Below are positions 1 through 51,129 of a DNA stretch of 51,129 nt, in pieces. Origin of the DNA: Paracoccaceae bacterium (GTDB lineage: Bacteria; Pseudomonadota; Alphaproteobacteria; Rhodobacterales; Rhodobacteraceae). The translations under genes were made by a program, and so were the position numbers. The stretch spans positions 1 to 51,129 of the forward strand of contig JAFIEE010000005.1 of NCBI GenBank assembly GCA_020832705.1. Direction: 5' to 3'. Below the pieces are notes generated by a model that did not search any database, was not told the origin of the DNA, and saw nothing but the letters and a program-made list of their open reading frames with translations. Each line of letters begins with the position of its first letter. The stretch's first letter is position 1.

Positions 1-49
1 GCGCCCTCGGGGCGTGCGGGGTGGGTGGGCGGGCGCGGCCCGAGGGCGC
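1..49. repeat. G-quadruplex repeat, copy A (window edge)
   Basis: The first 11 bases and bases 39-49 are perfect inverted copies (GCGCCCTCGGG / CCCGAGGGCGC). Between them, bases 18-33 read GGGGTGGGTGGGCGGG, a four-run G-quadruplex motif with single-base loops. About 32 bases (18-49) match, in inverted orientation and with two mismatches, the element at 39975-40015. It lies just downstream of the DMT transporter gene, so it may act in transcript ending. It may extend left beyond the window. Confidence 0.6.
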
Positions 50-91
50 TTCCGCACCCCCAACCGGTGAAGCACGGCCTGTCGGCGCCGC

Positions 92-1009
92 TCAGCGCGG
101 CGCGCGCGCCCATTGCACCGCAAGGATGCCGCCCATGATGACTGCCACGCCGATCAGGTCGAAGATCCCCAGCGCCTCGCCCAGCAGCGCCGCGGCGATG
201 GCAACGCCGAAGAACGGGTTGAGGAAATGGAAGGTCGCGGCCCGCACCGCCCCGATCCGGCCCACCAGGGCAAACCACACCCAGGTCGCCGCCAGCCCCG
301 GCACCAGCGTGGTGTATATGAAGGCCAGCACCAGCCGCCAGGACCAGGTGACCTCCCAGCTTTCCAGCGCCACCGCCGGCACCGCCAGCGCCGCGGCGCC
401 GATCAGCATCTGCAGCCCCACCACCATCAGCAGGTTCCCGCCCGTGGCCGAGGCCCCGCGCACCGCCAGCGTGGCCACGGTCAGCGCCCCCACGCCGATC
501 ACGCAGAGCGCCAGCCCGAAGCCGTCCACCCCGCCGCCCAGCCGCGCGCCCATGATCAGCGCGACCCCAGCGAATCCCGCCGTCAGCCCGCCGATGGCCA
601 GCGGGCGCAGCCGTTCGCCCAGCACCAGCCAGCTTGCCGCTGCCACCAGAAGCGGCATGGTCGAGGCGATGATGGCGGCCAGCGATGCCTCGATCGTCTG
701 CATGGCCACGAAATAGAGCCCGAGATAGAGCGCGTTCTGGCAGATGCCGAACACCGTTGTCGCGCGCCACTGCGCGCGGGTAAGCCCCCAGTCCTGGCCC
801 ATGGCGCGTGCGATGGCGATGCCGATCAGCCCCGAGATCAGGAACCGGATCGCCAGCGCCGTCAGCGGCGGCGCATCGATCACGATCATCCGTGCCGAGG
901 TGAAGGCCGAGGACCACATGAAGGCGAATGCGAGGCCCATGGCGATTGCGCGAATGTCCAAGCCTGCCTCCGGTGTCGTGGCTGCCCCTCCGGGTTCCGT
1001 TTCTGCCAT
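92..1009 (-). CDS. DMT superfamily transporter (EamA family)
   Basis: Predicted inner-membrane permease of the drug/metabolite transporter superfamily, 305 residues. It shows about ten hydrophobic segments arranged as two EamA repeats; the first begins near residue 20 (GLAFAFMWSSAFTSAR) and the second near residue 160. Substrate cannot be read from sequence; relatives export amino acids or other metabolites. The open frame extends upstream to 1147, but that N-terminus is rich in Arg and Pro and unlike a membrane protein. I chose the ATG at 1009, preceded by an AGGGG ribosome-binding site and followed by a short cytoplasmic tail. It is divergent from amn across a 140-bp gap. Its 3' end lies next to the G-quadruplex repeat at the window edge. 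Confidence 0.85.
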   Translation of the reverse strand: MAETEPGGAATTPEAGLDIRAIAMGLAFAFMWSSAFTSARMIVIDAPPLTALAIRFLISGLIGIAIARAMGQDWGLTRAQWRATTVFGICQNALYLGLYFVAMQTIEASLAAIIASTMPLLVAAASWLVLGERLRPLAIGGLTAGFAGVALIMGARLGGGVDGFGLALCVIGVGALTVATLAVRGASATGGNLLMVVGLQMLIGAAALAVPAVALESWEVTWSWRLVLAFIYTTLVPGLAATWVWFALVGRIGAVRAATFHFLNPFFGVAIAAALLGEALGIFDLIGVAVIMGGILAVQWARAPR

Positions 1010-1149
1010 AGCCCCTGGCCGGGGCAGGCGCCAGTCCCGGGGCGGTCCTGCGGGCTCTGTGCGGGCCAGCGCATGGCTTGCCAGCCCCCCGGCTTCGGTG
1101 GCAGGGTGACGCCCCGGCGCGCGCCGGACAACCCGTTGAAAGTGCACCC

Positions 1150-2631
1150 ATGACCCATCCTGATACGCTTCCTGTCCTGACCCCGCCCACCACCGGGCCG
1201 CGCCTGTTCACCGATCCGGCCGCGGCGGTGGCCCATCTGAAAGCGCTGCATGCCGAGGCGACGGGGTTTCTGGTGGAGCGGTTCAACGCGGTTGTGGCGG
1301 GCGAGGTGCCGCGAGAGCGGTTCCGCGCCTTCTATCCCGAGATCCGGATCACCACCGCGCGCTATGACGCCGCCGATTCACGGCTGGCCTTTGGGCATGT
1401 CGCCCAGCCCGGCACCTATGCCACCACCGTCACCCGTCCGGACCTGTTCCGGCACTATCTGGAACAGCAGATCGGCCTGCTGATGAAGAACCATTCGGTG
1501 CCGGTGACGGTCGGGCTGTCCGCCACGCCCATCCCGCTGCATTTCGCCATGTCGGGGCGCGGTGATGTGGCGCTGCCGCAGAACGGCGAAATGGCGCTGT
1601 CCCTGCGCGATCTTTTCGACGTTCCGGACCTGGCCACCACCAACGATGACATCGTGAATGGCGAGGGTGTGCGGAATCCGGACGGATCGACCCCGCTGGC
1701 GGCGTTCACGGCGCAGCGGGTGGATTATTCGCTGGCGCGGCTGGCGCATTATACCGCCACCAGCCCCGAGCATTTCCAGAACCACATCCTGTTCACCAAC
1801 TACCAGTTCTATGTCGACGAGTTCGAGGCTTTCGCCCGCGCGGTGCTGGCCGACCCGGACAGCGGCTATACCGCCTTTGTCGGCCCCGGCGATCATGTCA
1901 TCACCGACGCGGACGCGCCCTTGCCGCACCTGCCGCGCATGCCCCAGATGCCGACCTATCACCTGAAACGCGACCGCAGCGCCGGGATCACGCTGGTCAA
2001 CATCGGGGTGGGGCCGTCCAACGCCAAGACCGCGACCGACCATATCGCCGTGCTGCGCCCGCATGCCTGGCTGATGGTGGGCCATTGCGCGGGCTTGCGG
2101 AATTCGCAAAGTCTGGGCGATTTTGTCCTCGCCCACGCATATCTGCGCGAAGACAACGTGCTGGATGCCGATCTGCCGGTCTGGGTGCCGATCCCGGCGC
2201 TGGCGGAAATCCAGATCGCACTGCAGGACGCGGTGGCCGAGGTGACGCAGCTTGACGGCTACGAGCTGAAGAAGATCATGCGCACCGGCACCGTGGCCAC
2301 CATCGACAACCGCAACTGGGAATTGCGCGACCAGTCCGGCCCGGTGCAGCGGCTGAGCCAGTCGCGCGCCATCGCGCTGGACATGGAAAGCGCGACCATC
2401 GCGGCCAACGGATTCCGCTTCCGGGTGCCGTATGGCACGCTGCTGTGCGTGTCCGACAAGCCGCTGCACGGCGAGCTGAAACTGCCCGGCATGGCGAGCG
2501 CGTTTTACAAGACGCAGGTGGCGCGGCACCTGCAGATCGGGATCCGCGCGATGGAGCGGCTGCGCGACATGCCGCTGGAGCGAATCCACTCGCGCAAGCT
2601 GCGCAGCTTCGACGAGACCGCTTTTTTGTGA
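1150..2631 (+). CDS. amn: AMP nucleosidase
   Basis: Hydrolyses AMP to adenine and ribose 5-phosphate, regulating the adenylate pool in the cytoplasm. The 493-residue length fits the bacterial Amn family. An N-terminal regulatory domain (about residues 1-180) is followed by a nucleoside-phosphorylase-like catalytic domain. In the latter, GVGPSNAKTATDHIAVLRPH (near 286) and LMVGHCAGLR are typical, and ALDMESATIAANG (near 410) supplies the conserved nucleoside-binding Met-Glu. The frame is open from 1078; I chose the ATG at 1150, where the family-like N-terminus begins. It is monocistronic or leads into the HU gene 145 bp downstream. With purL and purF it adds to the purine theme of the window. 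Confidence 0.92.
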   Translation: MTHPDTLPVLTPPTTGPRLFTDPAAAVAHLKALHAEATGFLVERFNAVVAGEVPRERFRAFYPEIRITTARYDAADSRLAFGHVAQPGTYATTVTRPDLFRHYLEQQIGLLMKNHSVPVTVGLSATPIPLHFAMSGRGDVALPQNGEMALSLRDLFDVPDLATTNDDIVNGEGVRNPDGSTPLAAFTAQRVDYSLARLAHYTATSPEHFQNHILFTNYQFYVDEFEAFARAVLADPDSGYTAFVGPGDHVITDADAPLPHLPRMPQMPTYHLKRDRSAGITLVNIGVGPSNAKTATDHIAVLRPHAWLMVGHCAGLRNSQSLGDFVLAHAYLREDNVLDADLPVWVPIPALAEIQIALQDAVAEVTQLDGYELKKIMRTGTVATIDNRNWELRDQSGPVQRLSQSRAIALDMESATIAANGFRFRVPYGTLLCVSDKPLHGELKLPGMASAFYKTQVARHLQIGIRAMERLRDMPLERIHSRKLRSFDETAFL

Positions 2632-2693
2632 CCGGGATCGTCCTTTTGGGCGAAAAATGCGTCCGCATGCGCCAGTTTTCCGGTTTCAGGCGA

Positions 2694-2722
2694 TTGTCTA
2701 ACCGGTCCGGTTGCGGCTAGAT
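2694..2722 (+). promoter_or_regulatory. Candidate promoter with palindrome before the HU gene
   Basis: TTGTCT at 2694-2699 could be a -35 element, followed after 17-18 bases by a weak -10 (CTAGAT/TAGATG). The spacer holds a perfect inverted repeat, AACCGG-T-CCGGTT, at 2700-2712. A regulator binding there would cover the promoter. The -10 match is poor, so this is tentative. Confidence 0.3.
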
Positions 2723-2776
2723 GCCGCCTGCAACCCCAGCGCCGGGCAACAGGCGTGGACAACGCAGGAGTGACAG

Positions 2777-3067
2777 ATGACCGCAAAACCGATGACCAAG
2801 ACGCAGCTCGTTGCAGCGATTGCCGAAGGCATGGACTCCGACAAGAAGACCGCCGCCGCCGCGCTGGATGTGCTGACCGACATCATCACGCGCGAGGTTT
2901 CGGCTGGAGGGGCCGTGACGCTGCCCGGCATCGGCAAGATCGCCTGCCGCGCCCGCCCCGAGCGCCAGGTGCGCAACCCGGCCACCGGCGAGACCATGAC
3001 CAAGCCCGCCGACCGTGCGGTCAAGATGACCTTTGCCAAGGCTCTGAAGGACAGCGTCAACGCCTGA
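2777..3067 (+). CDS. HU family DNA-binding protein
   Basis: Small histone-like nucleoid protein of 96 residues that binds and bends DNA. The N-terminal dimerisation helices (MTKTQLVAAIAEGMDSDKK) and the GGAVTLPGIGKIACR strand region are HU/IHF hallmarks. The arm region carries RNPATGETM, close to the usual RNP(A/Q)TGE tip motif whose proline intercalates into DNA. The spacing and basic C-terminus (KMTFAKALKDSVNA) suit an HU-type homodimer rather than IHF alpha or beta, but I cannot assign the paralogue. Start ATG has AGGAG eight bases upstream. A possible promoter with a palindrome lies at 2694-2722, and a long stem-loop follows the stop. Confidence 0.92.
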   Translation: MTAKPMTKTQLVAAIAEGMDSDKKTAAAALDVLTDIITREVSAGGAVTLPGIGKIACRARPERQVRNPATGETMTKPADRAVKMTFAKALKDSVNA

Positions 3068-3075
3068 CGCCACCG

Positions 3076-3115
3076 GCGCAGCAGCGGCCGACCGGCTGGG
3101 CCGCTGCCACTGCGC
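3076..3115 (+). terminator. Long stem-loop after the HU gene
   Basis: GCGCAG plus CAGCGGCC (3076-3089) pairs with GGCCGCTG and CTGCGC (3099-3106 and 3110-3115). The loop is nine bases and a three-base bulge lies on the right arm. It starts nine bases after the HU stop. There is no following T-run, so it may act with Rho or as a 3' stabilising hairpin. Confidence 0.5.
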
Positions 3116-3222
3116 GGGCACGAAAGGGCGGGGTCGGCGCGCCAACGCGGCGCGCGCCTGCCCGCCGCCTCCGTTTGAGGGGATTTTCGGCAGGATCAGG
3201 GTCAGGGGCGGAGTGTGACGGC

Positions 3223-4590
3223 ATGAGCGGGGCGATGACACTGGATGGGCTGCGCGCCGCATTCGAGGCGGGCGAGATCGATACCGTGCTGGTGGCGGCG
3301 CCTGACATGCAGGGCCGGCTGATGGGCAAGCGCTTTCATGCCGCGCATTTCCTGGACAGCGGCTGGCGCGAGACGCATTGCTGCAACTACCTGCTGGCCA
3401 CGGACATGGAAATGTACACCGTGCCCGGCTACCGCTCGACCAGTTGGGAAGCGGGGTATGGCGACTATACCATGGTGCCGGACCTTGCGACCCTGCGCCG
3501 GGTGCCGTGGCTTCCGGGCACGGCGCTGGTGTTGTGCGACCTGCAGGACCACCACACCCACGCCGATGTGCCGATTTCCCCCCGCGCGATCCTGAAGCGT
3601 CAGGTGGCGCGGGCGCGCGCGCTGGGCTACGTGCCCATGGCCGCGACCGAGCTGGAGTTCTTCGTCTTCGACAACAGCTACGAGGATCTGCGCGACCGGG
3701 GCGTGAACGACCTGCGCCCGGTCTCGGGCTACAACGAGGATTACCACATCTTCCAGACCACCAAGGAAGAGCCGCTGATGCGCGCACTGCGCAACGGTCT
3801 TTTTGGGGCCGGCGTGCCGGTGGAGAACACCAAGGGCGAAGCCGAGGCCGGGCAGGAAGAGATCAACATCCGCTACGCCGACATGCTCGAGACCGCGGAT
3901 TTCCATGTGATCACCAAGCAGGCGACCAAGGAAATCGCGCATTCCCTGGGCAAGTCCGTGACCTTCATGGCCAAGTATGACCACACCCGCGCGGGGTCAT
4001 CAAGCCATGTGCACCAGTCGCTCTGGACCCTGGACGGGGCACCCGCGTTCCTGGAGCCGGGCGCCGAATACGGCATGTCGCCCCTGATGCGGCAGTTCAT
4101 GGCCGGGCAACTGGCCCATGCGCGCGAGATCACGGCGTTCCTGGCGCCCTATGTGAACAGCTACAAGCGGTTCTGCGTCGGCATGTTCGCGCCCACCAAG
4201 GCGGTCTGGTCGCTGGACAACCGCACCGCCGGGTTCCGCGTCTGCGGCGAGGGGTCGAAGGCGTTGCGGGTGGAATGCCGGATCGGCGGGGCGGACCTGA
4301 ACCCCTATCTGGCCTGCGCCGCGCTGCTGGCGGCGGGGCTTGCGGGGATCGAACAGGGGCTGGAGCTGGAGCCCGAGATGCGCGGCGACATGTATGGTGC
4401 GGCGGGCGCGCGGGAAATCCCCAGGACCCTGCGCGAGGCGGCGGACCTGCTGGAGGGCTCGGCCATGCTCCGTGCGGCACTGGGCGATGATGTGGTGGAT
4501 CATTACACCCGCGCCGCGCGCTGGGAGGTGGAAGAGCATGACCGCGTGGTCACCGACTGGGAGCGGGCGCGGCTGTTCGAGCGGGGCTGA
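3223..4590 (+). CDS. Glutamine synthetase family protein (probable gamma-glutamyl-amine ligase)
   Basis: ATP-dependent ligase of the glutamine synthetase fold, 455 residues. A beta-grasp N-terminal domain (about 1-110) precedes the catalytic domain. Visible active-site motifs are ELEFFVF (near 142), GEAEAGQEEIN, the ATP-binding HVHQSLW (near 262), NSYKRF, and VECRIGGADLNPYLA (near 349). The C-terminal adenylylation segment with its tyrosine, typical of GlnA, is not apparent. Length and motifs are closer to PuuA/GlnA4-type enzymes that join glutamate to amines. The genes directly after it encode an aldehyde dehydrogenase and an alcohol dehydrogenase, which fits a catabolic gamma-glutamylation route more than nitrogen assimilation; the substrate is an inference. 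The frame is open far upstream. I chose the ATG at 3223, where family similarity begins (MTLDGLRAAFEAGEID). Confidence 0.85.
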   Translation: MSGAMTLDGLRAAFEAGEIDTVLVAAPDMQGRLMGKRFHAAHFLDSGWRETHCCNYLLATDMEMYTVPGYRSTSWEAGYGDYTMVPDLATLRRVPWLPGTALVLCDLQDHHTHADVPISPRAILKRQVARARALGYVPMAATELEFFVFDNSYEDLRDRGVNDLRPVSGYNEDYHIFQTTKEEPLMRALRNGLFGAGVPVENTKGEAEAGQEEINIRYADMLETADFHVITKQATKEIAHSLGKSVTFMAKYDHTRAGSSSHVHQSLWTLDGAPAFLEPGAEYGMSPLMRQFMAGQLAHAREITAFLAPYVNSYKRFCVGMFAPTKAVWSLDNRTAGFRVCGEGSKALRVECRIGGADLNPYLACAALLAAGLAGIEQGLELEPEMRGDMYGAAGAREIPRTLREAADLLEGSAMLRAALGDDVVDHYTRAARWEVEEHDRVVTDWERARLFERG

Positions 4591-4591
4591 G

Positions 4592-4653
4592 GGGGCGCTG
4601 TCCCCGTCGCCCCGTTGGGGCAACTCCCCCGGAGTATTTCTGGCAAGATGAAG
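4592..4653 (+). repeat. Three-hairpin intergenic repeat, copy 1
   Basis: Begins with a GGGG/CCCC hairpin, then GTCGCCCC-gtt-GGGGCAAC, then CTCCCCCGGAG followed by TATTTCTGGCAAGATGAAG. It lies between the ligase and aldehyde dehydrogenase genes. Copy 2 at 7229-7293 has the same order of parts. The middle stem differs in sequence in copy 2 but still pairs, so the structure seems to be kept. Confidence 0.65.
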
Positions 4654-4672
4654 CAGGAGGCGCGGGGCCGGG

Positions 4673-6058
4673 ATGACGAAGATCAGGTTGATTTCGCCGG
4701 TGGACGGCTCGGTGTTCGCCAAGCGCGCGGCGCTCGGGCACGAGGCCGCCGAGGCGGCGGTGTCGCGCGCGCGGGCGGCGCAGCGGGACTGGGCGCGGCT
4801 GCCGCTGGACGCGCGGGTGGCGAAGGTGATGGCCGGCGTGGCGGCGCTGGAGGCCGAGGCCGAGGCGGTGGTGCCCGAACTGGCGTGGCAGATGGGCCGT
4901 CCGGTGCGATATGGCGGCGAATTCGGCGGCATGCGCGAGCGCGCCGATTACATGGCCGGGATCGCCGCTGCGGCGCTGGCGGAGGACGTGATCGAGGATG
5001 GCGCGCGCTTCCGCCGGGTGCTGGCGCGCGAACCGGTGGGCGTGGTCCTTGTCATCGCGCCCTGGAACTATCCCTATCTGACGGCGATGAACACGATCGT
5101 CCCGGCGCTGATCGCCGGGAATGCGGTGGTGCTGAAACATGCGTCCCAGACCTTGCTGGTCGGCGAACGGATTGCCGCGGCCATGCACCGGGGCGGTGTG
5201 CCCGAGGAAGTATGTCAGAACCTGGTGCTGGATCATGCGGTGACCGAGCATCTGATCGCCGGGCGCAATTTCGGGTTCGTGAACTTCACCGGCTCGGTCG
5301 GCGGCGGGCAGGCGATCGAGCGCGCGGCGGCGGGCACCTTTACCGGCGTGGGGCTGGAACTGGGCGGCAAGGATCCGGGCTATGTGCGCGCCGATGCCGA
5401 TCTGGACGCCGCGGTGGACGGGCTGATGGATGGCGCCATGTTCAACGCGGGGCAGTGCTGCTGCGGGATCGAGCGCATCTATGTGCACGAAAGCCTGTAT
5501 GACGCCTTCGTGGAGAAGGCCGCGGCCTGGGTGGGCGGGCTGACGCTGGGCAATCCGTTCGACGCCGAAACCACGCTGGGCCCCATGGCCAATGCCCGTT
5601 TTGCCAGGGTCGTGCGGGGGCAGGTCGCGGAGGCGGTGGCGGCGGGGGCGAAACCGCTGATCGACCCGGCGCTGTTTCCGGCCGATGACGGGGGGGCCTA
5701 TCTGGCGCCGCAACTGCTGGTCGATGTCGATCATTCCATGCGGGTGATGCGCGAGGAAAGCTTTGGCCCGGTGGCCGGGATCATGCCGGTCAGGGACGAC
5801 GCCGAGGCGATCCGCCTGATGAACGATTCGCCCTATGGGCTGACGGCCTCGGTCTGGACGGCGGACCCGGAGGTGGCAGCCGGGATCGGCGCGCAGATCG
5901 AAACCGGGACCGTGTTCATGAACCGCTGCGACTATCTGGACCCGGCGCTGTGCTGGACCGGGTGCAAGGACACCGGGCGCGGCGCGGCGCTGTCGGTGCT
6001 GGGCTATCACGCCGTGACACGGCCCAAGTCCTACCATCTGAAGAAGGTGACCGCATGA
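4673..6058 (+). CDS. Aldehyde dehydrogenase family protein
   Basis: NAD(P)-dependent oxidation of an aldehyde to the acid; 461 residues, slightly short for the superfamily. The cofactor-binding region shows APWNYPYLTAMNTIVPALIA and a GSVGGG segment. The general-base motif ELGGKDP sits near residue 229 and the catalytic cysteine motif FNAGQCCCG near 261; the second Cys after GQ is the expected nucleophile. EESFGPVAGI and NDSPYGLTASVW are the usual C-terminal motifs. Start ATG at 4673 has GGAGG about 12 bases upstream, just after the structured repeat. Its stop overlaps the next gene's start by four bases (ATGA), showing coupling to the alcohol dehydrogenase. In context it probably oxidises the aldehyde made from a gamma-glutamylated amino alcohol. 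Confidence 0.9.
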   Translation: MTKIRLISPVDGSVFAKRAALGHEAAEAAVSRARAAQRDWARLPLDARVAKVMAGVAALEAEAEAVVPELAWQMGRPVRYGGEFGGMRERADYMAGIAAAALAEDVIEDGARFRRVLAREPVGVVLVIAPWNYPYLTAMNTIVPALIAGNAVVLKHASQTLLVGERIAAAMHRGGVPEEVCQNLVLDHAVTEHLIAGRNFGFVNFTGSVGGGQAIERAAAGTFTGVGLELGGKDPGYVRADADLDAAVDGLMDGAMFNAGQCCCGIERIYVHESLYDAFVEKAAAWVGGLTLGNPFDAETTLGPMANARFARVVRGQVAEAVAAGAKPLIDPALFPADDGGAYLAPQLLVDVDHSMRVMREESFGPVAGIMPVRDDAEAIRLMNDSPYGLTASVWTADPEVAAGIGAQIETGTVFMNRCDYLDPALCWTGCKDTGRGAALSVLGYHAVTRPKSYHLKKVTA

Positions 6059-7218
6059 GCATCGAAACCGCAAACGCGCCCAGCGCCAACTGGAGCTATC
6101 CCACCGCCATCCGTTTCGGCTGCGGGCGGATCGCTGAACTGGTCGATGCCTGCCGCGCCGCTGGAATTGCGCGCCCGCTGCTGGTCACCGACCGGGCGCT
6201 TTCGGCGCTGCCGATCACCGCGCTGGCGCTGGACGTGCTGGAGCGCGGCGGCCTGGGCCGGGCACTGTTCGACGGCGTGGAGCCGAACCCGACCGAGGCG
6301 AACATGCACGCGGGGCTGGAGGTCTATCGCGCGGGCGGGCATGACGGCGTGGTCGCCTTTGGCGGCGGCTCGGCGCTGGACCTGGGCAAGATGATTGCGC
6401 TGATGGTGGACCAGCCGGTCAGCGTCTGGGACCTGGAGGATATCGGCGACTGGTGGACGCGGGCGAACGCCGACACGATTGCGCCGATCATTGCCGTGCC
6501 CACCACCGCCGGGACCGGGTCCGAGGTCGGGCGTGCAGGTGTGCTGACCGACAGCGCGACGCACCGAAAGAAGATCATCTTTCACCCCAAGCTGATGCCC
6601 GCCGTGACCATCTGCGACCCGGAGCTGACCGTGGGGATGCCTGCGGCGATCACCGCCGGGACGGGCATGGATGCGCTGGCGCATTGTCTGGAAGCCTATT
6701 GCAGCCCGCATTACCACCCGATGAGCCAGGGTATCGCGCTGGAAGGCATGCGGCTGGTGTTCGAGAACCTGCCACGCGCCCATGCCACGCCCGACGATCT
6801 GGACGCGCGGGCGCAGATGATGGCGGCGGCGGCCATGGGGGCGGTGGCGTTTCAGAAGGGGTTGGGCGCGATCCATGCGCTGAGCCATCCGGTCGGTGCC
6901 GTCTACAACACCCATCACGGCACCACCAACGCCGTGGTCATGCCCATGGTGCTGGATTTCAACCGCCCCGCGATCGAGGACCGGATGGCCCGGGCGGCGG
7001 CCTATCTGGGGATCGGGGGCGGGTTCGACGGGTTCCGCGCGGCGGTGATGGACCTGCGGCAGGCCTTTGACATCCCGCCGACGCTGGGCGCACTGGGGGT
7101 CGATGCCGCGCGGCTGGACGCGTTGACCGCCATGGCGCTGGAGGACCCGTCCTGCGGTGGCAATCCGGTGGCGCTGACGGCAGAGAACACGCGGGCGCTG
7201 TTCGAAAGCTGCCTGTAG
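6055..7218 (+). CDS. Iron-containing alcohol dehydrogenase
   Basis: Group III metal-dependent alcohol dehydrogenase of 387 residues. The NAD-binding GGGSALDLGKM and PTTAGTGSEVGRAGVLTD are present. Metal ligands are expected from the Asp in the VGMPAAITAGTGMDALAH region and the histidines of GMDALAHCLEAY and AIHALSHPVGAVYNTHHG. I chose the ATG at 6055 because it overlaps the aldehyde dehydrogenase stop (ATGA); the upstream frame to 5950 lies inside that gene. It is the last gene of the three-gene operon. If the ligase makes gamma-glutamylethanolamide, this enzyme would oxidise its alcohol group before the aldehyde dehydrogenase step. The true substrate is unknown. Confidence 0.9.
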   Translation: MSIETANAPSANWSYPTAIRFGCGRIAELVDACRAAGIARPLLVTDRALSALPITALALDVLERGGLGRALFDGVEPNPTEANMHAGLEVYRAGGHDGVVAFGGGSALDLGKMIALMVDQPVSVWDLEDIGDWWTRANADTIAPIIAVPTTAGTGSEVGRAGVLTDSATHRKKIIFHPKLMPAVTICDPELTVGMPAAITAGTGMDALAHCLEAYCSPHYHPMSQGIALEGMRLVFENLPRAHATPDDLDARAQMMAAAAMGAVAFQKGLGAIHALSHPVGAVYNTHHGTTNAVVMPMVLDFNRPAIEDRMARAAAYLGIGGGFDGFRAAVMDLRQAFDIPPTLGALGVDAARLDALTAMALEDPSCGGNPVALTAENTRALFESCL

Positions 7219-7228
7219 GGCAAAGGCG

Positions 7229-7293
7229 GGGGGGCGCTGCCCCCCGTCGCGCAAGCGCGACTCCCCCCGGAGTATTTCGGGCAAGAAAATGAA
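7229..7293 (+). repeat. Three-hairpin intergenic repeat, copy 2
   Basis: GGGGGG/CCCCCC hairpin, then GTCGCG-caag-CGCGAC, then CTCCCCCCGGAG and TATTTCGGGCAAGAAAATGAAG. It lies between the convergent alcohol dehydrogenase and RNase T2 genes, so it may also end transcription. The middle stem is compensated relative to copy 1. Confidence 0.65.
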
Positions 7294-7318
7294 GCATCAG
7301 GTGCGTTGATGCCGGGGG

Positions 7319-7963
7319 TCAGCGCGGCGGCGGCAGGCGCAGGCTGCGGCGGTCGCAGGCGCGGGCGGCAAGGCGCGCGTCGCACGGGCGCGGCGTCAGG
7401 TCCCGGGTCAGGCACAGGCGCAGCTCGTCCAGCGCGCCCTGGCGGCAGGTGAGTACGAAGCTGTCGGCGGCAAGGTCCGGATTGGCGGCGCGGATGGCGC
7501 CGTGCAGGCTGGCTGTGGCCATGCGCGGCTGATCGTCGAGCGCGGGCAGGTCGAAGCGGTCGCGCGCGTGGCGGGTCAGCGCGTAGTAGTCGCCCGCGCT
7601 CAGCCCGGTGCACCGCCCGTGCTTGTTCCACTGATGCCACGCCGACCCGCCCGAACCGAAGAGGTCGGACTCGGCGGCGGTCTGCGCGCGCGAGGGGTTG
7701 CGGTGCGGGGTCGGGCAGAATTCGGGCCAGGTGCCGTCATCATGCTGCGGCCAGAGCCCGTGCACGCCCCAGCCGACGCCCGCGCCGGGGGCGCAGGTGG
7801 GTGCGTTTCGGTCGTCGCCTTCGCGCGCGCACCAGGCAGGAACCCAGCTGATCGCCAGCACGTAATAGTCGAACGTGCCCGCCGCATCGCGCGCCGTATC
7901 GTTGGCCCGCGCGCCGGGGGGCAGCGCCAGCAGCATCAGGAACGCCATCGTGAGGGTGCGCAT
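7319..7963 (-). CDS. Ribonuclease T2 family protein, secreted
   Basis: Non-specific endoribonuclease expected in the periplasm or outside the cell; 214 residues. An N-terminal signal peptide (MRTLTMAFLMLLALPPGARA) is clear. Both catalytic signatures are present: CAS-1 WGVHGLWPQH (near 62-71) and CAS-2 HQWNKHGRC (near 107-115), each with its histidine, plus Glu/Lys in the second. Several cysteines can form disulfides. The frame is open to 8071. I chose the ATG at 7963 because it starts the signal peptide and follows AAGGAA. It is convergent with the alcohol dehydrogenase gene and divergent from trcR. A role in scavenging RNA-derived phosphate or nucleosides is plausible but not shown here. Confidence 0.9.
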   Translation of the reverse strand: MRTLTMAFLMLLALPPGARANDTARDAAGTFDYYVLAISWVPAWCAREGDDRNAPTCAPGAGVGWGVHGLWPQHDDGTWPEFCPTPHRNPSRAQTAAESDLFGSGGSAWHQWNKHGRCTGLSAGDYYALTRHARDRFDLPALDDQPRMATASLHGAIRAANPDLAADSFVLTCRQGALDELRLCLTRDLTPRPCDARLAARACDRRSLRLPPPR

Positions 7964-8112
7964 TTGTGCTTTTCCTTCGGCCCTTGCGCGCGTATAAACC
8001 GCCCATTCCCCGAAAGCGAGGATCGGCGGGTTCGCCCGCAGCCGTTTTTCCGGCGGAAGAAGGTTATGCACGCGCCCGCGACCCGGGCCCCGTCAGAGCA
8101 GGAGTTGAGCCG

Positions 8113-8898
8113 ATGACGAAACCGCTGATGCCCAAGGCGACCGCCGTCTGGCTGGTGGACAATACGACGCTGAGCTTCAGGCAGATCGCCGATTTCTGCG
8201 GGTTGCACGAGCTGGAGGTGCAGGGCATTGCCGACGGCGATGTGGCGACCGGGGTCAAGGGGTTCGACCCGGTGGCCAACAACCAGCTTGACGATGTCGA
8301 GATCAAGCGCGCCGAAGCCGATCCGGCCCGCAAGCTGAAGCTGAAGTTCAACCCGGCCGCGGTGGGCGAGGAGAAGCGCCGCGGGCCGCGCTACACGCCG
8401 CTGTCGAAGCGGCAGGACCGCCCGGCCTCGATCCTGTGGCTGGTGAAGTTCCACCCGGAACTGGCGGATGCGCAGATCCGCAAGCTGGTGGGCACCACCA
8501 ACACCACGATTCAGGCGATCCGCGACCGCAGCCACTGGAACATCGCCAACATCCAGCCCATCGATCCGGTGGCGCTGGGTCTGTGCCGGCAGTCGGAACT
8601 GGACGCCGAGGTGCAGAAGGCGGCGCGCAAGAAGGCTACCGAGGGCGAGGTCATGTCCGATGACGAGCGCCGCAAGCTGGTCTCCACCGAGCAGTCGCTG
8701 GACATGCCGGCCGAGCCGCGCCTGCCCTCGGCCATTGCCGGACTGGAGAATTTCAGCCTGAGCAAGGCCTCGGAGGACGAGGACGCGGCCGCGCCTGGCA
8801 AGGCTGCCGATTACGCCGATGCGGACAGTTTCTTCAACCTGCCCGACAGCGACGAAGATGACGAGGACGAGGACGAGGACGAAACCCCCCGCCGCTGA
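8113..8898 (+). CDS. trcR: Cell cycle transcriptional regulator TrcR (DUF1013)
   Basis: Alphaproteobacterial DUF1013 protein, 261 residues, named as a cell-cycle regulator in current family annotation. The conserved core (MPKATAVWLVDNTTLSFRQI, then RYTPLSKRQDRPASILWLVK and IRDRSHWNIANIQPIDPVAL) looks like two helix-turn-helix-like segments. The C-terminus is strongly acidic (DDEDEDEDEDE), unusual for a DNA-binding protein and perhaps a contact surface for RNA polymerase. The frame is open from 7966; I chose the ATG at 8113 after AGGAG. A possible promoter is TATAAA at 7993-7998 with a poor -35 (TTTTCC) 17 bases upstream. pheT follows after 33 bp and is probably co-transcribed. Confidence 0.88.
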   Translation: MTKPLMPKATAVWLVDNTTLSFRQIADFCGLHELEVQGIADGDVATGVKGFDPVANNQLDDVEIKRAEADPARKLKLKFNPAAVGEEKRRGPRYTPLSKRQDRPASILWLVKFHPELADAQIRKLVGTTNTTIQAIRDRSHWNIANIQPIDPVALGLCRQSELDAEVQKAARKKATEGEVMSDDERRKLVSTEQSLDMPAEPRLPSAIAGLENFSLSKASEDEDAAAPGKAADYADADSFFNLPDSDEDDEDEDEDETPRR

Positions 8899-8931
8899 GC
8901 GTGGCCGCGGGTCGGAACAAGGACACTGCCG

Positions 8932-11349
8932 ATGAAGTTCACCCTGTCCTGGCTGAAGGATCATCTGGACACCGAGGCCTCGCTCGAGGCGATCTGCGCG
9001 GCGCTGACCGATCTGGGGCTGGAGGTCGAGGAGGTCGCGGACCCTGCCGCCACGCTGGGCGCATTCCGGATCGCCCGCGTGATCGAGGCCGCGCCCCACC
9101 CCGATGCGGACCGGCTGCGGTTGTGCCGGGTGGAGGTGCGCGAGAGCCCCGAGGCCCCCGCACAGGAGGTGCAGGTCGTTTGCGGCGCGCCCAATGCGCG
9201 CACTGGCATGGTGGGGGTCTTTGCCCCCGTGGGCACGCATATCCCCGGCACCGGCGTGGACCTGAAACCCGGCGTGATCCGGGGGCAGGAAAGCAACGGG
9301 ATGCTCTGTTCAGAGCGCGAGTTGATGCTTTCGGACGATCACGAGGGCATCATCGAGCTGCCCGCCGATGCACCGCCGGGGATACGGTATATCGACTATG
9401 CCGGGCTGAATGACCCGATGATCCATATCAAGATCACCCCCAACCGCCCCGATGCGCTGGGCGTGCGCGGGGTGGCGCGCGATCTGGCCGCGCGGGGGCT
9501 GGGGCGGCTGAAGCCGCTCACGGTGACGCCGGTTCCGGGCGCATTCGACAGCCCCATCGGGGTGACCATCGACCCTGCGCTGAAAGACAAGGGCTGCCCG
9601 CTGTTTGCCGGGCGGGTGATCCGGGGGGTGCGGAACGGCCCGTCGCCGGACTGGCTGCAGAAGCGGCTGCGCGCGATCGGTCTGCGCCCGATTTCGGCGC
9701 TGGTGGATATCACCAATTTCTTCACCTTCGACCTGAACCGACCGCTGCATGTCTTCGACGCCGACAAGGTGGCGGGCGCTTTGCGCATCCATCCGGCGCA
9801 GGGGGACGAGGCGTTGCTGGCGCTGGATGACAAGACCTATGCGCTGGCGCAGGGCCACATGGTCATTTCCGATGACACCGGCCCCGAAAGCATCGCCGGG
9901 ATCATGGGCGGGGAACATTCGGGCTGCACCGGCGACACGGTGAACGTGTTTCTGGAATCTGCGTATTGGGATCCGATCACCGTCGCCGCCACGGGGCGGG
10001 CATTGAAGATCAACTCGGACGCGCGGTATCGGTTCGAACGCGGGGTGGACCCCGAATTCACCCTGCCGGGGCTGGAACTGGCCACGCGCATGATCCTGGA
10101 CCTGTGCGGGGGCGCGCCTTCGGCGGTGGTGATGGATGGCGCGGTGCCGGATACCGCGCGCAGTTATGCCTTTGATCCGGACGCCATGGCGCGGCTGGTG
10201 GGCATGGACATCCCCGAGGCGGCACAGCGCGAAACGCTGGCCGCGCTGGGCTTCCGGCTGGAGGGTGACCGGGCCTTTCCGCCAAGCTGGCGCCCGGACA
10301 TTCTGGGCGAGGCCGATCTGGTCGAGGAAATCGCGCGCATCGCCTCGCTCACCCGGCTGGAGGGGGCGCCGCTGCCGCGTACGGCGCCGGGCGTGCCGCG
10401 TCCGATCCTGACGCCGATGCAGAAACGCGAGCGCGCGGCCCGGCGGCAACTGGCGGGGCTGGGCTATAACGAATGCGTCACCTACAGTTTCATCGACGGG
10501 CCTTCGGCAGCGCTGTTCGGCGGCGGTGAGGACGCGGTGCGGCTGGAAAACCCGATCTCGTCCGAGATGACGCATATGCGCCCCGACCTGTTGCCGGGGT
10601 TGTTGCAGGCGGCGGCGCGCAATCAGGCGCGCGGGGCGCTGGACCTGGCGCTGTTCGAGGTCGGCCCGGTATTTCTGGGCGGTGAGCCGGGCGAGCAGGC
10701 GTTGCACGCGACCGGGCTGCTGGTGGGCCATGCGGCGCCGCGTGACCCGCATGGCAGCCGCCGCGCGGTGGATGTCTTCGACGCCCGCGCCGATGCCGAA
10801 GCGGTGCTGGCCGCCATCGGCGCGCCGGAAAAGGTGCAGATCAGCCGCGACGTGCCGGGCTGGTTTCATCCGGGCCGGTCGGGGCGGATCGGGCTGGGGC
10901 CGAAACTCGGGCTGGCGGTGTTCGGCGAGGTGCATCCGAAGGTGCTGCGCGCGCTTGATGTGAAGGGACCGGCGATGGCCTTCAGCGTCTGGCTGGAAAA
11001 CCCGCCGCAGCCGCGCAAGCGCGTGATCGCGCGGCCCGCGCTGGCAGCCAGCGACCTGCAGGCGGTGGAGCGCGATTTTGCCTTTGTGCTGGATGCGCGG
11101 GTCGCGGCGGCGGATGTGGTCAACGCGGCTGCCGGAGCCGACAAGGCACTGATCGCGCAGGTGGCGGTGTTCGACGAGTTCACCGGGCCGAAGGCCGAAG
11201 CGCAGATGGGCGAAGGCCGCAAGTCGCTGGCCATCACCGTGCGCCTGCAACCGCGCGACCGCACCCTGACCGAGGCCGAGATCGACGCCGTGGCGGCGAA
11301 GGTCGTGGACAAGGTGGCAAAGGCGACGGGCGGAACGCTCAGAGGGTGA
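8932..11349 (+). CDS. pheT: Phenylalanyl-tRNA synthetase beta subunit
   Basis: Beta chain of the alpha2-beta2 enzyme that charges tRNA-Phe; 805 residues, a normal length. Domains in order are the N-terminal MKFTLSWLKDHLD start, an EMAP-like tRNA-binding domain (about 40-155, with AAPHPDADRLRLCRV), the B3/B4 editing region (about 210-380), B5 (about 400-475), a catalytic-like core, and the C-terminal FDX-ACB anticodon-binding domain (about 710-805, ending AKATGGTLRG). The start ATG at 8932 begins the classic family N-terminus. The partner gene pheS is not in the window, and trcR lies directly upstream instead. The 3' end is convergent with lpxB across a region with two strong stem-loops. Confidence 0.96.
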   Translation: MKFTLSWLKDHLDTEASLEAICAALTDLGLEVEEVADPAATLGAFRIARVIEAAPHPDADRLRLCRVEVRESPEAPAQEVQVVCGAPNARTGMVGVFAPVGTHIPGTGVDLKPGVIRGQESNGMLCSERELMLSDDHEGIIELPADAPPGIRYIDYAGLNDPMIHIKITPNRPDALGVRGVARDLAARGLGRLKPLTVTPVPGAFDSPIGVTIDPALKDKGCPLFAGRVIRGVRNGPSPDWLQKRLRAIGLRPISALVDITNFFTFDLNRPLHVFDADKVAGALRIHPAQGDEALLALDDKTYALAQGHMVISDDTGPESIAGIMGGEHSGCTGDTVNVFLESAYWDPITVAATGRALKINSDARYRFERGVDPEFTLPGLELATRMILDLCGGAPSAVVMDGAVPDTARSYAFDPDAMARLVGMDIPEAAQRETLAALGFRLEGDRAFPPSWRPDILGEADLVEEIARIASLTRLEGAPLPRTAPGVPRPILTPMQKRERAARRQLAGLGYNECVTYSFIDGPSAALFGGGEDAVRLENPISSEMTHMRPDLLPGLLQAAARNQARGALDLALFEVGPVFLGGEPGEQALHATGLLVGHAAPRDPHGSRRAVDVFDARADAEAVLAAIGAPEKVQISRDVPGWFHPGRSGRIGLGPKLGLAVFGEVHPKVLRALDVKGPAMAFSVWLENPPQPRKRVIARPALAASDLQAVERDFAFVLDARVAAADVVNAAAGADKALIAQVAVFDEFTGPKAEAQMGEGRKSLAITVRLQPRDRTLTEAEIDAVAAKVVDKVAKATGGTLRG

Positions 11350-11401
11350 GCGGCGCGCGGGGCGGCGCCCCCCCGCATGCAGGCGCGGGGGGGGCAACGC
11401 G

Positions 11402-11450
11402 GCGCAGGTCCGCTGGACCTGCGCGGACCGCGGAGCGCCGGTATTGGCGC
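11402..11450. terminator. Paired stem-loops between convergent pheT and lpxB
   Basis: GCGCAGGTCC (11402-11411), loop GCT, GGACCTGCGC (11415-11424) is a perfect 10-bp stem. A second hairpin follows: GCGCC (11435-11439) with GGCGC (11446-11450). There is no T-run on either strand. The position between two gene ends suggests bidirectional termination or mRNA 3'-end protection. Confidence 0.55.
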
Positions 11451-11460
11451 GGCGCTGGCG

Positions 11461-12621
11461 TCAGGCGGAAAGGTGGTCCAGCACCGAGCGCGCGGCGCGC
11501 AGGCCCGGAGGTTCCCCACCGTGCCCCAGCCGTGCCATGGTCAGGTCCATTGCCGCGCGCTGTTCCGCCCGCGCCTGCGGGTCGCTCAGCAGCCGTGACA
11601 GCGCCTGTGCCATGGGTGCGGCGCGGCAACTGGCGCCGAGGAATTCCGGGATCGCGCGGGTTTCGCTGATCAGGTTGACCAGCGTCACCGTCTCTACGCG
11701 CAGCATCCGTGCCACCAGCGCGCGGGTCAGCGGGTTGAAGTCATAGCCGATCACCATCGGCGTGCCGCTGGCCGCCAGTTCCAGCGAGACGGTCCCCGAG
11801 GCCGCCAGCGCCGCATCGGCGGCGGCAAAGGCGGCGCGCTTGACCTCTGGCCCGTGCTCGGCCGGGGTCAGCAGCAGCGGGGTGCCGGGCCAGTCGCGCA
11901 AGATTTCGCGCAGGGTCGCGGCCTGATCGGCCACGGTGGGGACGACCACGCGCGCGCCGGGGTGATCCCGCAGCACCAGCCGCAGGGTTTCCGCGAAACG
12001 GGGGCCAAGGCGCGCGATCTCGCCCCGGCGCGAACCGGGCAGGGTCAGGATCAGCGGCGCTTCCGGGGCGATGGCGTGGGCAGCGCGGAAAGCCGCAGCC
12101 TCGGCGCGCGTGGCCTGCGGCTCCGCCACCACCGGGTGGCCGACGAAATCGCAGGTCATGCCGACGGCCTGCATATATGGCGGCTCGAACGGGAGAAGCG
12201 CCAGCACATGGTCCACCAGCGGCGCCATCTTCGCCGCCCGCCCCGGCCGCCAGGCCCAGACCGAGGGCGCGACATAGTGGATCGTGCGCAGTCGCGGGTT
12301 CGCAGCGCGGGCGCGGCGCAGGACACGCAGGCAGAAATCCGGGCTGTCGATGGTGAGGACGGCATCGGGCCGCGCGTCGGCAATGGCGGTGGCGGTTTCC
12401 CGGATGCGGGCTTTCAGCGCGCGGTAGCGGGGCAGGACCTCCCACAGTCCCATCACCGACAGTTCGGCCATGGGAAAGCGGCTGGCCAGCCCCTGCGCGG
12501 CCATTTCCGGCCCGCCGATCCCGTCGAAGCGGACCCCCGGCGCCAGTTCCCGCAGTCCGGCCATGAGCGCGCCGCCCAGCCGGTCGCCCGAGGGTTCCCC
12601 GGCGATCAGGAACAGCTTCAT
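11461..12621 (-). CDS. lpxB: Lipid-A-disaccharide synthase
   Basis: Glycosyltransferase (GT19) joining UDP-2,3-diacylglucosamine and lipid X into the lipid A disaccharide at the inner membrane; 386 residues. The N-terminus MKLFLIAGEPSGDRLGGALM is the family signature. Further conserved parts are HYVAPSVWAWRPGRA, FVGHPV, LPGSRRGEI and ASGTVSLELAASGTPMVIGY, the last being the nucleotide-sugar-binding region. Its ATG overlaps the lpxI stop by four bases, so it is translationally coupled. It is the last gene of the bamA-ompH-fabZ-lpxA-lpxI-lpxB operon. Confidence 0.97.
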   Translation of the reverse strand: MKLFLIAGEPSGDRLGGALMAGLRELAPGVRFDGIGGPEMAAQGLASRFPMAELSVMGLWEVLPRYRALKARIRETATAIADARPDAVLTIDSPDFCLRVLRRARAANPRLRTIHYVAPSVWAWRPGRAAKMAPLVDHVLALLPFEPPYMQAVGMTCDFVGHPVVAEPQATRAEAAAFRAAHAIAPEAPLILTLPGSRRGEIARLGPRFAETLRLVLRDHPGARVVVPTVADQAATLREILRDWPGTPLLLTPAEHGPEVKRAAFAAADAALAASGTVSLELAASGTPMVIGYDFNPLTRALVARMLRVETVTLVNLISETRAIPEFLGASCRAAPMAQALSRLLSDPQARAEQRAAMDLTMARLGHGGEPPGLRAARSVLDHLSA

Positions 12622-13451
12622 CCCGCCCGCGCCCAGAGGAACAGGCCCAGTTCATCCGCCAGCGCGACCATGGCGGCGCGGTCCAGCACCAGAACGCCGC
12701 CGGCCTCGAACGCGATCCCGTTCAGCCCGGCGGCAGCGGCGGCGCGCAGCGTGTCGGGGCCAAGCGCGGGCAGGTCGATGCGCCGGTCCTGCCCGGGTTT
12801 CACAGCCTTGAAAACCACCCCGCCGCGGTGCCCGGCCCAGGGGCCGTCCGGTCCGCGCAGGGCGGCGACATGGGCCAGCATGGCATCGGTGCCGGGCAGC
12901 GCCTCGACCGCAAGGCAGAGCTTGCGGGCCACAACGCAGCCCTGGCCGACATCGACCGCGCCCAGCGCCGCCACGATCCCGGCGGCGCGGGTGGCATCCT
13001 CGCGGTCCTGCGGCCCCGGTTCGCGGGCGGAGAGCACGCCGGGGGCGGGCAGCAGGTCCGGGCAGAGCGTATCGGCGCCGACCACCGAAAGCCCCCATTC
13101 CTCGAACAGCGCCACCACTTCGCGCAGGGTTGCATCATCGCCGTTCTGCATCGCGGCCATGATGCGCGGCAGTAGCTGCATCGTGCCGGGGTCCAGCAGC
13201 GCGGGGTCCAGCCGGGGGCGGTGGACGGCGCCTGCAAAGCACACATGGCTGACGCCCTGATCCACCAGATGGTCGAGGAAGGGGACCAGCCGCTCCAGCC
13301 GGAACCGTTCGGCCCCGTCGCGCGTGCCGAGCGCGCTTTCAAAGCCTTCAAGCTCGGCCACCAGCCGGGGCGTTCCGGCAGCATCGGCCGCCGCAGCCAC
13401 CAGCCCCGGCAGCGCCCCGCGCCCGGCGATAATGGCAAGCTTCCGCATCAT
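12618..13451 (-). CDS. lpxI: UDP-2,3-diacylglucosamine pyrophosphatase LpxI
   Basis: Hydrolyses UDP-2,3-diacylglucosamine to lipid X and UMP; it is the alphaproteobacterial replacement for LpxH (DUF1009 family). It has 277 residues. The N-terminal LAIIAGRGALPGLVAAAA region and the C-terminal domain with GHRGGVVFKAVKPGQDRRID and DLPALGPDTLRAAAAAGLNG are typical; a catalytic Asp is expected in the latter region. The start is ATGATG at 13451; its first ATG overlaps the lpxA stop, and the stop overlaps the lpxB start. The location between lpxA and lpxB matches the pathway step it performs. Confidence 0.94.
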   Translation of the reverse strand: MMRKLAIIAGRGALPGLVAAAADAAGTPRLVAELEGFESALGTRDGAERFRLERLVPFLDHLVDQGVSHVCFAGAVHRPRLDPALLDPGTMQLLPRIMAAMQNGDDATLREVVALFEEWGLSVVGADTLCPDLLPAPGVLSAREPGPQDREDATRAAGIVAALGAVDVGQGCVVARKLCLAVEALPGTDAMLAHVAALRGPDGPWAGHRGGVVFKAVKPGQDRRIDLPALGPDTLRAAAAAGLNGIAFEAGGVLVLDRAAMVALADELGLFLWARAG

Positions 13452-14233
13452 TTCGGCTTCAGGAAGGCGCGGTCCGACCCTTCGGCGATGAAGGCCGCGA
13501 TCTCGCGCACATGGGGGCTGCCGGTGCTCTGCAGCAGCGCCTGCGCGGTGTCCTGCAGCGAGCGCTCCGGCGCGGCCAGCGCATCATAGGCGTCGCGCAG
13601 GGCGCGCAATTCCTCGCGGCTGGCCCCCCGGCGCTTGAGGCCGACAAGGTTCAGCCCGTCCACCTCGCCCCGCGGGCCGCGGACCATGGCGTAAGGCAGC
13701 ACGTCATGGGCGACCATCAACACCGCGCCGATCATGGCGCCTGTGCCGATGCGCACGAACTGATGCACGCCCGACAGCCCGCCGATCACCACCTTGTCGG
13801 CGATAACCGCATGCCCGCCGATGGCGACCTGATTGGCCATGATCACCCCGTTGCCCACCTGTGCATCATGGCCGATGTGCACGCCGGTCATCAGCAGGCA
13901 GTCATCGCCCACGCGCGTCACCCCGCCCCCCCCGGCGGTGCCGGTGTTCAGCGTGGCACCTTCGCGGATGCGGCAGCGGGCGCCGACGATCAGCCGCGTG
14001 CGTTCGCCCGCGTATTTCAGGTCCTGCGGCACCTCGCCCACGCAGGCGAAGGGAAAGATCACGCTGCCCGCGCCCACATCTGTCCACCCGGTGACGACGG
14101 CGTGGCTTTTCACCTCCACGCCATCGGCCAGCGTCACTTCGGGGCCGATGATGGCGAAGGGGCCGATGCGGCAGCCGGGGCCGATGCGCGCGCCCGCCTC
14201 GATCACCGCGCTGGGGTGGATCTGCGGCTCCAT
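13448..14233 (-). CDS. lpxA: UDP-N-acetylglucosamine acyltransferase LpxA
   Basis: Catalyses the first step of lipid A synthesis, transfer of a 3-hydroxyacyl chain from ACP to UDP-GlcNAc; 261 residues. The left-handed beta-helix of hexapeptide repeats is evident from residue 5 (IHPSAVIEAGARIGPGC onward). TGVHIGHDAQVGNGVIMANQ contains the catalytic His. GGLSGVHQFVRIGTGAMIG and the C-terminal helical domain follow. The frame is open to 14800, but that extension is the fabZ gene in another frame. The ATG at 14233 lies five bases after the fabZ stop. The acyl-chain length it prefers cannot be read here. Confidence 0.97.
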   Translation of the reverse strand: MEPQIHPSAVIEAGARIGPGCRIGPFAIIGPEVTLADGVEVKSHAVVTGWTDVGAGSVIFPFACVGEVPQDLKYAGERTRLIVGARCRIREGATLNTGTAGGGGVTRVGDDCLLMTGVHIGHDAQVGNGVIMANQVAIGGHAVIADKVVIGGLSGVHQFVRIGTGAMIGAVLMVAHDVLPYAMVRGPRGEVDGLNLVGLKRRGASREELRALRDAYDALAAPERSLQDTAQALLQSTGSPHVREIAAFIAEGSDRAFLKPK

Positions 14234-14238
14234 CGCGT

Positions 14239-14730
14239 TCAGGCCGTGCGGGGGGCGGCGTTGCGGTCGATCATGGCGGCAAACTCGGCCGAGGCCGCCA
14301 CCTCGCCGTCCACTTTTGCGACCCCTTCGAACTTCCATACCTTGGTCGAGGCGCGCAGCACCGAGATGTGCATTTCCAGCACGTCGCCCGGGACCACCTT
14401 GCGGCGGAACTTGGCCTTGTCGATGTTCATGAAATAGACCAGCGGCTTCTTGTCCACCAAGTCCTGCGACAGACCCACCAGCACCGCCGAGGTCTGGGCC
14501 ATCGCCTCGATGATGGTCACGCCGGGCATGATCGGCGCACCGGGGAAATGGCCCTGGAAATGCGGTTCGTTGAAGGTCACGTTCTTGATGCCGACCGCCG
14601 AGGTATTGGCCACCACGTCGCGCACCTTGTCCACCAGCAGGAAGGGGTAGCGGTGCGGGATGATCCGCATGATCAGGTCCAGGTCCGCACTTTGCGGGAT
14701 CGGGCGGGCGCCGGGTTGCGGATCGGTCAT
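14239..14730 (-). CDS. fabZ: 3-hydroxyacyl-ACP dehydratase FabZ
   Basis: Dehydrates 3-hydroxyacyl-ACP in type II fatty acid synthesis; 163 residues in the hot-dog fold. [14 protein letters not shown] opens the conserved core. [15 protein letters not shown] (near 57-72) holds the catalytic His, and [12 protein letters not shown] the catalytic Glu. The ATG at 14730 was chosen because family similarity starts soon after it. It lies between ompH (133 bp upstream) and lpxA (5 bp downstream). It competes with LpxA for the same 3-hydroxyacyl-ACP, which explains its place in the lipid A cluster. The usual lpxD neighbour is absent. Confidence 0.95.
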
Positions 14731-14863
14731 GAGCGGTTCCTTGCAGGCTGGGTCCGTGGGCGCGTTGCAGAAGGTGCCCCCGCTCCCCGCAGGTCGGCAC
14801 GCAGCGCGGCAGGGTCTAGCAACTCGGCCCGGTGCTGACAAGCTGTCCGGTCGGCCTGGCCGG

Positions 14864-15571
14864 TCACGGGTCCAGTTCGGGCGAGGGCAATTCCACCGGC
14901 GGCATTGCCTCGGGCGGGTCTTCGGAGGCCGGGGGATCCTCGGACACGGTGTCGAAGCGGGGCAGGGGCACTTCGGCGGTTTCGGCGCCATCGCCGAGTT
15001 CGGCATCCACGCGGGCGATGGCCGCATCGGTCAGGTCGATGTCATCCGCGGCCAGCAGCACGACACGCGCGTCCAGCAGCACCTTCGCGCCCAGTTCCAG
15101 CAGCAACCCGTCCAGCATCGGCACCGCCGCGTCGAAGAAGCGCAGTTGCTCGGCGTCCTGGAACTGGCGGATCTCGCGCGCCTTCTGTTCCTGCGACTCG
15201 CGGATGCGTTCGGCGTCCTGGTTGAACGCATCGGCGTGGGCGCGGAAGGCCTCGGGCGAGAGATCGGGCCGGGCGGCGGTCAGCTCGGCCTCGCGCGCGG
15301 AAAGCTCGGTGACCAGACGCTGGTTTTCGGTTTCGAGCGCGCGTGACGCGGCCAGCACCTGAGCGCGCACCCGCTGCCCGAAAAGCGATTCGAAATAGAG
15401 CCGGTCCTGATCGACGGTGCGGATGGCGGGCGCGTCGACCGTGCCAAGGCTGAAGCCTAGTTGCTGCGCCGAAACAGGGGCGGCGGGCAAGGTGCCCGCC
15501 GCCAGCAAGAAGGTCACAAGCAATGCACGCGGGCTGACCAGCAGGGTTCGGTGCAATGCGGCGCGGTGCAT
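14864..15571 (-). CDS. OmpH/Skp family periplasmic chaperone
   Basis: Predicted periplasmic holdase for unfolded outer-membrane proteins; 235 residues, longer than Skp because of an acidic Pro/Glu-rich tail. The signal peptide reads [20 protein letters not shown]. The mature start ([21 protein letters not shown]) differs from the classic Skp start, but the long charged coiled-coil (about residues 65-150, [20 protein letters not shown] onward) and [20 protein letters not shown] are OmpH-like. The ATG at 15571 overlaps the bamA stop, indicating coupling. Its place between bamA and fabZ supports the call. The tail ([14 protein letters not shown]) is low-complexity and probably disordered. Confidence 0.85.
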
Positions 15572-17919
15572 CAGAACCGCGTGACGATGCTCAGGTCGAA
15601 GTTCTGCGTCCGGTCATAGGATTCCTTGCGCAGCGCGCGCGAGAAGTCGAAGCGCAGCGGCCCGATGGGCGTATCCCAGAACAGCGAGACGCCCGCCGCC
15701 GCGCGGATCCGGGCACTGTCTGACCCCTGCAGGTCGACCGCCGCCCCGGCGTTGTCCAGCCCCCAGACCGTGCCCACGTCCATGAACACGCCGCCGGTGA
15801 TGCCGTATTCCTCGGGCAGGCCGAGCGGGAAATCGGCTTCGAACTGCGCGACGGCATAGCGCAACCCGCCAAGCGCATCGCGGTTCGCCGCGCCCAGGTC
15901 GCGCGGACCCACGCCGCGCAATTCGAACCCGCGCATCCGCCCGTCCAGGAAGAAGCGTTCGGTGATCCGGCTGTCACCGCCGCGCATCAGCAGCGCACCG
16001 GCGGTCAGGTCGGCGCGCAGTGTCACCTCCTCGTTCAGAACGCGCTGCTCGTAGCCGGCGCGGGCTGTGGTCCGGACAAATTGCCGACTGTTCGAGGTGG
16101 CGCCGAAATCCTGCGAGAACTGGAGGATGTAGCCACGGGTCGGATCATAGCCGCTGCGCCGCGTGTCCAGCGTGTAGGTGTAGCCCAGACTGACCGTGTT
16201 CACGCGGCCCATGTCCTGATCCAGCACGATGCGCGGGGAGCTTTGCCCGGCCACGGCGCCTGTCACCTGATCGCTGCGCAGGTCGATGCGCCCTTCCAGC
16301 CGCCCGAATTCGCTGACCGGGAAGGAGAGCGCGTTGCGCAACGAGATGTCGCGCGTGCTGAAATCCTCGTTGAAGTCGCTTGTCTCGCGGTAGTTCAGCG
16401 CGAAGGTATAGCGCAGGTTGCGGTCCAGAAGCGCCGGTTCGGTGAAGTTCAGCCCGATCTCGCGCGAGCCGCGGATGGTGTTGAACGCAATCGCCACCTG
16501 TTGCCCGCGCCCGAGGAAATTCGCCTCTTCGAAGTTGATGGCGAAACCGATCCCCACACCGACCCCGTAGCTGACGCCGAAACCCAGCGACCCGGTGGGC
16601 TGTTCCTCGACATCCACATCGACGATCGCCTGATCGTCGGAACTGCCCCGGCGCGGTTCCACCTGCACGTCGCTGAAATAGCCCAGCGCGCGGATGCGTT
16701 CGGCGGCCTCGCGGATTTCGCGCGGGTTCAGCGGGTCGCCCTCGGCGCTGTCGAACTGGCGCCGGATCACGCGGTCAAGCGTGGTGGTATTGCCCTGAAT
16801 GTCGATACGCTCGATCACGATACGCTCGCCCTCGACCAGGGTGAACTCCACGTCGATGGTCTGGTTGCGGTTGTTCCGGGTCAGGCGTGGCTCCACCCGG
16901 ACGAAGCGGCGGCCTTCGTTGGTGGCGACCCGTTCAAGCCGCCGGATGTTGGTTTCTATCACCGTGGGCGAAAAAACCACACCGCTGCGCAGGCGCACCT
17001 GCTGCTCGTAGGGTTCAAGCGGGATGCCGTCGATTTCAGAGGCCACCGACACGGCGCCGACGCGGTATTGCAGCCCCTCGGAGATATTGAAGGTGATGAA
17101 GAACCCGTCACGCTCGCGCGCCATTTCCGACGTGACCGAGTTGATGCGGAAATCAACGTAGCCGCGCGACAGGTAGAAATCGCGCAGAAGCTCACGGTCC
17201 AGTGCGATACGGTCTTCGACAAAGGTGTCGCGCTGCACGAGGATCCGGAACAGCCCGGCCTGCTTGGTGTCCAGCACCCGGCGCAGGCGGTTGTCGGAAA
17301 ACGCGCGGTTGCCGACGAAGCTCAGGCGCTCGATCTCGACCACGTTGCCTTCGCGGATTTCGAATGCCAGATCGACCCGGTTGTTGCCGCGCGGGATGAT
17401 TCGCGGCGTGACCTCGGCGGCGAAGCGCCCGCGCTGGCGATACAGATCGGCGATGGCGATGGCATCGGCCTCGACCTGGCTGGGCGAAAGCACGCGCCCG
17501 GCGGTGGTGCCCACAACCTCGCGAATCGCATCGTCGTTGATGCGGCGGTTGCCCTCGAAGTTGACGATTCCGATGAACGGCAGTTCCTGCACGGTGATCG
17601 CCAGCGTGGCGCCGCGGGGGGTGAATTCGACCGTTTCGAACAGGCCCGAGTTCGCGACCCGGCGGTAGGCGGCGTTCAACTCTCCGGCCGAGATGGTGGT
17701 CGCGCGCGGAATCTGGGCAAGGCCCAGAATCGTTGCATCGTCAACGCGCTGGTTCCCGTCGATCTGGAATTGGTTGAAGCTGAAGGACTGTGCCCGCGCA
17801 GGCGACAGCGCCGCGCTCAGAACCAACGCCATCAAGGTGAGTGCCGCCAGCAGAACCGGGCGCAGGCCCTGCCCGAATACCGTCCGCTGCGGCGCCAGAT
17901 CCAAGGTGGATGCGCGCAT
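15571..17919 (-). CDS. bamA: Outer membrane protein assembly factor BamA
   Basis: Central subunit of the BAM complex that inserts beta-barrel proteins into the outer membrane; 782 residues. A signal peptide (about 1-44, ending SPARAQ) is followed by POTRA domains (about 45-370; for example FIGIVNFEGNRRINDDAI and IVIERIDIQGNTTTLDRVI). The C-terminal 16-strand barrel (about 380-782) carries MRGFELRGVGPR, equivalent to the essential (V/I)RGF loop-6 motif, and ends in Phe (DLSIVTRF) as barrel proteins do. A TTGACA-N17-TACGCA promoter candidate lies about 40 bp upstream. Usually rseP precedes bamA in related genomes; here a small membrane protein and a ferredoxin oxidoreductase gene do. Confidence 0.97.
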   Translation of the reverse strand: MRASTLDLAPQRTVFGQGLRPVLLAALTLMALVLSAALSPARAQSFSFNQFQIDGNQRVDDATILGLAQIPRATTISAGELNAAYRRVANSGLFETVEFTPRGATLAITVQELPFIGIVNFEGNRRINDDAIREVVGTTAGRVLSPSQVEADAIAIADLYRQRGRFAAEVTPRIIPRGNNRVDLAFEIREGNVVEIERLSFVGNRAFSDNRLRRVLDTKQAGLFRILVQRDTFVEDRIALDRELLRDFYLSRGYVDFRINSVTSEMARERDGFFITFNISEGLQYRVGAVSVASEIDGIPLEPYEQQVRLRSGVVFSPTVIETNIRRLERVATNEGRRFVRVEPRLTRNNRNQTIDVEFTLVEGERIVIERIDIQGNTTTLDRVIRRQFDSAEGDPLNPREIREAAERIRALGYFSDVQVEPRRGSSDDQAIVDVDVEEQPTGSLGFGVSYGVGVGIGFAINFEEANFLGRGQQVAIAFNTIRGSREIGLNFTEPALLDRNLRYTFALNYRETSDFNEDFSTRDISLRNALSFPVSEFGRLEGRIDLRSDQVTGAVAGQSSPRIVLDQDMGRVNTVSLGYTYTLDTRRSGYDPTRGYILQFSQDFGATSNSRQFVRTTARAGYEQRVLNEEVTLRADLTAGALLMRGGDSRITERFFLDGRMRGFELRGVGPRDLGAANRDALGGLRYAVAQFEADFPLGLPEEYGITGGVFMDVGTVWGLDNAGAAVDLQGSDSARIRAAAGVSLFWDTPIGPLRFDFSRALRKESYDRTQNFDLSIVTRF

Positions 17920-17956
17920 GATGCCCCCGTACTACCGCTGATATTTTGTTTTGATC

Positions 17957-17985
17957 TGCGTAGCCGGTAGAGGGGGCTTTGTCAA
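17957..17985 (-). promoter_or_regulatory. Candidate sigma-70 promoter of bamA
   Basis: On the minus strand, TTGACA (17985-17980) is a perfect -35 hexamer. After 17 bases comes TACGCA (17962-17957), a weak -10. The -10 lies about 38 bases before the bamA start, which fits a short leader. It would drive the whole bamA-lpxB operon. Confidence 0.45.
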
Positions 17986-18093
17986 AGACCTCTGCCACCC
18001 GGGCGGCGGTCCGTTGCGCGCATGGGCCTTGCAGGTGACACCCCGTGCCGAGTGGGCTTCGGGCGGGCGCCGGGTCCGCGGGTGGAAGCAGGC

Positions 18094-18255
18094 TCAGAAG
18101 CCCAGGGTCGGGCCGATCCCCGAGAAGATCAGCGCATGCGCAATGCGATCGGCCAGAAACAGGCTGATCAGCACCGCCGCGATGAAAAACGCCCGATCTG
18201 CCCCAAGGGACCAGAGGGTTCGCAGGCTGCGGGGGGCGAAATGCGCGATATGCAT
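18094..18255 (-). CDS. Small hydrophobic membrane protein (53 aa), unknown function
   Basis: A short gene that length filters would miss. It is supported by AAGGAG, eight bases before the ATG at 18255. The protein has one strongly hydrophobic stretch (FFIAAVLISLFLADRIAHAL, about 23-42) after a basic N-terminus with several Arg (MHIAHFAPRSLRTLWSLGAD), so it is probably a single-pass inner-membrane protein with the N-terminus inside. The tail is IFSGIGPTLGF. It lies between the ferredoxin oxidoreductase gene (89 bp upstream) and bamA (174 bp downstream), all on the minus strand. I do not recognise the family and assign no function. Conservation in relatives would decide whether it is a real gene. 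Confidence 0.65.
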   Translation of the reverse strand: MHIAHFAPRSLRTLWSLGADRAFFIAAVLISLFLADRIAHALIFSGIGPTLGF

Positions 18256-18344
18256 GACCAACTCCTTTCAGAGCTGGACATGCCGCGACAAGATGGCCGG
18301 AATATGGCCGGAAATTGCCGAAAAACGGCCCGGCGCCCACCGGA

Positions 18345-21300
18345 TCATTCGGCGGCGATACGCGGGGCGGCGTCCCCGCCATCAAGCCGCGCCAGCAGTT
18401 CGGCGCGCTTATCGGCGGCTTTCCGGGCGTTTGCGTGCTTGACCGGGCCGAAGCCGCGGATCTCCAGCGGCAGGCGCGCCAGCGCGACCACCGTGTCGCG
18501 GTTGGCGGGGCTGAGGCGCTCCAGCGCGCGGGCCATGTCGGATTCGTAGTCGCGGATCAGCGCGCGCTCCATGCGCCGCTCGGCGGTATGGCCGAACGGG
18601 TCCAGCGGTGTGCCGCGCAGAATCTTCAGCCTTGCCAGAAAGCCGAACGCGCGGAGTATCCAGGGCCCGAAGGCGCGCTTCTGCGGCCGCCCGTCGCTGC
18701 CCGTGCGGGCCAGCAGCGGTGGTGCGAGGTGGAAGCGCGCGGTCAGATCGCCGTCGAATTCGGCGCGGGCCTTTGCCATCGTTTCCAGATGCAGGCGCGC
18801 GACCTCGTATTCGTCCTTGTAGGCCAGCAGCTTGTGATAGCCCTCGGCAACGGCCTCCCTGACCTGCGGATCGTCGATTCCGTCCACCAGCTTGCGGTAA
18901 CGCCGCGCCAGCCGCTTCGACTGATAGGCGGTCAGATGGTCGGCACGGAAGGCGATGCGCTCTTCCAGCGACTGCGGTCTGGCCACCACCTGCGCGGTCA
19001 GCCGGGCGGCGGCCTGATCGGGGTGCAGCACGCTCCAGCGCCCGATCTCGAACGCGCGTTTGTTGCCCTCGACCGCGGCGCCGTTAAGCGCGACCGCCCT
19101 CAGGATCGCGTCGCGCGACAGCGGCACAAGACCCCGCTGCCAAGCCGCGCCCAGGATCATCATGTTGGAAAAGATCGAATCGCCCAGCAGCACGCGGGCA
19201 AGTTCGGAATAGTCGAAGAGCGCCACCCGATCGGCGCCCAGCCGGGCCTGCAGGGCCAGTTTGAGGTCTTCGGCAGGGATGCGGAATTCGGTGTTGCGGG
19301 TGAAGTCGCCGGTGATGATCTCGTGGCTGTTGACCACGGCGCCGGTGCGGCCCTGCCGCATCAGCCCCAGCGTGCGCGCGCCGGCGGTGACCACCAGATC
19401 GCCGCCGATGACGCAATCGGCCTCGCCCACCGCCACGCGGATGGCGCTGATGTCTTCGGGGCGGTTGGCCAGACGGCAGTGGATATGCACCGCGCCGCCC
19501 TTCTGTGCCAACCCCGCCATTTCCATCAGCCCCGCACCCTTGCCGTCGATCTGCGCGGCCTGCGCGAGGATCGCGCCCACGGTCACCACCCCGGTGCCGC
19601 CGACGCCGGTGATGACCACATTATGCGTGCCATCGATCGCGGGCAGCGTGGGCTCCGGCATGTCCGGCAGGTCCAGCGCCTGCGCGGGTGCCTTGCGGAC
19701 CTGCGCCCCTTCAAGCGTGACAAAGGACGGGCAGAACCCCTTGAGGCAGGAAAAATCCTTGTTGCAGGCGGATTGGTCGATGGCCCGCTTGCGGCCCAGT
19801 TCGGTTTCGACCGGCACGATGGCGACGCAGTTCGACTGCACCCCGCAATCGCCGCAGCCTTCGCAGACATCGGTGTTGATGAAGATGCGCTGGTCGGGGT
19901 CCGGGAATTGCCCGCGCTTGCGGCGGCGGCGCTTCTCGGCGGCGCAGGTCTGCACATAGACGATGGCCGACACGCCCTTGTGCTGCGCGTAACGCTTTTG
20001 CACGGCCTCCATGTCGGCGCGCTCGTGCCAGTCGATCCCCTTTGGGAAATCGGCGCGGCGGGGTTCTTCCTTGGCGTCATAGACCACGGCGACATGGGGC
20101 ACGCCCATGGCCTGCAACTCGCGCACGATCTGGTCGGCGGACAGATCGCCCTCGTTCTTCTGGCCGCCGGTCATGGCGACCGCGTCATTGTAGAGGATCT
20201 TGTAGGTGATGTTGGTCCCGGCAGCCAGCGCCGCGCGGATCGCCTGCACGCCAGAGTGGTTGTAGGTGCCATCACCGAGGTTCTGGAACACATGCTGACG
20301 GGTGGAAAACGGCGCCTCGCCGATCCAGTTGGCGCCTTCGCCGCCCATCTGGGTGAAACCCACGGTGTTGCGGTCCATCCACTGCACCATGTAGTGGCAG
20401 CCGATCCCGGCATAGGCGCGGTGACCCTCGGGCACTTTCGTTGACGTGTTGTGCGGACAACCCGCGCAGTAATAAGGCAGGCGCGCAGCCAGTTCCGGGG
20501 CGTTGTCGGCGCGGCGCGCTTCGGCCAGCGATGCCAGCCCGGCCTTGACCCGGTCGGTGCCGCGGCCTTCCTCGATCAGGATTTCGCCCAGCTTCTCGGC
20601 GATCATGATCGGGTCCAGCGCGTAGCGCGTGGGGAAAAGTTCCAGCCTGCGGCCGTTTTCCCAGGTGTCGCCCTTGTGCCAGCCATAGACGCGGCGGCCG
20701 CGGCGGTCATCGAAGATGGCTTCCTTGACCTGCACCTCGATCAGCTTGCGCTTTTCCTCGACCACGATGATCAGGTCCAGCCCCTCGGCCCAGTCATGGA
20801 AGGTTTCCATGTCCAGCGGCCAGGTCTGGCCCACCTTGTAGGTGGTCAGCCCGAGGCGCAGCGCTTCCTCCTCGCCGATGCCCAGCAGATTCAGCGCGTG
20901 CACCAGGTCCAGCCAGTTCTTGCCCGCCGCCACCATGCCGATCCTCGCCCCGGGCTTGCCCCAGACGCGCCGGTCCATGCCGTTGGCGCGGGAAAACGCT
21001 TCGGCCGCAAAGCGCTTGTGGTCGATCATGCGCGTTTCCTGCGCAACCGGCGTGTCGATCAGGCGAATGTTCAGCCCGCCCTGCGGCATGGCGAAGTCCG
21101 GCGTGACGAACTGCATCCGCTGCGGGTTCCCGTCCACCACCGCCGTGGCCTCGACCGTGTCCTTCATGATCTTCAGCCCGACCCAGAGCCCCGCAAAGCG
21201 CGACAGCGCATAACCGTAATGACCGAAGTCCAGGATTTCCTGAACACCGGCGGGGGAGAGCACGGGGATATAGGCATCCACCATCGCCCAGTCGGACTGA

Positions 21301-21770
21301 TGCAGCGTGGTGGAGCTTTCTCCGGTATGGTCATCGCCCATGGCCACCAGAACGCCGCCATGGGGCGCGGTGCCGGCCATGTTGGCGTGGCGGAACACGT
21401 CGCCCGAGCGGTCCACGCCCGGCCCCTTGCCATACCACAGGCCGAAAACGCCGTCATGACGGCCCTCGCCGCGCAACTCGGCCTGCTGGCTGCCCCAGAG
21501 CGCTGTGGCGGCCAGATCCTCGTTCAGCCCTTCCTGAAAGCGGACCTGCGCGGCCTCCAGCAGCGGTTTCGCGCGGTTCATCTGCATGTCCACCGCGCCC
21601 AGCGGCGAGCCGCGATAGCCGGTGACATAGCCCGCGGTGTTCAGCCCCGCCGCGCGGTCGCGTGCCGCCTGCGCCAGCATCAGCCGCACCATGGCCTGCG
21701 TGCCGTTCAGCAGCACGGGTGACTTGTCCAGATCGAACCGATCGCTCAGGGAAATGTCCTGCCGTCCCAT
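18345..21770 (-). CDS. Indolepyruvate ferredoxin oxidoreductase family protein (fused subunits)
   Basis: Thiamine-diphosphate and iron-sulfur enzyme that oxidatively decarboxylates aryl 2-oxo acids to acyl-CoA with ferredoxin as acceptor; 1141 residues, the size of the fused proteobacterial form. In order: a pyrimidine-binding domain (GYVTGYRGSPLGAVDMQM, near 50), a ThDP-binding domain (YCAGCPHNTSTK near 432, then GIGCHYM and GDGTYNHSG), a cysteine cluster (CEGCGDCGVQSNC near 635; also CNKDFSCLKGFC) for [4Fe-4S] binding, and the gamma-type domain (VITGVGGTGVVTVGAILAQA, near 717). Start ATG at 21770 follows GGGAGG. It is divergent from a LysR regulator, with a palindrome in its promoter. Substrate is presumed indolepyruvate or phenylpyruvate from amino-acid breakdown. 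Confidence 0.92.
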   Translation of the reverse strand: MGRQDISLSDRFDLDKSPVLLNGTQAMVRLMLAQAARDRAAGLNTAGYVTGYRGSPLGAVDMQMNRAKPLLEAAQVRFQEGLNEDLAATALWGSQQAELRGEGRHDGVFGLWYGKGPGVDRSGDVFRHANMAGTAPHGGVLVAMGDDHTGESSTTLHQSDWAMVDAYIPVLSPAGVQEILDFGHYGYALSRFAGLWVGLKIMKDTVEATAVVDGNPQRMQFVTPDFAMPQGGLNIRLIDTPVAQETRMIDHKRFAAEAFSRANGMDRRVWGKPGARIGMVAAGKNWLDLVHALNLLGIGEEEALRLGLTTYKVGQTWPLDMETFHDWAEGLDLIIVVEEKRKLIEVQVKEAIFDDRRGRRVYGWHKGDTWENGRRLELFPTRYALDPIMIAEKLGEILIEEGRGTDRVKAGLASLAEARRADNAPELAARLPYYCAGCPHNTSTKVPEGHRAYAGIGCHYMVQWMDRNTVGFTQMGGEGANWIGEAPFSTRQHVFQNLGDGTYNHSGVQAIRAALAAGTNITYKILYNDAVAMTGGQKNEGDLSADQIVRELQAMGVPHVAVVYDAKEEPRRADFPKGIDWHERADMEAVQKRYAQHKGVSAIVYVQTCAAEKRRRRKRGQFPDPDQRIFINTDVCEGCGDCGVQSNCVAIVPVETELGRKRAIDQSACNKDFSCLKGFCPSFVTLEGAQVRKAPAQALDLPDMPEPTLPAIDGTHNVVITGVGGTGVVTVGAILAQAAQIDGKGAGLMEMAGLAQKGGAVHIHCRLANRPEDISAIRVAVGEADCVIGGDLVVTAGARTLGLMRQGRTGAVVNSHEIITGDFTRNTEFRIPAEDLKLALQARLGADRVALFDYSELARVLLGDSIFSNMMILGAAWQRGLVPLSRDAILRAVALNGAAVEGNKRAFEIGRWSVLHPDQAAARLTAQVVARPQSLEERIAFRADHLTAYQSKRLARRYRKLVDGIDDPQVREAVAEGYHKLLAYKDEYEVARLHLETMAKARAEFDGDLTARFHLAPPLLARTGSDGRPQKRAFGPWILRAFGFLARLKILRGTPLDPFGHTAERRMERALIRDYESDMARALERLSPANRDTVVALARLPLEIRGFGPVKHANARKAADKRAELLARLDGGDAAPRIAAE

Positions 21771-21806
21771 TCAGCGCCTCCCTGCGGTATGGATGGGTAT
21801 GGCGAC

Positions 21807-21835
21807 ATTATAGGTCAAAAATGCTGACCTACAAA
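21807..21835 (-). promoter_or_regulatory. Candidate ferredoxin oxidoreductase promoter with LysR-type operator in the spacer
   Basis: TAGGTCA (21811-21817) and TGACCTA (21825-21831) form a perfect inverted repeat with a 7-base centre, giving the LysR-type T-N11-A core (TCA-N7-TGA). On the minus strand a perfect TATAAT -10 lies at 21812-21807. A weak -35, TTTGTA, lies at 21835-21830, 17 bases away. The operator therefore fills the promoter spacer of the oxidoreductase gene and sits about 100 bases before lysR. Confidence 0.6.
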
Positions 21836-21928
21836 GCGCATTTTGCCAATCTTCACTTTTGTGCCACTCAAAGAGCGCATAAGTAAGAAGCCGCAACGCA
21901 AGGCTCGGTGCGCTTGAGCGAATGGAAC

Positions 21929-22840
21929 ATGCTGGACTGGGACAAGCTCAGAATATTTCACGCCGTGGCGGATGCCGGCAGCCTTACCCACGCGGGTGAG
22001 GTGCTGAACCTGTCGCAGTCTGCCGTCAGCCGCCAGATCCGCGCGCTGGAAGAATCGCTCAGCACGACCCTGTTCCACCGTCATGCGCGCGGGCTGATTC
22101 TCACCGAGCAAGGCGAGTTGCTGTTCGAGGCCACGCGCTCCATGTCACGCCGACTGGACGCCGCCGCCGCGCGCATCCGCGACAGCGAGGACGAGGTGTT
22201 CGGCGAATTGCGCGTCACCACCACGGTGGGTTTCGGCACGCTCTGGCTGGCGCCGCGCCTGCCCGCGCTCTATGCGAAATACCCCGAGTTGAAGATCGAC
22301 CTGATGCTGGAAGAGCGCGTTCTGGACCTGCCCATGCGCGAGGCCGATGTCGCCATCCGCATGAAGGAACCCAGCCAGGCCGATCTGATCCGGCGCAAGA
22401 TGATGTCGGTCTGCATGAGGCTGTACGCCACGCCGGAATACCTGCGCGCCAACGGAACGCCGCAGACGCTTGAAGACATGGCCAATTTCCGCCTGATCTG
22501 CCAGAATGTCGGCGCCCAGCAGGTCAGCGCGGGCGCCATGCTGGTGCGCGAGCTTCTGGCCTATCCGGTGCGCTCCACTTTCACGGTGAACAACTACTTC
22601 GGCGTGTTGCAGGCCGTTCTGAACCATCTCGGCATCGGCCTGTTGCCCGATTACGTGACCGAGGAGTTCGGGCATCTGGTGCAGGTGCTCCCCGAGGTCG
22701 AAAGCCATGAGATCCCGGTTTTTCTGGCCTATCCCGAGGAGCTGCGGCAGTCCAAGCGTGTCGCTGCCTTCCGCGATTTCGTGCTCGAGGAAATACAGGC
22801 CTATCGCAAGGCCCGGCGCCAGGCCGATTCGGCTGAGTGA
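21929..22840 (+). CDS. LysR family transcriptional regulator
   Basis: DNA-binding regulator of 303 residues. The N-terminal winged helix-turn-helix is clear (WDKLRIFHAVADAGSLTHAG, then LNLSQSAVSRQIRALEESL and LFHRHARGLILTEQG). A linker helix and a periplasmic-binding-protein-like effector domain (about 90-290) follow. I prefer the ATG at 21929, which gives the standard MLDWDKLRIF start. A GTG at 21908 would add seven residues and has AAGG only four bases upstream. It is divergent from the indolepyruvate oxidoreductase gene, and a LysR-type palindrome lies between them, so that gene is its likely target. The effector is unknown; an aryl-keto acid or aromatic amino acid would fit. Confidence 0.92.
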   Translation: MLDWDKLRIFHAVADAGSLTHAGEVLNLSQSAVSRQIRALEESLSTTLFHRHARGLILTEQGELLFEATRSMSRRLDAAAARIRDSEDEVFGELRVTTTVGFGTLWLAPRLPALYAKYPELKIDLMLEERVLDLPMREADVAIRMKEPSQADLIRRKMMSVCMRLYATPEYLRANGTPQTLEDMANFRLICQNVGAQQVSAGAMLVRELLAYPVRSTFTVNNYFGVLQAVLNHLGIGLLPDYVTEEFGHLVQVLPEVESHEIPVFLAYPEELRQSKRVAAFRDFVLEEIQAYRKARRQADSAE

Positions 22841-22924
22841 ATCCTCGCGCTCAGGTTGAGACCCATGGTGAGGTATGAATGCAACGCATGCCGGAGTTGT
22901 GCGCAGCGCAGAAACAATTAACTT

Positions 22925-23032
22925 GCGCAATGATGCCTCCGACACCTACATTAGGGCCAGAAGCGGTCGGGTTTTCCCCCGTTTCTACCTCCCTGTTGGA
23001 CTTTGGCCGAGCATTGCTCGGCCTTTTTTTTT
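22925..23032 (+). ncRNA. Candidate small RNA (or purL leader) ending in an intrinsic terminator
   Basis: About 105 bases without a protein gene end in a textbook terminator. The stretch holds two anti-Shine-Dalgarno-like CCTCC motifs: in TGCCTCCGAC near 22935 and in CTACCTCCCTG near 22990. A CGGG/CCCG hairpin lies between them. A possible promoter, TTGTGC (22897-22902) plus TAACTT (22919-22924), would start the RNA near 22930. The exact 5' end is a guess. Alternative reading: a leader of the lysR or purL transcript with attenuation. Confidence 0.4.
23005..23032 (+). terminator. Intrinsic terminator
   Basis: GGCCGAGC (23005-23012), loop ATT, GCTCGGCC (23016-23023), then nine T (23024-23032). 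This is the strongest intrinsic terminator in the window. It follows lysR by 165 bp and precedes purL by 158 bp. Confidence 0.93.
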
Positions 23033-23190
23033 GCCCGGACGGTCGGGTTGCCGAGGATTCGGGCATGCCCGCGCGTGTTTGCCCGCAAACGGGTCACGGC
23101 GCGAACCGGCAGCACGCGGTTGCGAAGCGCGCGGCGAAATCAATCCCTTTCGCCGGGGGGCGGCTTTCACTAAGAAAGGGCCGCAACCGA

Positions 23191-25383
23191 ATGGACCGCG
23201 TGATGACCGACCCCCAGATTACCCCCGACCTGATCGCCGCGCACGGGCTGACCCCGGATGAATACGCCCGGATCCTCGAGATCATCGGCCGCGAACCCAG
23301 TTTCACCGAACTGGGCATCTTCTCGGCGATGTGGAACGAGCATTGTTCCTACAAGTCATCCAAGAAGTGGCTGCGCACCCTGCCGACCGAGGGTCCGCAG
23401 GTCATCTGCGGCCCTGGTGAAAACGCCGGTGTGGTAGACATCGGCGAGGGCCCCGATGGCAAGAGGCTGGCGGTGATCTTCAAGATGGAGAGCCACAATC
23501 ACCCCAGCTATATCGAACCCTATCAGGGCGCGGCCACGGGCGTGGGCGGCATTCTGCGCGATGTGTTCACCATGGGCGCGCGCCCCATCGCCGCCATGAA
23601 TGCGCTGTCCTTTGGCGAACCCGCGCACCCCAAGACCGCGCATCTGGTGCGCGGCGTGGTCGAAGGAATCGGCGGCTACGGCAATTCCTTTGGCGTGCCC
23701 ACCGTGGGGGGCGAGGTCCGGTTCCATTCCGCCTATAACGGCAACTGCCTGGTCAATGCCTTTGCCGCCGGGCTGGCCGATGCGGACGCGATCTTCTATT
23801 CGGCGGCTTCAGGCGTGGGGATGCCGGTGGTCTATCTGGGCGCCAGGACGGGGCGCGACGGGGTCGGCGGCGCCACCATGGCTTCGGCCGAGTTTGACGA
23901 GAGCATCGAGGAAAAGCGCCCCACCGTGCAGGTGGGCGACCCGTTCACCGAAAAGCGCCTGCTGGAGGCCTGTCTGGAGCTCATGGCCTCGGGCGCGGTG
24001 ATTTCCATTCAGGACATGGGCGCGGCCGGGCTTACCTGTTCGGCGGTGGAAATGGGCGACAAGGGCGGGCTGGGCATCCGGCTGGATCTGGACCGCGTGC
24101 CTTGCCGCGAAACCGGGATGACCGCTTACGAGATGATGCTGAGCGAAAGCCAGGAGCGGATGCTCATGGTGCTCAAGCCCGAGAAGGAGGCCGAGGCGCG
24201 CGCGATCTTCGAGAAATGGGACCTGGATTTTGCCATCGTTGGCGAAACCATCCCCGAAGACCGCTTCCTGATCCTGCAGGGCAACGAAACCAGGGCCGAT
24301 CTGCCGCTCTCGAAACTGTCGTCGGAGGCCCCGGAATACGACCGCCCCTGGGAAGACCCCGCCGCACCCGCCGAGCTGGCCGAGGTGCCGCGCGTGGATG
24401 CCATTGACGCCCTGCGCGCGCTCATCGGATCACCGAATTACGCGCACAAGGGCTGGGTCTGGGAGCAGTATGACACGCAGGTGATGGGCGACACCATCCG
24501 CACGCCGGGGCTGGGCGCCGGGATCGTCCGCGTTCATGGCACCGACAAGGCGCTGGCCTTCACCTCGGATGTGACGCCGCGCTATGTGCGCGCCAACCCG
24601 GTCGAAGGCGGCAAGCAGGCGGTGGCCGAAGCGTTCCGGAACCTTTGTGCCGTGGGCGCCCGACCGCTGGCGGCGACCGACAACCTGAATTTCGGCAACC
24701 CCGAAAAGCCCGAGATCATGGGCCAGTTCGTCGGCGCCATCCGGGGCATCGGCCAGGCCTGCCGCGCGCTGGACATGCCGATCGTCTCCGGCAACGTGAG
24801 CCTTTACAACGAAACCGACGGTCAGCCGATCCTGCCCACGCCCACCATCGGCGCGGTCGGGCTGATCGACCACATGGACCAGATCATCGCCGGGCAGCCG
24901 CGCGAGGGCGACCTGGCGCTGGTCATCGGCGAAACCCGCGGCCATCTGGGCCAGTCCGCCCTGCTGGCCGAGGTGTTCCACCGCGAGGACGGCGACGCCC
25001 CGCCCGTGGACCTGGATGCCGAGGCCCGCCACGGCGCGTTCCTGCGCGACAACCGCGCCCTGATCGCCGCCGCGACCGACCTTTCGGATGGCGGGCTTGC
25101 CCTGGCCGCGTTCGAAATGGCCGAGGCCGCCGGCCTTGGCGTCACGCTGACCGAAGACGACCCGGCCCAGCTTTTCGGCGAGGATCAGGCCCGCTACCTG
25201 ATCGCCACCGATTTCGACTGCGCCGAGGCGCTGATGGTCGCCGCCGGGCAGGCGGGCGTGCCCATCGCCACCGTGGGGCGCTTCGGCGGCGACACGGTGC
25301 GACTGGGCGCAGCGCAGGCGCCGCTGGCCGAACTTTCCGAACACTATCGCACCGCCTTTGCGCGCGCCATCGGCGCCGCTTGA
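23191..25383 (+). CDS. purL: Phosphoribosylformylglycinamidine synthase subunit PurL
   Basis: ATP-dependent step 4 of purine synthesis, making FGAM from FGAR. The 730-residue length marks the small PurL that works with separate PurQ and PurS, neither of which is in the window. [15 protein letters not shown], the substrate/ATP motif [48 protein letters not shown] and [12 protein letters not shown] are signature regions of the two AIRS-like halves. The frame is open from 22879, but that stretch holds the terminator. ATG 23191 has GAAAGGG ten bases upstream; ATG 23203 ([10 protein letters not shown]) is an alternative. A hairpin (GGCGAAA 23133-23139 with TTTCGCC 23148-23154) lies in the leader. 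bolA and grxD follow closely. Confidence 0.97.
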
Positions 25384-25435
25384 ACCGGCGTGCAGGCAGG
25401 ATTACCTTTCACCGGCACAGACAGGGGGGGCACCC

Positions 25436-25678
25436 ATGGCCATATCCGCGCAAGAACTCGAGACCTTGCTGCGCGAGGGGTTTCCGGACGCACGGATCAC
25501 CATCACCGACCTTGCCGGAGACGGCAACCACTACGCCGCCGAGGTGGTGGACGAAAGCTTCCGCGGCAAGAACCGGGTGCAGCAGCAGCGCGCCGTCTAT
25601 GCCGCATTGAAGGGCAAGATGGACGGCAGCCATGGCGAATTGCACGCGCTGGCCCTGACCACCAAGGCCCCCGACTGA
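25436..25678 (+). CDS. BolA family protein
   Basis: Small protein of 80 residues with the BolA fold, expected to bind a [2Fe-2S] cluster together with a CGFS monothiol glutaredoxin. Its conserved core is ITITDLAGDGNHYAAEVVDE, which contains a candidate His ligand, then FRGKNRVQQQRAVYAALKGKM and GELHALALTTKAPD. The short length and missing N-terminal extension resemble the BolA2/YrbA-like (IbaG) type rather than stress BolA. The ATG at 25436 begins the family N-terminus MAISAQELETLL. It lies 52 bp after purL and 39 bp before grxD, its likely physical partner. Confidence 0.92.
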   Translation: MAISAQELETLLREGFPDARITITDLAGDGNHYAAEVVDESFRGKNRVQQQRAVYAALKGKMDGSHGELHALALTTKAPD

Positions 25679-25717
25679 CCACCGACAGATAGCCGTAACC
25701 AGCAGACAGGATCGACC

Positions 25718-26077
25718 ATGAGCGCCGAGGACCAGATTCGCGATACCGTCACCAAGAATGACGTGGTGCTGTACATGAAAGGCACCAAGACCATGCCGCA
25801 ATGCGGCTTTTCCAGCCGTGTCGCCGGGGTGCTGAACTTCATGGGCGTGGACTACGCCGATGTGAACGTGCTGGCCGATGAAGCGATCCGCCAGGGGATC
25901 AAGGACTATTCGGACTGGCCCACCATCCCGCAGCTTTACGTCAAGGGCGAATTCGTCGGCGGCTGCGACATCATCACCGAGATGACGCTGTCGGGCGAAC
26001 TTGACCAGCTTTTCGACAGCAAGGGCGTGACCTACGACAAGGACGCCGCAGACAAGATCCGCGAAGCCAACGCCTGA
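25718..26077 (+). CDS. grxD: Grx4 family monothiol glutaredoxin
   Basis: CGFS-type glutaredoxin of 119 residues that carries and transfers iron-sulfur clusters, usually as a complex with BolA. The active-site CGFS is at residues 29-32 (TMPQCGFSSR), preceded by the Lys of YMKGTK. The glutathione-binding WPTIPQLYVKGEFVGGCDI follows. The length and the absence of a second domain indicate the single-domain bacterial Grx4. It directly follows the bolA-like gene, matching the known BolA-Grx partnership. The link with upstream purL is common in this clade and may only reflect co-transcription. Confidence 0.96.
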   Translation: MSAEDQIRDTVTKNDVVLYMKGTKTMPQCGFSSRVAGVLNFMGVDYADVNVLADEAIRQGIKDYSDWPTIPQLYVKGEFVGGCDIITEMTLSGELDQLFDSKGVTYDKDAADKIREANA

Positions 26078-26173
26078 GCCGGAACGCGCGCGCGCCCCGC
26101 GCAATTGCGATGGATTTTGCGCGGCGCCTCGCGTATCAGTGCGCCGACACGGCACGATAGCGCGGACAGGGAC

Positions 26174-26986
26174 ATGGCGGTTGGGGTTTTCGACAGCGGG
26201 CTGGGCGGGCTGACAGTGCTGCGCGCGCTGACCGAACGGCTGCCCGATGTGCCCTTTGCCTATCTGGGCGACAACGCCCACACGCCCTACGGCACCCGCG
26301 ACGCCGAGGATATCTTTACCCTCACCTGCGCCGGGGTCGAACGGCTCTGGGACGAAGGCTGCGATCTGGTGATCCTGGCCTGCAACACCGCCAGTGCTGC
26401 CGCCCTGCGCCGGATGCAGGAAACCTGGGTGCCCGCCGACAAGCGCGTGCTTGGTGTCTTTGTCCCGCTGATCGAGGCGCTGACCGAACGGCAATGGGGT
26501 GACAACTCGCCGCCGCGCGAGGTGGCGGTGAAACACGTGGCCCTTTTCGCCACCCCCGCCACGGTGCAAAGCCGCGCCTTCCAGCGTGAACTGGCCTTCC
26601 GCGCCATTGGTGTCGATGTCGAGGCGCAGCCCTGCGCGGGGGTGGTCGATGCCATCGAGCAGGGTGACCTGATCCTCGCCGAGGCGCTGGTGCATTCGCA
26701 TGTCGAGGCGCTGTTGCGCCGGATGCCCCGCCCCGAGGCCGCGGTGCTGGGCTGCACGCATTATCCGCTGATGGAAGAGGCGTTCGCCGCGGCCCTTGGC
26801 CCCGATGTGGCGGTCTTCTCGCAGCCCGACCTTGTCGCCGCCAGCCTGGACGACTACCTGCGCCGCCGCCCCGGGATGATCGGCCCGGGCACCGAATCGC
26901 GTTTCCTGACGACGGGCGACCCGGTGAACGTCTCGCGCAAGGCCACGCAGTTCCTGCGACGACAGGTCCCGTTCCAGCCCGCCTGA
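26174..26986 (+). CDS. murI: Glutamate racemase
   Basis: Interconverts L- and D-glutamate, supplying D-Glu for peptidoglycan; 270 residues. The family start [19 protein letters not shown] has the Asp-Ser pair of the active site. Both catalytic cysteines are visible: [10 protein letters not shown] (near 70) and LGCTHYPLM (near 193). The frame opens at 26105, but ATG 26174 gives the family N-terminus and is preceded by CAGGGA. It lies 96 bp after grxD and 83 bp before argC. A degenerate copy of the GTATTT repeat separates it from argC. Confidence 0.96.
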
Positions 26987-26987
26987 T

Positions 26988-27020
26988 CTTCATCTTGCCC
27001 CAAATACGCCCGCGCGGAGC
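26988..27020 (-). repeat. Three-hairpin intergenic repeat, partial copy 3
   Basis: On the minus strand it reads GCTCCGCGCGGGC, then GTATTTGGGGCAAGATGAAG, matching the 3' half of copies 1 and 2 in inverted orientation. It sits between murI and argC, starting two bases after the murI stop. The upstream hairpins of the full element are not evident. Confidence 0.5.
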
Positions 27021-27069
27021 GCACACAGCGACAGCCGCCCGCGCGACGACCGACCAAGGGACCGAACCC

Positions 27070-28095
27070 ATGCACAAGATCGCCATTCTGGGCGCCTCCG
27101 GCTATACCGGCGCCGAACTTGTCCGGCTGATCGCCACCCATCCGCAGCTTGAAATCGCCGCGCTGACCGGCGAGCGCAAGGCCGGGCAGCCAATGGCGCA
27201 GGTCTTTCCGTTCCTGCGCCATCTGGACCTGCCGGACCTGTGCCGGATCGAAGAGGTGGATTTCTCCGCCATCGACCTTGCGTTCTGTGCGCTTCCCCAT
27301 GCCACCAGCCAGGCGGTGATCCGCGATCTGCCGCAGGGCCTCAAGGTCGTGGACCTGAGCGCCGATTTCCGGCTGCGGGACCCGGCAGCCTATGAGAAAT
27401 GGTATGGCCAGCCCCATGCCGCGCCGGCGCTGCAGGCCGAAGCCGTTTATGGCCTGACCGAATTCTACCGCGAGGAGATCCGCGCCGCGCGGCTGGTCGC
27501 CGGGACGGGCTGCAACGCGGCCACCGGGCAGTATGCGCTCAGGCCGCTGATCGCCGCCGCCGTGATCGATCTGGACCGGATCATCCTGGACCTGAAATGC
27601 GGGGTCTCGGGTGCGGGCCGGTCGCTCAAGGAAAACCTGCTGCACGCGGAGCTCTCCGAAGGGACGCATGCCTATGCCGCGGGCGGCACGCACCGGCATC
27701 TGGGCGAATTCGATCAGGAGTTCGCGCGCCTTGCGGGTCGCCCCGTGCATGTCCAGTTCACGCCGCATCTGATGCCGTTCAATCGCGGCATCCTGGCAAC
27801 TGCCTGGCTGGACGGGGACGCGGCGGAAATTCACGCGGTTTTGCAGGGTGCATATTGCGCTGAGTCATTCATTTCGGTGCTTCCTTTTGGCACACTCCCC
27901 TCGACCCATGATGTGCGCGGCTCCAATTATGTGCATATCGGGGTTGTCGGGGATCGTGTTCCGGGCCGGGCGCTGGTGGTGGCGGTGCTGGACAACCTCT
28001 GCAAGGGGTCGTCCGGGCAGGCGGTGCAGAACGCGAACCTGATGCTGGGGATCGGGGAAACCACGGGGCTTCTGGGCGCGCCGGTGTTTCCGTAA
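27070..28095 (+). CDS. argC: N-acetyl-gamma-glutamyl-phosphate reductase
   Basis: NADPH-dependent third step of arginine synthesis; 341 residues. The Rossmann start is [18 protein letters not shown]. The catalytic cysteine is at residue 148 in [15 protein letters not shown], and the conserved His region is [14 protein letters not shown]-like ([14 protein letters not shown]). VHFTPHL-like [14 protein letters not shown] and [18 protein letters not shown] complete the substrate domain. The frame opens at 26995; I chose the ATG at 27070 because it begins the dinucleotide-binding strand. ccmE follows after only 12 bp, so the two are probably co-transcribed despite unrelated roles. Confidence 0.96.
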
Positions 28096-28107
28096 GGTGA
28101 GAGTGAC

Positions 28108-28557
28108 ATGAAGAGCCTGAAGAAGAAACGCCGCATCCAGATTTTCGCCGTTGCCGCCGTGGCGCTGGCGCTGTCCACGGCCCTGATCGGCTATGCCATG
28201 CGCGACGGAATCAATTTCTTCCGCTCGCCTTCGGAAGTGCTGGCCGAACCGCCGCACGAGAACGAGGTGTTCCGCATCGGCGGGCTGGTCGAGGAAGGCT
28301 CGATCATTCGCGGCCAGTCGGATACGGTCGTTTTTCGCGTGACCGACGGCCCGGCCTCGGTCGAGGTGCGCTATCGCGGCATCCTGCCGGACCTGTTCGC
28401 CGAGAACGAGGGGATGGTCGGCACCGGGCGCTTCATCAACGGGGTGTTCGAGGCGCACGAGATCCTGGCCAAGCACGACGAGACCTACATGCCGCGCGAG
28501 GTGATGGAAGCGCTGAAGGCGCAGGATCACTGGCGTGTCCGGGAACCGGAAAGCTGA
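28108..28557 (+). CDS. ccmE: Cytochrome c maturation heme chaperone CcmE
   Basis: Membrane-anchored periplasmic chaperone that covalently carries heme to apocytochrome c; 149 residues. A basic N-terminus (MKSLKKKRRIQ) leads into one transmembrane segment (about 11-31). The soluble OB-fold beta-barrel includes FRIGGLVEEGSI and VVFRVTDG. The heme-binding His is residue 123 in AKHDETYMP, with the conserved Tyr four residues on. The other ccm genes are not in the window. Its presence implies the multi-subunit (System I) route of cytochrome c maturation. The gene is convergent with chpT. Confidence 0.95.
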   Translation: MKSLKKKRRIQIFAVAAVALALSTALIGYAMRDGINFFRSPSEVLAEPPHENEVFRIGGLVEEGSIIRGQSDTVVFRVTDGPASVEVRYRGILPDLFAENEGMVGTGRFINGVFEAHEILAKHDETYMPREVMEALKAQDHWRVREPES

Positions 28558-28606
28558 GACGCAGCGTCAGGCGCCCCCGCGCGGCACCCGGTCGGCCGCA
28601 GGGGCG

Positions 28607-29233
28607 TCAGGCGCAGGAGCGGATGATGGAAAGACTTGTATCGGCGGGGTCCACCGCGATCCGTCCGCCCATCCTGGCGCTGTGGCGCGCAGCCAGGGCG
28701 AAATGCACGTCCTTCGGCAAGGGATCAACCCGCGCCTCCCCGGTTGAAAGCCCGTCCCAGAGATCGCGGTCGACATTCAGCCGTTCTGCCGCGGCGATGA
28801 GCGTCCAGCCGCCGTCTTGTTCGTCGGCGGTGATGGTGCCCCCGCGCGGCAGCGCGCTTTCCAGGCACAGCAGCAACAGAAAGCACAGCTTGGCCTCGCG
28901 CCGCGACAGGTCCGAACCGATCCGCCAGTCCATGCTGACGCGTGTGCCCAGAAACAGCGCATCGACGATCGAACGCAACTCTGCCGGGTTGATCCGGCGG
29001 TCGGCACTGAATTCCCCGAAGGCGATGCGGAAGAACCGGATCCGCGCCTGCGCCCGGGCCACGCTTTCGGCGATCAGGTCCAGTTCCGGGCCGCTGCCCT
29101 TGCCCGAAAGCGCCAGCAGTTCGACCCCGTTGCCGATGGCGCCCACCGGGCTGATGAGGTCATGGCAGATGCGCGACACCACCAGTGCGGAGATATCGGC
29201 CTGTTTCAGGTCGGGGCGCGTCCTGGCGTTCAT
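28607..29233 (-). CDS. chpT: Histidine phosphotransferase ChpT
   Basis: Cytoplasmic phosphotransferase that passes phosphate from the kinase CckA to CtrA and CpdR in the alphaproteobacterial cell-cycle relay; 208 residues. The phosphorylated His is expected at residue 24 in SRICHDLISPVGAIGNGVEL. A helical hairpin is followed by a degenerate HATPase-like domain (RVSMDWRIGSDLSRREAKLC; the C-terminal ARMGGRIAVDPADTS lacks ATP-binding boxes). The ATG at 29233 follows CGGAGA. It is divergent from the DUF3553 gene by 33 bp. With ccrM and trcR it makes three cell-cycle genes in one window, though not one operon. Confidence 0.9.
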   Translation of the reverse strand: MNARTRPDLKQADISALVVSRICHDLISPVGAIGNGVELLALSGKGSGPELDLIAESVARAQARIRFFRIAFGEFSADRRINPAELRSIVDALFLGTRVSMDWRIGSDLSRREAKLCFLLLLCLESALPRGGTITADEQDGGWTLIAAAERLNVDRDLWDGLSTGEARVDPLPKDVHFALAARHSARMGGRIAVDPADTSLSIIRSCA

Positions 29234-29266
29234 GGGCCTGGTCTCCGTTCAGCGGGGGGGCGCGGC

Positions 29267-29449
29267 ATGAGCTTTCCGCCCAGTCTGCTGGAGCCCGGCA
29301 TGATCGTTGAAAACCCGGCAAGGCCGGACTGGGGGCAGGGGCAGGTGCAATCGCGTGTCGGCACTATCGTCACCGTGAATTTCGAGCATGAAGGTAAACT
29401 GACCGTTGATGCGGCTGTGATTACATTGATTCCCGCCGCTGACTCGTGA
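29267..29449 (+). CDS. DUF3553 domain-containing protein (60 aa)
   Basis: Small protein of 60 residues whose core EPGMIVENPARPDWGQGQVQ followed by IVTVNFEHEGKLTVDAAVI matches the DUF3553 pattern, a short SH3-like beta-barrel resembling the RNA-polymerase or UvrD-type Tudor fold. Function is unknown; similar modules occur at the ends of helicases and as stand-alone proteins in this clade. I chose the ATG at 29267 (MSFPPSLLEPGM), although the Met at residue 15 is possible. It is divergent from chpT and 94 bp before olsB. The gene's 3' end carries two GANTC methylation sites, and a third follows its stop. Confidence 0.8.
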   Translation: MSFPPSLLEPGMIVENPARPDWGQGQVQSRVGTIVTVNFEHEGKLTVDAAVITLIPAADS

Positions 29450-29514
29450 CAGACTCTGTTGATACAAGAGAGATGCAACCAAGAGATGTGTCAAGTCGCG
29501 GCATCCCTTAAAAT
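29428..29514 (+). promoter_or_regulatory. GANTC cluster and possible olsB promoter
   Basis: Three CcrM target sites lie within 29 bp: GATTC at 29428-29432 and GACTC at 29441-29445 and 29452-29456. A TAAAAT -10-like hexamer is at 29509-29514, 30 bp before the olsB start; no good -35 is seen. The first two sites are inside the end of the DUF3553 gene. Confidence 0.35.
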
Positions 29515-29543
29515 GCGTGTATTGTCCCATGCAGGAGCTTTCC

Positions 29544-30380
29544 ATGCCCTCCGCCGTCATCGATGACCGGGTAACGGCGATCCCGGGCAGCGCCCGGGCA
29601 CTGGCGGGCAAGGCAGCGCTGCACACGCGCCTGGCCACATCCGAGGCTGACCTGCGCGCGGCGCAGCGGCTGCGCTACGATGTCTTCGTCACCGAGATGG
29701 GCGGCGATGGCGGCATGGTGGACCATGCCGCGCGGCTCGAGGCCGACCGCTTCGACCCCTTCTACGACCACCTTCTGCTGATCGACCCGGCCCGCGACCC
29801 CGCGCGGCTGGACCATGTGGTCGGGGTGTATCGGCTGATGCCCTGCAGTCGCGCGCAGGCGGCAGGCGGGTTCTATTCGGCGACCGAATACGATCTGGCG
29901 CCGCTGCTGGCCTCGGGGCGGCGGCTTCTGGAGCTGGGTCGGTCCTGCATCCACCCCGAGTATCGTGGCAGTGTCGCCATGCTGCACCTGTGGAATGCGG
30001 TCGCGGATTATGTGCGGACCCATGACATCGACCTGATGTTCGGCGTGGCGTCCTTTCCGGGCACCGATGTGGATGCGCTCGCGTTGCCGCTGTCATGGCT
30101 GCACCGCCACCACCTGGCCCCCGAGGCGCTGCGGGTGCGGACCCTGCCGCATGTCCATCACCCCATGGACCTGATCCCCGTCACCCCCGCCGACCGCCCC
30201 CGCGCCATGGCCGCTGTTCCGGCGCTGATCCGGGCCTATCTGCGGCTGGGGGGCTTTGTCGGCGATGGCGCTTTTGTCGATCACCGGTTCCGGACAACGG
30301 ATGTGTTCCTGGTGCTGGACACGGCGGCCATGCCGGACCGTCGCCGCGCGTTTCACAGCCGCGCCATGCCGGGGCGCTAG
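29544..30380 (+). CDS. olsB: Ornithine-acyl-ACP acyltransferase OlsB
   Basis: GNAT-fold N-acyltransferase that adds a 3-hydroxyacyl chain from ACP to ornithine, making lyso-ornithine lipid; 278 residues. The conserved region ATSEADLRAAQRLRYDVFVTEMG starts near residue 33. DHLLLID, VVGVYRLM, FYSATEYDL, LELGRSCIHPEYRG and FGVASFPGTD are family hallmarks. The frame opens at 29517, but AGGAG at 29533-29537 lies six bases before the ATG at 29544, which decides the start. olsA begins three bases after its stop. Ornithine lipids replace phospholipids under phosphate limitation; three GANTC sites just upstream hint at cell-cycle input. Confidence 0.95.
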   Translation: MPSAVIDDRVTAIPGSARALAGKAALHTRLATSEADLRAAQRLRYDVFVTEMGGDGGMVDHAARLEADRFDPFYDHLLLIDPARDPARLDHVVGVYRLMPCSRAQAAGGFYSATEYDLAPLLASGRRLLELGRSCIHPEYRGSVAMLHLWNAVADYVRTHDIDLMFGVASFPGTDVDALALPLSWLHRHHLAPEALRVRTLPHVHHPMDLIPVTPADRPRAMAAVPALIRAYLRLGGFVGDGAFVDHRFRTTDVFLVLDTAAMPDRRRAFHSRAMPGR

Positions 30381-30383
30381 CCC

Positions 30384-31229
30384 TTGGAAAGCTGGAACTC
30401 GCCCATCCCGCCCCCGATGCAGGGCTTGCGGGCGCATCAATGGCTGTGGGCCGTGCCGCGCGCGGTGGTGCTGGCGGTGGTGATCCATACCGGGCTGGCG
30501 CTGTTGTTGCTGCTGCGCCTGATCGAACGGCCCCTGTGCGGGTTGCGCCGCCCGGTGACGCCATACATCACGCTGACGGTGTGCCGGATCGCGCTCCGGG
30601 TGATCGGCCTGCGGCTGGTGATCCATGGCGCGCCCATGCGCCAGCGCGGGGCTCTGGTGGCCAACCATGCCTCGTGGCTGGATATCTTTGCGCTGAACGC
30701 GGCCGAGCGGGTCTATTTCGTCTCCAAGGACGAGGTGGCGGGCTGGCCGGTCATCGGCTGGCTGGCGCGGGCTACCGGCACGGTCTTCATCCGCCGCCGC
30801 GGGCGCGATGCCGCGCGCCAGAAGCTGCTGTTCGAGGCACGCCTGCGCGCCGGGCACCGGCTGCTGTTCTTTCCCGAGGGCACCAGCACCGATGGCCAGC
30901 AGGTGCTGGCGTTCAAGAGCACGCTGTTTTCCGCCTTCTTTGCCGACGGGCTGGCCGGAATGCTGCACATCCAGCCGGTCAGCGTGGTCTATCATGCCCC
31001 GGCGGGCGCGGACCCGCGTTTCTATGGCTGGTGGGGCAGCATGGATTTCGGCCCGCATTTCATGGCCGTGCTGGGCCGGCGGCGCGGCGGGCGGGTTGAC
31101 GTGGTGTTTCACCCGCCGCTGGCCGTGGCCGATTTCGCCGACCGCAAGGCGCTGGCGGCGGCCAGCGCGGCGCAGGTGCGCGCGGGCCATGCCGCGCACG
31201 CCCCTGCGGCGTTCACAGCATCCGGATGA
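30384..31229 (+). CDS. olsA: Lysophospholipid-type acyltransferase OlsA (ornithine lipid synthesis)
   Basis: 1-acyl-glycerol-3-phosphate acyltransferase family member expected to add the second acyl chain to lyso-ornithine lipid at the inner membrane; 281 residues. A membrane segment (about 24-45) precedes the catalytic HX4D motif NHASWLD (His95, Asp100). TGTVFIRRRGRD and the FFPEGTSTDG motif follow. The start is uncertain. TTG at 30384 lies three bases after olsB and gives a plausible N-terminus, while ATG at 30417 lacks a ribosome-binding site. The 3' end overlaps the convergent winged-helix gene by 17 bases. Pairing with olsB sets the substrate; on sequence alone it could be a PlsC-type enzyme. 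Confidence 0.88.
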   Translation: MESWNSPIPPPMQGLRAHQWLWAVPRAVVLAVVIHTGLALLLLLRLIERPLCGLRRPVTPYITLTVCRIALRVIGLRLVIHGAPMRQRGALVANHASWLDIFALNAAERVYFVSKDEVAGWPVIGWLARATGTVFIRRRGRDAARQKLLFEARLRAGHRLLFFPEGTSTDGQQVLAFKSTLFSAFFADGLAGMLHIQPVSVVYHAPAGADPRFYGWWGSMDFGPHFMAVLGRRRGGRVDVVFHPPLAVADFADRKALAAASAAQVRAGHAAHAPAAFTASG

Positions 31230-31914
31230 CGCCCTTGTCGATGGCCAGCACGTAACCCTGCCGGGTGATGTTGCGGATCAACACCTCGGACACAAGCTGA
31301 TTGCCCAGCGTGTCGCGCAGCCGCTTGATCCGGGTGGCGCCCGAGGCTTCGTCGCAATCGCTGGCATCGCGGCCCGAGATCATCGCCTCGATCTGCGCCC
31401 CGCTCAGGATATCGCCGTCCATGCGCGCCTCGGCCAGCACGGCCAGGGTTTCGATCGCCGCCTCGGTCAGCCGGAACTCCATGTCGTTGATCGCAACCGT
31501 GCGCGTATCGCGGCTGATGACCAGCGACGAGACCTGTATGCCTGCCTTTTCCACCTGCGCCATGCGCCGGTTCAGCACGATCAGCGTGGTCACCAGCACC
31601 AGCGAGGTGATCAGCAGCGCCGTGGCAAAGACCAGCAACACGAAGATCACCACCCTGTAGGACTTGAGCGTCTCGGCAAAGGCGGTGCCCGACAGCGCCA
31701 GGATCTCCAGCAGCTTGATTTCGGCCTGCGTGGTCAGGTCCTGTTCGATGAAGATGCGTTCGACCCGCGCGTTGAAGGCGCCGGCATCCGGCAGGTTGAA
31801 GAAAAGCAGGACCGCCGCCACCAGCAGGATGGCGACGATCGCGGCCATGCCCCAGACGACCGCGCGGCTGCCGGTGCGCGACAGCTCAGTTGCGGAGATG
31901 GATTTCTCCTGCAC
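31213..31914 (-). CDS. Membrane-anchored winged-helix (OmpR-type) regulator, unnamed
   Basis: A 233-residue protein with two transmembrane segments (about 19-40 and 87-115) and a C-terminal cytoplasmic winged-helix domain (about 132-232). That domain (FRLTEAAIETLAVLAEARMD, ATRIKRLRDTLGNQL, ILI-type VLIRNITRQGYVLA) looks like an OmpR/PhoB effector domain, including the closing hairpin. No receiver domain is present. About 46 residues between the membrane segments should face the periplasm. It thus inverts the ToxR/CadC layout. The start is the GTG at 31914, where GGAGGG lies three bases upstream; the longer frame runs through the upstream gene. It overlaps that gene by 29 bases, so the two are coupled. 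Target genes are unknown. Confidence 0.8.
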   Translation of the reverse strand: MQEKSISATELSRTGSRAVVWGMAAIVAILLVAAVLLFFNLPDAGAFNARVERIFIEQDLTTQAEIKLLEILALSGTAFAETLKSYRVVIFVLLVFATALLITSLVLVTTLIVLNRRMAQVEKAGIQVSSLVISRDTRTVAINDMEFRLTEAAIETLAVLAEARMDGDILSGAQIEAMISGRDASDCDEASGATRIKRLRDTLGNQLVSEVLIRNITRQGYVLAIDKGVIRML

Positions 31915-32182
31915 GCGCCCTCCGTTGTTCGAAACCCTCGGGTCCGAAGGTGGACTCGATTTGCAGCAAGGTCCAGCCGTGGCGTGCCAGCACCGCCTCG
32001 ACATGGCGGGCCGCCGCCGCATGGTCATTGCAGGCATCGGCCGGCAGTTCGACGATCCCGTATTGCAGCCGCAGCGGATTGTCCTGCTTGGCCTTGTAAT
32101 CGGCGAAGCACTGCGCGGCCGCCGGGGTGGCCAGGGTGAGCGCGATTGCGGCAAGCGCCAGAGGGCGAAGGATGCGTTTCAT
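31886..32182 (-). CDS. Small periplasmic protein, partner of the membrane winged-helix protein
   Basis: A 98-residue secreted protein. The signal peptide is MKRILRPLALAAIALTLATP followed by AAAQ, with an AxA-type cleavage site near residue 23. The mature part (about 75 residues) has just two cysteines (25 and 51), likely joined by a disulfide, and motifs such as LRLQYGIVELPADAC and HVEAVLARHGWTLLQIES. I do not recognise a named family. It is the first gene of a two-gene unit: the downstream membrane winged-helix gene starts inside its last codons. It may therefore sense or stabilise the periplasmic loop of that regulator, as ToxS does for ToxR; this is inference from layout only. It is divergent from the cysteine-repeat gene. 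Confidence 0.8.
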   Translation of the reverse strand: MKRILRPLALAAIALTLATPAAAQCFADYKAKQDNPLRLQYGIVELPADACNDHAAAARHVEAVLARHGWTLLQIESTFGPEGFEQRRARAGEIHLRN

Positions 32183-32450
32183 GTGCTCACAATGGGGCGG
32201 GGGCAGTTGTCATGCAATATCAGCCCGGCACCCGGACGCCAGCGGCGGCGCGCGCGTGGCCCGCGTGCCGCTGTTATCGGATAACCGCACGCCGATATTG
32301 CCTGACAGCGCGGACCGGGGGCAGGGTTGGTGCATGCAAGACGCAGCCCGCCCCCCCCCCGGCGCCCATCGCGCCCCGAGGCCCCACGGCGCCGGGCCGC
32401 CATTCAGCGCGGCCGTTGAGCCGCGCGACCAGTCCACGGAGGATCGGACC

Positions 32451-33116
32451 ATGCCCATTGCCACACGACTGAAGGCGTTCGGCGCTGCCGCGGTTGTGGC
32501 GCTTGCCGCGGTGACCACGGCGCCCACGCCCGCGCGCGCTTCGGATGACGAGTTGATCCGCTTCCTGCTGGGCGCGGCCGCGGTGGCGGTGATTGTCCAC
32601 AGCTTCACCGACCGGCCTCGCGACAGCCGCCCCCGCGACACCGGGCGGCGCCATGACAGCAACGTGCTGCCGGACCACTGCCGTGAGACCCTGCGCGTGC
32701 GCGGCCGCCATGTCGAGGTCTACAACGCCCACTGCCTGCGGCAGGCCGGGCTGACCCGTCTGCCCCGGCAGTGCGCCGAAACCATCCCCACCAACCGCGG
32801 TCAGCGCCAGATCTATCGCGAACACTGCCTGCTGAACGCGGGTTACCGCGCCGAATCGCGGCACTGGCAGCCCCGGCCCCCGCAGCGCCCCTCGCGCCCG
32901 CATCGCGCGGTGCTGCCGGCGCAGTGCGAAATCACCTACCGCCACCGGGGCGACCGCATGCGCGGGTATGACGGCGCCTGCCTGTCGCGCGCGGGTGTGC
33001 ACAATCTGCCGGAAAGCTGCGCGCTGCGCGCCCGGCGCGAAGGCGGCGGTCATCTGACCATCTATAACGCCCGCTGCCTGAGCGATGCGGGCTACCGCAC
33101 CAGCCGCAGGCGCTGA
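32451..33116 (+). CDS. Secreted protein with four two-cysteine repeats, unknown function
   Basis: A 221-residue exported protein. The signal peptide is about residues 1-29 (AVVALAAVTTAPTPARA). Next comes a hydrophobic stretch (IRFLLGAAAVAVIVHSF), perhaps a membrane anchor, then an Arg/Asp-rich linker. The rest is four repeats of 30-35 residues, each LPxxC, about 17-19 residues, Y(N/R/D)xxCLxxAG: LPDHC...YNAHCLRQAG, LPRQC...YREHCLLNAG, LPAQC...YDGACLSRAG and LPESC...YNARCLSDAG. All eight cysteines of the repeat region fall in these units, suggesting one disulfide per repeat. ATG 32451 follows GGAGG. The family is unnamed to my knowledge; an envelope-binding role is only a guess. A terminator-like hairpin follows at 33233-33258. 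Confidence 0.82.
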   Translation: MPIATRLKAFGAAAVVALAAVTTAPTPARASDDELIRFLLGAAAVAVIVHSFTDRPRDSRPRDTGRRHDSNVLPDHCRETLRVRGRHVEVYNAHCLRQAGLTRLPRQCAETIPTNRGQRQIYREHCLLNAGYRAESRHWQPRPPQRPSRPHRAVLPAQCEITYRHRGDRMRGYDGACLSRAGVHNLPESCALRARREGGGHLTIYNARCLSDAGYRTSRRR

Positions 33117-33232
33117 GCGCCCGCGTGACAACCGAATTCCCCGCCGCCGCGTGTCTGGTGCCGTCGGTTCCGAGTATCGGGCGGGGATGTATGCGTAACG
33201 AGTAACCGACGCCGCACCGTGCGCGGCGGGGC

Positions 33233-33258
33233 GGGGGGCGCAAGCCTCCCGCCTTTTT
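33233..33258 (+). terminator. Probable intrinsic terminator after the cysteine-repeat gene
   Basis: GGGGGGC (33233-33239), GCAA tetraloop, GCCTCCC (33244-33250), then GCC and five T (33254-33258). One G-T pair lies in the stem. An alternative GGCGGG/CCCGCC pairing with the same T-run is possible. Confidence 0.5.
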
Positions 33259-33296
33259 CGCTTGTCTTGCCGGGTGCGCCCGGGGCATCTGGCGTC

Positions 33297-33923
33297 ATGC
33301 GTTCCACTGTCCCCGATTTCGGCCTGGAAGCCGCGCAGCATACCGCCGGGCGGTTGCGCGTGGCCGGGGTGGACGAGGTCGGGCGCGGCCCGCTCTGCGG
33401 CCCGGTCACGGCAGCCGCGGTGGTGCTGGACCCCGCGCGAATCCCCGCGGGCCTGCGCGACTCCAAGGCGCTGGGCGCGGCGCAGCGGGTGGCCCTGCAT
33501 GACGCGCTGATGGCCAGCGCCGAGGTTTCTGTCGCCCATGCCAGCGTCGCCGAGATCGACGCGCTGAACATCCTGCAGGCCAGCCTGCTGGCCATGTGCC
33601 GCGCGCTTGAAGGGCTGCGCACCCCGCCCGATGCCGCCCTGATCGACGGCAACCGCCTGCCCCCGAACCTGCCCTGTCCGGCGCAGGCCGTGGTGAAGGG
33701 CGATGCGCGCTCCCTGTCCATCGCGGCAGCCTCCATTGTTGCCAAGGTCACGCGCGACCGGATCATGGCCGAGTTGGACCGCGACTACCCCGGCTACGAC
33801 TGGGCCACGAACGCGGGCTACCCGACAAAGCGTCACATAAATGCCATAGCAGAGCTTGGCGTGACCCCCGTTCATAGACGTTCATTCAAGCCGATCCGCA
33901 ATATCTTGTGTAAAGAAGATTAA
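33297..33923 (+). CDS. rnhB: Ribonuclease HII
   Basis: Cleaves the RNA strand of RNA-DNA hybrids and single ribonucleotides in DNA; 208 residues. The first catalytic motif [15 protein letters not shown] carries the Asp-Glu pair. [17 protein letters not shown] (third acid) and [20 protein letters not shown] (fourth region) are all present, as is [14 protein letters not shown] near the C-terminus. The frame opens at 33219, but that part overlaps the terminator-like hairpin; ATG 33297 is preferred. ccrM follows after 103 bp holding three GANTC sites. The rnhB-ccrM order is common in the clade. Confidence 0.95.
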
Positions 33924-33933
33924 ACAACTTCCT

Positions 33934-35136
<1,203 letters not shown>

Positions 35137-35226
35137 CACAAGCAGGATAACGCGGGCGCACCTTCACCCAGGACGGATTGCACCAGTTACCGCCGTGTCC
35201 GGGACTACCCCTCCCGGACACAACTT

Positions 35227-35255
35227 GCCCCGCCGGATCCGGCGGGGCTTTTTTT
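35227..35255 (+). terminator. Intrinsic terminator after ccrM
   Basis: GCCCCGCCGG (35227-35236), AT, CCGGCGGGGC (35239-35248), then seven T (35249-35255). It lies between convergent ccrM and hemB. The T-run on this strand only indicates that it serves ccrM. Confidence 0.9.
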
Positions 35256-35341
35256 GCACATGACGCTTTCTTGCCCATGCCCCTGCATCCGGGCGCGCGA
35301 TCGAACCTGACGGCGGAGCCGGGGCGGAAGCGGTCCGCCGC

Positions 35342-36343
35342 TCAGCCGTCGCGCAGCATCCGCGCGACCCGCGGCGCGAAATAGGTCAGCACGCCGTCAC
35401 ACCCCGCGCGCTTGAAGGACAGCAGGCTTTCGACCATCACCTTGTCGCCGTCCAGCCAGCCGTTGCCCGCAGCCGCCATAAGCATCGCGTATTCGCCCGA
35501 CACCTGATAGGCGAAGGTCGGCGCGCCGAAGCGGTCCTTCACCGCACGGCAGATGTCCAGATAGGGCATGCCGGGCTTGACCATCACCATGTCGGCGCCC
35601 TCGGCCAGGTCGCGGGCGACGCAGGTCAGCGCCTCGTCCCGGTTCGCCGGGTCAATCTGATAGGTCTTCTTGTCGCCCACCAGCCGCGCGCCCGCCCCCA
35701 CGGCATCACGGAACGGGCCATAGAATCCGCTGGCGAACTTGGCCGCGTAGCTCAGGATCGCCACGTCGCGGTGGCCCGCCGCTTCCAGCGCCGTGCGCAG
35801 CGCGCCGATGCGCCCGTCCATCATGTCCGACGGGCCCAGGATATCCGCCCCGGCCTCGGCCTGCGCCAGCCCCATCCTGACCAGCGCCTCCACGGTTTCA
35901 TCGTTGACGATCTGCCCGTCCACCACGAACCCGTCATGGCCGTTGGCGTTGTAGGGATCGAGCGCGATGTCGGTCATCACGGCGATTTCGGGCACGGCGG
36001 CCTTGATTGCACGGATGGCGCGGTTGGTCAGATTGTCGGGGCTCCAGGCCTCGGCGCAGTCCTCGGTGCGCAGGGACTGCTCGGTGTAGGGAAAGAGGCA
36101 GATCGCCGGGATGCCCAGGTCCGCAGCCGCGCGCGCGGCGTCCACCACACGGTCGATGGACAACCGCGCCACCCCGGGCATCGAGGGGATGGGCTCCGCC
36201 ACGTCCTCGCCCTCGCGCACGAAGACGGGCCAGATCAGGTCGGCGGCGCTCAACCGGTGCTCCTGCACCAGATCGCGCAGGGCAGCGGTGCGGCGCAGAC
36301 GGCGCAGGCGGGCGGCGGGAAAGGGAGCGGGGGTGCGGGGCAT
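35342..36343 (-). CDS. hemB: Porphobilinogen synthase (delta-aminolevulinic acid dehydratase)
   Basis: Condenses two 5-aminolevulinate molecules into porphobilinogen for heme and chlorophyll-type pigments; 333 residues. The two active-site lysines lie in LSYAAKFASGFYGPF and MVMVKPGMPYLD. The metal-site motif is TDIALDPYNANGHDG, with Asp in place of the cysteines of zinc enzymes, so this is the non-zinc (Mg or metal-independent) type known from Rhodobacter relatives. The frame is open far upstream to 36919; ATG 36343 follows GAGGA and starts MPRTPAPFPAARLRRLRR. It is divergent from the Slam-type gene across 144 bp. Confidence 0.96.
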   Translation of the reverse strand: MPRTPAPFPAARLRRLRRTAALRDLVQEHRLSAADLIWPVFVREGEDVAEPIPSMPGVARLSIDRVVDAARAAADLGIPAICLFPYTEQSLRTEDCAEAWSPDNLTNRAIRAIKAAVPEIAVMTDIALDPYNANGHDGFVVDGQIVNDETVEALVRMGLAQAEAGADILGPSDMMDGRIGALRTALEAAGHRDVAILSYAAKFASGFYGPFRDAVGAGARLVGDKKTYQIDPANRDEALTCVARDLAEGADMVMVKPGMPYLDICRAVKDRFGAPTFAYQVSGEYAMLMAAAGNGWLDGDKVMVESLLSFKRAGCDGVLTYFAPRVARMLRDG

Positions 36344-36487
36344 CGGTCGGTCCTCGGGTGTGTTTTCCCAGTCATCGCACGGCGCTGGAGTGAAGCCAAG
36401 GCCGCGCACGCGTTGACTTTGGCCGCGTGTGCCGTATCCTGACGCGCAACAAGGATCGCCCCAAGGGCGGCACAATCGGGCAGTATC

Positions 36488-37771
36488 ATGCGGGTTTTCG
36501 TGGCTTTGGCCGCCGTTCTGTCGGCGCTGGGTCTGGCCTTTGCGCAGGCCGCCGGTCTGGATCAGGCCGAGGCGCTGCTGCGTGACGGCCACCCGGCCGA
36601 AGCCCGCCGCGTGGCCGAAACCGCCCCCGCCCCCACCCCGGAAGATGCACTGCGCCGCGACTGGCTGATCGCGCAAAGCCACCTGCGCGAAAACGCACCC
36701 CGGGCCGCGCTGCCGGTGCTGGAGCGCATGGTCTCGGCCGCGCCGGGCGTCACGCGGTTCCGGCTGGAACTGGCGCGCACGCTGTTCCTGATCGAGGATG
36801 ACACGCGCGCGCGGCTGCATTTCGAACAGGCGCTGGGCGGGCGGCTGGCGCTGTCGGAAATTCAGGCGGTGCAGGAATACCTGACCGCCATGGACCGGCG
36901 GAAATCCTGGGAAGGGCATGCCCGCGTGGCGCTGGCGCCGCAGACCAACGCGCAGCGGCGCTCCGGGCTGGACAGCGTGCGGATCGGCGATGCGCTGGAG
37001 GTCCCGCTGGCGCCGGTGGAGCGCGCCACCGGCATGGAGCTAGAGGCCGGAGGCACCTGGCTGCCCAACCTGGGGCGCGATTTGCGCGGCAGGTTCCATG
37101 CGTCGGTGCAGGCGCAGGTTCATGAGGGGGATATCGCCGATGCCTGGGCACTGCGGACCGAAGCCGGGTTGCTGGTGCTGCGCGACCGCAGCGCACAGTT
37201 CGGCGGCGGTCTGTCGGCGCGGCTGCACCTGTCGGACGGGTCCACCGTGGCGCGGGGTCTGGGGGCCTATGCCACCTGGCAGACGCCGCTTCGCCCCGAT
37301 ACGCTGCTGTCGCTGCGCGCCGAGGCCGAGCGGCTGCGCTATCCCGCGGCCCCGGCGCTGGACGGACCGCGCTACGCGCTCACGGCGCGGCTGCTGCACG
37401 TGCGTTCGCCGCAGTTGCGGCTTACCTTCGGCGCTGAGCTGGGCGTGCAGCGGCCCGAGGCGGCGTTCCAGCGCCGGACCTCGGCGGTGGTATCGCTGGG
37501 GGCGGAATATGCCTTCGAGGGCGGGTTGATGGCGGCGGGCGAGCTGTCGATTTCGCGGGTGCAGTATGGCGCCGAACACCCGTTCTTTCCCGGTGCGGGC
37601 GCGCGGCGGGATCATCGGCTGGATGTGACGGGCCGCGTCCTGCACCGGGACTGGGTCTGGAGCGGGTTCGCGCCGGTGCTGGAGGTGGGATACGAGCGGC
37701 AGGGAAGTTCGATCCCGTTCTACGCCTTTGACAACCTGCGGGTATCGCTGGGCGCAACGCGGCGGTTCTGA
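36488..37771 (+). CDS. Surface lipoprotein assembly modifier (Slam/DUF560)-type outer membrane protein
   Basis: Predicted outer-membrane protein of 427 residues. A signal peptide (MRVFVALAAVLSALGLAFAQA) leads to a periplasmic TPR-like helical domain (about 22-140; AEALLRDGHPAEARRVAETA, then RLELARTLFLIEDDTRARLHFEQAL). A C-terminal beta-barrel (about 145-427) of alternating aromatic strands ends in Phe (LRVSLGATRRF). This two-part plan matches Slam proteins that move lipoproteins to the cell surface. No lipoprotein substrate gene adjoins it, so the cargo is unknown. The last 30 bp, including the stop, are duplicated in tandem just downstream. It is convergent with galE. Confidence 0.8.
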   Translation: MRVFVALAAVLSALGLAFAQAAGLDQAEALLRDGHPAEARRVAETAPAPTPEDALRRDWLIAQSHLRENAPRAALPVLERMVSAAPGVTRFRLELARTLFLIEDDTRARLHFEQALGGRLALSEIQAVQEYLTAMDRRKSWEGHARVALAPQTNAQRRSGLDSVRIGDALEVPLAPVERATGMELEAGGTWLPNLGRDLRGRFHASVQAQVHEGDIADAWALRTEAGLLVLRDRSAQFGGGLSARLHLSDGSTVARGLGAYATWQTPLRPDTLLSLRAEAERLRYPAAPALDGPRYALTARLLHVRSPQLRLTFGAELGVQRPEAAFQRRTSAVVSLGAEYAFEGGLMAAGELSISRVQYGAEHPFFPGAGARRDHRLDVTGRVLHRDWVWSGFAPVLEVGYERQGSSIPFYAFDNLRVSLGATRRF

Positions 37772-37813
37772 CCCTGGCATGCCGCAACGCGGCGATTCTG
37801 ACCCCGGTGTGCC
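37754..37813 (+). repeat. 30-bp tandem duplication spanning a gene end
   Basis: Units 37754-37783 and 37784-37813 match with four differences. Each contains GCAACGCGGCG, TTCTGACCC and TGCC. The first includes the last codons and stop of the Slam-type gene; the second is a non-coding echo. Confidence 0.8.
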
Positions 37814-37829
37814 GCAGGCGGGCGCGCCG

Positions 37830-38813
37830 TCAGCCTGAATAGCCGCCGGTCTGATACCAGCGCCAGTGATCGGCGATCATCAGCTTGAGCGAAGAGCGCT
37901 GCGGCACCCAGCCCAGTTCCTCTGCCGCGCGCTGGCTGCCCGAGACCAGCGCGGCCGCATCGCCGGGGCGGCGGGGGCCGTATTCATGCGGCACCTTGCG
38001 CCCGGTTCCGGCCCGGCCCTGGGCGATGACCTCGGCCACCGAAAAACCGACCCCGGTGCCCAGATTGAACACCCGGCTGCCGCGCCCGTCGCGCAGCCAC
38101 TCGAGGCCCCGCAGATGCGCGTCCACCAGATCCATGACGTGCACGTAATCGCGCACGCAGGTGCCGTCATGGGTGGGATAATCGGTGCCGTGGACGGTCA
38201 GCGCGCGGCGCTTGCCGGCTGCCGCTTCGACCATCAGCGGAATCAGGTGGGTTTCGGGCTGGTGCCATTCGCCGATCTCGGCCTCGGGGTCGGCGCCTGC
38301 GACATTGAAATAGCGGAAGGTCACCGCATTCAGCCCGTCGCTGGCGCCGAAATCGCGCAGCATCGCCTCGACCGCCAGTTTCGATGCGCCATAGGCGTTG
38401 AGCGGGCGCTGCGGGCTGGATTCGTCCAGTACCACCCCGTCCTGATCGCCATAGGTCGCGCAGGTCGAGGAAAACACCATGTCGCGGCACCCGGCGGCCA
38501 GCATCGCCTCGATCAGGTTGAGCGAGCCGGTGACGTTGTTGCGCCAGTAGAGGCCGGGATCGCGCGTCGCCTCACCGACCTGGCTCAACGCGCCGAAATG
38601 CATTACCGCCACGGGCCGGAACTCTGCAAACGCTGCATCGAGCGCGGCGCGGTCCAGAAGGTCCGCCTGCACCAGCGGACCGAAACGCACCGCTCGCGCC
38701 CAGCCGGTGGACAGGTTGTCGAAGGCGACAGGCAGGTATCCGGCCTGCGCCAGGAGCTTGCAGGCGTGGGAACCGATGTAACCCGCCCCGCCGGTGACCA
38801 GTATATGCTGCAT
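37830..38813 (-). CDS. galE: UDP-glucose 4-epimerase
   Basis: NAD-dependent epimerase of UDP-glucose and UDP-galactose; 327 residues, an extended short-chain dehydrogenase. The nucleotide-binding motif is VTGGAGYIGSHACK at the N-terminus. The catalytic Ser/Thr region is VFSSTCATYGD and the YxxxK pair is in NAYGASKLAVE. RYFNVAGADPEAEIGEWHQPETHLIP and GTCVRDYVHVMDLVDAHL are GalE-specific. The ATG at 38813 is the only sensible start. It is divergent from galU (254 bp), so these two UDP-sugar genes sit side by side. Products feed surface polysaccharide together with the rfb genes. Confidence 0.95.
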   Translation of the reverse strand: MQHILVTGGAGYIGSHACKLLAQAGYLPVAFDNLSTGWARAVRFGPLVQADLLDRAALDAAFAEFRPVAVMHFGALSQVGEATRDPGLYWRNNVTGSLNLIEAMLAAGCRDMVFSSTCATYGDQDGVVLDESSPQRPLNAYGASKLAVEAMLRDFGASDGLNAVTFRYFNVAGADPEAEIGEWHQPETHLIPLMVEAAAGKRRALTVHGTDYPTHDGTCVRDYVHVMDLVDAHLRGLEWLRDGRGSRVFNLGTGVGFSVAEVIAQGRAGTGRKVPHEYGPRRPGDAAALVSGSQRAAEELGWVPQRSSLKLMIADHWRWYQTGGYSG

Positions 38814-39067
38814 TGCGTTCCGATCAGTGTTTCTCCCAGCGGCATAGGCAGGCCGCTTTGCGGGGTCAATGCGTCCCTCGCCGGATCAGGGGAGGGGCGT
38901 GGTTGCAGCGGCGACAGGTTGATGCGGAAGCGCAATAGTGCCACAAGGGCCGGGAGCAGGCGGTGCAGACGCATTATGCACCAGCCTTCTGCCCTGACAT
39001 TGCGCGCAGGTGCTGCCGGTCGCATTGGGCCGCTTTCCGCACTGCGCATGCTGGAGATTTGAAGACC

Positions 39068-39949
39068 GTGACTTTTCGCGCCTCGACCCCCATTCGCAAG
39101 GCGGTCTTTCCCGTTGCCGGGCTTGGCACCCGGTTTCTGCCCGCGACCAAGGCCATGCCCAAGGAACTGCTGCCGATCATCGACAAGCCGCTCATCCAGT
39201 ATGCCGTGGAAGAGGCGGTGGCGGCGGGCATCACCGACCTGATCTTCGTCACGGGGCGCACCAAGCGCGCGATCGAAGATCATTTCGACGCCAACCCCGA
39301 ACTGGAGCGCGCCCTGCGCGACAAGGGCAAGGACGATGTGGCCGACATGGTGCGCAACATCGTCCCCGAGGGCGTGCGCTGCATCTTCCTGCGCCAGCCC
39401 GAGGCGCTGGGGCTGGGCCATGCGGTGCTCTGTGCCGAACCGGCGGTGGGGCGCGAGCCCTTTGCGGTGCTGCTGGCCGATGACGTGATGCGGGGCGATC
39501 TGCCGACGCAGTGTCTGGTCAATGCCTATGCCGAGAAACCCGGCACGATCCTGAGCGTGATGGAAGTGGCGGCCACCGAGGCGCAGAAATACGGGGTTGT
39601 CCGGCCCGGCGCCGACGGCGCGGTGGCGGGACTGGTGGAAAAACCCGCACCGGGGACCGAGCCTTCGCGGCTGGCCTCCATCGGTCGTTATGTGCTGGAG
39701 CCCGAGATCTTCGAAATCCTGCACGCCCAGCCGCCCGGCCACGGTGGCGAGATCCAGTTGGCCGACGCGATCAACACCCGCGCCGCGCAGGGGCATGTGC
39801 GCAGCGTGGCGCTGAAGGGCCAGCGCTATGATTGCGGCTCCAAGATGGGGTATCTGGAGGCCGTGGTGGATTTCGCGCTGGAGCATCCGGACTATGCCGG
39901 GCGTTTCGCGGATTACATTGCGTCGAAAGCGGGTGGCGCGAAGCGGTGA
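39068..39949 (+). CDS. galU: UTP-glucose-1-phosphate uridylyltransferase
   Basis: Makes UDP-glucose from UTP and glucose 1-phosphate; 293 residues. The N-terminal nucleotide-binding signature is VAGLGTRFLPATKAMPKELL, followed by IDKPLIQYAVEEAVAAGI. LLADDVM, GEIQLADAI and YDCGSKMGYLEA complete the pattern. I chose the GTG at 39068 (MTFRASTPIRKAVFP), with GGAGA ten bases upstream. The frame is open to 38963, but that region is cysteine-rich and unlike the family. UDP-glucose is the substrate of the adjacent galE product. It is convergent with typA across the G-quadruplex repeat. Confidence 0.95.
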   Translation: MTFRASTPIRKAVFPVAGLGTRFLPATKAMPKELLPIIDKPLIQYAVEEAVAAGITDLIFVTGRTKRAIEDHFDANPELERALRDKGKDDVADMVRNIVPEGVRCIFLRQPEALGLGHAVLCAEPAVGREPFAVLLADDVMRGDLPTQCLVNAYAEKPGTILSVMEVAATEAQKYGVVRPGADGAVAGLVEKPAPGTEPSRLASIGRYVLEPEIFEILHAQPPGHGGEIQLADAINTRAAQGHVRSVALKGQRYDCGSKMGYLEAVVDFALEHPDYAGRFADYIASKAGGAKR

Positions 39950-39974
39950 GCGTCACGCTCTGATCAAGGGGGCA

Positions 39975-40015
39975 GCGCGCTCGGGCCGCGCCCACCCACC
40001 CACCCCTGCGGGCGC
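39975..40015. repeat. G-quadruplex repeat, copy B
   Basis: On the minus strand, 40006-39991 read GGGGTGGGTGGGTGGG, four G-runs with single-T loops. The flank on that strand, GGGCGCGGCCCGAGCGC-like, matches copy A at 18-49 with two mismatches over about 32 bases. It sits between convergent galU and typA. Confidence 0.75.
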
Positions 40016-40061
40016 CGTGCGGGCCGCCCGACGGGCGGCGGGCGGAAGGCGCCGGGTGCCG

Positions 40062-41882
40062 TCAGGCGCTGGCGCGAGCCTGGCGCTTGCGTTCGTGCGG
40101 GTCAAGGAAACGCTTGCGCAGGCGGATCGCCTTCGGCGTGACCTCGACCAGTTCATCGTCGTCGATATAGGCGATGGCCTGTTCCAGCGACATGATTGTC
40201 GGCGGGGTCAGCTTGACCGCATCATCCGAACCCGAGGCGCGGATGTTGGTCAGCTTCTTGCCCTTGAGCGGGTTCACTTCCAGATCGTTGTCGCGCGAGT
40301 GTTCGCCGATGATCATGCCCTGATAGACCGGGTCCTGCGGATTGATGAACATGCGCCCGCGCTCTTCGAGGTTCCACAGCGCATAGGCGACCGCAGTGCC
40401 GTCCTCCATCGAGATCAGCACCCCCTGGCGGCGGCCCGGGATCGTCCCCTTGTAGGGTGCCCAATCGTGGAACACCCGGTTCAGCACGCCGGTCCCGCGC
40501 GTGTCGGTCAGGAATTCGCCGTGATAGCCGATCAGCCCGCGCGAGGGCACATGCGCGACAATCCGGGTCTTGCCGGCGCCGGCGGGCTTCATCTCGACCA
40601 GTTCGCCGCGGCGCGGCCCGGTCAGTTTCTCGATCACCGCGCCCGTGAATTCGTCATCCACATCGATGGTGACTTCCTCGATCGGCTCCAGCTTCTGGCC
40701 GCCTTCATCCCGGGTCAGCACGCGGGGGCGGGAAATCGACAGCTCGAACCCTTCGCGGCGCATGTTCTCGATCAGCACGCCCATCTGCAACTCGCCCCGG
40801 CCCGCAACCTCGAAGGCCTCGCCGCCCGGCGTGTCGGTGACACGGATGGCGACGTTCAACTCGGCCTCTTTCATCAGCCGTTCGCGGATCACGCGGCTCT
40901 GCACCTTGGAACCGTCGCGCCCGGCCAGCGGGCTGTCGTTGATGCCAAAGGTCACGCTGATGGTCGGCGGGTCGATGGGCTGCGCGGGCAGCGGGGTTTC
41001 CACCGTCGGATCGCACAGCGTGTCGGCCACGGTGGCCTTGCTCATCCCTGCGAGGGTGACGATGTCGCCGGCCTCGGCCACCTCGATCGGCTGTTGCCCC
41101 AGCCCGCGAAAGGCCAGCACCTTGGTCACGCGGAATTGTTCAAGCCGTGCGCCGTCGCGCGACAGCGCCTTGAGCGTCTCGCCCGCCTTGAGCGTACCCG
41201 ATTCGACCCGGCCGGTCAGGATGCGACCCAGATACGGGTCGGCCGAAAGCGTGGTGGCGAGCATCCGGAAGGGTTCGCCACGTGCGGCCACCTGCGCGGG
41301 TGCGGGCACATGCGCGACGATCAGGTCGAACAGCGCGCGCATGTCCTTGCGCGGGCCGTCCAGATCGGTATCGGCCCAGCCATTGATGCCCGAGGCATAG
41401 AGCACCGGGAAATCGAGCTGATCGTCATCGGCGCCGAGGTTGGCGAACAGGTCGAACACCTCGTCCAGCGCGCGGTCAGGTTCGGCAGCGGGCTTGTCCA
41501 CCTTGTTGAGCACAACAATGGGCCGCAGCCCTAGCGCCAGTGCCTTCGATGTGACGAACTTGGTCTGCGGCATCGGCCCTTCGGCAGCATCGACCAGCAA
41601 CACCACACCATCGACCATTGACAGGATCCGTTCCACCTCGCCGCCGAAATCGGCGTGTCCCGGCGTGTCAACGATGTTGATGCGGGTGCCGCTCCATTCG
41701 ACCGAGGTGCATTTGGCCAGGATCGTGATCCCGCGCTCACGCTCGATATCGTTGCTGTCCATGGCGCGTTCGGCCACGGCCTGCCCGGCACGAAAGGCGC
41801 CGGATTGCTTCAGAAGCTCGTCCACCAGCGTGGTCTTGCCGTGGTCGACATGCGCGATGATCGCGATATTGCGAAGGTCCAT
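40062..41882 (-). CDS. typA: Ribosome-associated GTPase TypA/BipA
   Basis: Translational GTPase that binds the 70S ribosome and helps 50S assembly and stress adaptation; 606 residues. The G motifs are [15 protein letters not shown] (G1), GITILAK (G2), [11 protein letters not shown] (G3), NKVDKP (G4) and a G5 region near YASGINGWA. Domains II, III, V and the unique C-terminal domain follow, with [20 protein letters not shown] and [14 protein letters not shown] at the end. The frame is open to 42014; ATG 41882 gives the canonical [15 protein letters not shown] start. It is convergent with galU. A 238-bp gap upstream holds a strong stem-loop belonging to the DUF2189 gene. Confidence 0.97.
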
Positions 41883-42078
41883 GGAACTGTCCGTTGATGC
41901 TGCGCTGCGGCGCAATTGGGGCGCACATAGCAGTTTGCCGCCGTTCTGGCCAGCAGGAAGCGGCAGGGGCATGCCTGCCCCCGCCGCGCCATGTTGCCGG
42001 TGACGCAGCGTCATGCGCCACGTCGGATCATCCCCGCGCTGCCGGGCGATCAGGCGCCGGCGGGGCGCGCGGGGCGCT

Positions 42079-42109
42079 GGGCCGTGCCCGCCGCGTGCGG
42101 GCGCGGCCC
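42079..42109 (-). terminator. Stem-loop after the DUF2189 gene
   Basis: GGGCCGTGCCCGC (42079-42091), loop CGCGT, GCGGGCGCGGCCC (42097-42109): a 13-bp stem with one G-T type mismatch. It lies 11 bases beyond the DUF2189 stop on the minus strand. There is no T-run. The rest of the gap to typA (41883-42078) holds only a GGCAGG/CCTGCC hairpin near 41963 and nothing else recognisable. Confidence 0.5.
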
Positions 42110-42120
42110 GCCGAACGGGT

Positions 42121-43275
42121 TCAGCCGTCGCGCCCGGCCAGCTTGCGCGCCTGTTCGACCCAGTTGTCGCGCGTGGCGCGGCCCTTGAAGCCTTCGAGGT
42201 GGTCGTCCACCCACGCGACTTCGGCTTCGGTCCAGTCGGCGATCTGGTCGTAGTGCCAGTAGCCCATGTCGTTGAGCGTGGCTTCCAGCTTCGGCCCGAT
42301 TCCGGCGAGTTTCTTCAGATCATCGGCCTTGCCGTCACGGGGGGCGGACATGCCGGTGGGCCGGGCGCTCTGCATCTCCAGCCGCGGTTCGGGGACCGCA
42401 GCGGGTGGCGCCACGTCGGCCGGGGGCGGGGTCGGAACATCGGTGGCCGGGTGCACGGTCTCGCGGTCCTCGGCGGCGGGCTGGCCTGCGGGGGCGGGTG
42501 CCTCCACCGGCACCCCCCGGCGATAAAGATGCCAGGTGGCGTGACCCAGCACCGGCAGCACCACCAGAAGGCCCAGGAAGAGCGGGATCATCGCTGCAAA
42601 GACCGCCACCGCGATCACGCCGGCCCATTTCAGCATGGTGATGTGGTTCGAGCGCACGACCTCGGCGCTGGTGATCATGGCGGTGACGAAATCCACGTCC
42701 CGGTCCAGCAGCATCGGCAGGCTGGTCACGGTGATGGTGAACAGCGCCAGCGCCACCAGCGCGCCGACCACGGAGCCGACGAAGACCATCGAGATGCCGG
42801 TAAAGGAAAACAGCATCCCCAGCGTTTCATAACCGATCCCCGAAAGCGAGAAGAACATCGCGAAGATGCCGCGCGCCAGGATGATCCAGAAGCCGAAGAC
42901 GATCAGCACCGTGACCGCCATCAGCAGAAGCTGTTCGTTGCCGCGCCCGCGCAGCGCGCCCAGCACGCCGGGCCAGTCCATCGGTTCGCCCGCCTCGCGT
43001 CGGCGGCTGACTTCATAAAGCCCCACGGCGGCGAAGGGTGCCAGCAGCGGGAAACCGGCGGCAATGGGAATGAACCACGCGGCCTGCCCCTGGCCGATCA
43101 GGCCGAAATAGAGAAGCAACCCGCCCAGCGTGTAGAATCCGGCAAAGAACAACCCGAAGATCGGCTGCGCCTTGAAGTCGTCCCAGCCCTTCTGCAGGGC
43201 GGCGCGCAGATCGTCCTCGGTCAGATCCTGCGCCACCTGCACCGGGGCGGTCACGGTTGTATCGGTCATGGCCAT
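42121..43275 (-). CDS. DUF2189 membrane protein with C-terminal helix-hairpin-helix-like domain
   Basis: A 384-residue inner-membrane protein of unknown function. The N-terminal part (about 1-245) is DUF2189-like, with six or so transmembrane segments (PIFGLFFAGFYTLGGLLLYF and QLLLMAVTVLIVFGFWIILA among them). A Pro/Ala-rich cytoplasmic linker (about 250-315) follows. The last 65 residues (DDLKKLAGIGPKLEATLNDM, then GYWHYDQIADWT and WVDDHLEGFKGRATRDNW) form a helix-hairpin-helix-like domain also found attached to some NADH dehydrogenase and ribosomal-protein-like proteins. The fusion is unusual. I chose the ATG at 43275, six bases after GGAGGG. A palindrome covers its likely -10. Its role is not known. 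Confidence 0.8.
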   Translation of the reverse strand: MAMTDTTVTAPVQVAQDLTEDDLRAALQKGWDDFKAQPIFGLFFAGFYTLGGLLLYFGLIGQGQAAWFIPIAAGFPLLAPFAAVGLYEVSRRREAGEPMDWPGVLGALRGRGNEQLLLMAVTVLIVFGFWIILARGIFAMFFSLSGIGYETLGMLFSFTGISMVFVGSVVGALVALALFTITVTSLPMLLDRDVDFVTAMITSAEVVRSNHITMLKWAGVIAVAVFAAMIPLFLGLLVVLPVLGHATWHLYRRGVPVEAPAPAGQPAAEDRETVHPATDVPTPPPADVAPPAAVPEPRLEMQSARPTGMSAPRDGKADDLKKLAGIGPKLEATLNDMGYWHYDQIADWTEAEVAWVDDHLEGFKGRATRDNWVEQARKLAGRDG

Positions 43276-43292
43276 CAAAATCCCTCCTCTAC

Positions 43293-43330
43293 CCTATGCA
43301 AACATAGGAAACGCCGGACCATCGGCGCAA
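43293..43330 (-). promoter_or_regulatory. Candidate promoter with palindrome for the DUF2189 gene
   Basis: CCTATG (43293-43298), CAAA, CATAGG (43303-43308) is a perfect inverted repeat. On the minus strand it overlaps a TATGTT -10 (43306-43301). TTGCGC, a -35 candidate, lies 18 bases upstream (43330-43325). A repressor could act here. Confidence 0.4.
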
Positions 43331-43456
43331 CAGCATAATGTCGCATGGGTTCCTCCTGTCCAAGTTTGTTGAATCCGGTGGCATGATCTGACTGGACCTT
43401 GGGCGTTCGTGCGGGCAGTCTGCCCCCCCGGGGACTCCCCTCCACCGGGTTTGCGC

Positions 43457-44671
43457 GTGCGCCTTCTGATCTCCTTTGCGGCCCTGTTCCTGTCGGTTGT
43501 GCTGCTGCAGCTTGGCCTGGGCGGGCTGGCGCCGCTGGATGCGCTCTCGGGGGCGCAACTGGGCTTTTCCCCCGGTCAGATCGGCATGCTCGGCTCCGCC
43601 CATTTCGCCGGGTTCTTCATCGGCTGCTGGTGGGCGCCCCGGCTGATGGGAGAGGTCGGACATTCGCGGGCCTTTGCGGCCTTCGGCGCAGCGGGAACCA
43701 TCGGCATCCTGGGGCATGTGCTGATCGATGATCCGTATGCCTGGGCGCTGATGCGCGTGGCCTCGGGCCTGGCGGTGGCCGGGTGCTTCACGATCATCGA
43801 GGCCTGGTTGCAGGCGAAGGTCAGCAATGAAACGCGCGGCCGGGCGATGGGGGTCTATCGGGTGGTGGACATCCTCGGGAGTCTGGGCGCGCAGTTGCTG
43901 ATCGCGGTGCTGGAGCCTGCGTCCTATGTGTCCTATACGGTGCTGGCGCTGCTGAGCTGCGCGGCGCTGTTCCCGCTGGTGCTGACCCGCGCCAAGGGGC
44001 CTGCCACGGGAACCGCGCCGCGGTTGCGCCCGCGACTGGCCTGGGAGCGTTCGCCGCTGGCGGCGGCGGGGGTCGTGGTCTCGGGGATCACGGGCGCGGC
44101 CTATCGCATGGTCGGGCCGCTTTACGGGGTCGCGGTCGGGCTCGAGGCCGACCAGATCGCGCTTTTCCTGGCAGCCTATGTCCTTGGGGGTGCGGTGGCG
44201 CAGGTGCCGGTGGGCTGGCTGGCCGACAAGTTCGATCGCCGCGCGGTGCTGAACTGGCTTTCGGTCGCCTCGGCACTGGCCTGCGCGCTCAGCGTGCTGA
44301 GCACCGGTGCGGGCATCACGGCGATCTTCGCCGCGGCGGCGTTCTTTGGCTTCGCGACCTTTCCGATCTATTCGGTGGCCGCGGCGCATGCCCATGACTT
44401 CGCAAACGATGACGAACGGGTCGAGCTGTCGGCGGCGCTGATGTTCCTCTATGCGGTGGGCGCGATTGCCAGCCCCGTCATCGCGGCGCTTCTGCTGGGG
44501 GGGTTCGGGCCGACCGGGATGTTCGCCTTTCTGGCGGTGTCGCATGTGCTGCTGCTGGTGTTCGGCCTGATTCGCATGCGGACCAGGCCGACACCGGACA
44601 GTCGCACCCGCTACACCTACGTGCCGCGCACATCCTTCCTGATCGGTCGGCTGCTGCGGCGCCGCAAGTGA
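43457..44671 (+). CDS. MFS transporter
   Basis: Major facilitator superfamily permease of 404 residues with about 12 membrane segments. Family features include AHFAGFFIGCWWAPRLMGEVGHSRAF (split signature between helices 2 and 3), RVASGLAVAGCFTIIEAWLQ and ETRGRAMGVYRVVDILGS in the first half, and GWLADKFDRRAVL in the second half, which repeats the A-type motif. It resembles the YcaD/TsgA-like group of unknown substrate. The frame opens at GTG 43409, but MRAVCPPGDSPPPG is an unlikely N-terminus. I prefer GTG 43457, giving MRLLISFAALFLSVVLLQLG; no clear ribosome-binding site supports either. It is divergent from the DUF2189 gene and convergent with the YdcH-type gene. Confidence 0.85.
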   Translation: MRLLISFAALFLSVVLLQLGLGGLAPLDALSGAQLGFSPGQIGMLGSAHFAGFFIGCWWAPRLMGEVGHSRAFAAFGAAGTIGILGHVLIDDPYAWALMRVASGLAVAGCFTIIEAWLQAKVSNETRGRAMGVYRVVDILGSLGAQLLIAVLEPASYVSYTVLALLSCAALFPLVLTRAKGPATGTAPRLRPRLAWERSPLAAAGVVVSGITGAAYRMVGPLYGVAVGLEADQIALFLAAYVLGGAVAQVPVGWLADKFDRRAVLNWLSVASALACALSVLSTGAGITAIFAAAAFFGFATFPIYSVAAAHAHDFANDDERVELSAALMFLYAVGAIASPVIAALLLGGFGPTGMFAFLAVSHVLLLVFGLIRMRTRPTPDSRTRYTYVPRTSFLIGRLLRRRK

Positions 44672-44684
44672 GCCGGTTTTGCCA

Positions 44685-44930
44685 TCAGGCCGCGTGATCA
44701 CGCAGAATCCGGGCGATTTCGTCCTTCAGGCGCATCCTTTCCCGGCGCAGTTCGTGTTCGTGCTGTTCGCTGACGGGTTCGACCAGCGTTTCGGCGCGGT
44801 GAATGGCGCGGTTGACGGTGTGATACTCCTCGGCCAGCCGGGCGAAATGGGCATCGGAAAGCTTGAGGTCGTGAATCGCGTCGGTTGCGTTCGGGAATTC
44901 CTCGGCCAGTTCGTGCGGGGTGTGGGACAT
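44685..44930 (-). CDS. YdcH family protein (DUF465)
   Basis: Small, highly charged protein of 81 residues, nearly all helical (HELAEEFPNATDAIHDLKLS, HFARLAEEYHTVNRAIHRAE, HEHELRRERMRLKDEIARIL). The pattern of a short helical hairpin with conserved LK(x)D(x)HF and LRKER(L/M)xLKDEI is that of YdcH/DUF465. Function is unknown; family members are often small soluble helical proteins. It is divergent from purF, with a 197-bp gap holding an Fnr-like site, and convergent with the MFS gene 13 bp away. Confidence 0.88.
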   Translation of the reverse strand: MSHTPHELAEEFPNATDAIHDLKLSDAHFARLAEEYHTVNRAIHRAETLVEPVSEQHEHELRRERMRLKDEIARILRDHAA

Positions 44931-44991
44931 GTGGTCTCTCCTGTCGCGTCTTGATCGGACATGATCCTAGGAGCGCGCGCGGGTCCGGACC

Positions 44992-45005
44992 TTGATCTGA
45001 CGCAA
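44992..45005. promoter_or_regulatory. Possible Fnr/Crp-type box
   Basis: TTGAT-ctga-CGCAA at 44992-45005 matches the Fnr-type TTGAT-N4-ATCAA in eight of ten positions. A second TTGAT half-site lies at 44951-44955. It is in the gap between divergent ydcH-type and purF genes. No promoter hexamers near it are convincing. Confidence 0.3.
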
Positions 45006-45127
45006 GTTCGCGCACTTTGGCGTGTCGGCTCCGGGCGCGGCCCGGGCTTGCACGGTCAGAGGGTGACAGTTCCGCGACGATCCGATAAGGCACGGCTCGG
45101 ACACGGCGACATCCGAGGCACGACTTC

Positions 45128-46603
45128 ATGCGCACCCGGCCCAGCGACCCATTTCCCGGCCATCCCTTCGACGACGACAAGCTGCGCGAGGAATGCGGGG
45201 TTTTCGGCGTCATGGGGGTGACGGATGCGGCCAGTTTCGTGGCGCTGGGGCTGCATGCGCTCCAGCATCGCGGGCAGGAGGCGGGTGGCATCATCACCCA
45301 TGACCCCGCCACGGGGTTCCAGTCGGCGCACCGATTCGGGCTGGTGCGCGACAGCTTCACCAAGGCCGGCGTGATCGAAAGTCTGCCCGGCCCCATCGGC
45401 ATCGGCCATGTGCGCTACTCCACCGCCGGGTCCAAGGGCGCCACGCAGATCCGCGACGTGCAGCCGTTCTTTGGCGAGTTCGCCATGGGCGGCGCGGCCA
45501 TCGCCCACAACGGCAATGTCACCAATGCCGAATCGATCCGGCGCGAGTTGATCGAGCGCGGCTCGATCTTCCAGTCCAGTTCGGACAGCGAATGCATCAT
45601 CCACCTGATGGCGCGCAGTTTCCAGAAAACCATCCCCGAACGCATGAAGGATGCGCTGCGGCGGGTGGAAGGGGCGTTTTCCATCGTCGCCATGACCCGC
45701 ACCAAGTTGATGGGCGTGCGCGACGCGCTTGGCGTGCGCCCGCTGGTGCTGGGCAAGCTCGGCGACGGCTGGGTGCTGTCATCGGAAACCTGCGCGCTGG
45801 ACATCATCGGCGCCGACTACCTGCGCGAGGTCGAACCCGGCGAAATGGTGGTCATCGGCCCTGACGGCCTGGAAAGCCATCGCCCGTTCGAGGCCCGCGG
45901 CTCGCGCTTTTGCGTGTTCGAGCATGTGTATTTCTCGCGCCCTGATTCGATCATCGGCGGGCGCTCGGTCTATGAAACCCGCCGCGCCATCGGCGTGGAA
46001 CTGGCGCGCGAGGCCCCGGTCGAGGCCGATATGGTCTGCCCCGTCCCCGACAGCGGCACCCCGGCGGCCATCGGCTACAGCCAGGAATCGGGCATCCCCT
46101 ATGCCATGGGGATCATCCGCAACCAGTATATGGGGCGGACCTTCATCGAACCGACCGAGCAGATCCGCAACATGGGCGTGCGGCTGAAACTCAACGTCAA
46201 CCGCGCCCTGATTCGCGGCAAGCGGATCATCCTGGTGGATGATTCGGTGGTGCGCGGGACCACCAGCATGAAGATCAAGGACATGATCCTGGACGCAGGC
46301 GCCGCCGAGGTGCATTTCCGCATCGCAAGCCCGCCCACCGCCTGGCCCTGTTTCTATGGTGTGGACACGCCCGAGCAGGAAAAGCTCCTGGCCTCGCGCA
46401 TGACCGAGGACGAAATGCGCGACCATATCGGGGTGGACAGCCTGCGCTTCATCTCGCTGGACGGGCTCTATCGCGCGGTGGGCGAGGCAAAGGGGCGCAA
46501 CAGCCGCTGCCCGCAGTATTGCGACGCCTGTTTCTCGGGCGAATACCCGGTGGCGCCGCAGGACATGCTGGACCGGGGGTTCAAGCCGCGCGCGGTGGTG
46601 TGA
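45128..46603 (+). CDS. purF: Amidophosphoribosyltransferase
   Basis: First committed step of purine synthesis, making phosphoribosylamine from PRPP and glutamine; 491 residues. The N-terminal nucleophile is Cys23 in LREECGVFGVMG, so a 22-residue propeptide should be removed. HALQHRGQEAGGI and the glutaminase domain lead to the phosphoribosyltransferase domain with IILVDDSVVRGTTS, the PRPP-binding motif. Cys262, Cys408, Cys465 and Cys468 (CPQYCDAC) match the four ligands of the [4Fe-4S] cluster in the Bacillus-type enzyme, unlike the E. coli form. The ATG at 45128 suits this propeptide. The gene is convergent with the RidA pair. Confidence 0.97.
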   Translation: MRTRPSDPFPGHPFDDDKLREECGVFGVMGVTDAASFVALGLHALQHRGQEAGGIITHDPATGFQSAHRFGLVRDSFTKAGVIESLPGPIGIGHVRYSTAGSKGATQIRDVQPFFGEFAMGGAAIAHNGNVTNAESIRRELIERGSIFQSSSDSECIIHLMARSFQKTIPERMKDALRRVEGAFSIVAMTRTKLMGVRDALGVRPLVLGKLGDGWVLSSETCALDIIGADYLREVEPGEMVVIGPDGLESHRPFEARGSRFCVFEHVYFSRPDSIIGGRSVYETRRAIGVELAREAPVEADMVCPVPDSGTPAAIGYSQESGIPYAMGIIRNQYMGRTFIEPTEQIRNMGVRLKLNVNRALIRGKRIILVDDSVVRGTTSMKIKDMILDAGAAEVHFRIASPPTAWPCFYGVDTPEQEKLLASRMTEDEMRDHIGVDSLRFISLDGLYRAVGEAKGRNSRCPQYCDACFSGEYPVAPQDMLDRGFKPRAVV

Positions 46604-46619
46604 ATTTCCACGCCGCGCT

Positions 46620-46976
46620 TCAGGGCGCGGCATAGGCGCGGATTTCCACGCGCATGGCCGGGCGCGCGGCGGCGGCCTGCACCACCGACAGCGCCGGTGG
46701 GTGATCGGGCAGGATCCAGTCGTTCCAGACCGTGCGGAAAGCGGCAAAATCGCCCATGTCGGCCAGCCAGACCTGCACCATCATCAGCTTCTCGCGGCCT
46801 GACCCCTGCCCGCGCAACTGCGCGTCGATCACGCCGAGGATCTCGCGCGTCTGAGCGGCGGTGTCCGCGTCCAGGTCCGAGGCCACGAGGCATGTGGAAA
46901 TCATCTGCGACATGGTCGCGCCAAGGTGGATCGCGGGCGAACGCGGCCCGCTGATGCGGTCGAACCGGGTCATCAT
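46620..46976 (-). CDS. RidA family protein lacking the active-site arginine
   Basis: A 118-residue member of the RidA/YjgF family, a trimeric hot-dog-like fold. MVQVWLADMGDFAAFRTVWN and the C-terminal RPAMRVEIRAYA are family regions. The Arg that binds the substrate carboxylate in true RidA imine deaminases would fall in PPALSVVQAAAA; here Leu takes its place, while the C-terminal Glu is kept. It is therefore unlikely to be a standard 2-iminobutanoate deaminase. The start is ATGATG at 46976, overlapping the stop of the upstream RidA gene. It is the second of a coupled pair and convergent with purF. Confidence 0.85.
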   Translation of the reverse strand: MMTRFDRISGPRSPAIHLGATMSQMISTCLVASDLDADTAAQTREILGVIDAQLRGQGSGREKLMMVQVWLADMGDFAAFRTVWNDWILPDHPPALSVVQAAAARPAMRVEIRAYAAP

Positions 46977-47359
46977 GCCTGCGCTCCGCCGTTGCCCGCC
47001 CCTGTCCGGCAGGCCGTGACCACCAGTTCCACGCGCAGGTCCGGGCGGTAGAGCGCGCCCGAGATGCAGGTTCGCGCGGGTGGGCTGTCCGCATCGGCCC
47101 AGGCGTTCCAGACCGCGTTCATGGCGTCGAAATCGGTCATGTCGGCCAGCCAGACATGCACCATGAAGATGGAGCGCTGATCCTCGCCCAGGCCGGCCAG
47201 CGCGGCATCGACATTGCGCAGCGCGCCGCGCATCTGGTCGGCGATGTCGCCCTCAAGGCTGTCCGGGTGCATGCCCGACAGGAAGATCAGCGCGTCGCTG
47301 GCCACGACCTGCGCCTTGCGCGCGCCATCGAGGCTGGTGATGTGGTGGCGTTCAAGCAT
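46973..47359 (-). CDS. RidA family protein (probable enamine/imine deaminase)
   Basis: A 128-residue RidA-family protein that keeps the key residues. PPARTCISGALYRPDLRVELVV has the carboxylate-binding Arg and, 15 or so residues on, the conserved Glu. FLSGMHPDSLEGDIADQMRG and MVHVWLADMTDFDAMNAVWN are also typical. Expected role: hydrolysis of reactive enamine/imine intermediates from pyridoxal-phosphate enzymes. It starts 62 bp after rfbA on the same strand, so it may be read through from the rhamnose operon. Its stop overlaps the start of the second RidA gene. Confidence 0.88.
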   Translation of the reverse strand: MLERHHITSLDGARKAQVVASDALIFLSGMHPDSLEGDIADQMRGALRNVDAALAGLGEDQRSIFMVHVWLADMTDFDAMNAVWNAWADADSPPARTCISGALYRPDLRVELVVTACRTGAGNGGAQA

Positions 47360-47421
47360 GCGGGTTTTCCTTGCATATGGTGCGGCCGGTGGGCGGCGTC
47401 TGCGGGGCTGGTGGGGGCAGG

Positions 47422-48294
47422 TCAGCCGTATAGCGCGCGCAGGTAGCGGCCGTAGGCGCTTTTTTCCAGCCGCGCGATCTGGCGTTCAAGTGCTGCGCGG
47501 TCGATCCAGCCGCGGCTGAAGGCGATTTCCTCGGGGCAGCCGATCTGCAGCCCTTGCCGGGCCTGCAGCGTGCGCACGAAATTCCCGGCATCGAGCAGGC
47601 TTTCATGGGTGCCGGTGTCCAGCCACGCGTAGCCGCGCCCCATGGTCTGCACCTGCAGGCTGCCCTCCTGCAGGTAGCTGTCCAGCAGCGTGGCGATTTC
47701 CAGCTCGCCGCGCGCCGAAGGGCGCAGCCGTGCCGCCCGCGCGGGCGCGGTTCCGTCCAGGAAATAGAGCCCGGTGACCGCGTGGTTTGACGGCGGCACC
47801 GCGGGTTTCTCGACGATCGCGCGCACCTGCCCGGCCGCGTCGAAATCGACCACGCCGTAGCGTTCCGGGTCGGCCACGCGATAGCCGAACACCGTGCCGC
47901 CCGTGACCCGCGCATCGGCGGCGGCCAGCAGTTCGGGCAGGCCATGGCCGAAGAACACGTTGTCCCCCAGCGCCATCGCCGAGGGCGCGCCGTCCAGGAA
48001 CCGTTCGGCCAGGATGTAGGCCTGCGCCAGCCCCTCGGGGCGGGGCTGTTCGATCCAGGTGAAGCGCAGCCCCCATTGACTGCCATCGCCCAGCAGGCGC
48101 CGGAACTGGTCCTGGTCCTCGGGGGTGGTGATGATGGCAATGTCGCGCAGATCCGCCAGCATCAGGACCGTCAGAGGGTAATAGATCATCGGCTTGTCAT
48201 AGAGCGGCAGCAACTGCTTCGACACGCCCATGGTGATCGGCCAGAGCCGCGACCCGGTGCCCCCGGCCAGGATGATGCCCTTGCGCTGTGTCAT
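47422..48294 (-). CDS. rfbA: Glucose-1-phosphate thymidylyltransferase
   Basis: First step of dTDP-L-rhamnose synthesis, dTTP plus glucose 1-phosphate; 290 residues. The nucleotidyltransferase signature IILAGGTGSRLWPITMGVSK and QLLPLYDKPMIYYPLTVLML open the protein. IEQPRPEGLAQAYILAERFL, ALGDNVFFGHG, VVDFDAAGQVRAIVEKP and GYAWLDTGTHESLLDA are family-specific. The ATG at 48294 overlaps the rfbD stop (ATGA); the longer frame lies in rfbD. It is the last gene in the rfbC-B-D-A order. Confidence 0.97.
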   Translation of the reverse strand: MTQRKGIILAGGTGSRLWPITMGVSKQLLPLYDKPMIYYPLTVLMLADLRDIAIITTPEDQDQFRRLLGDGSQWGLRFTWIEQPRPEGLAQAYILAERFLDGAPSAMALGDNVFFGHGLPELLAAADARVTGGTVFGYRVADPERYGVVDFDAAGQVRAIVEKPAVPPSNHAVTGLYFLDGTAPARAARLRPSARGELEIATLLDSYLQEGSLQVQTMGRGYAWLDTGTHESLLDAGNFVRTLQARQGLQIGCPEEIAFSRGWIDRAALERQIARLEKSAYGRYLRALYG

Positions 48295-49139
48295 GGGGTG
48301 CCTTTCAGTTCGGTTATCGTCTCGCGCAGCCCGGCGCGCCAGTCCGGCTGCGCCAGTCCCAGCGCGCGCAACCCGCTGCAATCCAGCCGCGAATTCTGGG
48401 GGCGCCGCGCCTCGGTGGGGTAATCGGCGGTGGCAATGTCCTCGATCCGGCACGGCAGCCCGGCCTGCGCCATGATCGCACGCGCGAATTCGGCCCAACT
48501 GATCTCGGGCGCGCCGCAGAAATGATAGGTGCCGGTTTTCGCCGGATCGGCCTGCAACTGCGCGATGGTGTGCAGGCAGGCCGCCGCAAGCGCGCGCGCG
48601 GGCGTGGGGCCACCGACCTGATCGGCGACCACGCGCAGGCGCTCACGCTCGGCGCCCAGCCGCAGCATGGTGCGCACGAAATTCGTGCCATGGGCGGAAA
48701 AAACCCAGGCCGTGCGCAGGATCGCATGCACGCCCCCGGCGGCGCGCACGCCCGCCTCGCCCGCCAGCTTGCTGCGGCCATAGGCGTTCAGCGGCGCGGG
48801 CGGATGATCCGGCGCAAAGGGCACGCTGCCGCGCCCGTCAAAGACGTAATCGGTGGAGAGATGCACCAGCGGGATTCCAAGCGCCGCGCAGGCCCGCGCC
48901 ATGGCCGCCGGGGCATCGGCGTTGATCACGCGCGCCTGCGCCTCCTCGGCCTCGGCCCGGTCCACGGCGGTCCATCCGGCGGCGTTGATGACGGCGGTCG
49001 GGGCATGGCTGCGAATCGCCGCGGCGCAGGTATCCGGCGCCGACAGATCGGCGGTCGCGCGGCTCAGGCACAGCGCGCCGGGGTCCAGCCGCGCCAGTTC
49101 CCGCGCCACCTGCCCGGTTCTGCCGAACACCAGGATCAT
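48291..49139 (-). CDS. rfbD: dTDP-4-dehydrorhamnose reductase
   Basis: NAD(P)H-dependent final step giving dTDP-L-rhamnose; 282 residues. The dinucleotide-binding start is [50 protein letters not shown] and the catalytic pair in [11 protein letters not shown] are RfbD signatures. [20 protein letters not shown] follows. ATG 49139 overlaps the rfbB stop by four bases, and the stop overlaps the rfbA start, so translation is coupled along the operon. Confidence 0.97.
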
Positions 49140-50179
49140 CGCCCGACCCCCAGCCGCTGCCCCACCCCGTGGCGGGCCAGCAGCGGGCGCCACCAGTCCT
49201 CGCGGCTCAGATACCAGTCCACGGTGCGCTCCAGCCCTTCGTCCAGCGTGACCGAGGGCCGCCAGCCCAGCTCGGAGCGGATACGCGCCGGATCGATCGC
49301 ATAGCGCGCGTCATGGCCCGGACGGTCGGGGACAAAGGTGATCTGGTCCGCATGACTTCCCTGCGGCTTCGGGCGCTTGCGGTCGAGGATGGCGCAGAGC
49401 GCGCGCACCAGCTCCAGATTGCTGCGCTCGTTCTCGCCGCCGATATTGTAGCTGCGCCCCACTGTCCCCTTCTCCAGCACCATCAGCAGCGCCTCGGCGT
49501 GATCCTCGACATAGAGCCAGTCGCGCACGTTGGACCCGTCGCCATAGATCGGCAGCGGTTTGCCTGCGAGCGCGTTCAGGATGATGACCGGGATCAGCTT
49601 TTCGGGGAAATGGTAGGGGCCGTAGTTGTTCGAGCAGTTCGACAGCACCACCGGCAGCCCGTAGGTGTGATGCCAGGCCCGCACCAGATGGTCGCTCGCC
49701 GCCTTGGACGCCGCATAGGGCGAGCGCGGGTCATAGGGCGTGGTTTCGGTGAAGGCGCCGGTGGGGCCAAGGCTGCCGAACACCTCGTCGGTGCTGATGT
49801 GATGGAAGCGGAAGCGCTCCGGGCGCCCGCATCCTTGCCAGTAGTCGCGCGCGGCCTCGAGCAGGTCATATGTGCCGGTCACGTTGGTCGAGATGAAATC
49901 CCCCGGCCCGTCGATGGAGCGGTCGACATGGCTTTCGGCGGCCAGATGCATCACCGCATCGGGCGCATGATCCGCAAAGATCCGGTCCAGCGCCGCGCGG
50001 TCGCGGATATCGGCGTGCTCGAAGGCATAGCCCGGGTTGCCCGCCACCCCGGCCAGACTGTCCAGACAGGCCGCATAGGTCAGCGCATCGACATTCACCA
50101 CCTGGTGCCCACGCGCCACCGCCAGCCGCACCACCGCCGATCCGATGAACCCCGCGCCGCCCGTGACCAGCAGTTTCAT
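49136..50179 (-). CDS. rfbB: dTDP-glucose 4,6-dehydratase
   Basis: Converts dTDP-glucose to dTDP-4-keto-6-deoxyglucose using bound NAD; 347 residues. The start is [69 protein letters not shown] with the YxxxK pair, and [18 protein letters not shown] are diagnostic for Rml[13 protein letters not shown] and [14 protein letters not shown] close the pattern. ATG 50179 was chosen because the longer frame runs into rfbC, whose stop is four bases upstream. Confidence 0.97.
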
Positions 50180-50183
50180 GGCG

Positions 50184-50747
50184 TCACTCCGCAAGCCGGA
50201 AAGGGCTGTCGAACGCCGCGAGCGGCGGCGCCCCGGCATCCTTTTCCGACAGCACCGGCACCGCGCCGGGCGGCAGGCCCCAGTCGACACCGGCCGAATC
50301 CCAGCGCACGGCGCCGTCGCATTCGGGGGCGTAGCGGTCGCTGCATTTGTACTGCACCTCGCAATCCTCGGTCAGGGTCAGGAACCCGTGCAGGAACCCC
50401 ACTGGCACGAACAGTTGCGCGCCGTTCCCGGCCGAGAGTTCAACCGCAACACTCTGGCCGAATTGCGGCGAGTCGCGGCGCACATCCACGGCGACATCCA
50501 GAATCGCCCCGCGCGAGCAGCGCACCAGTTTGGCCTGCGCGTGGGGCGGGCGCTGGTAGTGCAGGCCGCGCAGGGTATGGCGCGCGCCCGAGAAGCTGTG
50601 ATTGTCCTGCACGAACTCGGGCAGATGCAGCCCGGCGGCCTCGAGCGTGTGGCGGTTCCAGGTCTCGCTGAACCAGCCGCGCGAATCGCCGAACCGGCGC
50701 GGGGTCAACAGCAGCACCCCGGGCAGGGCGGTCCGGGTGATCTTCAT
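50184..50747 (-). CDS. rfbC: dTDP-4-dehydrorhamnose 3,5-epimerase
   Basis: Cupin-fold epimerase for the third step of dTDP-L-rhamnose synthesis; 187 residues. [40 protein letters not shown] with the catalytic His region, [39 protein letters not shown] and [18 protein letters not shown] are conserved. ATG 50747 follows AGGAG by nine bases. It is the first gene of the operon; a plausible promoter, with a GANTC site at its -10, ends about 35 bp upstream. Confidence 0.97.
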
Positions 50748-50780
50748 GGATGCGGGCTCCTGTGCGGGTGGGGACGGGGC

Positions 50781-50810
50781 GAGTCTAGCGCGCGTATCGC
50801 GGGGGCACAA
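50781..50810 (-). promoter_or_regulatory. Candidate rfbCBDA promoter overlapped by a GANTC site
   Basis: On the minus strand, TTGTGC (50810-50805)-N17-TAGACT (50787-50782). The -10 runs into GACTC (50785-50781), a CcrM target. It lies 35 bases before the rfbC start. The remaining 300 bp to the window end hold no convincing gene. Confidence 0.45.
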
Positions 50811-51084
50811 ACCCGCCGCGAAACGCGCCAGGCCGCGAAAGGGCCGGGCCTTGGGGGCGCAGATTCGCCCGCCGTGCCGGTGATTGGCCCCGGCGGGGCG
50901 CAAGAAGCGCGGCGCGCTCCGGCAGGCGGCGCAGGCGCGATGTCACGGACCGGGCACTCTCGCAACATCGCGCCCCCAGATCGCCAGTATCCGCAAGCTT
51001 GTTTCACGAAGTGGCGCCTTCGCGCAAGGATATGCGCCCGTCGGACGCCGCGCGATTTTCTGCCCCTAACCGGGCATTTCTCTC

Positions 51085-51113
51085 TTGCGGTGATTGTTTT
51101 GATTGCCTAGATA
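51085..51113 (+). promoter_or_regulatory. Promoter-like site reading off the right edge
   Basis: TTGCGG (51085-51090)-N17-TAGATA (51108-51113) in a locally AT-richer patch, pointing to the right. The gene it would serve is outside the window. Confidence 0.3.
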
Positions 51114-51129
51114 GCGCTTCACCGGCGGC

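Follow-up and report, generated by a model that had tools for sequence, protein, structure and literature searches.

The window analysed here is a stretch of 51,129 nucleotides from a Paracoccaceae bacterium. It represents one complete contig of its genome (the "own genome", G000), and the first of the two G-quadruplex (G4) motifs that it harbors, termed copy A, thus sits at a contig end. The second, copy B, lies between two convergent open reading frames (ORFs), as the preliminary description had stated (Table 1). From their translations, we take the first of these ORFs to be galU and the second, on the G-strand side of copy B, to be typA. The ORF whose 3' end faces copy A resembles, in our reading, a membrane transporter. 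Both motifs were placed correctly in that description: GGGGTGGGTGGGTGGG on the minus strand and GGGGTGGGTGGGCGGG on the plus strand each display four runs of three G separated by one-base spacers. Allowing up to two mismatches, the motif is matched five times in the window, two of these matches overlapping at copy B, versus 0.49 expected in dinucleotide shuffles, and none of 100 shuffles reaches five.

Table 1. Features of the two G4 copies and of the neighbouring ORFs in the window
Feature	Position	Strand	Remark
Copy A hairpin	1..49	+	Left arm 1-17, G4 loop, right arm 33-49 (hairpin scan)
Copy A G4 motif (loop)	18..33	+	GGGGTGGGTGGGCGGG
ORF with 3' end facing copy A	92..1147	-	Presumed membrane transporter
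ORF, convergent neighbour of copy B	38963..39949	+	Presumed galU; true start may lie further in
Copy B element	39970..40029	-	Imperfect, bulged stem around the G4
Copy B G4 motif	39991..40006	-	GGGGTGGGTGGGTGGG
ORF, convergent neighbour of copy B (G-strand side)	40062..42014	-	Presumed typA; true start may lie further in

The flanks of the two motifs had been reported to match over about 16 bases, and the unit to be a 32-base sequence repeat. Only the 3' part of this match holds: GGGCGCGGCCCGAG follows both copies, whereas the 5' arm of copy B is different. The unit is instead a G4 loop carried by a hairpin, the stem of which varies and covaries. This hairpin nature, absent from the earlier reading, is the main feature of both copies. 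Copy A forms the loop of a near-perfect stem detected by a hairpin scan, its left arm being deprived of the outermost bases because the window starts at the contig end. Its predicted energy is -71.4 kcal/mol in a G4-aware fold versus -39.5 kcal/mol without the G4. The stem of copy B is bulged, with a 3' arm close to the family consensus and a 5' arm that differs from it; its minus strand (39960-40050) folds at -71.3 kcal/mol with the G4 versus -51.7 kcal/mol without.

Another motif, of the GGAGTATTTCTGGCAAGATGAAG type, recurs between genes of the window at 4635, 7273, and 26995, adjoining small hairpins. TATTT...CAAG motifs in loci of genomes G292 and G082 resemble it.

A covarying stem around a constant G4 loop

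The own genome (3.64 Mb in 272 contigs, 87% complete) contains 89 exact (GGGY)3GGG motifs, 40 forward and 49 reverse. Additional copies are thus present, and the repeat family suspected from the two copies of the window is borne out. A hairpin with paired flanks at -30 kcal/mol or better surrounds 83 of the 89, while in the remaining six (L030, L039, L053, L069, L075, and L091) one arm is truncated by a contig end. The element is composed of a GC-rich stem of ~15-20 bp and a loop, (G)GGGYGGGYGGGYGGG, of 15-17 nt. Among the 67 copies having enough flanking sequence, three stem families of 16, 20, and 10 members are observed, and 21 copies belong to none. These families are exemplified by AGCGCCCTCGGGGCGTGC[G4]GCGCGGCCCGAGGGCGCT and, with a tandem GA internal loop, by AGCGCCCCC-GA-AGCGC-CAT[G4]GCGCT-GA-GGGGGCGCT.

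Within the family Rhodobacteraceae, GGGTGGGYGGGYGGG is present in 75 of the 296 genomes scanned. The congener G002 harbors 124 copies; in the 396 kb examined, a hairpin is found at all 27 copies, and 25 of the 51 long hairpins carry such G4 loops. The stem consensus of G002 differs from the stem families of the own genome. For a wider comparison, 81 copies with flanks were collected from ten other genera, picked mainly for their high copy number. An energy and position criterion (-30 kcal/mol) is reached by 78 of these 81 copies, versus 263 of 810 pairs of arms combined across genera and 96 of 405 shuffled controls. Energy by itself discriminates poorly in such GC-rich DNA, however: the median of shuffled arms is already -28.0 kcal/mol. 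Counted from the loop, each position from 2 to 18 forms a Watson-Crick pair in 51 to 74 of the 81 copies, with several pair types per position; by position 21, pairing is no more frequent than expected. In 29 of the 81 copies, aligned with two rows misaligned by four columns and kept in, 85.4% of the positions are paired versus 52.9% after shuffling (0 of 500 shuffles as high), and the covariation score amounts to 0.743 versus 0.203 for shuffles and at most 0.213 for slid-structure controls. Stems are often unrelated in sequence within and between genomes, yet they pair, while the loop of four G-runs stays constant; this combination suggests that the hairpin shape itself is under selection. 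As the stem still pairs across eleven genera, that of the window included, in-cell folding can be tested in laboratory strains. Whereas most claims on bacterial G4s are motif counts, the motif is here tied to stem pairing that persists despite sequence change.

Two observations stand beside this set. At L212 2423, in G233, a hairpin loop contains only three G-runs (GGGGTGGGTGGGA); it is a possible variant, not able to form the same three-layer G4 alone. In the C3 stretch of G034, REP-like palindromes with CGTAGGGTGGGTT are found at offsets 116311, 300377, and 344019, separate from the G4-loop hairpins.

Outside the family, the motif is rare. It is found once each in five of 237 non-family genomes (of 241 in the class) and once each in four further genomes among 120 of the phylum; one more non-family genome, from a smaller sample, has two copies of a looser pattern. 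Identical motifs from outside the family or from viral contigs reach -30 kcal/mol at 3 of 23 sites, 14 of these 23 sites lying on viral contigs. The hairpin thus does not accompany this G4 in general, and its being a generic side effect of any G4 can be discarded. Judging from the genomes sampled, the structure appears restricted to the family.

Mismatches in the stems bear on the strand that folds. Written in G-strand letters, stems that are free of gaps and have 11 or more Watson-Crick pairs out of 17 (a subset of 68 of the 81 copies) hold 34 G.T versus 15 A.C mismatches, at a p of 0.009 that is optimistic because the copies are related. Stricter cuts yield G.T:A.C counts of 33:12 and 31:9, and G008 shows the opposite trend, with 3 G.T versus 7 A.C. 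The excess of G.T indicates that the G-strand is probably the folding strand. A G.A mismatch lies beside the loop in 45 of the 81 copies of the ten genera, and tandem GA/GA internal loops are found in own-genus copies; both point to the G-strand as well. An RNA of the C-strand as the folded form is disfavoured by the G.T excess and the G.A pairs, G008 being contrary.

Position at gene 3' ends and proposed function

All position counts rest on our own gene calls, made with a pooled codon model; an earlier caller had scored antisense ORFs of G034 as genes. Of the 89 copies of the own genome, 11 overlap a called gene. Among the 54 non-overlapping copies with both neighbours called, 32 lie in convergent gaps, 12 and 6 in the two tandem arrangements, and 4 in divergent gaps, in agreement with the intergenic siting near convergent gene ends put forward previously; the 12 are copies between two genes of the C-strand. 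In G002, 12 of 22 copies are in convergent gaps, against a background of 39 convergent among 193 gaps of at least 50 bases. Pooled counts from nine genomes give 164 genes next to the 3' side of the G-strand hairpin: 131 have their end facing it, 80 of these at most 60 bases from the G4, and 33 begin there. On the other (5') side, a G-strand gene ends towards the element in 91 cases, 15 of them within 60 bases. Median distances per genome range from 27 to 122 bases on the 3' side and from 84 to 382 bases on the other.

This arrangement calls to mind intrinsic (Rho-independent) terminators, which likewise have a GC-rich hairpin downstream of a stop codon and are often located in convergent gaps. 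The element differs from them by its 15-17 nt G4 loop and, usually, by the lack of a U-tract: at least four T are found past the stem in 11 of 67 copies of the own genome and in 2 of 26 copies of G002, and no T enrichment after the stem is seen in six other genomes. A canonical terminator is therefore rejected. Ordinary short-loop, A/T-flanked hairpins occur beside the G4-capped ones, and ordinary short-loop terminators are present in 5 of 18 element-holding gaps in G002, 1 of 8 in G034, and 0 of 8 in G082, counts that do not establish mutual exclusion between the two.

With a confidence somewhat short of even, we favour a reading in which both window copies belong to a class of G4-capped hairpins that fold on their G-rich strand and most likely serve as 3'-boundary elements. 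At gene ends, the capped hairpin would act as G-strand RNA or, for the gene of the opposite strand, as a fold in the template DNA. It would stop RNA polymerase, 3' exonucleases, or both, and a stop at the element would separate neighbouring, often convergent, genes. The sequences themselves establish the structure, its covariation, its restriction to the family among the genomes sampled, and its siting at gene 3' ends; G4 formation in the cell and the barrier function are what we infer. Were the cap such a barrier, it would offer a route to end transcripts or to protect 3' ends without a U-tract. A barrier alone, however, leaves unexplained the replichore polarity seen in other genera (see below). 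Also at odds with this reading are the 12 own copies flanked by C-strand genes on both sides, the 11 overlapping a called gene, the usual lack of a U-tract, and the orthologous pairs that have diverged (see below). A broader proposal, possible yet more doubtful, is that of an undescribed class: a parallel-G4-capped G-strand hairpin maintained by compensatory evolution, which would cap the 3' ends of transcripts or larger structured RNAs, would be recognized by a dedicated factor, and would be replication-oriented in several genera. A literature search, mostly among openly available papers, returned no description of such a G4-capped hairpin.

Extragenic palindromes and other known repeats

The element might also be a REP-like selfish or neutral palindrome spreading within each genome and settling harmlessly at gene 3' ends, an explanation that we hold for rather unlikely. 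REP elements of the GTAG/CGTC families are described as short extragenic palindromes occurring in many copies and in species-specific families (PMC3733652). The present element is likewise an extragenic palindrome in many copies, with stem families proper to the own genome and another consensus in G002, and convergent-gene gaps are tolerant sites. It differs from the REPs so described by its G4 loop and by the unrelated stems of its copies, a feature that copying alone does not produce. Moreover, the GTAG tag lies within 35 bases of only 3 of the 89 own copies, and CGTC, found anywhere within 35 bases of 24 of the 89, is at the chance level for such GC-rich sequence. The REP-associated Y1 transposase (PF01797) was not found in four of five genomes of the genus, including the 87% complete own genome, and G003 gives a weak match. 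A REP/RAYT element proper is rejected, given the 86 of 89 copies without GTAG and the missing PF01797 in the own genome.

Orthologous loci argue on both sides. In favour of such spread, turnover is seen at galU-typA: the copy is not conserved, G002 having one beside typA on the other strand and the stretches of G001 and G003 examined having none in this region. An alignment of seven orthologous pairs from the own genome and G001 shows divergence in four, including one that has lost its outer stem. The other three (L305/L005, L318/L012, and L317/L031) are nearly unchanged over the element, with 0, 1, and 1 differences, amid diverged flanks, which speaks against a freely spreading palindrome.

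Further known systems share single traits with the element. The dispersed intergenic G-rich repeats of Xanthomonas (GGGAATC) and Nostoc are G4-capable and lie near the 3' end of the neighbouring ORF, at an average of 28 nt in Xanthomonas (PMC4692102); they are head-to-tail simple repeats, whereas here a single G4 loop tops a covarying hairpin. BoxC/PIT intrastrand triplexes are also multi-copy, G/C-rich structured intergenic repeats, but they require a homopurine tract paired with a pyrimidine tract and, in addition, a third strand (PMC4666352), unlike the mixed-sequence stems observed here. The nasT G4 of Paracoccus denitrificans, another G4 in an alphaproteobacterium, occupies a promoter and has longer mixed loops, with no hairpin described in the portion of the article at hand (PMC5123632). 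Integron attC sites are rejected, their GTTRRRY / RYYYAAC boxes occurring in 1 of the 89 copies. Searching 27 loci against Rfam at a relaxed threshold yielded four weak matches, all below the gathering cut-off. A 6S RNA match at L155 2558-2714 (34.6 bits for a cut-off of 46.4) lies away from the element.

Possible larger RNAs and replichore polarity

In some genera, the hairpin belongs to a larger structure. In G008, a ~300-nt element present in 9 copies carries the hairpin close to its 3' end; this element harbors several covarying helices, with double changes at 25 of 66 predicted pairs, and has a G-strand gene upstream in 7 of the 9. G292 and G034 have another upstream part of ~200 nt in common (double changes at 21 of 84 pairs, 4 sequences), and most G082 copies display a CTCTTTCTTGG...AAATACTC motif upstream. 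In the own genus, a small companion hairpin shows compensatory changes in two of the three nearly unchanged pairs of the own genome and G001. These features would fit a larger structured non-coding RNA (or structured 3' UTR) read on the G-strand, with the hairpin as its 3'-terminal domain, of which the own genus would keep a shortened version made of one companion hairpin and the G4 hairpin. We nonetheless deem this explanation improbable. None of these upstream parts was recovered in own-genus copies: own and G002 copies share no common upstream part by BLAST beyond single chance-like pairs, and for model R1, built on the G008 first domain, the best E-value among 66 own-genus sources is 0.06. 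The G008 first domain, furthermore, also occurs without a G4 loop, at L258 and on a Pseudomonas putida plasmid.

At L258 (383-473, G034), the match to the first-domain model scores 44.7 bits; the hairpin that comes next has its G-runs in the stem, not in the loop. On the plasmid, pYQ39 (NC_005009; L319 386-442), the match to this domain is 84.5% over 58 bases and lies downstream of a higA antitoxin gene. A viral contig (L350 224-300) scores 38.7 bits. The plasmid collection gave no match for the own-genus or the G292 element, and one partial match for that of G008.

The strand of the copies follows the replichore in six genera other than that of the window. In G233, a single contig of 5.56 Mb, the G-strand is the leading-strand template in 25 of 27 copies, compared with a leading-strand share of 62.7% among the genes sampled (p 5e-4); origin and terminus were placed solely by GC skew in 20 samples, of which two do not fit their half. 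Adjacent copies lie on the same strand in 25/25 cases in G082, 9/9 in G247, 22/26 in G233, 25/32 in G034, 7/8 in G292, and 4/4 in G008 (p < 0.05 each). Gene orientation as the sole cause of this polarity is rejected, some G034 copies keeping their strand beside genes of either strand. The element could then be a replication-oriented site whose G-strand is kept on the leading-strand template, by a role there or by purging from the lagging-strand template. As an account of the window copies, this appears quite improbable: no such polarity between adjacent copies exists in the window's own genus (31/69 in G002 and 13/23 in the own genome), and G310, with 17/26, stays at p 0.09. If the cap is a barrier, as in the 3'-boundary reading that we favour, the replichore polarity of certain genera would tie the orientation of G4s to replication.

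Chance G-runs or an assembly artefact, suggested by the 22 of the 89 own copies that lie no more than 60 bases from a contig end (versus ~1 expected) and by some look-alikes that are G runs, are a negligible prospect given the covariation and the same structure in the single contig of G233 and in nine other genera. Assembly may break at the copies because they are short repeats or are poorly sequenced through the structure. At L019 (around 1501), L023, and L028, copies or look-alikes have loops that read as a G run, which may be dark-cycle miscalls made by two-colour sequencing where the polymerase stalled.
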